Positions 1 through 40,137 of a DNA stretch of 40,137 bases are shown one piece after another. A program made the position numbers and the translations under genes. Source of the stretch: Fibrobacter sp. (GTDB lineage Bacteria > Fibrobacterota > Fibrobacteria > Fibrobacterales > Fibrobacteraceae); contig JAGDBD010000065.1 in NCBI GenBank assembly GCA_017959225.1, forward strand, positions 1 through 40,137, in the 5' to 3' direction. How positions within the stretch are numbered: position 1 is the stretch's first letter; each line of letters begins with the position of its first letter. The notes below the pieces were generated by a model. That model did not search any database. It was given only the letters and a program-made list of their open reading frames with translations, and was not told where the DNA came from.

Positions 1-729
1 CTTTCCGTTTTTACCGACACGGGTTTGCTTAAAGATGATAGGTCCTTTGGGATCGCTGAACTTGACGATCAGAGCGCAGGCGATTAAAATCGGAGAGAGT
101 AGAAGGATTCCGCAGAACGACGAAACGATGTCGAAAGTCCGCTTGATAACTTCATTGACGCTAAACGAAATTTTGTTCGTCTGGGAAAGGATGTCTCCGT
201 AAAAAAGACGTTTAAGGGAGAAGAATCCGTTGTTTCGGATGTTGAACTTGGCAATGGATTCGTCGAGTTCTTGATCCTGTTTTTCTTGCAATCCGGTGTA
301 AATGCTTGCTTGGAAAACGGGTTGCTTTGTCTTTTTGCGCAAAATGTCTACAAGGCCCGCTTTTTTGATGTTTACAAGCATCTTTCTGCGCAGGCGTTCC
401 AGAACGTGCAGATCGGAATCGATCATAATCACCCCGAGACCATCCGGATTGTCCAAATATCCAACGATATCTGTGAACTTGGTTTCGGTCAAAAGGGTGA
501 GCACTGCGATTTTCCAAGCTCGGACATAGGTCGAATCGAACTTGCTGAATCCGACGATATCGAACTGGCGCGTGATGATTTTGAAATACAGAAACGGATG
601 CTGATTGCGATTTGTTCGCAAAAATTCTTCACGGAGTCTTGCCTTGAAAAAATTCGAAGGGTAAACCGTGTTTCCGATGTCCTGGGGGGAAAGTAAGCCC
701 AGCCTGTCCTGTGTAATTTTAGCGTTCAC
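1..729 (-). CDS. Phosphoglycosyl (sugar) transferase, 3' end outside window
   Basis: The 243 visible codons end, at the window edge, in the start of a bacterial sugar transferase domain (PF02397 type). There is a membrane hairpin preceded by VIKRTFDIV, then the GPIIFKQTRVGKNGK segment that contacts the lipid carrier and donor in this family. Such enzymes move a sugar phosphate from a UDP-sugar to undecaprenyl phosphate, the first step of a surface polysaccharide. The catalytic motifs lie beyond the edge. The first ~185 residues show no membrane segment, unlike the usual four to five N-terminal helices, and I do not recognise them. GTG at 729 is chosen as start: a TATATTTG promoter element ends 4 bases upstream and no normal ribosome site is visible. 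An in-frame ATG at 780 also lacks one. The gene diverges from hom. Confidence 0.75.
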   Translation of the reverse strand, partial: MNAKITQDRLGLLSPQDIGNTVYPSNFFKARLREEFLRTNRNQHPFLYFKIITRQFDIVGFSKFDSTYVRAWKIAVLTLLTETKFTDIVGYLDNPDGLGVIMIDSDLHVLERLRRKMLVNIKKAGLVDILRKKTKQPVFQASIYTGLQEKQDQELDESIAKFNIRNNGFFSLKRLFYGDILSQTNKISFSVNEVIKRTFDIVSSFCGILLLSPILIACALIVKFSDPKGPIIFKQTRVGKNGK

Positions 730-733
730 TTCC

Positions 734-741
734 CAAATATA
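734..741 (-). promoter_or_regulatory. TAnnTTTG promoter element, 4 bases before a GTG start
   Basis: On the minus strand TATATTTG is followed by GGAA and then the GTG of the sugar transferase. It matches the Bacteroidetes -7 consensus TAnnTTTG exactly. With the usual offset the transcript would begin at or next to the GTG, so the mRNA may be leaderless. der has the same arrangement. Confidence 0.5.
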
Positions 742-791
742 GCTTCGATTTTCTAATTTATTGGCGAAAAATTTTTCCATTGGAGATTATT

Positions 792-2081
792 ATGCGCATT
801 GGACTTATTGGCACCGGAACCATTGGTGGCGGTGTAGTGGAAATCCTCGAAGCCAAGGCTGCTCAGTACCGTGAAAAGTTGGGCATCGACCTTGAACTCG
901 CTTGCATCTGCGCCAAGAGCGAAGAAGAAGTCGCTCCGTACAAGGCAAAGGGCTATAAGACGACGACCGATGCGATGACGATGATCACCGATCCGACGAT
1001 TCATGTGATCGTGGAACTCGCCGGCGGTTACGAAATGCCGCGCAAATGGATTACCGCCGCTCTCGAAAATAAGAAGCATGTGGTGACTGCCAACAAGGCG
1101 ATGCTTGCAAAGTATGGCCATGAAGTTTTCCCATTGGCCGAAAAGAACAACTGCCACATTCTGTTCGAAGCCGCTGTCGGCGGAGGCATCCCCATTATCC
1201 GCAGCATGCAGGAAGGTTTTGTGGGCAGCGAAGTGGAACACTTGAGCTGCATCATCAACGGTACTTGCAATTACATCCTTTCCCGTATGGGTGAAAGCGG
1301 CATGTCCTTTGACGACGCTTTGAAGGAAGCCCAGGAAAAAGGCTTTGCAGAACGCAACCCGACTTTCGACATCGAAGGTGTAGACTCCGCTCACAAAACG
1401 GCTATTCTTTCGAGCCTCTGCAGCGGCAAGTATGTGGACTTTGAAAAGATCCATGTGACCGGTGTTTCGAAGATTACTGCAGAAGACATTGCAAATGCAA
1501 AGGAACTCGGTTACAAGATCAAATTGCTGGGAATTTACGGACGTTGTGAAGACGGTGCTGTAGACGCTCGCGTTCATCCGTGCCTTGTTCCCAACGATCA
1601 CTTGCTCGCCAGTGTAGACGGAGTGATTAATGCGGTGTATCTCCACTGCGATAATCTCGGTCAGACTCTCCAGACAGGCGCTGGCGCAGGCCGTCTTCCG
1701 ACTGCAAGCGCTGTCGTTGCAGATCTCGTTTCCCTCGCTCGTTCGACGGATACTGGTTCTCGTAAGCCGCTCCCCATGGGTTGGTTCAACAAGGAAAATG
1801 CCGCAAAGCTCGTTCCGATTTCCGAAACGTCTTCCCGTTACTACTTGCGCTTTACCACCAAGGATTCCTACGGTGTTCTCGCAAGCATCACGGGCATTTT
1901 CAGCCAGAACGAAATCTCCATCGAATCCATCATCCAGAAGGATGTGAAGGATCCGGGCAAGGTCAGCATCGTCGTCATTTCCGAACGTACCAAGGAAAGC
2001 AAGATGCTCACAGCACTTGAAGCCATCGACTCGCTCTCTTCTGTCGCAGAAAAGAGCCAGATGATCCGCTTCCTCAAGTAA
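792..2081 (+). CDS. hom: Homoserine dehydrogenase
   Basis: Reduces aspartate semialdehyde to homoserine with NAD(P)H, the branch point toward threonine and methionine. The 429-residue protein has the Rossmann motif GTGTIGGGV at residues 7-15, the NKAML segment after it, the homoserine dehydrogenase core including FDIEGVDSAHK and GAGAGRLPTASAV, and a C-terminal ACT domain from about residue 350 (YYLRFTTKDSYGVLASI). Length and order match monofunctional Hom. No aspartokinase domain is fused. The start is ATG 792, with TGGAG at 781-785; an in-frame TTG at 780 precedes it but overlaps that ribosome site. The ACT domain implies allosteric control, probably by threonine (family knowledge). The next gene starts 9 bases after the stop, so they are probably cotranscribed. 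Confidence 0.95.
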   Translation: MRIGLIGTGTIGGGVVEILEAKAAQYREKLGIDLELACICAKSEEEVAPYKAKGYKTTTDAMTMITDPTIHVIVELAGGYEMPRKWITAALENKKHVVTANKAMLAKYGHEVFPLAEKNNCHILFEAAVGGGIPIIRSMQEGFVGSEVEHLSCIINGTCNYILSRMGESGMSFDDALKEAQEKGFAERNPTFDIEGVDSAHKTAILSSLCSGKYVDFEKIHVTGVSKITAEDIANAKELGYKIKLLGIYGRCEDGAVDARVHPCLVPNDHLLASVDGVINAVYLHCDNLGQTLQTGAGAGRLPTASAVVADLVSLARSTDTGSRKPLPMGWFNKENAAKLVPISETSSRYYLRFTTKDSYGVLASITGIFSQNEISIESIIQKDVKDPGKVSIVVISERTKESKMLTALEAIDSLSSVAEKSQMIRFLK

Positions 2082-2090
2082 GGCGTCATC

Positions 2091-3542
2091 ATGCTGCGAG
2101 GAAACAAGCTAGAACTCCTCTTGCATCTGATCGGAGACTATTTGGCGGTGACAATCTACTTTGTCATTGCCTTTTGGATACAGTTCCACAGCGGTTGGAT
2201 TGTAGACAAATTCGATCCGTCCAAGATGATTTCGGAATATACCCGCACAGGACTTGTGCTCACTGCGGGTTGGATTCTTTTGTTTGCCGTGACGGGCCTT
2301 TACCGCACATGGCTTTTGCTTTCTCGAACGCTCCAGGTGCTGCATGTGGCACGTGCCGTCATCATCGGAATAGTGACGATTCTTTTGGGTCTCTTCGGCT
2401 CGGAATTTATCGGTCGATTGGTGGCGGGGCAGCCTCTTTTGGGCGATTACGTATACGGATCCCGCTTCAAGTGGATCCTTTTGTACGGCGCCGGCGTCTT
2501 CTTTTTAGTCGCCACTTTCCGCATGTTGGTAGCAAGCTTTTTGCGCACGCTTCTGCGCAAAGGACACGGTGCAAATAATCTGCTTGTGCTCGGTGCTACG
2601 GAAGCGGGTAAAAAAATTGCGCTTGCTTTTGCGAAAGCTCCGGAACGGGGAAAGAAGGTGGTCGGATTCCTGGATGAACATTACCAGGTGATGGACCACG
2701 AATTCGCAGGCTTCCCGGTCCTCGGTAAATATTCCGATTTGGCAGGCCTTGTAAAGAAGCTCAAAGTTTCGGGTATCGTCATTTCCCATGACAGTTCTTC
2801 TTTGCAAGAAATTACCCGAGTTCTTACATGGGCGTGCGACCTTCCATTGCACATCTATGTGATCCCCGGTTTGTACAACGTGATCAGCGGACATTACAAA
2901 ACGAACCTGGTTCACGGTTTTGATTTGCAAGAACTGTTCGCTTTCAATATGCCCCGTTGGGAAGTGCGGGTGAAGCGCTTAATGGATGTCGTTGTGGCGG
3001 CAACCCTTTTGATTTGCTCCCTTCCGATTTCGCTCATGGCAGCCCTTGCGATCAAGCTGGATTCTAAAGGACCTGTTTTTTATTCGCAGGAACGTGTAGG
3101 CCTTTACGGCAAACGTTTTATGGTGCACAAGTTCCGTACCATGCGGACAGACGCCGAAAAGAACGGTGCGCAGTGGGCGACGAAGAACGATCCGCGCATT
3201 ACCCGCGTGGGACGCTTCCTCCGCAAAACCCGTATCGATGAACTGCCACAGCTTTTGTGCGTTCTCCAGGGCGACATGAGCATGGTCGGTCCACGTCCGG
3301 AACGGGCCGTGTTTATTGAAAAATTGCGGGAACAGATTCCGTTCTACATTGGACGCCTTAAAATGAAACCGGGACTTACCGGTTGGGCTCAGGTGCGTTA
3401 CCACTACGACACGAGCCTTGAAGATGTGCAGAAGAAGTTGGAATACGACATGTACTATTATGAAAACATGTCCCTTCTTTTGGATCTTCAAATTTTGTTC
3501 AGAACGATTTATGTAGTGCTCACAGGTAAAGGAGCTCAATAA
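2091..3542 (+). CDS. Polyprenyl-phosphate sugar phosphotransferase (WcaJ/WbaP-like)
   Basis: Membrane enzyme that transfers a sugar-1-phosphate to undecaprenyl phosphate to start exopolysaccharide or O-antigen units. The 483 residues are laid out as in the full-length family: about four to five N-terminal helices (to ~165), a nucleotide-binding-like domain with [14 protein letters not shown] (~160-285), then from about residue 290 a membrane hairpin and the catalytic PF02397 domain. Visible motifs are [35 protein letters not shown] and [14 protein letters not shown] upstream supports ATG 2091. The stop overlaps the nadC start by one base (TAATG), indicating translational coupling. The sugar is not predictable from sequence; the UDP-glucuronate decarboxylase three genes on makes a nucleotide-sugar pathway plausible. 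Confidence 0.9.
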
Positions 3543-4405
3543 TGTACGGTGACAATTCGAAGCCGGTGTTCCCGGCGGAAGACGCTTTGACTATGATTCG
3601 CCTTGCGCTTGCAGAAGACGTGCGCACGGGAGACGTGACAAGCCTTTGGACCATTCCGGAAAATCAAAAAGAACATGCCCGCCTGATTGCAAAGGAAGAC
3701 GGCGTTCTCGCAGGCCTTCCGGTAATCGAAATGGTCTTTCAGGAATTGAAAGCGAGTGTGAAAGTCACGCTTCACAAGCAAGACGGCGACGTAGTGAAGA
3801 AGGGCGATCTGATTGCGGAACTCGACGGCACCACCCGTGAACTCTTGACCGGTGAACGCACCCTTTTGAATTTCATCCAGCAGCTTTCGGGCGTTGCCAC
3901 GGTCGCTCATACTTTCCAAGAAGCTTTGAAGGGCGGAAAAACAAAGGTCCTCGATACGCGTAAAACCGTTCCGGGATTCCGCACATTGCAAAAGTATGCT
4001 GTCCGCGTAGGCGGAGGTTCCAACCATCGCATGGGCCTTTTTGACATGGTGCTTGTAAAAGACAATCACATCGCTGCGGCAGGTGGCGTTTTGGAAGCTC
4101 TCGCCGTTGTCAAAAAGAACAATACCCAAAACTTGATGGTCGAAATGGAAGTGGAAAATTTTGACCAGCTCCGCGCTCTTTTGAACAAGGGTGTAGACGT
4201 CATCATGCTCGACAACATGAGCAACGAGACCATGGCGGAAGCTTTGAAGATTATCAAGGAAAGCGGAGACAAGTGCTTGGTGGAAGGCTCCGGCAATATG
4301 ACCCTTGAACGCGCCAAGGAAATCGCCACCTTAGGGCTTGATTTCATCTCGGTGGGCGCTTTGACCCACAGCGTGAAGGCTCTCGATATTTCCATGAGAA
4401 TTTAA
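3542..4405 (+). CDS. nadC: Nicotinate-nucleotide pyrophosphorylase (quinolinate phosphoribosyltransferase)
   Basis: Converts quinolinate and PRPP to nicotinate mononucleotide in de novo NAD synthesis. The 287 residues carry the family landmarks: EDVRTGDVTS near the N terminus, GERTLLNFIQQLSGVAT, LDTRKTVPGFR, GGGSNHRMGLFDMVLVKDNH, and the C-terminal barrel segments VEMEVEN, DVIMLDNM and VEGSGNM. The basic residues that bind quinolinate and PRPP phosphates (DTRKT, NHR) are present. GGAG 7 bases upstream supports the start, which overlaps the previous stop. No nadA or nadB is in the window, so this gene is separated from the rest of its pathway. Confidence 0.95.
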   Translation: MYGDNSKPVFPAEDALTMIRLALAEDVRTGDVTSLWTIPENQKEHARLIAKEDGVLAGLPVIEMVFQELKASVKVTLHKQDGDVVKKGDLIAELDGTTRELLTGERTLLNFIQQLSGVATVAHTFQEALKGGKTKVLDTRKTVPGFRTLQKYAVRVGGGSNHRMGLFDMVLVKDNHIAAAGGVLEALAVVKKNNTQNLMVEMEVENFDQLRALLNKGVDVIMLDNMSNETMAEALKIIKESGDKCLVEGSGNMTLERAKEIATLGLDFISVGALTHSVKALDISMRI

Positions 4406-4413
4406 GGCTTCGA

Positions 4414-5259
4414 ATGAAGACCGCAAAAAAGAAATCTTCGAATCGAAAGAAAGCCCCTTATACATTTGTCGTGGATGTGGGAAACACTCACACGGTCCTT
4501 GGCATTTATAAGGGCGACCAGATTGAAGACCACTGGAGACTCACCACTCGGAAAGAAACGACGAGCGATGAAGTGTTGAATCGCGTCGGCGGCCTGATCC
4601 GTTTTTCGAAAATCAAACCGGAAGAAATTTCTTACGTTGGACTTTCCACGGTAGTGCCAGTCCTTGAACGCCCTTGGGTGAAAGCTCTTCAAAAGCTTTT
4701 GAAAAAGCCTGTTCAGGTGGTCAATTCCAACAATTGTCTCGGTTGCCCGATCGCTTACCTGAATCCGTCTTCTTTAGGCGCAGACCGTCTTTGCAACATT
4801 ATTTCGTTGCGCGATCGCGGTTATACCGATGCCATCGTCATTGACATGGGAACGGCAACCACTTTCGATGTCATGAAAAACGGCGGTTTTGAAGGCGGAT
4901 TGATTATTCCTGGTATCAGTGCAAGCATGGACGTTCTCACGGAAAAAGCGGCCCGCTTAAAACCGGTGAGCATCGAATGGTCGGACCGCATCGTGGCGAA
5001 CAATACAGATGACGCCATTCGCGCGGGCCTTTTGTACGGGTTTATCGCAGAACTCGAAGCTCTTGTAAAAAAAATTAAGCAGGAACTGGGCAAAAAGGAT
5101 GTTCCGGTTTTTGCAACGGGCGGCTGGGGACGCATGGTCCTTGGGCATAGCGATGTGATCGATACTTATGATCCGTATTTGACGGTAAACGGGGTGCGCC
5201 TGGTTGCCATGCACGGAAACGGAGCTATCGAAATAGATCGCGATAGCGATGAAGAATAG
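4414..5259 (+). CDS. coaX: Type III pantothenate kinase
   Basis: Phosphorylates pantothenate, the first step of coenzyme A synthesis. The 281-residue protein is an ASKHA-fold kinase. It has the phosphate-binding motif [12 protein letters not shown] (~21-32; DVGNTNT is more usual), [13 protein letters not shown], the GADRLCNI motif and [11 protein letters not shown]. It carries about 15 extra basic residues at the N terminus (several Lys/Arg) before the first core strand. ATG 4414 is still the best start because AAGG lies 7 bases upstream, overlapping the nadC stop. It follows nadC after 8 bases, so two cofactor genes are probably cotranscribed. Confidence 0.93.
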
Positions 5260-5303
5260 CGTTTTATTTATATATATTCTTCGAAGACATTTTTGGAGTT
5301 TAT

Positions 5304-6236
5304 ATGCGTTGTTTAGTAACTGGTGGTGCTGGATTTTTAGGCTCGCATCTTTGTGAACGATTGCTCGCAGACGGGCATGAAGTGATATGTCTTGACAATT
5401 ACTTCACCGGTCGTATGAGCAATGTGAACCATTTGCGCGACAATCGCAATTTTGAACTGATCCGTCACGATGTGACAGAACCGATTCTCCTGGAAGTGGA
5501 TCGCATTTATAACCTGGCTTGCCCGGCAAGCCCGATTCACTACCAGTACAATCCGGTCAAAACTATTAAAACAAGCGTCATGGGCGCAATCAACATGCTC
5601 GGCATGGCAAAGCGCGTCCACGCCCGCATTCTCCAGGCTTCGACAAGCGAAGTTTACGGCGATCCGAATGTACACCCCCAGACCGAAGATTACTGGGGAA
5701 ACGTAAACCCCATCGGCATTCGCAGCTGTTACGATGAAGGCAAGCGCGTTGCAGAAACGCTTTTTATGGATTATCACCGTCAAAATCATGTTGACATTCG
5801 CATTGTGCGTATTTTCAATACGTATGGACCGCGCATGCTCGCCAATGACGGACGCGTCGTCAGCAATTTTATTGTACAAGCGCTGAAAGGGGAAGACATC
5901 ACCATTTACGGTTCGGGCGAACAGACCCGCAGTTTCTGCTATGTTTCGGACTTGATCGAAGCGATCGTGCGCATGATGGATCAGGACGATGCCATTGGCC
6001 CTGTGAACATTGGAAATCCCCATGAATTCACCATGTTAGAGCTGGCGGAAAAGGTGATCGATTTAACGGGCAGCCAAAGCAAGATCGTTTACTTGAGCCT
6101 CCCGGGAGATGATCCGAAAAAACGCAAACCGGACATTTCCCGCGCAAAGAAGATCCTTTCGAACTGGGAACCTACCGTTCAGCTGGAAGAAGGATTGAAA
6201 AAGACGATCGCCTATTTTGAATCCACGTTGAAATAA
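5304..6236 (+). CDS. UDP-glucuronate decarboxylase (UDP-xylose synthase), SDR family
   Basis: Extended short-chain dehydrogenase that converts UDP-glucuronate to UDP-xylose, supplying a sugar for surface polysaccharides. The 310 residues show the NAD motif GGAGFLG at 7-13, the catalytic STSE at 113-116, YDEGK with Tyr143 and Lys147, the segment [10 protein letters not shown] typical of this subfamily, and [11 protein letters not shown] short-gap promoter region with the AT-rich run TTTATATATATTC (about 5265-5278) precedes it, and GGAG upstream supports ATG 5304. Substrate specificity is assigned by family resemblance; the close relative dTDP-glucose dehydratase is less likely because the NLACPASP motif fits the decarboxylase. 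It is the second nucleotide-sugar gene of the cluster. Confidence 0.88.
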
Positions 6237-6277
6237 GTTTATATTGAAAGAAAGACCTTTAACTGTTCGAGGGTAGT

Positions 6278-7264
6278 ATGAGTATGATTGCCGTTATCGC
6301 GCTGTTCATTGCTGCGATTATCGCATTGGTCCTTTTGGCTTTTGTGGCCAATTTCTTTAGCCTTTGGCTTCAAGCTTTGTTTTCTCGGGCAAGTGTCAGC
6401 ATGTTCCAGCTGATCGGGATGCGTCTCCGCAAAGTTCCGCCCAAGGTGATTGTGGAATCTCGAATTCTCAGCTGCAAAGCGGGAATGCCTGTGGATACGA
6501 ATCTTTTGGAAGCGCATTACATGTCGGGTGGTGACGTGATCCGCGTGGTGCAGGCGCTGATCGCTGCCAACAAGGCGAACATCAAATTGGACTTTAAACA
6601 GGCTGCTGCGATCGACCTTGCCGGTCGTAACGTTCTTGAAGCGGTGCAGATGTCGGTGAACCCGAAGGTGATTGAAACTCCGCGGGTAAGCGCTGTGGCT
6701 TTGGATGGTATTCAGCTACATGCTGTGACTCGCATTACGGTCCGCGCAAGCATTCAAAAGCTTGTCGGTGGCGCTGGTGAAGAAACGGTGGTTGCCCGTG
6801 TGGGTGAAGGTATCGTGTCCTCCATTGGCGGTGCGGCAAGCCACAAGGATGTGCTTGAAAATCCGAACATGATTTCTCGCAAGGTTCTGGAATCGGGCCT
6901 TGACGCCGGTACGGCTTTTGAAATTCTCTCCATCGACATTGCCGATGTGGACGTTGGCCAAAATATCGGTGCGCGCTTGGAAACGGACCGTGCCGAAGCC
7001 GATAAGAAGATTGCACAGGCCAAAGCGGAAGAACGCCGTGCCATGGCTTACGCTGCGGAACAGGAAATGAAGGCGAAGGTCATGGAAATGCGAGCAAAGC
7101 TTGTGGAAAGCGAAGCTCAGGTTCCGATGGCCATGTCGGACGCCCTTCGCAGTGGACGTCTCGGTGTAATGGATTATTACAACTTAAAGAATATCCAGGC
7201 CGATACCCAAATGCGTAACCAACTCGGCGGTGTCGATGCTCAGCCGAAGGAGCCGAACGCTTAA
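6278..7264 (+). CDS. floA: Flotillin-like protein FloA
   Basis: Membrane scaffold of bacterial flotillin-like microdomains. The 328 residues begin with a strong hydrophobic anchor (residues ~4-27), then the conserved segment [15 protein letters not shown], the SPFH-like core ([20 protein letters not shown]), and a C-terminal Ala/Glu-rich predicted coiled coil ([23 protein letters not shown]). This matches full-length FloA/YqfA proteins (PF12127). GAGGG at 6269-6273 supports ATG 6278; a second ATG lies two codons later. TATATTG at 6240-6246 is a weak promoter candidate. The next small membrane protein starts 15 bases after its stop, so the two are probably cotranscribed. Confidence 0.93.
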
Positions 7265-7279
7265 CGCTTTGGGATTCCC

Positions 7280-7840
7280 ATGGAAAATCTTGTCACCGTC
7301 CTCATCACACTGGCGATTATCGCCTATTCCGCATACCGGAAGTCGAAACGGCAAGGGCATAACGAGCCTTTGCCGCCAGATACGTCGTGGGAACAGGACG
7401 ATGTCGAAGAGGACGTTTCCGAAGAAGCGCCTCCGGTGCCAGATCCGTTACAGGATCTGATTCGCAAGTTTAGAGAAGAACAGGCGAAAACGGCACAAGG
7501 GGACGCTTCTCCCAAAGTCGTTCCGTCCAAAAAAATCGTGGAAGCGGATCAAAAAACTTTTGAGCATCAATCCAAACGGATCGAATCTTCTTATGCTCCC
7601 AAAAAGGATTTTACCCGCATTTCAAAAAATGAAGAAGTAAAGCCTGTTTTTGTTCCGATGCCCGAACCCGAAGTTTCTTCTTTCAAGTTAGAAGAAACTT
7701 TGCCGCAAACACCGCTTCAGCGCAAATCGAATTTTGACCTGAATATAAAAGATGCCCGCAAGGGATTCTTGTGGGCAAAGGTTTTGGACGATCCGCGGTT
7801 TAAACGCCGCTCACCGTTTACTCTTGATCGTAGGGGATAA
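7280..7840 (+). CDS. Membrane-anchored hypothetical protein downstream of floA
   Basis: I do not recognise this 186-residue protein. It starts with one hydrophobic segment (MENLVTVLITLAIIAYSAY, then basic residues), so it is probably anchored with a cytoplasmic tail. The middle is rich in Glu, Pro and Lys and looks disordered. The C terminus has a compact segment, DARKGFLWAKVLDDPRFKRR. Small proteins with this layout, an N-terminal anchor and a short terminal motif of the type WSEIL-x-PP, occur in many bacteria; that link is by architecture only. A ribosome site is weak (GGGA). Placement right after floA suggests a role at the same membrane domains. Its last 23 bases overlap the end of the convergent PspC gene. 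Confidence 0.7.
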   Translation: MENLVTVLITLAIIAYSAYRKSKRQGHNEPLPPDTSWEQDDVEEDVSEEAPPVPDPLQDLIRKFREEQAKTAQGDASPKVVPSKKIVEADQKTFEHQSKRIESSYAPKKDFTRISKNEEVKPVFVPMPEPEVSSFKLEETLPQTPLQRKSNFDLNIKDARKGFLWAKVLDDPRFKRRSPFTLDRRG

Positions 7841-8006
7841 GAGCCCAGCAGATTACATAAGCAAGAATTCCGGATCCGAATGAAATCAGCGTTCCGATGA
7901 TCCAAAGAATTCTGATAATCGTCGCGTCGATGTTAAAGTATTCTCCAATACCGCCACATACGCCGACGATTTTTTTGTTGTTTTCGGAAAGAGTCAATTT
8001 CTTCAT
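7818..8006 (-). CDS. PspC-domain small membrane protein
   Basis: A 62-residue PspC-type protein. The signature is KKIVGVCGGIGEYFNID near residue 12, followed by one long membrane segment (RILWIIGTLISFGSGILAYVICWALIP). PspC proteins sense or respond to envelope stress in other bacteria; here no pspA or pspB is nearby, so its role is open. ATG 8006 has a strong AGGAGGA ribosome site 6 bases upstream, and a full TAnnTTTG promoter lies about 40 bases upstream. It overlaps the convergent gene by 23 bases at the 3' ends and no terminator separates them. Confidence 0.88.
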   Translation of the reverse strand: MKKLTLSENNKKIVGVCGGIGEYFNIDATIIRILWIIGTLISFGSGILAYVICWALIPYDQE

Positions 8007-8044
8007 CGTGAATTCCTCCTGTCATCGAAGTTAACAATTGTTTT

Positions 8045-8076
8045 CAAAAATAAAGTAGAAAAATATTCCGCAAAAA
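8045..8076 (-). promoter_or_regulatory. Promoter of the PspC-like gene
   Basis: On the minus strand TTTTTG (8071-8076) is followed after 18 bases by TATTTTTG (8045-8052). This fits the Bacteroidetes-type pair TTTG and TAnnTTTG. The gene start is 38 bases further on, with a strong ribosome site in between. Confidence 0.5.
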
Positions 8077-8121
8077 CGTCATATAGGATGAGCCTCTCTC
8101 ATTTAAACCAAAGGAGTCAAG

Positions 8122-9324
8122 ATGAGAGATAATCATTTGCTGTCAATTTTAATTGTTTTCTCCGTTTTTTCTTTTGGATTTTGGGGATGTTCCTCTGGGG
8201 GAAATCCGGAAAATCCTTCGGCGGAGCTTTCGCATGTCCATTTGGATGTGGCAAGGACTGCCGTTCCGCTGCAAGATAGTCTCGTAGTGGACTTGATCGG
8301 TCCGGATACGATTCACATGGTCCTTGTGGACGAAGAAGCTTTTGTGGAACAGCGGCTAAGTCCCGGAGCGTGGAACTTTTATGCGAAGCAATACGCGAAC
8401 GGAATGCTTGTGGAAGAGGGGGAAGTTTCGGCGACGCTTTTGGCAGGGGAAAATGCATCTCTTTCCATTGCGATGCATGCGGTTGCGGGATTTCTCTATG
8501 TGAAGATTCCTCTTGGACTTGGAAATTCCATGGGAATCGCTTCGGGTACGCTTCAAATGCGAGGCGAGAACTTTTCGAAGGATTACGCTTTTCAGTTGAC
8601 GGAACTAGAAGCTTCCGTTGCAACGGACATGCTTGTTCTTGGACAGAATTATAGTGCAAAGATTATGCTGTTTTCGGCGGAAGGAGATACGTTGTACGAA
8701 ATCGATTCCCAGGTGACCATCGACGGGGAACATTTTGCCTTGGACTGGACTTTGAATTCGTTGTATTCGGATCTTTCCCTTTTTATTACAAAAGATTCCA
8801 TTCGCACTCTTTCGGTGGTTGCGCATTTGCCGGCAAAGCTTCGCGCTCCGCAAAAGGATGAACTGTTGATTTCGGAATTCATGACCGAAGGCAAGGAAGA
8901 ATTTGTGGAAATTTACAATGCATCCTTGGACACCTTGGATTTACAAGGTTGCTCACTTTGGGCAACGAGCAGCTCCACCCTCAAGCAGATGACCGATTCC
9001 AGTTTTTTGGCAAAAGTTGCTCCGGGAGCTTATTACGTTTTTGGCAAAGATTCTCTTGAAGGGCGTGACGTTACCGTGCCCCTTGCCATGCCCGGAACAA
9101 AGGGCTCTATTGTAATCCGCTGCCCGTCGGGAACGATTGATTCTCTTTTTTATGCGAGTGCAAAAAATGTGGCAAACGATTCACTTTCGATTTCGGAATT
9201 TCCCATTGATTCGAAGATGAGCGTGCAGTTACCCCTGTCTCGGTATAAGGAGCGAGCGGAAGGAAGCTCCTGGTGCAATGGAGAGTTCACCTTGCACGAA
9301 GCGGCCAATTGCGTTGAAGAATAA
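8122..9324 (+). CDS. Lipoprotein with a lamin-tail-like domain
   Basis: A 400-residue surface or periplasmic lipoprotein. The N terminus is a lipoprotein signal with cleavage before Cys23 (FGFWGC), followed by SSGGNPENPS. Residues ~30-245 look like beta-rich Ig-type segments without a family I recognise. From about residue 250 the sequence DELLISEF...EEFVEIYNASLDTLDLQGCSLW, then APGAYYVFGKD, matches the lamin tail domain pattern (LTD, PF00932), often found in secreted bacterial proteins. AAGGAG 7 bases before ATG 8122 supports the start. It is a single-gene unit facing a convergent lipoprotein gene, and a bidirectional terminator lies right after its stop. Confidence 0.8.
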   Translation: MRDNHLLSILIVFSVFSFGFWGCSSGGNPENPSAELSHVHLDVARTAVPLQDSLVVDLIGPDTIHMVLVDEEAFVEQRLSPGAWNFYAKQYANGMLVEEGEVSATLLAGENASLSIAMHAVAGFLYVKIPLGLGNSMGIASGTLQMRGENFSKDYAFQLTELEASVATDMLVLGQNYSAKIMLFSAEGDTLYEIDSQVTIDGEHFALDWTLNSLYSDLSLFITKDSIRTLSVVAHLPAKLRAPQKDELLISEFMTEGKEEFVEIYNASLDTLDLQGCSLWATSSSTLKQMTDSSFLAKVAPGAYYVFGKDSLEGRDVTVPLAMPGTKGSIVIRCPSGTIDSLFYASAKNVANDSLSISEFPIDSKMSVQLPLSRYKERAEGSSWCNGEFTLHEAANCVEE

Positions 9325-9327
9325 AGA

Positions 9328-9355
9328 AAAAACGAGAACGTGAGTTCTCGTTTTT
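9328..9355. terminator. Bidirectional rho-independent terminator
   Basis: A perfect 12-base inverted repeat, AAAAACGAGAAC at 9328-9339 and its complement at 9344-9355, with loop GTGA. A runs on one side and T runs on the other make it work for both converging genes. It overlaps the stop codon of the leftward Cys-rich lipoprotein gene. Confidence 0.85.
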
Positions 9356-9827
9356 AATGTCTGCGCCGTGGCGGTGGAGGGTCCGGATAGTCGTCCGGAC
9401 GGCCACGGTGACGTCTTCTGTAGTACACCGGTGGCGGCGGAGGCGCTGCATAAAAGTGGACGCTCCATTCGGCGTGGGGATAAGGTCCGCAAGCGGTATT
9501 CCCTGCGCTGCAAAGGTTGCAGAGCGCAAGTGGGCTGCATGTGGCAAGGCGCGGATCTCCGTAAAGATCTGCATAATCGTTGTAACGGTTTTCGTAACAG
9601 GCTCGGCATGCACGTTCCCATGTTCCGAAGGAGCAGAGATCGTATGCGGAAATGTTGCAGGTACATTCGACGCCGTAACAGGTCGTGCAGCGGTAAATCC
9701 CGTTAAAATCGTAATAGCACCATTTTTCCGAATAGACGTTTCCAGCGGAATCGTCGTGGACCGTGACGCAGGACGACAAAAAAAGCGCCACCAAAAGAAT
9801 CATTTTTTGGAAATGCGCTTTTTTCAT
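9354..9827 (-). CDS. Cysteine-rich lipoprotein of unknown function
   Basis: I do not recognise this 157-residue protein. It has a lipoprotein signal (LVALFLSSC, cleavage before Cys20). The mature part has 12 more cysteines, largely in closely spaced pairs: CTTC, CTC, CRAC and CNLC. The last ~35 residues are Pro- and Arg-rich (APPPPPVYYRRRHRGR). The even number and pairing of cysteines suggest disulphides or metal binding outside the inner membrane. GGGGA 4 bases before ATG 9827 is a good ribosome site. It lies 22 bases after gpsA on the same strand and may be the last gene of the der-plsY-gpsA unit. Confidence 0.7.
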   Translation of the reverse strand: MKKAHFQKMILLVALFLSSCVTVHDDSAGNVYSEKWCYYDFNGIYRCTTCYGVECTCNISAYDLCSFGTWERACRACYENRYNDYADLYGDPRLATCSPLALCNLCSAGNTACGPYPHAEWSVHFYAAPPPPPVYYRRRHRGRPDDYPDPPPPRRRH

Positions 9828-9849
9828 AATTCCCCTTTTTGAAAAAGAA

Positions 9850-10860
9850 TTAATATTCCGCTTCGGCCTTGAGATCGCGAGTCATCAAATCGCGAAGAGC
9901 TTCGAGAGGCTTTTTGTCGTTGAATAGAATTTCGTAGACTGCGTTTACAATCGGAAGTTCCACGTGCACGGAATCTGCGAGAGCCTTTGCGCTCTTGCAA
10001 GTCGGAACGCCTTCTGCGATCATCTTCATATGGCCCATCACCTGGGAAAGGGTTTCTCCCTTACCGATGCATTCGCCTACGTAGCGGTTACGGCTGTGTT
10101 GGGAAAGGCAGGTGACGATCAAGTCGCCCATGCCGGCAAGGCCTGCAAACGTACTGGGATTTGCGCCCAGAGCGCGACCGAGGCGGCAAATTTCTGCCTG
10201 ACCGCGGGTAATGAGGGCTGCACGGGTGTTGTCGCCTGCTCCGATGCCGTAAAGAATGCCGCTTGCAATTGCAATGACGTTTTTCACAGATCCGCAGAGT
10301 TCCGTACCGATCTGGTCGGTGGACGTGTAAATGCGGATGTAATTGTTGCTAAAGATCTGCTGCACTTTTTTTGCAGAGTCTTCGTTCGGGCATGCGGCAA
10401 TGATTGCCGTGTAAACGCGGCGGGAAACTTCTTCAGCATGGGTCGGACCGCTGAGAGTGACCACGTGATCGTTATCGAGCCAAGGAACATTTTCGAGAAT
10501 GACTTCGCTCATGCGCTGATCGGTGCCTTCGAGAATGCCCTTCGTGGCGCAGACGACGGTAGGAATTTTTCCCTTGTGATCCCATTTGGCGAAAGTCTTG
10601 CATACGTTGCCCATCACCTGGGACGGAACAACGATCAAAACCAGTTCCGCACCTTCAAGTGCTTTGTTCATGTCGGTCGTATAAGTAAACGAATCCGGGA
10701 AAATGACGCCAGGAAGTTTATCCTTGTACTGGTGTTCCGTGGAAAGCAGGTCCACTTCCGCCTGGGAAAAAGTCCAAAAAGACACCTTGTGTCCGTTGTC
10801 ATTTAAAACCTGGCCGAGGGTAAGTCCCCATCCGCCGGTGCCGAGTACTGTAACGTTCAT
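9850..10860 (-). CDS. gpsA: NAD(P)-dependent glycerol-3-phosphate dehydrogenase
   Basis: Reduces dihydroxyacetone phosphate to sn-glycerol-3-phosphate, the backbone of phospholipids. The 336 residues have the N-terminal dinucleotide motif GTGGWGLTLG (7-16), the SGPTHAEEV segment, the catalytic lysine in GSVKNVIAIASGI, and the C-terminal GDNTRAALITRGQAEI and GLAGMGDLIVTC motifs typical of bacterial GpsA. Length is normal. No convincing ribosome site precedes ATG 10860; AAAGG lies about 15 bases upstream. It follows plsY, whose enzyme uses its product, with a 50-base gap holding a 15-base palindrome (10895-10909). Confidence 0.95.
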   Translation of the reverse strand: MNVTVLGTGGWGLTLGQVLNDNGHKVSFWTFSQAEVDLLSTEHQYKDKLPGVIFPDSFTYTTDMNKALEGAELVLIVVPSQVMGNVCKTFAKWDHKGKIPTVVCATKGILEGTDQRMSEVILENVPWLDNDHVVTLSGPTHAEEVSRRVYTAIIAACPNEDSAKKVQQIFSNNYIRIYTSTDQIGTELCGSVKNVIAIASGILYGIGAGDNTRAALITRGQAEICRLGRALGANPSTFAGLAGMGDLIVTCLSQHSRNRYVGECIGKGETLSQVMGHMKMIAEGVPTCKSAKALADSVHVELPIVNAVYEILFNDKKPLEALRDLMTRDLKAEAEY

Positions 10861-10910
10861 GATTCTAATAGCCTTTATATTTGAAACAATTTTGTTCCCT
10901 AATAGGGAAA

Positions 10911-11573
10911 TTACACTTTTTTCTTCTTTTTGCCAAAACCGTTTTCTGTCCCGTTCATCAAACGCTTGATATTGGCCTTATGCTTGTAAATAACAAACAC
11001 GGCGACGATCCAGGCGATGACGAGAATTCCTTCGTTGATATGGTCGTGAGGGTAGATACCCGGAGCGACGTAGCCGAAGGTGGCAAGCCCTGCCAAGGTG
11101 ATGCAGGCAAAAATGCTCCCCACGGAGACGTACTTGGTGGTAAAGGTCAGAAGGCACCAGACAGCAAATGCGCCAAGGGCTGTGACCGGAGCGAGTGCAA
11201 GGAATACGCCGAATGCAGTTAAAACGCCTTTACCGCCACGGAAACCGGCAAAACAGGTAAAGCTGTGACCGAGGATCGCAAGCAGCCCGCAGACGAGAGG
11301 AAGCCAGAAGTAATCCGGACCGCCCGAAGCTTTGGACGCTTCGTTCATCAAACTGGCAATGGTGGGAGCGAAAAATCCCTTCAAAAGATCCACAATGACG
11401 ACCGGAAGCGCGGGCTTCACCCCGAGAACGCGGATCGTGTTTGTAAGACCTGAATTCTTCGAACCGTAATTGCGAATGTCGTAATCTTTACCGTTGACGA
11501 TCTTGGCGACCCACACGGCGGTCGGAATGGACCCGAGGAGATACGCTATCGGAAGCGAGAGTAAACTGTTCAA
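10911..11573 (-). CDS. plsY: Glycerol-3-phosphate acyltransferase PlsY
   Basis: Integral membrane enzyme that acylates glycerol-3-phosphate from acyl-phosphate to lysophosphatidate. The 220 residues show the family motifs SIPTAVWVAK near the N terminus, YGSKNSGLTNTIRVLG (phosphate-binding GSxNxGxTN), and GHSFTCFAGFRGGKGV, with about five membrane segments and a basic Lys-rich tail. The start is TTG 11573, with AGGA about 10 bases upstream. The conserved SIPT and GSKNSG segments come so early that a much later start is not possible. Therefore the gene overlaps the 3' end of der by 86 bases. Cotranscribed with der and gpsA. Confidence 0.93.
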   Translation of the reverse strand: MNSLLSLPIAYLLGSIPTAVWVAKIVNGKDYDIRNYGSKNSGLTNTIRVLGVKPALPVVIVDLLKGFFAPTIASLMNEASKASGGPDYFWLPLVCGLLAILGHSFTCFAGFRGGKGVLTAFGVFLALAPVTALGAFAVWCLLTFTTKYVSVGSIFACITLAGLATFGYVAPGIYPHDHINEGILVIAWIVAVFVIYKHKANIKRLMNGTENGFGKKKKKV

Positions 11574-12918
11574 GGTCTTCGTCCTTTCTTAAAATAAGTT
11601 TGGTATCAAAGTTCAAGCGGAGCGGTGCACCGTTCAAATGGAACGCTTCGAAGAACGTTTTGAGAAGGTAACGCTTGTAAGATTCGTCCACGGCGTCCGG
11701 ATTCTTGGTTTCGATGTCGATGACCGGAGGTTCTACCATGATCTGGCATGCGCGGGTGAGCTTGACTAAGCGTCCCTGGTGAGCCGGGTGCGGATTCTTT
11801 TGGCAGGCTTCTGCAAAGACTTCTGCGATACGGTCTCGACCGATGACACGGCGGCAGTTTGCGTAAACGGTTTTGATTTCTTGCAAAATGCGGTGAACGC
11901 GCAAGCCTTCCTTTGCACTGATGGAAAGAATCGGGGTGAATTCGAACATCGGTTCTCGTTCACGCATGGCCTTTACCATGTGGTCAAAGGATTTTTCCGT
12001 TTTGTCCGGAAGGATGTCCCACTTGTTCAGAAGGATGATCAGTCCCTTGCCCGCTTGGCGAATGCTCTGGATAATGCGGAAGTCCTGTTCCGAAATACCG
12101 AGGGTCGCATCGATCATGAGAATGGAAAGGTCCGAACGGCGGATGCTTTCTTCGGTACGCATGTTGCTGAAGATTTCCACTTCGTCTTCGACTTTCGCTT
12201 TTTTGCGGAGACCGGCAGTATCGGTTACAACGAACTTTTCACCGTCAACGGTAAAGGTACAGTCAATGGAATCGCGGGTTGTGCCCGGAATATCGGAAAC
12301 GACGACGCGTTCTTCGCCCAAAAGACGGTTGAGCAGGGTAGACTTTCCTGCGTTCGGACGGCCCAGAATGGCAAAACGGATGGGGCGCTTTTCTTCTTTT
12401 TCGGACTGGCCTTTTTTGGGAAGGATCGAAATGACTTCGTCAAGCAGCGAAAGGCAAGCGTAACCGGTGAGCGCACTGATGGTGCTCGGCTGCCCCATGC
12501 CGAGAGAGAAAAATTCCCAGCTTTCGGAGCGGTCTTCCGGGGTTTCGCTCTTGTTTGCGATCAGGAGAACCTGCTTGTCGAGCTTGCGGATCATTCTCGC
12601 GAATTGATCGTCGAGTTTGGTGATACCGACACGGGCATCGACCATGAACAGCACCAGGTCTGCTTCCTGGATCGCTGTGAAAATTTGGTCGCGCACATTG
12701 GCGGCGAGAACGTCAATCGTGTCATCCGGAAGGAATCCGCCGGTATCGACGACGGTGAATTCACGACCTTTGTAAGTGGCCGTTTGATAATGACGGTCAC
12801 GGGTCACGCCTTCACGGTCAGAAACGACCGCGGCTCTGCGTCCGAGGATGCGATTGAAAAGGGAGGACTTGCCCACGTTCGGGCGTCCTACGATACATAC
12901 GATAGGTAATTTAGCCAC
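11488..12918 (-). CDS. der: Ribosome-assembly GTPase Der (EngA)
   Basis: Double GTPase needed for 50S subunit maturation. The 476 residues hold G domain 1 (GRPNVGKSS at 11-19, DTGG at 58-61), G domain 2 (GRPNAGKST at 187-194, DIPGTTRD, DTAG, NKWD) and the KH-like C-terminal domain ending normally near GAPLRLNFDTK (residue 440). About 36 extra residues follow, which do not look like Der and are read in the region that also encodes the start of plsY. The G4 motif of domain 1 reads NKSE rather than NKxD. The start is GTG 12918, directly behind a TATATTTG element with no ribosome site, so a leaderless mRNA is likely. Confidence 0.94.
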   Translation of the reverse strand: MAKLPIVCIVGRPNVGKSSLFNRILGRRAAVVSDREGVTRDRHYQTATYKGREFTVVDTGGFLPDDTIDVLAANVRDQIFTAIQEADLVLFMVDARVGITKLDDQFARMIRKLDKQVLLIANKSETPEDRSESWEFFSLGMGQPSTISALTGYACLSLLDEVISILPKKGQSEKEEKRPIRFAILGRPNAGKSTLLNRLLGEERVVVSDIPGTTRDSIDCTFTVDGEKFVVTDTAGLRKKAKVEDEVEIFSNMRTEESIRRSDLSILMIDATLGISEQDFRIIQSIRQAGKGLIILLNKWDILPDKTEKSFDHMVKAMREREPMFEFTPILSISAKEGLRVHRILQEIKTVYANCRRVIGRDRIAEVFAEACQKNPHPAHQGRLVKLTRACQIMVEPPVIDIETKNPDAVDESYKRYLLKTFFEAFHLNGAPLRLNFDTKLILRKDEDLEQFTLASDSVSPRVHSDRRVGRQDRQR

Positions 12919-12922
12919 GTCC

Positions 12923-12930
12923 CAAATATA
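12923..12930 (-). promoter_or_regulatory. TAnnTTTG promoter element, 4 bases before der GTG
   Basis: Minus-strand TATATTTG followed by GGAC and the GTG of der. It has the same element, spacing and start codon as the sugar transferase at 729. Transcription from here would start at or next to the GTG. Confidence 0.55.
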
Positions 12931-13046
12931 GTTATCTAGGATGTAAAAAAACTTTAATTAAACGCCTTTTACACGGATTGTTCATATATCTAAAAGAGGA
13001 GGGATTCTTAACCCTTATTTTATGAATAAGTAGAAGGAGACCTGCG

Positions 13047-15464
13047 ATGAAATGGGATTTGGGAAAGTACTTTTTACTTGCAAGCGCGTCGATGTTTTCC
13101 GCGGGACTTTGGGCATTCCCGGCAAATCCGACACCTTTTTCGGTAGATAATGCAGGCGATTCGCTCACCCTTCGAAACGGAGGTGATGAACATTATCGTT
13201 ATACGCAAACCGAAGACGGTTATCTCGTGATTTCCGATTCGACCGGGGTCTACTATTTCGCAGATGAAAACGGTGCTGCAAGTTCGGTCAAAGCAAAAAA
13301 TGCGGACTTGCGGAATTCTTCCGATAAAGCTTTTTTGCGAAAACTGGATAAGTCTAAAGTGCGCAAGGCGCATCAAAAACGTCATCCGGATCGACTTGTG
13401 CGGCCCGCCCGCAAAGGAAAATCGTCGAAGCCGGATTGGGTCCCATCGACGGAATCCGCACCTCCTCTGCTTCGCCTTCCCAGCGCAGAATCCCATGTAA
13501 CGGGAACGAACCGTTTCCCGGTTTTGCTCGTGGCCGCTCCGAGTGCGTCCAATGCGGATTCTACCAAATACTGGAATCAGCTGAACCAAACGGGTTATAC
13601 GGAAAACAACCATTTGGGATCGGTCAGGGATTATTTTACTGCTCAGTCGAATGGACTTTTTGTCCCGGTTTTTGACATTTATTTGGTTTCTGTTTCGCAA
13701 TCCCTTTCCAGTTACAAAAATTCTGAACACGCCTTGATTGAAGAAGCAATTACGAGCCTCAAGGCCAATTATCCGCAGTTCGACCCTAGTTTGTACGATG
13801 CGGATGGAGATGGAAATATCGACGCAACGCCTGTTCTTTATGCAGGTACGGAATCGGCGGCTAGCAACTTGGGCGGCTACCAGTATGAACTCCAATGGGA
13901 CGGTGGAAAAATCAGCGCTGGAAATGGGAAAAAATTCAACTCGTATTTTATCATTAGCCAGATGTCCAACTCCACAAAGCTTTTGCCCATTGCGACCTTT
14001 GTGCATGAATTCAGCCATACGATGGGTTTAAAAGACCATTATTGCGTTGCTGCTTCGGATTGCTATAGCGATTTTACAAACAACACTTACCAAGCTCCCG
14101 GAGCGCACGCTTGGGACGTGATGTCTACCGGCATGTACAATAACGGTGGCGGTAAACCGGTCGGTTACAGCGCTTTCGAAAAAGCCTTTATGGGGTGGAT
14201 GTCTTATACGACGCTCTCTTCGTCGGACGAAATTTCTGTTCTCGGAGCGCTTAATTCGACGCAATTTGCATACAAAGTCCCTGTCAGCGGAAACCAGGAC
14301 GAATGGTATGTCATCGAAAACCGTCAAAAGGATAGTTGGGACGCTTCCCTTCCGAATCACGGCCTGTTGATTTGGCATATCGATTATGATGAGAACGCAT
14401 GGTATAAAGACATTTTGAACGATGTGGCTGGCCATCAGCGCGTCGATGTTGTGGAAGCTGGAAATTTAAAAGTGACGGAATACTATGACGGTTTCAATTC
14501 AACGCATTTGGTGGATGATGCTTTTCCGGGATCGCAGAATGTAACGTCTTTCACCGCTTTCAATTCCTGGGCCGGGACAAATCTCGGGGTGAATTTGTAC
14601 AACATTTTGGAAGAAAATGGAAAAGTTTGCTTTGCAACGAAAAGCGGAGTTTCCGTTGGCAGTTGCACTGTCGTAAGCTCAAGCTCTAGCGTCAGCTCAA
14701 GCTCTGAACAGAGTTCAAGCTCGGAAGCCGTTTCCAGTTCAAGCGTCGCTTTGACCCAGAGTCAGTATGCCTATATAGTGAACTTGCCAAAGGATTCTCT
14801 TTATGCAAAGAAATCCGTGGATTTGCATGAAGCTTTGGAATTTTTAGGTGTAACGGGTACGGCGAATTCGCTGTATGAATCGGGCGAACTTTTGTATTAC
14901 GCAGTAGAATCCGATGGATCTTTGAACGCAAATTCCACTGCGATGGCGCCCGGTCACTGGTTTGACGCTTCCGGAAATGTTTGTAATTGGGATGCGGATG
15001 GTTCCGTTGCGCGGATATTCTCGGAATTAGATCTTGCGTCTGGCACTGCAAATATTGGGCAGTTCCCGCAAAAGGTCGATATAGGTGAAATCTATACGAT
15101 TCGGCAGGCTCTTGTTTACGGTGAAAAACGGGTGGACCTCACCTTCGTGGTTGTGATCGCTGCGGAAGGTTCGTTAGAACAGACTGTTCCTGAAGACTCT
15201 TCGCTTTCCATTGCGAACAGTCGTGCGCAAAGCGGTATTTCGACTTTAGCACTCCGTGATAACGTGTTGGAAGTAAACACGTCCCTTTCGGGCCGTAAGA
15301 ACCTTGCCGTATACGATCTCACAGGCAAGATCCTTTACAGGGAAAGCTTTGACGGTTTTGCAAAGAATGTGTCGCTTACAAATTTGCAGGCGAAGGGGGT
15401 TGTCGTTGTAAGACTTTCCCAGAATGGTCGGATTTTATCCTTAAAGCGCATGGCCGTGCACTGA
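13047..15464 (+). CDS. Secreted M6-family-like metalloprotease with polyserine linker
   Basis: An 805-residue secreted zinc protease. Residues 1-23 form a signal peptide (…SAGLWAFPANP). A pro-region follows with an FTASE-like YRYTQTEDGYLVI segment seen before M6 catalytic domains. The catalytic site is HEFSHTMGLKD (His320, Glu321, His324, Asp330), with a Ca-binding-like DADGDGNID at 251-259 and WDVMSTGMYNNGGG (Met-turn region). A linker of short Ser blocks covers about 544-566. After a domain I do not recognise, the last ~70 residues (NLAVYDLTGKILYRESFDG…) resemble type IX secretion tails. GGAG before ATG 13047 supports the start. The 5' region (12931-13046) has an AT-rich segment and a 6-base dyad at 13014-13030. 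A terminator follows. Confidence 0.85.
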   Translation: MKWDLGKYFLLASASMFSAGLWAFPANPTPFSVDNAGDSLTLRNGGDEHYRYTQTEDGYLVISDSTGVYYFADENGAASSVKAKNADLRNSSDKAFLRKLDKSKVRKAHQKRHPDRLVRPARKGKSSKPDWVPSTESAPPLLRLPSAESHVTGTNRFPVLLVAAPSASNADSTKYWNQLNQTGYTENNHLGSVRDYFTAQSNGLFVPVFDIYLVSVSQSLSSYKNSEHALIEEAITSLKANYPQFDPSLYDADGDGNIDATPVLYAGTESAASNLGGYQYELQWDGGKISAGNGKKFNSYFIISQMSNSTKLLPIATFVHEFSHTMGLKDHYCVAASDCYSDFTNNTYQAPGAHAWDVMSTGMYNNGGGKPVGYSAFEKAFMGWMSYTTLSSSDEISVLGALNSTQFAYKVPVSGNQDEWYVIENRQKDSWDASLPNHGLLIWHIDYDENAWYKDILNDVAGHQRVDVVEAGNLKVTEYYDGFNSTHLVDDAFPGSQNVTSFTAFNSWAGTNLGVNLYNILEENGKVCFATKSGVSVGSCTVVSSSSSVSSSSEQSSSSEAVSSSSVALTQSQYAYIVNLPKDSLYAKKSVDLHEALEFLGVTGTANSLYESGELLYYAVESDGSLNANSTAMAPGHWFDASGNVCNWDADGSVARIFSELDLASGTANIGQFPQKVDIGEIYTIRQALVYGEKRVDLTFVVVIAAEGSLEQTVPEDSSLSIANSRAQSGISTLALRDNVLEVNTSLSGRKNLAVYDLTGKILYRESFDGFAKNVSLTNLQAKGVVVVRLSQNGRILSLKRMAVH

Positions 15465-15489
15465 TCTCCATTTTACGTAGAACCCTTTA

Positions 15490-15518
15490 GAACCGGAATT
15501 CTTTCCGGTTCTTTTTTT
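15490..15518 (+). terminator. Rho-independent terminator after the M6 protease gene
   Basis: GAACCGGAA (15490-15498) pairs with TTCCGGTTC (15503-15511) over a 4-base loop, followed by seven T. It separates the protease gene from the alaS promoter directly behind it. Confidence 0.88.
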
Positions 15519-15520
15519 GC

Positions 15521-15528
15521 TAATTTTG
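15521..15528 (+). promoter_or_regulatory. TAnnTTTG promoter element of alaS
   Basis: TAATTTTG lies just behind the terminator T-run and 27 bases before the alaS ATG. It matches the consensus exactly; a short leader with AAAGG (15544-15548) follows. Confidence 0.45.
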
Positions 15529-15555
15529 CCGCCGGATAATTCCAAAGGTAAACTT

Positions 15556-18204
15556 ATGGCAGAAACGATGACTTCCGCGCAAGTGCGCGAATCCTTTATC
15601 AAGTTTTTTGAATCCAAAGGACACTTGTTTGTCCGCAGCTCGCCGGTGGTTCCCCATGACGATCCGACGCTTATGTTCACGAACGCAGGCATGAACCAGT
15701 TCAAGGCCATCTTCCTCGGAGATAATCCGAAGGGTTGGAAGCGTGCATGCAACAGCCAGAAGTGCCTCCGCGTTTCGGGTAAGCATAACGATTTGGATGT
15801 TGTGGGTCGTGACAATTACCACCACACCTTCTTTGAAATGCTCGGCAACTGGTCTTTTGGCGACTATTATAAGAAAGAAGCTATCGCTTGGGCATGGGAA
15901 CTTTTGACCGAAGTCTGGAAGCTTCCGAACGAACGCCTTTTTGCCACCGTTTACGAAGATGACGACGAAGCATGGCAAATTTGGAAAGACGTTTCGGGCC
16001 TTCCGGATGACCGCATTATGCGCTTCGATGGACATTCGAATTTCTGGGAAATGGGTGATACCGGCCCTTGCGGTCCTTGCTCCGAAATCCACTATGACCG
16101 TGGCGACCTTGCAACGCAGGCCGAAACCTTTAAGGATCCTATCAAGGGTGTGAACGGTGAAAACGACCGTTACATTGAAATCTGGAACAACGTGTTCATG
16201 CAGTATGAACGCCTTTCCGACGGCTCTCTTGTTCCGCTGAAAGCAAAGAACGTGGACACCGGTATGGGCTTTGAACGTATCTGTGCCATTTTGCAGGGCA
16301 AGACCAGCAACTACGACACGGACGTGTTCACGCCGATCATCAGCAAAGTCGCAGAACTTTCCGGTGTCCCGTATAGCGACAATGAAGCGGGCACTCCTCA
16401 TCGTGTGATCGCGGACCATTTGCGCGCACTTTCTTTTGCGATTGCAGACGGCGCCCTTCCGTCTAACGAAGGCCGCGGTTACGTTCTTCGCCGTATTCTT
16501 CGCCGTGCAAGCCGCTTCGCTCGACTTCTCGGTCAGAAGGAAGCCTTTATTTATAAGCTTGTCCAGGTCCTCGCTGACACCATGGGAGACGCTTTCCCGG
16601 AAATCCGCGAACGTAAAGACTTTGTGGCAAACGTGATCAAGAGCGAAGAAGAAAGCTTCATTCGCACACTCGATGCAGGCCTTGAACGCTTTGAATCCAT
16701 TTCCGCCGATTTGAAACGTGGCGAAAAAATTCCGGGTGACAAGGTGTTCCTCCTTTACGATACCTACGGATTCCCGCCGGATTTGACCGGAATTCTTGCA
16801 GAAGAAAAGGGCCTTTTGATTGACGAAGAAGGCTATGAAAACTGCATGAAGGAACAGAAGGAACGTGCCCGTGCCAACATGAAGAAGGGCATCAACACCA
16901 TGGGCTCTGAAGGCTGGACAGAATATGCGGTGGGATCGACGAAGTTCGTCGGTTACGAAACCGACACGGCAAAAGCCAAGGTTCTCCGCTACCGTGAAGA
17001 CAAGGGCATTCTTTCCATCGTTCTCGACACGACGCCGTTCTACGCAGAAATGGGCGGTCAGGTGGGAGACAAAGGTCTTCTCCAGGCAGACGGTTTGGAC
17101 ATCGCCATTTTCGACACGATCCGCGTGAACGACACGACGGTTCACCGTGGTAAGGTGACCAAGGGTGAAGCGAACAAGGATACGATGTCTGTGGAATTTA
17201 CCGCCAAGGTGGATTCGTATCTGCGTGAAGATATTCGTGCGAACCATTCCGCAACGCACTTGCTCCAGGCTGCACTGCGCCAGGTTCTGGGTTCCCATGT
17301 GGCTCAGCAGGGTAGCCGTGTTGAACCGGGCTTCCTCCGCTTTGACTTTAGCCATTTCCAGGCGATGACCAAGGAAGAAATCCAGAAAGTCGAAGACATT
17401 GTGAACGAAAAGATCCGTGCAACGCTTCCGGTGAATACCGACATTATGAATGTGGATGAAGCGAAGGCGAGCGGCGCCATGGCGCTTTTCGGTGAAAAGT
17501 ACGGTGACGAAGTCCGCGTTGTGAAAATGGGCGATGCGAACGAAGAATTTTCGAAGGAACTTTGCGGCGGTCTCCATGTGAAGAATACCGGTGCTATCGG
17601 AATTTTCAAAATCATTTCCGAAGCGAGCGTGAGCTCGGGCGTGCGCCGTATCGAAGCTCTGACGGGCCGTGGCGCTATGGCACTCTTCCGCTTGGAAGAT
17701 TCTGTGCTGACCGTTCTGCGTGATAAGCTCCGTGCCAAGAACGATGCGATTGTGGAACGTTTCGAAACGACTCTCGAAAACGCTCGCAAGCTCGAAAAGG
17801 AACTTGCCGAAGCAAAGCTCCAGATCGCAGCTTCTGCCGCAGCAGAACTTTTGAAGAATCCGGAACAAATCGGTGAAGCCAAACTTTACATTCGCGACAC
17901 CAATGCTCCGGACGATGGCTTTAAAACGCTTCTCGACGGTGTCGGTCAAAAGATCGCCGACGATGAAGTCGTTGTGCTTGGCAATGTAAACGGTCAAACG
18001 GGCAGTATCGCTGTTCTCGTCGGCAAGGCGCTTCAAAAGAAGGGCGTCAAAGCGGGGGACTTGGTGAAGGAACTGGCCGCTTATGCACATGGCCGTGGCG
18101 GTGGACGTCCGGACCGTGCACAGGCCGGTACTCGTGAAGTCGATAAGGTTTCAAGTGCTATTCAGCACGCAACCGAAATCGTCAAAACGAAACTCGGGGT
18201 ATAA
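15556..18204 (+). CDS. alaS: Alanyl-tRNA synthetase
   Basis: Charges tRNA-Ala. The 882 residues are full length: the class II catalytic core starts with SAQVRESFIKFFESKGH, then FTNAGMNQFK and GPCGPCSEIHYDRG; the tRNA-recognition region, the editing domain with zinc ligands NHSATHLL (HxxxH) and LCGGLHVKNTG (CxxxH), a coiled coil (ARKLEKELAEAKLQIAA) and the C-terminal domain ending GRGGGRPDRAQAG. ATG 15556 (MAETMTSAQV) fits the family N terminus and has AAAGG 7 bases upstream; longer readings back to about 15517 would run through the promoter and terminator. ridA follows after 16 bases. Confidence 0.97.
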   Translation: MAETMTSAQVRESFIKFFESKGHLFVRSSPVVPHDDPTLMFTNAGMNQFKAIFLGDNPKGWKRACNSQKCLRVSGKHNDLDVVGRDNYHHTFFEMLGNWSFGDYYKKEAIAWAWELLTEVWKLPNERLFATVYEDDDEAWQIWKDVSGLPDDRIMRFDGHSNFWEMGDTGPCGPCSEIHYDRGDLATQAETFKDPIKGVNGENDRYIEIWNNVFMQYERLSDGSLVPLKAKNVDTGMGFERICAILQGKTSNYDTDVFTPIISKVAELSGVPYSDNEAGTPHRVIADHLRALSFAIADGALPSNEGRGYVLRRILRRASRFARLLGQKEAFIYKLVQVLADTMGDAFPEIRERKDFVANVIKSEEESFIRTLDAGLERFESISADLKRGEKIPGDKVFLLYDTYGFPPDLTGILAEEKGLLIDEEGYENCMKEQKERARANMKKGINTMGSEGWTEYAVGSTKFVGYETDTAKAKVLRYREDKGILSIVLDTTPFYAEMGGQVGDKGLLQADGLDIAIFDTIRVNDTTVHRGKVTKGEANKDTMSVEFTAKVDSYLREDIRANHSATHLLQAALRQVLGSHVAQQGSRVEPGFLRFDFSHFQAMTKEEIQKVEDIVNEKIRATLPVNTDIMNVDEAKASGAMALFGEKYGDEVRVVKMGDANEEFSKELCGGLHVKNTGAIGIFKIISEASVSSGVRRIEALTGRGAMALFRLEDSVLTVLRDKLRAKNDAIVERFETTLENARKLEKELAEAKLQIAASAAAELLKNPEQIGEAKLYIRDTNAPDDGFKTLLDGVGQKIADDEVVVLGNVNGQTGSIAVLVGKALQKKGVKAGDLVKELAAYAHGRGGGRPDRAQAGTREVDKVSSAIQHATEIVKTKLGV

Positions 18205-18220
18205 CCCAAAGGAGAAATCC

Positions 18221-18592
18221 ATGAAGGTCATTCACACAGCAGATGCGCCGGCAGCGATCGGTCCTTATTCTCAAGCGATCGTCTCTGGCAATTTCGTCTA
18301 CACTTCTGGCCAGATTCCTATCAATCCGGCTTCGGGAAATGTGGAAGGTAACACCATTGAAGAACAGGCTGAACAGGCTTGCAAAAATGTGGAAGCGATT
18401 CTCAAAGCGGCAGGTTCCGATATTTCGAAAGTTGTCAAGACGACTTGCTTCCTCAAGAACCTTGGCGACTTTGCTGCCTTCAATGGAATTTACGAAAAGC
18501 ATTTTGTGAGTAAACCGGCTCGCAGCTGCTTTGAAGTTTCTGCATTGCCGAAGGGTTCCCTTGTGGAAATCGAAACGGTGGCAGAACTTTAA
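18221..18592 (+). CDS. ridA: RidA family enamine/imine deaminase
   Basis: Hydrolyses reactive 2-aminoacrylate-type enamines made by PLP enzymes. The 123 residues match RidA in length and motifs: the opening HTADAPAAIGPYSQAI, YTSGQIPINPASG, and near the C terminus KPARSCFEVSALPKGSLVEIE, which includes the Arg that binds substrate carboxylate and the terminal Glu. GGAG 7 bases upstream marks ATG 18221; earlier in-frame codons belong to the alaS end. It is probably read with alaS and ends at a strong terminator. Confidence 0.95.
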   Translation: MKVIHTADAPAAIGPYSQAIVSGNFVYTSGQIPINPASGNVEGNTIEEQAEQACKNVEAILKAAGSDISKVVKTTCFLKNLGDFAAFNGIYEKHFVSKPARSCFEVSALPKGSLVEIETVAEL

Positions 18593-18612
18593 TCCTTCAA
18601 AAGAAAAACTCG

Positions 18613-18644
18613 AAAGGCCCGTCCATTGGACGGGCCTTTTCTCT
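18613..18644 (+). terminator. Rho-independent terminator after ridA
   Basis: AAAGGCCCGTCC (18613-18624) pairs perfectly with 18628-18639 over the loop ATT, followed by a T-rich tail. It ends the alaS-ridA unit. Confidence 0.92.
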
Positions 18645-18650
18645 TTTAAT

Positions 18651-18671
18651 TTGCAAGAAATTCTATCTTTA
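18651..18671 (+). promoter_or_regulatory. Possible promoter of the GLUG-repeat gene
   Basis: TTGCAA (18651-18656) and TATCTTTA (18664-18671), which agrees with TAnnTTTG in all but the last base. The spacing between them is short. The gene starts 37 bases downstream behind GGAGGG. Confidence 0.3.
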
Positions 18672-18708
18672 AAGCAATTCTATTCATTCTCTTTGGTTTG
18701 GAGGGTTT

Positions 18709-21700
18709 ATGGGAAACTTCCCTGTTGTTGCAGTGGTTGCGTTAGCAATGCTTGTGAGCCAAGCTTTTGCCGCTTGGGATGGATCGTCGAAAGTTCCGAT
18801 TCGGGTTTCTCGAAACGATTCTCTTTTTTATGAAATCACAAGCCCGGAAGAGCTTATCGGTTATTTGACAACGTTGACGTCTGCACCTGGAGAAGCGCAT
18901 GCTTATCTCAAAAATGATATCGTTTTTGGATCGGATACGGCAAGTCTTTCTCCGGTGTTTCGGGCGCAAAAGTCGAATGTACCGTATTTGAACAGCGTTT
19001 TCGATGGCCGGGGCCATACAATTTACGGCTATTATTCTTCCAAAGGTGTCTTTGAAACCATCGGAAGTGAAGGTGTCGTCAAAAATTTGAATTTGGCGAA
19101 CAGTAAAATCGGCGCGGATACGGTCTATTCGATTGGTGGACTTGCCAATGCTAATTTGGGACAAATTGAAAATGTGGAAGTCCGTAATACGCAGGTATTT
19201 TCGTCGTATCATACGGGGGGTATTATTGGTTGTGTCAATTCCCAAAGTAAATTGGCCAGTGTGCGGACTGCTCGCATGGTGGGTGGTTCGGTAAAGGGGA
19301 AAGTCGAAGTCGGTGGAATTGTTGGCTGGGTCAATGGCTCCCTAGAGAATGTCTACAATTCTTCGACGGTGACGGTGGAAGAGTTGAATAACGAAAATGG
19401 ACCGACTGTCTCGGTCGGTGGCATTGCAGGCTACTTCGAACCTTCGGATTATTCTGCTTTTTCTTCGCTTGTCAACGAAGGAAACGTTTCTGCGTATACG
19501 AATCGAATTCGGATTAATGTGGGAGGTATCGCTGGGATTGTGAAAGCGGAAGTAAGAGATGCTCTCAATAAAGGAAAGGTTTTTTCCAAGACCAAGGGCG
19601 CAAATTCCTATACGGGCGGACTTTTTGGCCTTGCCGAGATGCCTTCAAGGAGCGGGAATCTGAGCAATTTGAGTAACCAAGGGCCGGTTTCCGCGATAAC
19701 TTGGGAAAAGGATACTTCCTCCGTTGTTTTTTATGTGGGCGGTGCCGTCGGCTTTGCTCAAAATGCCAATTTGGCAAATGTGTTCAATTCTGCGGCAGTT
19801 GAAGTGAGTGCCCGTGGCGCTAAATCCATGGCAGAAGTCGGCGGAATTGTAGGCTATTATAAAATGTCCTATGACGATCGAAAAATGTCGGGTGTTGGAA
19901 ACTGGGGAAGTGTATCTGTAGAAGCGGGTCGCCTGTTGGAAGTGGGCGGCATTGCGGGATATATGAAAGGTTATTCGTCGAAGTCGGCTCCGATTTTGTC
20001 GTTCAGCTTTAACCATGGAAATGTGACCGCAAAGAGTACGCTCGATACAACGCGTATGTACATATTCCATGTTGGCGGCGCTGTTGGATATTCGGAACGT
20101 GGAACTATTCACGATATTTATAACCTCGGAAATGTCATTACCGAAAATTATGAAACGCTAGAAGATACACGCTTTGAGGGCGAAATCAATTTCGTCGGTG
20201 GACTCGTGGGATGCCTGTATGGAACGGATGGTTCTGCGTTGATGAATTCTTACAGCGCGGCAAAGAAAATCCAAGGCGATCGAATCGGCGGCATTGTCGG
20301 AACGCTTTATTATGGATCTCCGACAAAAAAGAACAGCTTTGATTCCACCCTGTTGAAAATCGATGCGGCTGGCGATACCGCGTTCATGTACTATTATAAT
20401 CCGGGACACGATCTTTTAAAAACGGGAAAGTCGACAGCCTACATGACGTCGGATGAGTTCCTTGTTTCGTTGAATACCGCACAGGATTCTCTTGTGGATC
20501 GAGGCATTTGGAATCGTGATGATGATCGAAATGCGGGCTATCCGTATTTCAGTTTTGATACGACCGATGCCTATGAGGGAGAAATTGGTGATGCGGGCTG
20601 GGACGGAACTTCCAAAACACCCAAACAGATGTTGATCGATGATACGCTTTATTTCGCCATCACTTCGCCCGAAGAACTTGTCGGATACCTGGACCTTTTG
20701 ATTCAAAAGAATGGTCTTGCCCGTGGCGCCTTGATGAATGACATTTCCTTTGGCAAGGATACAGCAACCCTATCGAAAAGAAAACTCGAACGCGGTGCTG
20801 CGGATCCTTTCAACTGTCTGGATGAAAAGTTTATAGGACAGGGACATACGATTTACGGCTTGAATACGGACCGTGGACTTTTCCACTGTACATATAAAGA
20901 CGGAATCATTTTAGACTTGACGATTGCTGGTAGCGCTTTCCACAACGAAAAAGAAGAAAGCATTGCCGCCTTTGTCGATGGTGCGCACCGGGGCGTTTTG
21001 AAAGGTGTTGAAATCCGCAACAGCACGGTAAAAACCAACGGCTATGCTGCGGCAGGCATTGTGGGCGGAGGCTTGCAAGGTGCTTCAGAAGATGAAAATT
21101 TCGGCTATCTCTTAAATTCTCAAAACATCTATACCCATGTGGAAGCGAAAAAAGTCGCTGGAGGTTTGGCCGTCATTTCGGAAACGGTCCTTTCGGAACT
21201 CAGCAATTCGGGAAACGTGACTTCGGATTCCGTGGCAGGTGGAATCGCAGCATTTCTTCGGAAGTCGACTTCATCATCTTCTTCTGTGGCGACCATGCTT
21301 TCGAATTCTGGAAACGTTACAGCTGAAGGTAGCGGAAATACTTACGTAGGCGGCATCGCTGCCGTGAACTGGAACGTGGGAATGCACAATGTGGAATCTG
21401 TAGGAACGGTAAAGAGCGTTTCGAAAAATGGAATTGCTATGGCCGGTGGCGTTACCGCATATATGGAAGGTCTAGAGGACTTGTCCGGAGCGGCAGTGCT
21501 TACTTCAGCGGGTAACCGAGGGAACGTCATTGCTAAAGGGGACTCCGCATTTGCCGGTGGAATTGTCGGGTATTCTGTCAGCCATCAAAAATGGTACAAC
21601 GTAGTCACTCAAGTTTTTAACTATGGAATTGTTTGGACGGAATCTACCCATGTTTCTTTTGCCGGTGGAATTGCTGGTGTTTTCAAGAATACGCTTTTGC

Positions 21701-22242
21701 AAAGTTTTTATAATCGCGGGGCCATTCTCCATCCCAGTCCTTTGGCATCTTCCTTTGCAGCGGGACTTTCTGCGTATGCCGATGCAGAGTGCATCTTTGC
21801 GAACGGATATAGTGTTTCGGATTCGTTGCACGCAAAGGTTGTGAACGAAATCTATTTGGATGAAGATGGAAAATATGGAGAAAGTGGAATTCAAGAAAGT
21901 GCGATTTTCTCACTTGAAAATTCCACCCTCGATGAATTGCAGTCTCCGGAAATGGTAGAAACTTTGGGAAGTTATTTCCGTTACAACCCGGGCTGCTTCC
22001 CGGTGCTTGAATTCGACACCAGTTCCACTTGCTACGTCGAAAGGGATTACGCGGCATTCACGTCAGAAGAAGATTCTCTTAAAGAAGAGGGTGACCGTGA
22101 CCGTATTTTGCCAAAGCGTGAACTCGTTGGAACGTCGCCAAAAATCCAGGTCCGCCGTGAAGGAAACCTCCTTCGCGTTTACAGCCGCAAATTTAAGGAG
22201 GGAGAAGCTCTGTTTGATCTGACAGGCCATCGCGTTCGATAG
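18709..22242 (+). CDS. Large secreted GLUG-repeat protein with internal duplication
   Basis: A 1177-residue secreted repeat protein. Residues 1-21 are a signal peptide (…VSQAFA). The rest is a series of GLUG-type repeats with the recurring core GGI(V/A)G or GGAVG, alternating with segments such as NSGNVTA and NEGNVSA, typical of beta-solenoid surface proteins. Two large modules each begin with a near-identical opening: WDGSSK at residue 23 and WDGTSK at 631, each followed by FxITSPEEL(I/V)GYL and by GxGHTIYG. The C terminus (RREGNLLRVYSRKFKEGEAL, then FDLTGHRVR) resembles the start of a sorting tail but stops there. GGAGGG before ATG 18709 supports the start. GLUG proteins are often adhesins; a function here is not established. 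Confidence 0.82.
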   Translation: MGNFPVVAVVALAMLVSQAFAAWDGSSKVPIRVSRNDSLFYEITSPEELIGYLTTLTSAPGEAHAYLKNDIVFGSDTASLSPVFRAQKSNVPYLNSVFDGRGHTIYGYYSSKGVFETIGSEGVVKNLNLANSKIGADTVYSIGGLANANLGQIENVEVRNTQVFSSYHTGGIIGCVNSQSKLASVRTARMVGGSVKGKVEVGGIVGWVNGSLENVYNSSTVTVEELNNENGPTVSVGGIAGYFEPSDYSAFSSLVNEGNVSAYTNRIRINVGGIAGIVKAEVRDALNKGKVFSKTKGANSYTGGLFGLAEMPSRSGNLSNLSNQGPVSAITWEKDTSSVVFYVGGAVGFAQNANLANVFNSAAVEVSARGAKSMAEVGGIVGYYKMSYDDRKMSGVGNWGSVSVEAGRLLEVGGIAGYMKGYSSKSAPILSFSFNHGNVTAKSTLDTTRMYIFHVGGAVGYSERGTIHDIYNLGNVITENYETLEDTRFEGEINFVGGLVGCLYGTDGSALMNSYSAAKKIQGDRIGGIVGTLYYGSPTKKNSFDSTLLKIDAAGDTAFMYYYNPGHDLLKTGKSTAYMTSDEFLVSLNTAQDSLVDRGIWNRDDDRNAGYPYFSFDTTDAYEGEIGDAGWDGTSKTPKQMLIDDTLYFAITSPEELVGYLDLLIQKNGLARGALMNDISFGKDTATLSKRKLERGAADPFNCLDEKFIGQGHTIYGLNTDRGLFHCTYKDGIILDLTIAGSAFHNEKEESIAAFVDGAHRGVLKGVEIRNSTVKTNGYAAAGIVGGGLQGASEDENFGYLLNSQNIYTHVEAKKVAGGLAVISETVLSELSNSGNVTSDSVAGGIAAFLRKSTSSSSSVATMLSNSGNVTAEGSGNTYVGGIAAVNWNVGMHNVESVGTVKSVSKNGIAMAGGVTAYMEGLEDLSGAAVLTSAGNRGNVIAKGDSAFAGGIVGYSVSHQKWYNVVTQVFNYGIVWTESTHVSFAGGIAGVFKNTLLQSFYNRGAILHPSPLASSFAAGLSAYADAECIFANGYSVSDSLHAKVVNEIYLDEDGKYGESGIQESAIFSLENSTLDELQSPEMVETLGSYFRYNPGCFPVLEFDTSSTCYVERDYAAFTSEEDSLKEEGDRDRILPKRELVGTSPKIQVRREGNLLRVYSRKFKEGEALFDLTGHRVR

Positions 22243-22252
22243 CCGCTTACAG

Positions 22253-22281
22253 AAAAAGGCTCGCCATCGGCGAGCCTTTTT
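22253..22281. terminator. Bidirectional rho-independent terminator
   Basis: AAAAAGGCTCGCC (22253-22265) and its perfect complement at 22269-22281, loop ATC. It serves both the GLUG-repeat gene and the leftward sigma factor gene. Confidence 0.92.
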
Positions 22282-22299
22282 GATTTTCAAAATAAAGAA

Positions 22300-23112
22300 T
22301 TACTTGTTGATCGCTGCGAGGAAGGCGTCCTTCTTTTCTTGCAGGAATTCGCGGCTGTTGTACTTGCGAATGCGGCGAAGAGCCTGGTCGCGCAACTGAC
22401 GCACACGTTCGTGGGAAATGTTCATGGATTCGCCCACTTCGCGAAGGGTCTGCGGAGCTTCCTGGTTAATGCCGAAAATGCCTTCGATGACTTTGGCTTC
22501 GCGTTCCGGAAGCTGTTCCATGAGTTCCTTGGAAAGGTTTTCCACGCTCTGGATTTCGGAATCGGATTCCGGGTTTGATGCGCTGCCGTCGGCGAGAACT
22601 TCGGCATAGGTAGCCTTGGAATCCGCCTTGAGCGGGCTGTCGAAAGAAACGCCGCGCTGACCGATCTGAATCAACTCGCGAATGTCTTCGCTGATTTCCT
22701 TACCGCGGGATTGTTCGTGCAACGCCTTGCGAACGCGCAGGTGCTGGTTCGCCGGAAGACGAATCAAGTTGCCCTGTTCGTTAATGGCGCGGGTAATGTA
22801 CGCTTTAATCCACCAAACACCGTAACTGATGAACTTCAAACCACGGGTATGTTCAAAACTTTCGATGGCACGAACGAGGCACATAGCGCCTTCGCTCACA
22901 AGGTCTGGGAGAGGAATCGGGCAGCCGCGGTATTGGATGGCGACTTTCAAAACGAATCGCATGTTGGCAGAAATGAGCTTCTGACGAGCGATTTTGTCAC
23001 CTTCTTTTGCTTTTTGGAACAGGATCTGTTCTTCTTCACGAGTCAGCGGGGCTGTCTTGCGAATGTCGTCCAAATAGCGCTTCAGGGTGACGTCTGTTGA
23101 ATCAATATGCAT
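22300..23112 (-). CDS. Sigma-70 family RNA polymerase sigma factor, short RpoD-like type
   Basis: A 270-residue sigma factor lacking region 1.1. Region 1.2 is at 8-22 (LKRYLDDIRKTAPLT), region 2 at about 40-120 with LPDLVSEGAMCLVRAIESFE and the -10-binding helix GLKFISYGVWWIKAYITRAI, and region 4 at about 195-255 with the helix-turn-helix TLREVGESMNISHERVRQL. Region 3 is short. The FISYxVWWI form and overall size resemble the primary sigma of Bacteroidetes, which reads TAnnTTTG promoters; whether this is the primary or a secondary factor cannot be decided from one window. AGGA 7 bases upstream supports ATG 23112. A TATTAT run lies at about 23131-23136 on this strand. Confidence 0.9.
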   Translation of the reverse strand: MHIDSTDVTLKRYLDDIRKTAPLTREEEQILFQKAKEGDKIARQKLISANMRFVLKVAIQYRGCPIPLPDLVSEGAMCLVRAIESFEHTRGLKFISYGVWWIKAYITRAINEQGNLIRLPANQHLRVRKALHEQSRGKEISEDIRELIQIGQRGVSFDSPLKADSKATYAEVLADGSASNPESDSEIQSVENLSKELMEQLPEREAKVIEGIFGINQEAPQTLREVGESMNISHERVRQLRDQALRRIRKYNSREFLQEKKDAFLAAINK

Positions 23113-23417
23113 TTATTGTCCTTTTTCCTATAATATCGCTTTTTTTTAGAGCAAGGAGTGTGCCAAGAGTGTAAAATTTAGGGAGCTTTTTGTTTTCAAT
23201 TGCCTTTTTTCGAAGATTTGAGGCATTCATATCCAATTTGTGTGCTTTTTGCAACAAGAAGAAAACATTTTTGAAGTCAGATTCATCAAGGATACTCAAA
23301 AATGTAGTAAAATTTAAGTGACGTTTGTGTTTTGTTTGTCACTAAAAAATGACGGACGCAAAAGGCTCCATCAAGGCTGGATTTTAACGGATTTTTCGCA
23401 AATTCACGGCAAAATCT
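23113..23417. other. Intergenic region between the sigma factor and methyltransferase genes
   Basis: An AT-rich gap between divergent genes. It presumably holds the sigma factor promoter (GCGATATTATAGG on the minus strand near 23130). A leftward reading frame of 65 codons runs from a TTG at 23299 to 23102 and overlaps the sigma start by 11 bases, but it has no ribosome site and no family I recognise. No hairpin with a T-run is visible. Confidence 0.5.
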
Positions 23418-23425
23418 TATATTTC
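23418..23425 (+). promoter_or_regulatory. TAnnTTTN element just before the methyltransferase start
   Basis: TATATTTC agrees with TAnnTTTG in all but the last base and ends 6 bases before ATG 23432. There is no ribosome site, so this may be another leaderless start. Confidence 0.35.
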
Positions 23426-23431
23426 TCGCAT

Positions 23432-24220
23432 ATGTCAGTGAAAGAACCAGATCAATCTGTATGGGACCGTTTTTGGGCGCGCAAGCAGGACCTTTCCAAG
23501 GTTTATCCTGCGTCTCCGGCGATCCGCAAAACGATTCATAAATATTTCCCGAATGTGCAGGGAATGAAAATTTTGGAAGTGGGACCGGGTACCGGTCGAG
23601 ACAGTGCCGAACTTGCAAAGCAGGGCGCCGACGTTTACGTTCTCGATTTTTCAGCGGAAAGCTTGAAAACGGTGGAGAATTTGCGTATCCGCGAACATTT
23701 GGAAGACAACTTGCACTGCGTTCGCGGTGATGCGTTCCATTCTCCCTTCCCGGACAATACCTTCGACCTGATTTTTCATCAGGGCCTCGCAGAACATTTC
23801 GTGGATCCAAATCCGTTGATTCAGGAAAACTTCCGCATTATCAAGGAAGGCGGATACATCCTGTGCGACGTTCCCCAAACTTTCCACATTTATACTGTGA
23901 TCAAGCATATTTTGATCGCCATGGATAAATGGTTCGCCGGTTGGGAAACTCAGTTCACCATTAACGGTCTCCGCTCCTTGATCCGTCGGGCAGGCTTCGA
24001 CATTACTTACGAATATGGCGACTGGATGCGTCCGAACCTCTTCTACCGCATGTTGCGTGAACTCTGTTTCAAGTTCAACGTGGAACTTCCGAAGTATCCG
24101 CTGCATGGATCGGTGTACCAAAAGGCGAAAGATGCGTTCCTCGATACCTTTGACCGGGTTCCCTTGGCCCGTTACACTCAGCTTTCCATAGGCATTCTCG
24201 CCCAAAAGCCTAAGAAGTAA
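23432..24220 (+). CDS. Class I SAM-dependent methyltransferase
   Basis: The 262-residue protein has the SAM-binding motif MKILEVGPGTGRDSAELA near residue 42, an acidic strand-2 end (VYVLDFS), GDAFHSPFPDNTFDLIFHQG as motif II/post-I, and GGYILCDVP. This is the methyltransferase type 11 pattern. The substrate is unknown. The stop overlaps the start of the glycosyltransferase (TAATG), and the third gene is a lipid-carrier-type membrane protein, so modification of a glycan or glycolipid is the best guess. ATG 23432 is chosen because a longer reading (to 23318) is not methyltransferase-like and would run through the promoter element. Confidence 0.85.
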   Translation: MSVKEPDQSVWDRFWARKQDLSKVYPASPAIRKTIHKYFPNVQGMKILEVGPGTGRDSAELAKQGADVYVLDFSAESLKTVENLRIREHLEDNLHCVRGDAFHSPFPDNTFDLIFHQGLAEHFVDPNPLIQENFRIIKEGGYILCDVPQTFHIYTVIKHILIAMDKWFAGWETQFTINGLRSLIRRAGFDITYEYGDWMRPNLFYRMLRELCFKFNVELPKYPLHGSVYQKAKDAFLDTFDRVPLARYTQLSIGILAQKPKK

Positions 24221-25338
24221 TGAAGATTCTCCTTCTCCATCGCAAGGACCCGCATCATCCGGATGCAGCGGAATCGGAATTTCACCTGTTCCGGATTTTT
24301 GCAAAGATCGCTTCATTTGGACATGAAGTGGTGATGCTTTCGTCTTCTTTTCGCGGGGCGGATCCCCGTGAAAACATCGACGGAGTGCAGGTCGTTCGAC
24401 GGGGAAAAGGCTTGTTTCTGTACCGCTTGGGACTAAAAAAACAGATCCGTCAGTTGAACAAGGAATTCCATTTTGACGTGGTGGTGGAAAATTTGGATGC
24501 CCGTCCGCTGCTCGTGTCGAAAAAAACGGATTTGCCTACAGCCGTGCTCGTGCGGCAGTTGTGGAAAACGGCCATATTCCGGGAAAGCCTTTCTTTGAAG
24601 GCGCTTTACATCTGGTTCTGGGAACTTTGCATTCCGAGCTATTACACCCGTTCCGAATTTATTGCCATAAGCCCTTCGGTGATGCGTGGACTTTTGAGTT
24701 TGGGAATTTCCCGAAAGAAGGTTTCGCTGGTCTATTGTGGAGCGGATCCCATTCCGGAAGCTTTTACGGAAATGCCAAAAAAGGAACGTTTCTTTTTGTG
24801 GCGGTCCTCCGAAAATCATTCGGCGGGATTAATCACTGCGCTGGATGCTTTTGAAACCTTTAGCCGTCGCCATCCGGAGATGAACTTCCTTTTGCGCATC
24901 GTCGGCAATATTCGAAAAGAGAATCGACTGCCTCATGAAATCCGTAGGCGTGGTCTTGGAGACCGGGTTCTGGTGGAATTGAATTCTTCATATGAACGGC
25001 GGATCGATTTGATGCGTAGGGCGTATTGTCTGCTCCAGACCGATCGTCAGGAAGGCTGGTGCTATTCGGCCATTGAAGCGGGGAAGTGCGGTACGACAAC
25101 GATTGCGCCGGACGATTCCGGTTATAAAGATTGCATTCGCGATGGTGTGACCGGGCTTTTGTACCCGATTGGCAAAGGCGTGGAAGGTTGCGTCAAGCAA
25201 ATGGAACACCTGATCGAAGACGAAAAACTCCGTGAAAAATTGCAGGCGAATGCAAAACGCTATGCAGATGGATTTCATTGGGGGCGTACGGCAAATGAAA
25301 TTTTAGCGGTCTTACAAAAGACCATCGAGAATCGATGA
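24220..25338 (+). CDS. Glycosyltransferase, GT4-like
   Basis: A 372-residue GT-B fold glycosyltransferase. The N-terminal half starts MKILLLHRKDPHHPDAAES, similar to GT4 enzymes, and contains SEFIAISPSVMRGLLSLGI and VSLVYCGADP at the domain junction. The C-terminal half has LLRIVGN, the nucleotide-sugar site TDRQEGWCYSAIEAGKCGT with the EX7E pair, and DGVTGLLYPIG. The donor and acceptor cannot be told. The gene overlaps the methyltransferase stop by one base and the next start by four (ATGA), so the three are translationally coupled. Confidence 0.88.
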   Translation: MKILLLHRKDPHHPDAAESEFHLFRIFAKIASFGHEVVMLSSSFRGADPRENIDGVQVVRRGKGLFLYRLGLKKQIRQLNKEFHFDVVVENLDARPLLVSKKTDLPTAVLVRQLWKTAIFRESLSLKALYIWFWELCIPSYYTRSEFIAISPSVMRGLLSLGISRKKVSLVYCGADPIPEAFTEMPKKERFFLWRSSENHSAGLITALDAFETFSRRHPEMNFLLRIVGNIRKENRLPHEIRRRGLGDRVLVELNSSYERRIDLMRRAYCLLQTDRQEGWCYSAIEAGKCGTTTIAPDDSGYKDCIRDGVTGLLYPIGKGVEGCVKQMEHLIEDEKLREKLQANAKRYADGFHWGRTANEILAVLQKTIENR

Positions 25339-26312
25339 ACAAGCCTGTGAAGTCCTTTTTGATTTTTTGCGTGAAGCTCCTAGTGACGCTTGTCCCTTGT
25401 TACTTTGTGTACAATAAAATCGTTTGTGCACCGGGTTGGGATACAGGCGATATTTGGGATTTGTTTACTGCGTCTTCGGTGCTCCCCTTGGGCATTGCTC
25501 TGGGGTGTCTTGCCCTTTCCAATTTTACGGGTTGCTTGCAATGGAAATTGCTGTTAGACAAGCAAAACGTTCATATGGGCTATTGGCATTTGGTGAAGCT
25601 CTATTTTGTGGGTCTGTTCTTTAACAATTTTATGCCGGGAAATGTGGGTGGCGACGTGAAGAAAGTGTACGATGTCCGCATGCAGGGGGACCAGCAGACG
25701 GTGGGCGGAGGCCTTACTGCGACTTTCTTTGATCGCCTTTTTGGGCTTTTCTTTTTAAATGTCCTTGCACTGGCTGTCGGTGCGCTGTTTTTTATTCGGG
25801 ATCCGAATCAGCGGTTGTTTTTGCTCCCTTCGTTTTGGGTGTTTGTGGGCTTTTGCGTTTTGTTTGCAGGCCTTTTTAGCAAGCGCATTGGACGCCTTCT
25901 CGCTTGGGTGTCGAACAAAGTTTTTCCCCGTTCGGTGCAGGAACGTTTTTTGCATTTCCAGGAACGTTTTCAGCTCTATCGCAATTGGAGGCTTTGGTTT
26001 CACATTACAGTCCTTTCGGCGGTGACCCAAAGCCTTCGGGTTGTTGTACACTTTTTTTGCGGAATTGCCGTTGGCCTTGAAATCGATGTTTCGTGGTATT
26101 TCTTCTTTATTCCCATGATTTCGGTGATCAGCGCCCTTCCGATTTCGATCGGGGGCTTTGGCCCGCGAGAACTTTTGGCCCAGTCCCTTTTTGAACGCAT
26201 CGGTGTGCCGGGATTGCAATCGGTGGTGGTGCAGCTTCTCGCTTATATGGTGAGCCTGGTGGTGAGCCTTGTGGGTGCGGTTTTCTTTTTGACAGAAAAG
26301 AAAAAGGGTTAA
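25335..26312 (+). CDS. Flippase-like integral membrane protein (lysylphosphatidylglycerol synthase TM / UPF0104 family)
   Basis: A 325-residue protein of about eight membrane helices. The family hallmarks are FNNFMPGNVGGDVKKVYDVRM around residue 95-115, GGGLTATFFDRLFGLFFLN, and the late ISALPISIGGFGPRELL. Members of this family (the membrane half of MprF and AglD-type proteins) are linked to moving or modifying lipid-linked substrates. Coupling with the glycosyltransferase suggests it handles the glycolipid made there. ATG 25335 overlaps the previous stop; a weak ribosome site is in the end of the previous gene. Confidence 0.85.
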   Translation: MNKPVKSFLIFCVKLLVTLVPCYFVYNKIVCAPGWDTGDIWDLFTASSVLPLGIALGCLALSNFTGCLQWKLLLDKQNVHMGYWHLVKLYFVGLFFNNFMPGNVGGDVKKVYDVRMQGDQQTVGGGLTATFFDRLFGLFFLNVLALAVGALFFIRDPNQRLFLLPSFWVFVGFCVLFAGLFSKRIGRLLAWVSNKVFPRSVQERFLHFQERFQLYRNWRLWFHITVLSAVTQSLRVVVHFFCGIAVGLEIDVSWYFFFIPMISVISALPISIGGFGPRELLAQSLFERIGVPGLQSVVVQLLAYMVSLVVSLVGAVFFLTEKKKG

Positions 26313-26395
26313 TTTTCTCCATTTCCCCGTTTCGAACGTCTTCTCTTTAGAAGGTTTTGAATCGTGAATTCAAAAACCGAAAAAGGAGATGCGTT

Positions 26396-28570
26396 TTGAT
26401 AGTGAAAGCGAATATGGAAAGTGAAATTTTAAAAGGGCTGAACAGCGATCAAAAATCGGCGGTCCTTTTTGATCATCAAAAAAATGGCCCCCTTTTGATT
26501 CTTGCTGCGGCGGGTTCAGGTAAAACTTCTGTTTTGACCAGGCGCATTCAATGGCGCGTTTTGCAAGGCGCAAAGCCGGAGTCGATTCTTGCTCTGACTT
26601 TCACGGCGAAAGCCGCAGCCGAAATGCGGGAACGGGTCCAAAAGCTTTTTCCGAATGCGGATATTCGCTTGAGCACGTTCCATTCCCTTGCCTACTCCAT
26701 TCTGCGAGAAAAATTCGGCGAAAAATTTGGCTGGGAACTGGTTGGTTTTTTAAAAGCGCCTAAACCTGGAGAAGGGGAATGTGAACACTTTGCCTGTGAA
26801 CTGGTGGATCATCACGTTTTGCCGAATGCGATTCCCCGGGATGATCTTTTTAAACCGGATCTTCCTTGTAAGCTTTGCAAAAAACTGGAACCGATTCGCC
26901 AAGGGGTTTTCAAAACGGGGAATATCGTTTTTGAAGATCTGATTTACCTGTCTACGGAATTGATAGAAAAAAATCTTACCGTGCAGAAAGAAATCCGAAG
27001 TCGTTTCAAGGAAGTTCTCGTGGATGAATATCAAGACATTAACCCTTCGCAATACAAGCTTGTCCGGGCGATCCTTGGAAATAACGAGAACCTCTTTGCC
27101 GTAGGCGACGACGATCAAGCGATATACGGATTTCGCGGAGCGGACATTGGGAACGTTTTCCGGTTTTGCAAGGATTTTCCGAGGGCAAAACTTTTGCGCT
27201 TAGAATGGAATTACCGCTCGGTTCCCAAAGTCCTTTATTTGGCAAATAACATTTTTAACGAAAAGCCTTTACTACTCCGCAAAACACTGCGTGCAGGGAA
27301 CAATTCTTTAAAACCGATTTTTTTGGAAAACCGCGACCCGGAACTTTGGGAAAGCGAAGATCCCCAAACCGAAATCCTTCGAATCGTTTCTAAAATCAAA
27401 GAACTTCGGGAGGCTTACGATCTGGAATTCAAAAATTTCGCCATTCTGGTCCGTTATAATCGGCAACGTTTGTACTACGAAGAAGCTCTTGAAAGTTTCC
27501 GGATTCCGATTTTTCGGGAAGAAACTGCCGAATCTCCAGAAGTTCCCGGTGTGCATGTAGAAACCGTTCACGGTTCTAAAGGATTGCAGTATACGGTGGT
27601 CTTTTACGCAGGACTTTCGGAACGTCTTACCCCAGGGGAATGTATGGGTTCCCGAAAACAGAAAAAAATACAATTAGAAGAAGAAAAACGTCTGTTTTAC
27701 GTCGGTGTGACCCGTGCAGAGGCAGTGCTCATTTTGCTATATTGTAAAAAACGTTTTTGGAAGGGCCGCCTTTCTGAATTTAAGCCATCGCGCTTTTTGC
27801 GCTATTTGGATAGGCCTGTCCCGGAGAAGTCTCATATGCCATTGATTCTGTTTAAAATCCGCGTTGTCATTTTGGTTTTGGGATATATGATGTTCGTGAT
27901 GCCGCCTTTTTTGTTCCGCTGCGTGTTTATGCGGAAGACAATCTCTGCGTGGGTGGAAAGCCGCGTCCAGGCGTTTACGAAGTTTTGCTTCAAGGTGCTT
28001 CGGGTTCATATCGATGTGGAAAACCAGTCAGCGCTTTCCCGCGTGGATTGGAACCGCCCGGTTTTTGTGGTGGGCAATCATCAGTCCTATTTCGATATTC
28101 CCATCGTTTTTTGGACACTGGGACGCTCCATCGGTTTCTTTGCCAAAAAAGAACTGACTTACATTCCCTTTTTGAATTTTTGGATGAAAGCTTTGCACTG
28201 CGTGATTGTGGATAGGAACAATTCCAAGGCATGCGTTGCCATTAAGGACCGCTTGGAATCTTCCCATGAAACCGCCCGGGTTTTTATTTTCCCGGAAGGA
28301 ACCCGCAGCAAGGACGGAACCGTCAAGCCGTTCAAAAGCGGAGCATTTAGACTTGCAACGGATTTGAATGCGATCATTCTCCCGATTTACATTCAGGGCT
28401 CTCGTTCCACATGGGAAACCCGTAAAGATTCTAACCGGGTCGTTGTGCGTTCAACGGTCATGGAACCTATCGATCTGAAGGTTCTTTCTGCCGAAAAGCC
28501 CATTAACCCGAAGACGGAACTTGTGCCTCTCGTTTACGAAAAGTTCCAGCAGATCGCTGCAAAACAGTAA
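26396..28570 (+). CDS. UvrD-type helicase fused in frame to PlsC-type 1-acylglycerol-3-phosphate acyltransferase
   Basis: One uninterrupted frame of 724 codons joins two unrelated enzymes. Residues 1-~475 are an SF1 helicase: AAAGSGKTSVLTRR (motif I), LTFTAKAAAEM (Ia), VDEYQDIN (II), VGDDDQAIYGFRGAD (III), WNYRS (IV), VETVHGSKGLQ (V), YVGVTRAEA (VI). The 2B subdomain is nearly absent, and four cysteines sit in the 1B region (CEHFAC, CKLC). From Met481 (27836) a complete 244-residue acyltransferase follows: a membrane segment, NHQSYFD (NHx4D) and FPEGTRSKDG. GGAG at 27823-27826 is 9 bases before that Met, so the acyltransferase may also be made alone. The start is TTG 26396 with AGGAG 7 bases upstream; an earlier TTG at 26357 lacks one. 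A terminator follows. Confidence 0.85.
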   Translation: MIVKANMESEILKGLNSDQKSAVLFDHQKNGPLLILAAAGSGKTSVLTRRIQWRVLQGAKPESILALTFTAKAAAEMRERVQKLFPNADIRLSTFHSLAYSILREKFGEKFGWELVGFLKAPKPGEGECEHFACELVDHHVLPNAIPRDDLFKPDLPCKLCKKLEPIRQGVFKTGNIVFEDLIYLSTELIEKNLTVQKEIRSRFKEVLVDEYQDINPSQYKLVRAILGNNENLFAVGDDDQAIYGFRGADIGNVFRFCKDFPRAKLLRLEWNYRSVPKVLYLANNIFNEKPLLLRKTLRAGNNSLKPIFLENRDPELWESEDPQTEILRIVSKIKELREAYDLEFKNFAILVRYNRQRLYYEEALESFRIPIFREETAESPEVPGVHVETVHGSKGLQYTVVFYAGLSERLTPGECMGSRKQKKIQLEEEKRLFYVGVTRAEAVLILLYCKKRFWKGRLSEFKPSRFLRYLDRPVPEKSHMPLILFKIRVVILVLGYMMFVMPPFLFRCVFMRKTISAWVESRVQAFTKFCFKVLRVHIDVENQSALSRVDWNRPVFVVGNHQSYFDIPIVFWTLGRSIGFFAKKELTYIPFLNFWMKALHCVIVDRNNSKACVAIKDRLESSHETARVFIFPEGTRSKDGTVKPFKSGAFRLATDLNAIILPIYIQGSRSTWETRKDSNRVVVRSTVMEPIDLKVLSAEKPINPKTELVPLVYEKFQQIAAKQ

Positions 28571-28875
28571 GCTTTGCCAAACTGAAAAATGGAATTTTTG
28601 CCATCCGGATTTTGACTCGGATGGCTTTCTTTTTTCGGCAAGGGATTGTTCCGAAAAAATCTGTGGATAAATTGTGATTTTAGTTGGTGATATTTTAGGG
28701 GTGTAATGACTACTTAATCGATGATATTTTGAATAGAAATTTAAATGCTCGAAATTGGCGAAATTTCGACGATTTTCAAGTTTTTTGGAAAAAGCTCTCG
28801 CAAATTGCAAGTTTTTGTTAAATTCAGGTTCGTAAAAAAGGGTATGTAAAACTTCTACCATTGCTTTTTGTTTGA
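28571..28875. other. dnaA upstream region, possible replication origin
   Basis: A gap of about 305 bases. It contains a terminator (28600-28635), one perfect DnaA box TGTGGATAA (28662-28670, complement of TTATCCACA), a strongly AT-rich stretch from about 28670 to 28850, and a 7-base dyad CGAAATT/AATTTCG at 28750-28768. The position next to dnaA and the AT richness fit an origin. Only one perfect box is visible, so this is a candidate only. Confidence 0.35.
28600..28635 (+). terminator. Rho-independent terminator after the helicase-acyltransferase gene
   Basis: GCCATCCG (28600-28607) pairs with CGGATGGC (28618-28625), followed by TTTCTTTTTT. Confidence 0.82.
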
Positions 28876-30354
28876 ATGTTGATAGATAATGTAATTCGGT
28901 TGGAGGACGCCTCACAGGGCCTGTGGGATTCAGTCCTTTCTTCTTTGCGAAGCTCGCTCTCGGCGAACTCTTTCGACATGTGGTTCGGCAAGAAGAACTT
29001 GACCCTGGATTGCATTGAAAATGGCTGTGCAAAGCTTGTGGCTGCAAACGAACTTGTGGCCACATGGATCAACGGTCAGTTCAAAAATGTCCTTTTAGAA
29101 GCGTTTAAGCAGGCAGATTCCGAAATCACGGATTACACGATTTCGGTTTCTACAAACAGCAAGGCTTCCCAGGTGATGATCATGTCCACGGAAGTGGCCG
29201 ATGAAGCCGAAATGGAAAAGCCTGTTGTCCGCAGACCGATGGTCAGCCGCGAAGAAAAACTGCAATTGGCAGAAAATGCGGCGACCCTTTCTACGTTCTA
29301 CCCGGATTATTCTTTTGAAAGCTTTGTAGAAGGCGATTCGAACCGGATTGCACTTGCCATGTGCCGTTCCATTGCGGAAAACCCCATGGAATGCTCCATG
29401 AATCCGTTCTTCCTTTTCGGTGGACCGGGAGTTGGCAAAACTCATTTGTTGCAGTCGATTGGCCGCTATGCGATTACATATAGCACGGCGTCCCGTGTGG
29501 TTTTCCGCACGGCGGAACAGTTCTTAAAAGACTATATGCGCACGCAGGATCCAAACGTTTCTCGCTTGGACCGGATGGAAGCCGTTGCAAAGCTTCGCGA
29601 AACTTATGAAGATCCGCAGCTTTTGCTGATCGATGATATTCAGGTGATTGCCGGCATCGGTCATGGTGCAACGGAAAAAGCTTTGTTCCAGGTGCTTCAA
29701 AAGCGTGTTTCTGCAAAACGCCAGACCGTTTTTTGCGCCGACCGCCGCCCCACGGAAATTCCGAATCTTTACGAAGGCTTTACCCGTTTTGACGGCAATA
29801 GCATAGCTGTGGATGTTCCGGATTTTTTGACGCGTTTGAACATTCTCCGCAAAAGGGCGAATGCCTTGCAGATTCCCACAGAAGAACGGGACCGCATTTT
29901 CCGTTGGGTTGCACAGCACCAGCGTGGAAATGTACGAGAAATCATCGGGGTCGTGACAAAGCTTATCGCTTACCACGATCTGCTGGGTGTGAACCTGACT
30001 TTGGACACCTTCAAGGAACTTTGCGAATCTTCGAACGTAATTGCACCTTCGGAAGTCGCAGATAAACCCATCCCGACTATCTCTTCCATTAAAGACGTGG
30101 TGGCGAACGCTTACCATGTTTCTGTGGATTCCCTGCGGGCCAATACCCGAGTCAAAACGGTGTCGATTCCGCGTAAAGTGGCAATGTATTTCTGCCGGGA
30201 ACTGACCAAGGAATCCCTGTTGAGCATCGGCTTCCAATTTGGCCGTGACTATTCCACGGTCATTGCAAGCATCAAGTCCGTGGAACGGGATATGCGGCAC
30301 GATCCGGACTTTGCATCCAAGGTTCAAAATATTCGGGAATCTTTTTCCATCTAG
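28876..30354 (+). CDS. dnaA: Chromosomal replication initiator DnaA
   Basis: The 492-residue protein has all DnaA domains: domain I (LWDSVLSSLRSSLSANSFDMWF, ~17-38), a short linker, the AAA+ domain III with FGGPGVGKTHLLQSI (Walker A 182-189) and LLIDDIQVI (Walker B, ~250-258), and domain IV (~400-470) with RKVAMYFCRELTKESLLSIG and the signature GRDYSTVIASIKSVE. The signature normally reads DHTTV; here DYSTV (458-462) places Tyr where a DNA-contacting His is usual. No ribosome site is seen before ATG 28876. dnaN and recF do not follow; pilin genes do. A divergent paralogue cannot be ruled out, but the complete domain set favours the true initiator. Confidence 0.9.
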   Translation: MLIDNVIRLEDASQGLWDSVLSSLRSSLSANSFDMWFGKKNLTLDCIENGCAKLVAANELVATWINGQFKNVLLEAFKQADSEITDYTISVSTNSKASQVMIMSTEVADEAEMEKPVVRRPMVSREEKLQLAENAATLSTFYPDYSFESFVEGDSNRIALAMCRSIAENPMECSMNPFFLFGGPGVGKTHLLQSIGRYAITYSTASRVVFRTAEQFLKDYMRTQDPNVSRLDRMEAVAKLRETYEDPQLLLIDDIQVIAGIGHGATEKALFQVLQKRVSAKRQTVFCADRRPTEIPNLYEGFTRFDGNSIAVDVPDFLTRLNILRKRANALQIPTEERDRIFRWVAQHQRGNVREIIGVVTKLIAYHDLLGVNLTLDTFKELCESSNVIAPSEVADKPIPTISSIKDVVANAYHVSVDSLRANTRVKTVSIPRKVAMYFCRELTKESLLSIGFQFGRDYSTVIASIKSVERDMRHDPDFASKVQNIRESFSI

Positions 30355-30431
30355 TGTGATGGCCACTGCATCGGATTGCCGTTTTTGCGCGATTTGCGCC
30401 AGTCCTCTGTATTATTTTGTTTACTCAAATG

Positions 30432-30454
30432 CTATAAATTGTATAAATTTATAG
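30432..30454 (+). promoter_or_regulatory. Perfect dyad and promoter element before the pilin operon
   Basis: CTATAAATT (30432-30440) and its exact complement AATTTATAG (30446-30454) flank GTATA. The right arm contains TAAATTTA (30444-30451), one base off TAnnTTTG and 4 bases before the GTG start. It could be an operator or an RNA hairpin. No ribosome site is visible. Confidence 0.5.
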
Positions 30455-30455
30455 T

Positions 30456-30992
30456 GTGAAAAAGACTATTCTGACAAAGAAGGGGTTTACCCTGATTGAA
30501 GCGCTGACCGTTGTGGCGATCATAGGCATTTTGTCTGCTGCCGGTTATGCGAGTTTGCGGCAAGCCATTGCGAATAGCCGTGTTAAAGATGCTGCGTACA
30601 ATATGGCTGCTTTTTCGGAAACGGCAGCAAATAAGGCTAAGCAGATTAGCGATACCGTTTGCGTGAAGGCGGTGAATAACCGTTTGGTGGCTTATAAGTC
30701 GGCTTGTGCCCTTGTCTCGTCGAATTCCACGGTTCTCGATCGGCTGGAAATGCCCACCGGGGTGAATATCGTAACGTCCGTGGCGAACGCCTTGGAAGGT
30801 TCCAATTGGAATGCAAACGGTAATGGTGCGGAGTTTGTGCCTCGCTTTGGACTTTCGGCGGCTCCGTTGGAAGGGTACTTTCTTGTGAAATACTTGGATG
30901 CGGATTTATATGGTGCGGCTGTGAAAGTGGAACATAGGAATTCCTTTGTATCGAAAATCAGTTACAATGGAACTTCTTGGTCGGATTTGTAA
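30456..30992 (+). CDS. Type IV prepilin-like protein (GspH/FimT-like position)
   Basis: A 178-residue pseudopilin. The short basic leader ends in KKG, followed by FTLIEALTVVAIIGILSAAGYASLRQ: the prepilin peptidase site G|F with Glu at position 5, and the N-terminal helix. The C-terminal part is a small globular domain with two cysteines (about 67 and 83). Start is GTG 30456, chosen because the leader fits and a promoter element is placed 4 bases upstream. It is the first gene of four; order and sizes fit the H-type minor pilin, but a main pilin is possible. Acts in the inner membrane and pilus. Confidence 0.85.
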   Translation: MKKTILTKKGFTLIEALTVVAIIGILSAAGYASLRQAIANSRVKDAAYNMAAFSETAANKAKQISDTVCVKAVNNRLVAYKSACALVSSNSTVLDRLEMPTGVNIVTSVANALEGSNWNANGNGAEFVPRFGLSAAPLEGYFLVKYLDADLYGAAVKVEHRNSFVSKISYNGTSWSDL

Positions 30993-31001
30993 GGAGCGTT
31001 A

Positions 31002-31454
31002 ATGGTGAAAGCGCCCAAAAAAGGCTTTGGCATTATCGAAGTGCTGATCGCGATTGCAGCACTCGGTTTTTTGTATATGGCGGTGAACCATTTGCAGACG
31101 GGAAACCGGGACACTCTTCTCCGCATCCGTGGACGTGACGGTGCAATTGAAGTGGCGCAGCAGGTGGTGGATTCTTTAAGCAGTCTTGGCATTTCCAGCT
31201 TGCAATCCGGCGCAACCATTATCATTCCAGAAATCAAACGCACTTGGAAGGGACAGCCGGGCAGCGAACAATACGAAATGACGGTAAAATACAAGGCAAA
31301 GATCGTCGTGGGGAATGATTCCAAATTTACCCGCAGCGAAGAAACCGCTTACGGTTCCACTTCTCACGTTTACGGTAAACACCTGGATGTGAGTGTTTCG
31401 TGGGATTTCAAAGGTTCGGAACAATCCATTAGCGTCTCGAGGATTATTCAATGA
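31002..31454 (+). CDS. PilV/GspI-like minor pilin
   Basis: A 150-residue prepilin. The leader KAPKKG is followed by FGIIEVLIAIAALGFLYMAV with Glu at position 5 of the mature form, typical of PilV/GspI proteins. The rest forms a small beta domain that I cannot assign more closely. AAGGAG 6 bases before ATG 31002 is a good ribosome site. The stop overlaps the next start (ATGA). Confidence 0.82.
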   Translation: MVKAPKKGFGIIEVLIAIAALGFLYMAVNHLQTGNRDTLLRIRGRDGAIEVAQQVVDSLSSLGISSLQSGATIIIPEIKRTWKGQPGSEQYEMTVKYKAKIVVGNDSKFTRSEETAYGSTSHVYGKHLDVSVSWDFKGSEQSISVSRIIQ

Positions 31455-32767
31455 AAAAGAACGGCTTTACATTGATGGAACTCGTGGTGTATATGGCGAT
31501 GATTGGAATCGTCGTTTTGGTGGCTGGCCAAGCTTTTTCGGATAGCACCAAGTTCCGCGTTAGAACGCAAAACATGTTGCGGGCTTCGGAAGAAGCGGAA
31601 AACGTGGCAGCGCTTTTTAAAGATGATGTTGCCCAAATGGGCGCTAAAATGTCGAAGGAATACAAGGGATCCTCTTCTACGGACTCTTTTTACGTCGCCG
31701 ATTTGGATCTCATTTACATGGATCCGTCGTCTTCGGTTCCGGACTCTTCTTCTTTTAGGATCGGCTCAGGCGCAACCAATGAAAATACAGATACGCTGAC
31801 CCTTCGAAGAATGCGTTTTGATGGAAACGGTCATTATGTTTCGTTAGAAGAAATCGCTTGGTATTTGGACGAAAACGACAGTACGCTTTGGAGAACTTGC
31901 AAGGTAATCGATAAAAAGACGGGCGTGTCCTTTTCTAACGAGGATCCTTGTGCGGCTTCCGAAAACCCAGTCCCTGTACAGATGGCATCCCACGTGGCAA
32001 AGTTCTATGTGGAACCTGCGCAACCGGGAGTTTCCGGATCGTTGACGACTCAGCTTTTGCCATCTACCGATACTTCCGTGCACAGCTTCCGTTTGATTTC
32101 TCATGAAATTGCAGATGACTGGAAAGCGGTGACCACTTCGGATCCGTCGGAAACGGTTGCCGTTTCGGGATTCTCTGCAAATTACGATTTTGAAGAGAAA
32201 AAGGTGGATGACGATGGAAAATTGGCGAGTCAGGTTTTTGTGGCGCAGCCTAATTCCACCGACGGTAACTGGAAAACCCTTTGCCAAAAGGTGACTTTAG
32301 AACCGAATGTGGATTACAAGATTTCTTTTGACATGCCTTATGCGGAAGACGCTTCCCGCATGTTCGTTCCGGGAAGAGACCATATGGCTGTCGGATTCCG
32401 CTATGTGGCAACGGGGGATCGCCCTGCTGAACTGAAAGATTTTCTTTTTTATCCGCCGGTTTCTGCCAATTCTTCCGGTACAAGAGAAATGCACTTTACC
32501 GTGCCGACTACTCTTGAAAACCTGTGCATGGCCTTTACCTTTGCAACCTATTCGCCGGTTGCTGCCACCGGGTATGTTTACCTTGGAAACGTAAAGTTAG
32601 AGAAAGAACCTTTTTCGAATTACGAATTCAACGATTATTTCACGACTTCAGACAGGGACAAGCAGAACGTCAAAGCGTTCCGCTTGCATTTGACGATTAA
32701 CCGCAGAGGCGAAACGGGATCGACGATGCTCATTATCCCGACACCGAGCAATGGACCAAGAAGCTAA
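31451..32767 (+). CDS. PilW/GspJ-like minor pilin with inserted carbohydrate-binding-like domain
   Basis: A 438-residue prepilin, large for this class. The leader KKNG is followed by FTLMELVVYMAMIGIVVLVAG with Glu5, and the J-type pilin fold continues with EVAALFKDDVAQMG-like text and CKVIDKKTG. It ends in VKAFRLHLTINRRGETGSTM, the usual last strand of PilW proteins. Between about residues 245 and 397 there is an extra segment with the layout of a jelly-roll binding module: VTLEPNVDYKISFDMPYAED, then TREMHFTVPTTLENLCMAFTF, then GYVYLGNVKLEKE. This resembles CBM4/9-type modules; the match is by pattern only. The start overlaps the previous gene by four bases. Confidence 0.8.
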   Translation: MKKNGFTLMELVVYMAMIGIVVLVAGQAFSDSTKFRVRTQNMLRASEEAENVAALFKDDVAQMGAKMSKEYKGSSSTDSFYVADLDLIYMDPSSSVPDSSSFRIGSGATNENTDTLTLRRMRFDGNGHYVSLEEIAWYLDENDSTLWRTCKVIDKKTGVSFSNEDPCAASENPVPVQMASHVAKFYVEPAQPGVSGSLTTQLLPSTDTSVHSFRLISHEIADDWKAVTTSDPSETVAVSGFSANYDFEEKKVDDDGKLASQVFVAQPNSTDGNWKTLCQKVTLEPNVDYKISFDMPYAEDASRMFVPGRDHMAVGFRYVATGDRPAELKDFLFYPPVSANSSGTREMHFTVPTTLENLCMAFTFATYSPVAATGYVYLGNVKLEKEPFSNYEFNDYFTTSDRDKQNVKAFRLHLTINRRGETGSTMLIIPTPSNGPRS

Positions 32768-32781
32768 TGCGGAGGGTGATT

Positions 32782-35700
32782 ATGCAGAATAGCAAGAGAG
32801 GTGTTTCGTTAGTCGTCGTTTTGCTTTTTATGCTCGTGGCGACAATTGCCGCAACGGCGACTTTCCGCTGGCTGACTGCGCAAAGCAAAGCTTCCGCTTC
32901 GCGCATGGTTCAAAGTGAAGCCTACCAGTCTGCGGTGGCGGGTATTGAAGCGGCCCGCTCCTGGATGACTTTCCACGGCAACGATTTGGGCGGAATCATT
33001 CAGCAGTATTTTGTCGGCGATAAAAAACCGATTCTTTTGAATTCTGCACTGCCCACTTTGAACCGTTCTGGTCAAAAATATGACGTGTGGCTTGTGGGCG
33101 TTGACGTGTCCAATACGGATTACAAATTGAAGCTCGTTTCGCAGGGTGTTGCGCGGGACAGTTCCAAGCATAGCGAAGTTGCCGTGTTGAACGTGAGCGG
33201 TTTATACCGGGTTCGCGTGCCGAGCAACAACGGCGGCAATTTGAACTTTGAAGAAGCTTTTTTTGGAAGCGTAAGCGGGACTCAGGCCTATGAAGTAAAC
33301 TCGGGCATTATCAATGGCGACGTGACTATTGGCGGTGCTTACGCCTCTTCTGCCGATCATATCGTGGTAACTGGAAATTTGATTGTGAATTCGAATACCA
33401 GTTTAGGCGACGCGTATGTGAAAGGTTCAGTTTGCTCCTGTACGAATTTTCACGTAGAAAGGGACGCCCGTTTTGCAAGCACCCTTTATGTGGGTGGCGG
33501 TTCAAGTGGCATGGTCGTCGATGGGGATTTGTTCCTTGACAAAGGTGTGGACTTTAACCCGAACATCAACGTTTGTTCCAATAATTCCTGCGGAAACGGA
33601 AGCTTGACCGTCGGTGGCGATATGACGAGCCTTGACGACGTGGTGATGCTGAATAGCAATTCGAACGGGTACACGTATACTGTCTATGGAAACTTGGTGG
33701 TGAATGATGGACAGTTTGTTTTCCCGACAAAGTCTACTGCTGCCGTGTGGCCGTGGTTGACGGAAGGTGACGGGTATAAATTCAGCGCACTTGGAAACGT
33801 TTATGTGGATGGTGGCGTACACGACGGTACTTTTACCGCATTTACGATTGCCCCAGACTTTAATTTCGGCGCAGCCGGAAAGATTGTGTTTTTACCCGGT
33901 ATGTACGAAATTTCTTCGGCAAACGGAGGACTTGTTTACCCGCATTGGCAGAGCAATAATGTGACAGTAAACGACGGCAAAGCTTATTACCCGAAGGAAG
34001 ACGGCAGTCTTGTGGAAATGGGAAATCTGGCTCCTAATACTTATTGCAATAAAACGGATTGCGCCATTATGAACACGTATACCAATGGTTCTTGGTATTA
34101 TGGTGGCACTTTCCCATTCTTTGACAATGGAAATGACGATTATTTCCGCAATGAAATTTTTGCACAAATTAATGGAAATTACAAGACCAGTATTTCGTCT
34201 TCGGATACGGTCGGCTGGTGGGCAAATCCGATGACAGAATATGCGGAAGCGATTACGGAAGAATCCAATGGAAATTGTTCCGGTGCGCATATTGCAGACC
34301 CGATCCAGTTTAACGATTCGTTGGTAAACAGTTCCGAACTGATTAGTATCGATCATCAAAGCGTTTGCACGAATGAAATCGTGTATGTGACCCAAGGCGC
34401 TTCTGAACTGTGGGGAACGGAAAACAATGGTTCCCGCTGGGGTGAATTGAATCGCTGCTTTGAACTGGCTTCTGAAGCAAATCACCTGTATGAAGATTCT
34501 TGGCTTTTGATTGAATTCGGCGCAACGACGTTTGCAAACTACAATGGCGAAACGATTTCCCACAATATGATCATCATCTTTGATGAATATACCAATGTGA
34601 CCCTTCCGCCAACGACTTCTTCGGCATATGTGATTATGTATTTCAAGAAGGGTGGATCTATCGAAGTGAAGGATGCGGGAAGCTATCACAATTTCTTCTT
34701 CTTCAGCAAGGGCGATTTGGATTACAATGATGGATCTTCCAAAGACATTACAGGATCGATCTTCCTTTCGGACTGCCATTCCATTACTTCGAACAACAAA
34801 GTCACTGCGGAATACAATTCGAATTTGACGGCGGCCCTTACCGAAGTAGGCGTGATTTGTAATTATGATGGGACAGGTCTTTGCTCCGTTTCTTCTGGAA
34901 CAGTGGTAGCAGATGACAGTGAATCTTCGGGAGATGTCTTTAGCGGCGTTTATGACAGCAGCTTTGTGGCGATTGCTCCACAGGTCGGTGTGAGTCTTGT
35001 TTCGCAGTACCGGAACAATGAACTGGATGTGGACAATTTAGGCGAAGGGGATTACTCGTCCATTTCCCCGTCGATTTTGATTTTGCCGAGAATTGTGTAT
35101 TTGACGCGGGACGCCGAAGGGAAACTTCCGGATTATTACAATGTGATCAATTTGAACGGGGCAAATGAATCGAAGACCCCTGCCCGCGTAGCCTGCTCAC
35201 CCTCCCTTCCGACGACGGGAGCGCTTTACGACGGAACGAATCTGTTGAGCAATGGAATTTACCTTTGCACGTATTCCAGCAGTGATTATGGGGACGCTTC
35301 TTTCTATGTGAATGTTTCGGGCACAGGATCGACCGTTCCGAAGGTTCATTTTGAATCGGCTTTTGCCGAGTTGACGGCGGATGTTCCGGCGAGCATCAAC
35401 TTGGTGGTTCCCGCTTCGACTCAGGCTCAGAACGTTTCTGTGAACGTGCTTGCGCCTTCCATGCCGACGGGTTGGAATTACGTGGCGAATTCCACTTATT
35501 TGACGTGGATCGGTGACAACCTGTATACGGCAACGGTCACACCTTCGGCAACGAGCAGTGTGGTGGCGGAACTCTTTACGGTTTCTGTGGAATCGGGAAC
35601 GACAGAAGGAACGGCTACGTTCCAGTTGACGACTCCCTGCGACGGTTGCGTCATCACTTCTCCGGATATGGAAACCGCCTATATTTCGGGCGTTGCGACT

Positions 35701-38700
35701 GTGGTCCGGGCGGGCCTTGAAGAATATTGTGAAGCTTATGAAGATAATTGCCCTTCTAATGGGGAATATGACCGCGTGAAAAATCGCCCGAATTGCGATG
35801 GGCTTGTGGAGAGCGGTGACGTTTGGATTAAAGCGGACGGTATGAACTGCCGCACGACCTCTGTGAATCATCAGTGGAGATGCGGTTTAAGCAATACGAT
35901 TAAGCTTAAATCGTCTACGGGATACCCGGAAGAGTATTGCGATCTTTACCTTCCGACGGAAGACAACTCCATTGCTGCTCCTGACAATGATGGCAATTAC
36001 ACTCTTTATGCGGAATTAAAACGGAAACCTTATACGTTGCATGTGGATTTGAAAGGAACGAATCCGCAAACGGTTAACGTGTACACGTCGACGAACGATG
36101 AATTTGGAACTTCTCCGGATTATGAATGCTCGGACGAAACGAACGGTTGCGATTATACGGTTTATGCGGGCTACTATGTAAAGCTCGAAATCAACGAAGA
36201 CGATGATGACAATTTCTCTTACTGGAGATGCGCTGGTGAAGACTGTGTGAACCCGACGGAATCGGGGAACCCTCTTTCCCTTCTCATTACATCGAATAAT
36301 TCCGTGACTGCGTACTTCGGTGAAAATGATAAGCATTGCTTCTACGATTCCTTTGACACTACCGGAACGACCTGTGCAACGGGTAAATATTACTGCGTGG
36401 ATCGCTGCACCAAGAGCGGTACAAATTGCACAGTTACAGACGGTGTTTACTCGGCGACTGCAAAATGGTTGCTGATGAATCAATCGGCTTCCGATCGTTT
36501 TGAAGTTGCGGACAGTCGAATTTCGCTCATCGGAGGTTCGAATACCGATTCTTCTGCGTTCATCATGAGCACGAATCAGGCGGGTGCAACGGGCACGTTA
36601 AAAACCATGTTCCAGACCCAGATCGTTGGCAGCGATGAAGATTCGAAAACGGGACTCAATTCCGGATTTGTGCTGCGCGCTAATGAAAATGGATCGAATT
36701 ACTTTATGTTGAACGTCTTTGGCGTTAGCGAAGAAGGCATTTTGCATGTACGCCTTTGCAAATCCACGTCTCGAGAGCTTTCGTCTACTGCAAGTTGCGA
36801 AGATCGCGTTTTGAAGGATTCGGATGGGAATACGGTTTCCATTACAACGCAAACGATGATTTTGATGACGGTGGAATTAGCTCAGGCCTCTCAAAAAACG
36901 ACGATTTCTTCGATGCCCACCAGTTCCGCTTTGAACGTGTCGTTGGAAGTGGGCTTTGGCGGAAATGAAAGTTCGAATACGAAAACTCTTTCGACGAGTT
37001 TTGATTTAAGCACGCTCTTTGGCACAACCTGGAATGATGTCGATCATGAATATCTGGGCTTTAAATTGGGCGACGAAGCTTTCAAAATTTATGATCTCGG
37101 ATGGAAGAGCGCCGCTTATGCGGACTCCTGTTGGGAAACTTATCCCACGGCGAGTTGCTCGTTTAAGGCGAACTACTTGGGCGGTATCGTGCCGAAGGAC
37201 AAGGATGTGGAACCTTGGGTGGGGCTTTCTTCTTGGTTCCAAAAGAAGGATTGCAGACCGCTGTATTATTACAACGAATACTCGAGTTCTTATGGAGGCA
37301 GGAACACCGCTTCTAAAACGTCCAATTCTGTTTATGGCGAATATCTCACTAGCGACAATGATACGTATTGGCTCTATACTGGATACAACTTCAATACGGA
37401 AGGCATGTACGGTTATTCTGGCACAAAAACGGCTTACAAGTATTACAACTGGTGGACCGGCAGTTACGTAACCGAAGATTACACCGGCATGTTCTATGAT
37501 GCCGCCGTAAAGGTTTATTGTCCGGATCAAACCCTCCGTTACCATACCGAATCCAAATATGCATCTTATACGGCAGGAATCACGAGCTGTGGAACGTTCT
37601 ATGTGGGAGATGTTCGGCCCTGTTCGGAAAATGTGACGTTTGATGCTTCGGATTTGGGAATTTCTGCGAATACAGAAACGGTGGTGTCGGTTGCGAATTC
37701 TGGCGTAGTCAATGTGCGGGATTCCAAGCTGTATTTGGTTTTGGATAATTCGAATGGTGGAACTGTAACGGTTCGCTTTATCGATGCCAATGAAAATCAA
37801 AGCTTGCCTATTCGCACGACAAAAACCGGATCCTTAAGTTTTGAAACGAATGCAATGCTTGCGACTAATGCAAGCGCCGCTGTGAACGCGGATGAGTTTG
37901 CTTCGGAATCCTTTGATCCGCAAAGGGTAACGGGAATTGTCGTAAGCGGCACAAAGTTCTTTACGCTTGTAAGTGCGGGAACGACTTGCCCGAACTCGTT
38001 GAATATTTCTGATTGCGCTGTTTCGTACAACGGTACATCTTGGGAATTCAGTGCAAGTATTGAAAATGCGGCTTCGGCAAAAACCAACGGCTGCTCTATA
38101 AGCGGCGACTTTGTTTCCATCGCAGCAACGCAGAGCATGGATTGCCCAACGACAAACCCGGCTGCATTCAGCGTATCGGAAGATGTCTATTCGAGCTTGA
38201 CTACGAAAACCACTTACAACTTTACCATTTCCGCCCAAAGTGAAAATGAAACGGTTTCGTGCGAAGCCTCTACAGAGCTTAGCCCCACAAATCTGGTGTG
38301 CTATATTTCGGCGGAGTCCGTTCAAGCGGGATCTGGAACTGTTCCATCTTTGAAGTACGCGTTCAACAACTGCCCGGCAGGAGTTTGCTCGTACACGGTG
38401 AATTTAACTGGCCCGGATGTTTCTAGCGAATCCCAAGGCACATTCTATTCGGGAGAGGCAGTTTCCTCTTGGAGCCCGGCGGACCTTGCTAATTCGGCGA
38501 GCAGCCCGCTTGCAGCTGGCGAATATACTTATACGCTTACTCCGACACAACCGTCGAACCTTTCGGGATGTACCTATTCGTTTACGGTGTCGGAATCGGA
38601 AATGCCCACGATTTCAAGCTGTGCAGTGACAAATGCTGGGGCTTTCACGGCAACGGTTTCCAATATTTCGGGCGTGACTTATGATTATACGCTGAGCGTT

Positions 38701-40137
38701 ACCGACAATTTGGGAAATGTGATTGCGAACAAGACGGTTACAGGTTCTACCAATGCGACGAATTTTGCAAATAGTTCCATTACACCGCCGACCGCTTCGG
38801 GAGAATATTCCTATGCGTTGTCGATTACGTATGGTGAAGAAAATCCGAGCACTTGCCAGGCGGAGCTCGCTGTAGAATCGTCTAGTTCCAGTTCTTCGGA
38901 AGAAGAAAGCTCGAGTTCTAGCCTCAGCTCCAGTTCTGAAGCTTCCAGCTCCAGTGCGGAAGTTGTTGAATCTAGTTCCAGCGCAGAAACTCTTGCAATT
39001 ACATGTGGTGTATCGACTTATACCTATGGAATCAGCGGAGGCGATGATTTCTATACGAATCAGTCTCTGTATTTTATAGGAAAAAATAATGTAAATGAAG
39101 GAGAAACTTATACAGTCAATGTGTATAGAGGTTCTACGGCATTGGACGATGCGACGATTTCTTCTTACACGAATGCATCGAATCTTGCCTCTTTGGGAAA
39201 ACTTTCGGAAGGCAGTTATACATTCCATGTGATGTATAATAACGCAGTTATCTGTTCTCATTCAATAACCGTGGTGAATCCTGTGGGTTGCTCGGTCAGT
39301 GCATCGAATATTGGGTTGGGCGAATCGGTGACGATTTCTACGACTTACTCAGGGAATTGTTGGGGATCTTCCTTTACGGCTTCTCCAAGTGAAGGTAGCG
39401 GAGTTTCAAATCCGGGGACATGCCAGTCTTCGTATACGGTGACACCGACAGTGGCTGGCACTTATACATATAAATATGCGGTCACAAACGGTAGCGATGG
39501 TGTGGATTCCTGTTCTCAGACGGTTACGGTGGAGAGAGTCGCTCCGACCTTTACCTGCCCGTCGAATGCCAAGGCTTCAATTGGAGCGTCGGATAATGTG
39601 GCTCTCAACTTGAGCGGAGTCAGCGGTTGTGATGAAGGTGGAAATTACTGCTATTATTCGATTTCTGGAACGGATATTACGGCTTCTGGAAATAGTTATA
39701 CAGGAGGAACCCTCCCGGCGTTTACCGATGGCAATGTGACATCTGCGGAATCCAAGACGTATACCGTTCGTTTGACAAATTCAGTGGGTTATGTGGAACA
39801 TGACTGTAGCGTGGAATTTGTGGAAGGGTCGGCATCGCCTGACTACACCATCTGCCTAGATAAAGCCGATAAAAATGGTTGGCCTGAAATCACATCAGGA
39901 ATTTCGGCAGTAGGAACATATGAAGTGTTGCATGATTGTCAAGGAACAGAGTCCTATAGTTATTTCTATAACTGTTCAAATGGAGCAGATATCACGTGGG
40001 ATGGGACGGCCTTGATTTGTGATGGTTCTGAACATCAGGCAACGGCTGCAAATATGCCTCCATCCGGTTCTATTTTGACGATCAATTCTGATACGATTTA
40101 CAAAATTGGTTGTGGATATGGATCAGGAACAAGTCCC
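32782..40137 (+). CDS. Giant PilX/GspK-like protein, putative pilus-tip adhesin; 3' end outside window
   Basis: Open for 2452 codons to the window edge without a stop. The N terminus is a PilX-type segment: SKRG|VSLVVVLLFMLVATIAATATF, lacking the usual Glu5 as in tip pilins of the K type, then AYQSAVAGIEAARSWMTF. Following parts by residue: ~165-355 beta-helix-like repeats (GDVTIGGAY, GNLIVNSN, GNVYVDGG); ~800-960 Ig-like; ~1081-1180 a divergent InlB-B-type repeat ending NSVTAYFGEN; ~1184-1440 a lectin- or LamG-like segment; ~1494-1573 a Tyr/Trp-rich stretch; ~1610-2032 Ig-like domains; 2033-2067 a linker of Ser blocks with Glu; then more Ig/PKD-like segments. Many paired cysteines suggest disulphides. 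GGAGG 6 bases before ATG 32782 supports the start, 14 bases after the PilW-like stop. Confidence 0.83.
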   Translation, partial: MQNSKRGVSLVVVLLFMLVATIAATATFRWLTAQSKASASRMVQSEAYQSAVAGIEAARSWMTFHGNDLGGIIQQYFVGDKKPILLNSALPTLNRSGQKYDVWLVGVDVSNTDYKLKLVSQGVARDSSKHSEVAVLNVSGLYRVRVPSNNGGNLNFEEAFFGSVSGTQAYEVNSGIINGDVTIGGAYASSADHIVVTGNLIVNSNTSLGDAYVKGSVCSCTNFHVERDARFASTLYVGGGSSGMVVDGDLFLDKGVDFNPNINVCSNNSCGNGSLTVGGDMTSLDDVVMLNSNSNGYTYTVYGNLVVNDGQFVFPTKSTAAVWPWLTEGDGYKFSALGNVYVDGGVHDGTFTAFTIAPDFNFGAAGKIVFLPGMYEISSANGGLVYPHWQSNNVTVNDGKAYYPKEDGSLVEMGNLAPNTYCNKTDCAIMNTYTNGSWYYGGTFPFFDNGNDDYFRNEIFAQINGNYKTSISSSDTVGWWANPMTEYAEAITEESNGNCSGAHIADPIQFNDSLVNSSELISIDHQSVCTNEIVYVTQGASELWGTENNGSRWGELNRCFELASEANHLYEDSWLLIEFGATTFANYNGETISHNMIIIFDEYTNVTLPPTTSSAYVIMYFKKGGSIEVKDAGSYHNFFFFSKGDLDYNDGSSKDITGSIFLSDCHSITSNNKVTAEYNSNLTAALTEVGVICNYDGTGLCSVSSGTVVADDSESSGDVFSGVYDSSFVAIAPQVGVSLVSQYRNNELDVDNLGEGDYSSISPSILILPRIVYLTRDAEGKLPDYYNVINLNGANESKTPARVACSPSLPTTGALYDGTNLLSNGIYLCTYSSSDYGDASFYVNVSGTGSTVPKVHFESAFAELTADVPASINLVVPASTQAQNVSVNVLAPSMPTGWNYVANSTYLTWIGDNLYTATVTPSATSSVVAELFTVSVESGTTEGTATFQLTTPCDGCVITSPDMETAYISGVATVVRAGLEEYCEAYEDNCPSNGEYDRVKNRPNCDGLVESGDVWIKADGMNCRTTSVNHQWRCGLSNTIKLKSSTGYPEEYCDLYLPTEDNSIAAPDNDGNYTLYAELKRKPYTLHVDLKGTNPQTVNVYTSTNDEFGTSPDYECSDETNGCDYTVYAGYYVKLEINEDDDDNFSYWRCAGEDCVNPTESGNPLSLLITSNNSVTAYFGENDKHCFYDSFDTTGTTCATGKYYCVDRCTKSGTNCTVTDGVYSATAKWLLMNQSASDRFEVADSRISLIGGSNTDSSAFIMSTNQAGATGTLKTMFQTQIVGSDEDSKTGLNSGFVLRANENGSNYFMLNVFGVSEEGILHVRLCKSTSRELSSTASCEDRVLKDSDGNTVSITTQTMILMTVELAQASQKTTISSMPTSSALNVSLEVGFGGNESSNTKTLSTSFDLSTLFGTTWNDVDHEYLGFKLGDEAFKIYDLGWKSAAYADSCWETYPTASCSFKANYLGGIVPKDKDVEPWVGLSSWFQKKDCRPLYYYNEYSSSYGGRNTASKTSNSVYGEYLTSDNDTYWLYTGYNFNTEGMYGYSGTKTAYKYYNWWTGSYVTEDYTGMFYDAAVKVYCPDQTLRYHTESKYASYTAGITSCGTFYVGDVRPCSENVTFDASDLGISANTETVVSVANSGVVNVRDSKLYLVLDNSNGGTVTVRFIDANENQSLPIRTTKTGSLSFETNAMLATNASAAVNADEFASESFDPQRVTGIVVSGTKFFTLVSAGTTCPNSLNISDCAVSYNGTSWEFSASIENAASAKTNGCSISGDFVSIAATQSMDCPTTNPAAFSVSEDVYSSLTTKTTYNFTISAQSENETVSCEASTELSPTNLVCYISAESVQAGSGTVPSLKYAFNNCPAGVCSYTVNLTGPDVSSESQGTFYSGEAVSSWSPADLANSASSPLAAGEYTYTLTPTQPSNLSGCTYSFTVSESEMPTISSCAVTNAGAFTATVSNISGVTYDYTLSVTDNLGNVIANKTVTGSTNATNFANSSITPPTASGEYSYALSITYGEENPSTCQAELAVESSSSSSSEEESSSSSLSSSSEASSSSAEVVESSSSAETLAITCGVSTYTYGISGGDDFYTNQSLYFIGKNNVNEGETYTVNVYRGSTALDDATISSYTNASNLASLGKLSEGSYTFHVMYNNAVICSHSITVVNPVGCSVSASNIGLGESVTISTTYSGNCWGSSFTASPSEGSGVSNPGTCQSSYTVTPTVAGTYTYKYAVTNGSDGVDSCSQTVTVERVAPTFTCPSNAKASIGASDNVALNLSGVSGCDEGGNYCYYSISGTDITASGNSYTGGTLPAFTDGNVTSAESKTYTVRLTNSVGYVEHDCSVEFVEGSASPDYTICLDKADKNGWPEITSGISAVGTYEVLHDCQGTESYSYFYNCSNGADITWDGTALICDGSEHQATAANMPPSGSILTINSDTIYKIGCGYGSGTSP

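Follow-up and report, generated by a model that had tools for sequence, protein, structure and literature searches.

A Helicase-Acyltransferase Fusion Conserved across the Fibrobacter Family with a Retained Internal Start and, Probably, Two Products

How a DNA helicase and a phospholipid acyltransferase come to share a single reading frame, and whether that frame gives one protein or two, are questions raised by a locus in a 40,137-nucleotide stretch of DNA deposited as Fibrobacter sp. (assembly GCA_017959225.1, contig JAGDBD010000065.1), the whole of which is called the window here. A first-pass annotation had offered three readings: a true bifunctional protein, the loss of the stop codon between two neighboring genes, or two products from one frame. 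Comparison with related genomes favors two products, arising through the loss of a stop codon, because the fusion is conserved, the joint is free of stops and frameshifts in 108 loci, and the internal start has been kept.

Two Enzymes in One Frame

The features of the fused gene are as follows.

26414..28570, + strand: fused ORF of helicase, linker and acyltransferase; 718 aa from ATG 26414, 724 aa from TTG 26396
26414..27799, + strand: helicase half, of a short SF1A type; carries AGSGKT, DEYQD, GDDDQAIYGFRGAD, NYRS, T(V/I)HxSKGLQ and EE(K/R)RLFYVGVTRAE
27800..27835, + strand: linker of 12 codons, from the conserved SRFL to the internal ATG; unconserved in sequence, always in frame
27823..27826, + strand: GGAG, Shine-Dalgarno-like, 9 nt 5' of ATG 27836; duplex energy -6.6 kcal/mol
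27836..28570, + strand: complete PlsC-type acyltransferase, 244 aa from ATG 27836; NHQSYFD (HX4D) and FPEGTRS
27842..27997, + strand: two long helices predicted in an AlphaFold2 model (residues 483-511 and 513-534), opening the acyltransferase half

In the window sequence, a single stop-free frame runs from 26357/26396 to a TAA ending at 28570, and Pfam places three domains on the one protein, UvrD-helicase (2e-59), UvrD_C (2.5e-26), and Acyltransferase (1.4e-27, residues 539-666), so that the joining of the two enzymes in one frame, as first annotated, is borne out. The frame had been taken to begin at 26396. It is indeed open throughout, but the alignment of the orthologues begins at ATG 26414, which makes this codon a more likely start for the full ORF than TTG 26396. 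A short out-of-frame ORF of 11 codons (ATG CGT TTT ... TGA) also lies in this region, at 26389-26424 on the + strand, with AAAAAGGAG immediately 5' of it. Because it ends just within the region where the helicase begins (ATG 26414), it could encode a leader peptide whose translation is coupled to that of the helicase.

The helicase half has the Walker A motif, the DExx-box, and motifs III-VI of the SF1A UvrD/PcrA-like enzymes, with PF00580 and PF13361 both above cut-off. Its likeness to PcrA, UvrD, and Rep lies in these motifs and in the alignment of both RecA-like cores with PcrA (1pjr), the aligned pieces being residues 6-103, 180-377, and 550-642. Between 377 and 550 the alignment jumps, and a PcrA stretch of ~170 residues (~378-549), which holds the 2B subdomain, is missing. 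Unlike these three enzymes, the fused ORF lacks the 2B segment, has a PlsC attached, and scores far under the NCBIfam equivalog cut-offs (pcrA, 298 of 911 bits; uvrD, 258 of 1144; rep, 278 of 951), which places it outside the PcrA, UvrD, and Rep equivalogs. The helicase of the fused ORF is an extra one, since the genome of the window encodes two other UvrD-like proteins (C59, 824-aa frame; C65, 716 aa) along with a helicase-like protein of greater size (C27, 1196 aa). The helicase half encoded in the window also has a cluster of Cys and His residues, which was considered as a feature and dropped; it is not kept even in the related genome G002.

The description of the 3' part as a complete PlsC-type acyltransferase also holds. 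PF01553 scores 96.5 bits against a cut-off of 23, the HX4D and FPEG motifs are kept in 22 aligned rows of orthologues, and the half aligns with chain residues 14-231 of the 247 in structure 5kym, the PlsC of Thermotoga maritima (11-235 with a profile). With HX4D, FPEG, and the acyltransferase domain all present, it can be assigned from its sequence to the PlsC/LPAAT acyltransferases, and it resembles PlsC (1-acylglycerol-3-phosphate acyltransferase; 5kym, TIGR00530) in these motifs and in a near full-length alignment. It is unlike known PlsC enzymes in being encoded at the 3' end of an ORF that begins with a helicase and in its TIGR00530 score, which in the genome of the window is 98.2-102.5 bits, depending on the stretch scored, against a curated cut-off of 102.95. 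The fused orthologues of G014, G007, G005, G001, G011, and G013 pass this cut-off; those of G009, G015, G008, G012, G002, G006, and G010 do not reach it. In the AlphaFold2 model of the fused protein (mean pLDDT 85.4, pTM 0.75), the acyltransferase half opens with the two long helices, which may have a membrane role, as in solved PlsC structures. As the 50 Foldseek matches listed for the whole model are all helicase-type chains, it is from sequence and from the model itself that this half is identified as an acyltransferase.

Conservation of the Fusion

Matches to the fused protein at E<=1e-100 occur in 110 of the 111 genomes searched from the family that contains Fibrobacter (f1), and all 108 loci that span the junction are fused and open, across 11 genera: 80 in g2 (taken as Fibrobacter), 12 in g6, 4 in g1 (the genus of the window), 3 each in g4 and g5, and 1 in each of six other genera. 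G003 and G020 are left out of the 108, their contigs ending before the joint, and in G069 the match is in two pieces with the frame nevertheless open. The sole genome without a match, G004, is 98% complete; a search with the acyltransferase half found distant paralogues only and no helicase orthologue is listed, so that the fused gene is missing from this assembly. Across a 33-row alignment selected from the 108 loci, the helicase motif residues and the acyltransferase catalytic residues are invariant.

The first-pass annotation had called for such a comparison of orthologues and had named, as cases against a fusion, related genomes in which the genes are always separate and a stop or frameshift at the joint. 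What the comparison returned is a fusion in 108 of 108 junction-spanning loci and throughout the family, with neither a stop nor a frameshift at any joint. Because 110 of the 111 genomes match, chance and misassembly are excluded. The genome of the window is a 130-contig assembly, but nothing was found in favor of an assembly or sequencing artefact, or of a recent stop loss in one strain; the same ORF in those 110 genomes, including the single-contig G002, leaves either explanation a negligible probability, and both are rejected. Between the window and G002, the helicase half has dN 0.075 and dS 1.58 and the acyltransferase half dN 0.081 and dS 1.23, with dS near saturation; two further pairs gave no dS value for some of their halves. 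On these ratios, both halves are under purifying selection.

Outside the family, among the matches listed at E<=1e-60 in 167 genomes of the phylum, the matching region ends in or just past the helicase part. Of 80 loci from named genomes, the 3 from Fibrobacter are fused and 77 are without such an acyltransferase within flanks of <=3 kb; none of 20 further loci from the phylum has one in its flanks. Among plasmids, no record has a region covering 80% of the query.

Genomic Neighbors

Two genes flank the fused ORF in the window.

25335-26312, + strand: LPG_synthase_TM-family membrane protein, upstream gene; present as a neighbor at 30 of the 38 loci tested
28876-30354, + strand: dnaA, downstream of the fused gene; a neighbor in the g1 genomes tested and in G014 (g10)

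The upstream neighbor lies on the same strand as the fused gene in 33 of 35 loci. For dnaA, there is no match in the flanks of the other loci tested, including those of Fibrobacter, and G011 has a weak partial match near the fused gene (25.5% identity, E 6e-7). The DnaA neighbor was considered as a clue to a role in replication and set aside, its adjacency being limited to the g1 genomes tested and G014. At two loci (L010 in G001, L011 in G005), the fused gene lies in the opposite orientation over its full length, still flanked by the LPG_synthase_TM-like gene and dnaA; the inversion is seen in two of the four genomes of the window's genus, the reference orientation being that of L009 (G002) and of the window. 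As it is inverted whole between the same neighbors, the fused gene moves as one unit.

Probable Origin from Separate Genes

The helicase matches listed outside the family are stand-alone frames, mostly of ~500-550 residues. In six genomes of genus g15, from family f3 of the same class, the orthologous acyltransferase lies directly 3' of the helicase in another frame, and in all six the helicase stop and the inferred acyltransferase start share bases (GTGA in 3, ATGA in 2, and a 7-base overlap in 1). Gene pairs with overlapping stop and start are typical of translational coupling. An overlapping pair of this kind, followed by a change of frame, would lead to the fused state with the downstream start left in place. 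The earlier statement that nothing known links the two activities stands as far as the literature goes, no report joining UvrD helicase and PlsC acyltransferase activities having been found in the open-licence papers searched, but a genomic link does exist in the neighboring genes of g15.

A tree of 45 acyltransferases, which includes 18 of the 108 fused ones, groups the fused enzymes with the stand-alone copy of G039 (family f5; support 99/96), and this group joins the f3 copies (support 88/81). The two f2 copies fall instead with a second PlsC that several members of the Fibrobacter family also have. In G039 both orthologues are present on different contigs, and the two sister-family genomes have the helicase without this acyltransferase beside it. 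The adjacency of the two genes may be either ancestral with losses or of repeated origin.

A Putative Gene Start inside an Open Frame

The internal ATG at 27836, put forward from the window alone, is confirmed: it is in frame, has GGAG exactly 9 bases upstream, and would give a product of 244 residues. Among relatives, the linker before it measures 10-13, 16, 21, 25, or 29 codons, the frame being kept in all, and the residues between the halves (471-482) have no regular secondary structure in the AlphaFold2 model. At the joint, conservation jumps, with entropies of 2.7-3.5 bits at linker positions -10 to -1, 0.54 at the Met, and 0.21 at the next Pro. A start codon stands at the joint or one codon on in 108 of 108 loci; the aligned position is ATG in 100, GTG in 3, and TTG in 2, and the remaining 3 loci have ATG or GTG one codon later. 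Replacement of this Met is by GTG or TTG in 5 of 5 cases versus 9 of 47 at other mostly-Met columns (Fisher p=8e-4; p=2e-5 if all eight non-ATG joint loci are counted, 8/8 versus 9/47), p values that overstate the significance because the rows are related.

Outside Fibrobacter, Shine-Dalgarno-like pairing at <= -4 kcal/mol is found at 27 of 28 joints; among the remaining internal ATGs of those genera, the share that pairs as well is 0-25%. The genus-averaged duplex energy is -6.19 at the joint versus -1.35 over all columns, ranking 6 of 701; of the five columns that outrank it, three are found 58-60 columns before the joint and the other two close to the N terminus, and we read them as conserved protein stretches. 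Much of the site in genus g6 would follow from the amino acids alone (Gly/Lys), and single-locus tests against synonymous recoding are mostly non-significant (p 0.02-0.79). In Fibrobacter itself the site is weak, reaching -4 kcal/mol in 12 of 80 loci (15%), no better than at other internal ATGs; native ORF starts in these genomes pair weakly too (38% at <= -4, the first ATG of each frame being used as its start by rule). The Fibrobacter joint is instead AT-rich and unstructured, with a GC content of 0.359 versus 0.468 in synonymous recodings (p=9e-15) and an MFE of -4.24 versus -6.63, and nowhere else in the ORF does synonymous AT enrichment go deeper, columns +1 to +3 ranking 1-3 and the joint 4 of 704. 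These values (0.36/-4.2) are close to those of ORF starts (0.37/-4.87) and unlike those of internal ATGs (0.51/-8.29), both references being sampled from one Fibrobacter genome. No synonymous AT dip is seen at the joint outside Fibrobacter and g6. By these sequence measures, the joint carries the signature of a gene start, a conserved start codon with initiation context inside one ORF; some of the conservation of its Met-Pro could stem from constraints on the protein.

This signature weighs on the simplest reading of the locus, that of a single product, a true bifunctional helicase-acyltransferase whose start-like joint is the fossil of a formerly separate gene. Such a protein would fit a joint that is open in 108 of 108 loci, linker-length changes that always keep the frame, and the weak Shine-Dalgarno site of Fibrobacter. 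A fossil start should, however, have decayed at 45-58% identity, yet none of the 108 loci is without a start codon, and one or other initiation feature, an SD-like site or a synonymous AT dip, has been kept, so that a single product is quite improbable.

Two Probable Products from One ORF

The fusion is conserved in the family and its downstream start is kept, and the ORF probably gives both a long helicase-PlsC and a 244-residue PlsC; the production of both proteins, their enzyme activities, and any membrane tethering are inferred. The ancestral neighbors would have been translationally coupled, the helicase stop overlapping the acyltransferase start, until the pair was brought into one frame and the helicase stop was lost, with the acyltransferase start codon and its ribosome-binding region remaining under selection after the fusion. 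Initiation at 26414 followed by read-through would then yield the 718-residue helicase-PlsC, and initiation at 27836 the free 244-residue PlsC. The free enzyme would carry out the ordinary second acylation in phosphatidic-acid synthesis in an amount uncoupled from the helicase. In the long form, the PlsC half would tether an SF1A helicase to the membrane. As no stop exists, every ribosome that completes the helicase must go on to make the long form.

Whether the long form matters in itself is a separate issue. Two products might be made and the fusion itself still be a neutral by-product of the lost stop, perhaps cut by a protease at the linker, if all that counts is the activity of the helicase and the PlsC in its free form. 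A linker that is unconserved and modeled without regular structure is in keeping with this, as are the persistence of the start signals and a related family served by separate genes. A fast-changing linker should, however, gain stops or frameshifts, whereas the several linker lengths (10-29 codons) are all in frame; in a crude test, shuffled linkers stay open with a probability of 0.31-0.71 per genus, the product over 11 genera being 6e-4. The test suggests that read-through is useful rather than neutral, and the neutral by-product is correspondingly unlikely. A tentative and rather doubtful extension of the two-product reading is that the long form is a purposeful membrane-anchored helicase at sites of phospholipid synthesis, linking a DNA transaction (repair, segregation, or uptake at the envelope) to membrane growth, with the short form as bulk PlsC and the ratio set by the internal start.

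The acyltransferase complement of the genus of the window bears on the free enzyme. The six g1 genomes have no second acyltransferase above 72 bits (TIGR00530), and the fused one scores 98.8-107.5 bits in the four genomes in which this part is assembled. In G014 all other acyltransferases score <=65 bits, and G006 to G013 and G015 have a second, unfused copy at 100-111 bits. The fused ORF may supply the main PlsC in g1, which would explain a need for translation independent of the helicase. Two large adjoining ORFs (1142- and 1179-aa frames; L265 and L266 on G000:C112), each with a PlsC-like domain, are also found, and such pairs recur in further genomes of the window's genus.

Relation to Known Genes within Genes

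In-frame genes within genes are a known class of mechanism; the enzyme pair, its fixation across a family, and the separate-gene state in relatives are new to us. According to one report (PMC11899642), the C-terminal part of the cas8/cas10d ORF in type I-B, I-C, and I-D CRISPR systems is also translated, as Cas11, so that a long and a short product arise. The likeness to the fused gene lies in a large ORF with an in-frame internal start; both products there, unlike the two unrelated enzymes described here from sequence, belong to one CRISPR effector system. Similarly, a study of the Rpn proteins (PMC10327210) describes an in-frame internal start that gives the C-terminal product RpnS besides full-length RpnL, which RpnS inhibits. 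A C-terminal product from an in-frame internal start is what is proposed for the fused ORF, but, unlike RpnS, it would be a metabolic enzyme in full, equipped with catalytic motifs of its own.

Across the Fibrobacter family, in 11 genera, two enzymes without a known common task have thus been joined while the start of the second was kept. The locus would be a clean natural case of two overlapping genes merging into a single ORF that gives two products, and relatives still show the genes apart. If the locus is annotated as one protein, an enzyme that may be the chief phospholipid acyltransferase of the window's genus is overlooked. The fusion also makes the idea of a membrane-bound helicase directly testable.

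What the first reader, a model, noticed from the sequence alone, without database searches (positions are those of the whole stretch)
32782..40137. A minor pilin of at least 2452 residues: pilus subunit and giant adhesin in one chain
The N terminus is a PilX/GspK-type pilin helix without Glu5 (seen in sequence), and it is the fourth gene in an H-I-J-K-type minor pilin order. The remaining >2400 residues have beta-helix-like, InlB-B-like, lectin-like and Ig-like segments and a polyserine linker. In known systems the H-I-J-K complex caps the filament and the K subunit or PilY1 carries adhesion (established). I infer that here the adhesin is fused directly to the tip pilin, which would give a fibre-degrading bacterium a long substrate-binding tip. 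No pilY1-like gene is seen in the window. I do not know of a described case of this size.
Basis: partly seen in the sequence, partly recalled or inferred. Interest (0 to 1): 0.82.

Follow-up and report, generated by a model that had tools for sequence, protein, structure and literature searches.

The report
Giant pilus-tip protein of Fibrobacter bacteria
Fibre-digesting Fibrobacter bacteria encode a conserved protein of about 2,000 to 3,200 amino acids that starts as the tip subunit of a retractable surface pilus and continues as a long, probably adhesive rod, roughly three times longer than the largest pilus subunit of this general type in the one census I found.

Summary
The ORF (32767-40137, + strand) is open to the contig end. 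The window is the whole contig; a 65%-identical ortholog in a complete same-genus genome ends 9 codons further, so the protein is nearly complete (about 2,466 aa). It has an invariant Gly before a hydrophobic helix, lacks Glu5 (as do all 73 distinct relatives), matches PilX_N/GspK profiles weakly, and follows FimT-, PilV- and PilW-like genes. It is the only clear PilX-like protein in six genomes checked. AlphaFold2 predicts a 55-residue pilin helix, a four-strand head, a beta-solenoid, then beta-sandwich domains; confidence is moderate. The family occurs in 85 Fibrobacteraceae genomes (median about 2,300 aa, maximum about 3,200; shorter in termite lineages). PilB, D, Q and PilT-type genes occur in the same genome; PilC, M, N and O were identified in its closest complete relative. 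PilY1 was not detected in 41 genomes, but that search had no positive control. Tip location and adhesion are inferred; InlB-B-like and lectin-like labels found no support. Closest precedents are ComZ, GspK and streptococcal modular pilins: a new, much larger variant of a known kind. In passing: a shufflon-like array of major-pilin tail cassettes in related Fibrobacter.

The parts
30456..30992 (+). FimT/GspH-like minor pilin (first of the four-gene set)
   Evidence: N_methyl PF07963 E=7e-7; NCBIfam GspH E=5e-8, below its cut-off
31002..31454 (+). PilV/GspI-like minor pilin (KKGFGIIEVLIAI)
   Evidence: N_methyl E=0.002, below cut-off; position in order
31451..32767 (+). PilW/GspJ-like minor pilin (438 aa)
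   Evidence: N_methyl E=2e-5, over cut-off
32767..40137 (+). Giant K-type (PilX/GspK-like) minor pilin; about 9 codons plus stop lie beyond the contig end, judged by the ortholog
32782..32973 (+). Leader ending KRG, then pilin alpha1 helix without Glu5 (V at mature position 5)
   Evidence: invariant Gly in 24 sequences; helix 10-64; no Glu5 in 73 of 73 distinct relatives
33076..33216 (+). Small beta head of the pilin (four strands, residues 99-145)
   Evidence: AlphaFold2; GLY motif invariant
33259..34047 (+). Predicted beta-solenoid; residues 201-500 are the fastest-diverging stretch of the first 2000
   Evidence: Foldseek weak matches to tapirin 4wa0 and ice-binding proteins, none significant
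34429..35346 (+). Conserved beta-rich domain with invariant Cys (C559, C805, C829); with the pilin and solenoid it makes up most of the shortest family members
35350..38736 (+). Series of predicted beta-sandwich/Ig-like domains, many conserved Cys
   Evidence: AlphaFold2 model 2; generic multi-beta-sandwich fold matches only
38875..38991 (+). Polyserine/glutamate linker
38992..40137 (+).
   Evidence: sequence

Best explanation
It is the K subunit of the minor-pilin complex that starts and caps a retractable type IVa pilus, enlarged into a tip fibre. The leader is removed by the prepilin peptidase, the Glu5-less helix places it at the apex above the J, I and H subunits, and the pilin head carries a beta-solenoid followed by a rod of beta-sandwich domains. 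The chain, narrow in cross-section, is pushed out first through the PilQ secretin and reaches ahead of the filament. The solenoid and the rod then bind a surface, most likely plant cell-wall polymer, and PilT retraction pulls the cell against it. Shown here: sequence, gene order, conservation, machinery genes, predicted helix and solenoid. Inferred: processing, tip position, exit through PilQ, binding and ligand.
For: K-type features: invariant Gly before the hydrophobic segment, no Glu5 in 73 of 73, PilX_N hits in 12 of 24 members and GspK hits (residues 6-62 of the window protein) in 12 of 24, over the PilX_N cut-off in three genomes. Long pilin helix and beta head predicted. Class-III-signal genes upstream on the same strand in 66 of 73 distinct loci. 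It is the only clear PilX-like protein in six genomes. Machinery: PilB, PilQ and PilD in the same genome; PilM, PilN, PilO, PilC and PilT in its closest complete relative; several PilB/PilT-family ATPases in each genome. One secretin in each of three genus-g1 genomes, while G016 has a second secretin beside its own pseudopilin-like genes, so in g1 the set can only serve that pilus. No PilY1 in 41 genomes. Precedents: GspK caps its complex, ComZ tip model (PMC6561018), adhesive modular pilins (PMC8179133), tip complex capped by the Glu5-less subunit (PMC10191384).
Against: No localisation or binding data. The window protein's own profile matches are below curated cut-offs. AlphaFold2 confidence is moderate (pLDDT 77, pTM 0.60; residues 1-40 low). 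No significant structural neighbour for residues 1-865 and only generic ones beyond. No known carbohydrate-binding family matched. Two same-genus genomes, one 98% complete, show no copy, so it may not be needed for pilus assembly. Some copies are truncated or frameshifted.
Confidence: 0.65

Rival explanations
1. It is a GspK-type pseudopilin of a type II secretion system, and the large extension guides or holds secreted enzymes rather than acting on a pilus.
For: The N-terminus matches GspK as well as PilX. The first pilin matches GspH. Published work suggests type II secretion in F. succinogenes (PMC3079729).
Against: The three g1 genomes searched have one secretin, which scores best as PilQ, with PilT-type ATPases present. 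G016 has a second secretin with its own pseudopilin-like genes on a different contig from its giant K. A 2000-residue external extension is hard to fit in a pseudopilus that normally stays in the periplasm.
Confidence: 0.12
2. It is a giant surface adhesin that stays in the cell envelope: the N-terminal helix is only a membrane anchor or an ordinary signal peptide, and the protein is not polymerised into a pilus.
For: The hydrophobic segment ends in ATIAATA, a possible signal peptidase site; low AlphaFold2 confidence in residues 1-40; sub-threshold pilin profile scores for the window copy.
Against: The Gly at -1, the SL..VL.FM..AT pattern and residues well past the hydrophobic part (S38, R41, Q49, G54, W61) are invariant in 24 sequences, which a signal peptide would not need. 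The helix runs on to residue 64 as in pilins. Class-III-signal genes lie upstream in most loci.
Confidence: 0.15
3. It is a pilus-tip protein, but mainly a DNA-uptake or cell-cell receptor, as ComZ is, not a fibre adhesin.
For: ComZ is the closest described architecture: GspK-like pilin plus beta-solenoid, DNA binding (PMC6561018).
Against: No sequence match to ComZ in PDB-wide profile searches; all segments beyond residue 150 are acidic (pI 4.1-4.9), unlike a typical DNA-binding surface; the added 1600-residue rod has no counterpart in ComZ.
Confidence: 0.08

Closest known systems
ComZ of Thermus thermophilus (PMC6561018)
   Same: GspK-like pilin, not predicted as an ordinary PilD substrate, in a minor-pilin gene set, carrying a large beta-solenoid; argued to sit at the tip
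   Different: Far smaller (beta-solenoid about 380 residues, no rod); solenoid inserted before the last pilin strand (not resolved here); DNA binding shown; no sequence match found
GspK/PilX/PilK minor pilins
   Same: Glu5-less helix, fourth in H-I-J-K order, partial profile match
   Different: GspK carries an alpha-helical insert; K subunits are normally a few hundred residues (general knowledge)
Modular pilins PilB and PilC of Streptococcus sanguinis (PMC8179133, PMC9934059)
   Same: Pilin module fused to a binding module, adhesive, expected to be tip-exposed
   Different: PilB is 454 residues after processing and has Glu5; that census required the IPR012902 motif and its most extreme multi-domain case was 860 residues
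PilY1/PilC tip adhesin
   Same: Would fill the same place: large modular adhesin at the pilus tip
   Different: Not a pilin; beta-propeller domain PF05567 absent from this protein and not detected in 41 genomes (control silent)
PilX_N plus DUF3494 ice-binding proteins (table in PMC9957290)
   Same: PilX N-terminus followed by a beta-solenoid domain
   Different: Reported only as a domain pairing in Arctic metagenomes; no DUF3494 match here
Tapirins of Caldicellulosiruptor (4wa0; PMC7142884)
   Same: Beta-helix cellulose adhesins; best Foldseek hit of model 1
   Different: Not significant (E=0.19, prob 0.69); not a pilin fusion; a lead only

Membership tests
K-type minor pilin (GspK/PilX/PilK) | Short basic leader ending in Gly before a hydrophobic segment | tested here: met
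   G7 invariant and K5 at least 90% conserved in 24 sequences
K-type minor pilin (GspK/PilX/PilK) | No Glu at mature position 5 | tested here: met
   T 45, A 23, V 4, M 1 of 73 distinct proteins
K-type minor pilin (GspK/PilX/PilK) | Long alpha1 helix packed on a small beta-sheet | tested here: met
   Helix 10-64, strands 99-145 in AlphaFold2, moderate confidence; packing not inspected because coordinates are not exposed
K-type minor pilin (GspK/PilX/PilK) | Fourth gene after H, I, J pilins | tested here: met
   Window and most of 20 loci; at least one class-III ORF upstream in 66 of 73
K-type minor pilin (GspK/PilX/PilK) | Profile match over curated cut-off | tested here: inconclusive
   Over the PilX_N cut-off in G001, G005, G016; window copy 21.4 bits against 25.5
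K-type minor pilin (GspK/PilX/PilK) | Cleaved by prepilin peptidase and located at the filament tip | not testable with these tools
   Prepilin peptidase gene present; no experiment possible
ComZ | Beta-solenoid carried by a GspK-like pilin | tested here: met
   Solenoid predicted 160-422; beta-helix proteins in profile searches, weak
ComZ | Sequence or fold match to ComZ itself | tested here: not met
   No ComZ chain at E<=10; not among the top 50 Foldseek matches
ComZ | DNA binding | not tested
   needs recombinant protein
Modular pilin (Pelicic definition) | N-terminal IPR012902 class III motif plus a recognised extra domain | tested here: not met
   No N_methyl and no Pfam domain in the window protein
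PilY1 | C-terminal beta-propeller PF05567 | tested here: not met
Type II secretion GspK | Encoded with or serving a GspD secretin system | tested here: not met
   Single PilQ-like secretin in G000, G002, G005
Tapirin | Tapirin beta-helix fold | tested here: inconclusive
   Foldseek E=0.19, TMt 0.47

The most novel reading that the evidence does not exclude
Fibrobacteraceae pili replace the separate PilY1 adhesin by a single 2,000-3,200-residue tip pilin that both initiates the filament and forms a long cell-wall-binding tip fibre with a fast-diverging solenoid, carried on a shaft whose major pilin is itself switched by a shufflon in some species.
Probability: 0.4. Interest if true: 0.78.

Novelty: new variant of a known kind. 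Interest (0 to 1): 0.62.

Why it matters
How Fibrobacter clings to crystalline cellulose is an old open question, and the S85 genome paper held that the pilus gene set was incomplete (PMC3079729). Here related genomes have the core type IVa pilus genes plus a conserved giant tip candidate that lacks the motif used in pilin surveys, so it was easy to miss. It gives one gene to delete or label. It would also extend the known size of pilin-borne adhesins about threefold and ask how such a chain passes the secretin.

Tried and rejected
Pfam scans of the protein and of all alignment members for carbohydrate-binding, InlB-B or lectin domains found none. Sequence search against PDB with the single protein found nothing; profiles gave only weak beta-helix and beta-sandwich matches. 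Foldseek of model 2 gave significant E-values to complement and macroglobulin chains, but TM-scores of about 0.1 show this is a generic string of beta-sandwiches. A PilY1 search across 41 genomes found nothing, but no control genome rang either, so absence is not proven. The idea that the open end hides a frameshift or a far longer protein was rejected by the ortholog's stop 9 codons on. The S85 genes Fisuc_0251-0253 may be the upstream trio, but no paper described the next gene. Whether the solenoid is inserted within or appended to the pilin sheet could not be decided, since model coordinates are not exposed.

Full report
1. The observation. ORF 32767-40137 (+) is open to the end of the window. 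The window is the entire contig C55 of a 130-contig assembly. An ortholog in a complete same-genus genome (G002) is 65% identical over its whole length and ends 9 residues after the window's last residue. In that genome the next conserved gene is trpS; in the window's assembly trpS opens contig C8. The gene is therefore essentially complete at about 2,466 aa and about 262 kDa. The start codon at 32767 overlaps the PilW-like stop by one base, as in G002, which suggests translational coupling.

2. Context. Upstream lie FimT/GspH-, PilV/GspI- and PilW/GspJ-like genes, with class III signals found by Pfam, the PilV-like one below cut-off. The order recurs in most of 20 relatives read in full, and 66 of 73 distinct loci have at least one such gene upstream on the same strand. 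In genus g1 the set follows dnaA. Some genomes carry two or three sets; in G031 and G033 two lie close together in opposite orientation.

3. The N-terminus. The leader ends in an invariant Gly; the hydrophobic helix lacks Glu5 in all 73 distinct proteins. PilX_N matches 12 of 24 members and GspK matches 12 of 24, including residues 6-62 of the window protein, mostly below curated cut-offs. PilX_N searches in six genomes find only the giant protein, apart from two weak hits. AlphaFold2 predicts one helix over residues 10-64 and four strands at 99-145.

4. The rest of the chain. A beta-solenoid is predicted for about 160-422, and profiles of this part pull out beta-helix proteins weakly. A conserved Cys-containing beta domain follows (about 550-855). 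In the shortest relatives, of termite-gut lineages (about 850-950 aa), pilin, solenoid and this domain make up nearly the whole protein; the rumen species add about 1,600 residues of predicted beta-sandwich domains and a polyserine linker. Across 60 complete distinct ORFs the median length is 2,305 aa and the maximum 3,194 (a few are truncated). Between the window and G002, residues 201-500 are only 37-47% identical per 100-residue block while the blocks on either side are mostly 62-87%; the linker region (2001-2200) is the other variable part. This pattern fits an exposed, diversifying binding region, but relaxed constraint is not excluded.

5. Distribution and machinery. 85 genomes of the window's family match the N-terminal profile; nine listed family members do not, including one same-genus genome at 98% completeness. 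Outside the family only one order-level relative matches well (1,504 aa); the other matches are weak. Named loci include Fibrobacter intestinalis ATCC 43854 and many F. succinogenes metagenome genomes. The window's genome has PilB, PilQ, PilD and two further PilT-size ATPases; G002 also gives PilM, PilN, PilO, PilC and a PilT over its curated cut-off. The S85 genome paper stated that a complete pilus gene set is not present (PMC3079729). No PilY1 was seen in 41 genomes, though the search had no positive control.

6. Mechanism. The best-supported reading is a K subunit that caps the minor-pilin complex and carries the tip module itself. In described systems the tip complex is capped by the Glu5-less subunit and assembly goes from tip to base (PMC10191384). 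ComZ shows that a GspK-like pilin can carry a beta-solenoid, argued to be at the tip (PMC6561018), and S. sanguinis shows that pilins can carry adhesive modules (PMC8179133). The ligand is unknown. Plant cell-wall polymer is an inference from lifestyle; the weak tapirin-like fold hit is only a lead.

7. Novelty. The pilin census in PMC8179133 gives 860 residues as its most extreme multi-domain case and requires the IPR012902 motif; this family lacks that motif and is about three times longer. It is a new variant of a known kind, not a new kind.

8. Side finding. In G002, G005, G001, G021 and G022 the full major pilin gene lies among 3-9 tail-only cassettes that start at the same codon with a shared joint of about 20 bp. 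Many form convergent pairs, so the joints are inverted repeats around segments of about 0.8 kb, and G002, G005 and G022 carry a tyrosine recombinase gene in the array. Between G005 and G001, four cassette slots have identical 80 bp upstream but cassettes only 56-58% identical. This looks like a shufflon for the pilus shaft; inversion itself was not observed. No paper on it was found in two searches. It is not seen in the window's assembly.

Noticed in passing
L167 (G002:C1:1229000-1246500), L168 (F. intestinalis ATCC 43854), L169, L170, L171: A full pilA gene surrounded by 3-9 pilin tail cassettes without N-termini, on both strands, sharing a joint TACGTGAAGTTGCAGCAGGC at the same codon; convergent pairs make inverted repeats around about 0.8 kb. 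Four slots in G005 and G001 keep identical upstream DNA but hold different cassettes. Looks like an unreported shufflon for the major type IV pilin.
   Followed up: partly
L167:12316-13275 (+), L168:9835-10671 (+), L171:1668-2498 (-): Tyrosine recombinase genes (Phage_integrase PF00589, E about 1e-14) inside or beside the pilin cassette arrays, candidates for the shuffling enzyme.
   Followed up: partly
L034/L035 (G031), L036 (G033), L050 (G030), L051 (G034): Two or three complete or partial minor-pilin sets, each with its own giant K gene, lie near each other, mostly in opposite orientation, which suggests duplicated alternative pilus tips.
   Followed up: no
L147:7220-11361 (-) (G016): A second secretin with pseudopilin-like genes, probably a separate type II secretion system, in a genus g2 genome but not in the three g1 genomes searched.
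   Followed up: partly
L122:8994-10898, L123:5281-6381, L124:7481-8680, L146:9362-15250; L125, L149, L150 (window's genome): Core type IVa pilus genes (PilB, PilT, PilC, PilM-N-O, PilQ, PilD) are present and scattered, contrary to the published statement for S85 that the set is incomplete.
   Followed up: yes
L044:6113-13013 (G001): The giant gene is split into two overlapping ORFs by an apparent frameshift, either an assembly error or a decayed copy.
   Followed up: no
window 26357-28570: One ORF appears to join a UvrD/Rep-like helicase N-terminus to a PlsC-like acyltransferase C-terminus (read by eye); the syntenic ORF in G002 is also long (725 aa), so the join may be real.
   Followed up: no
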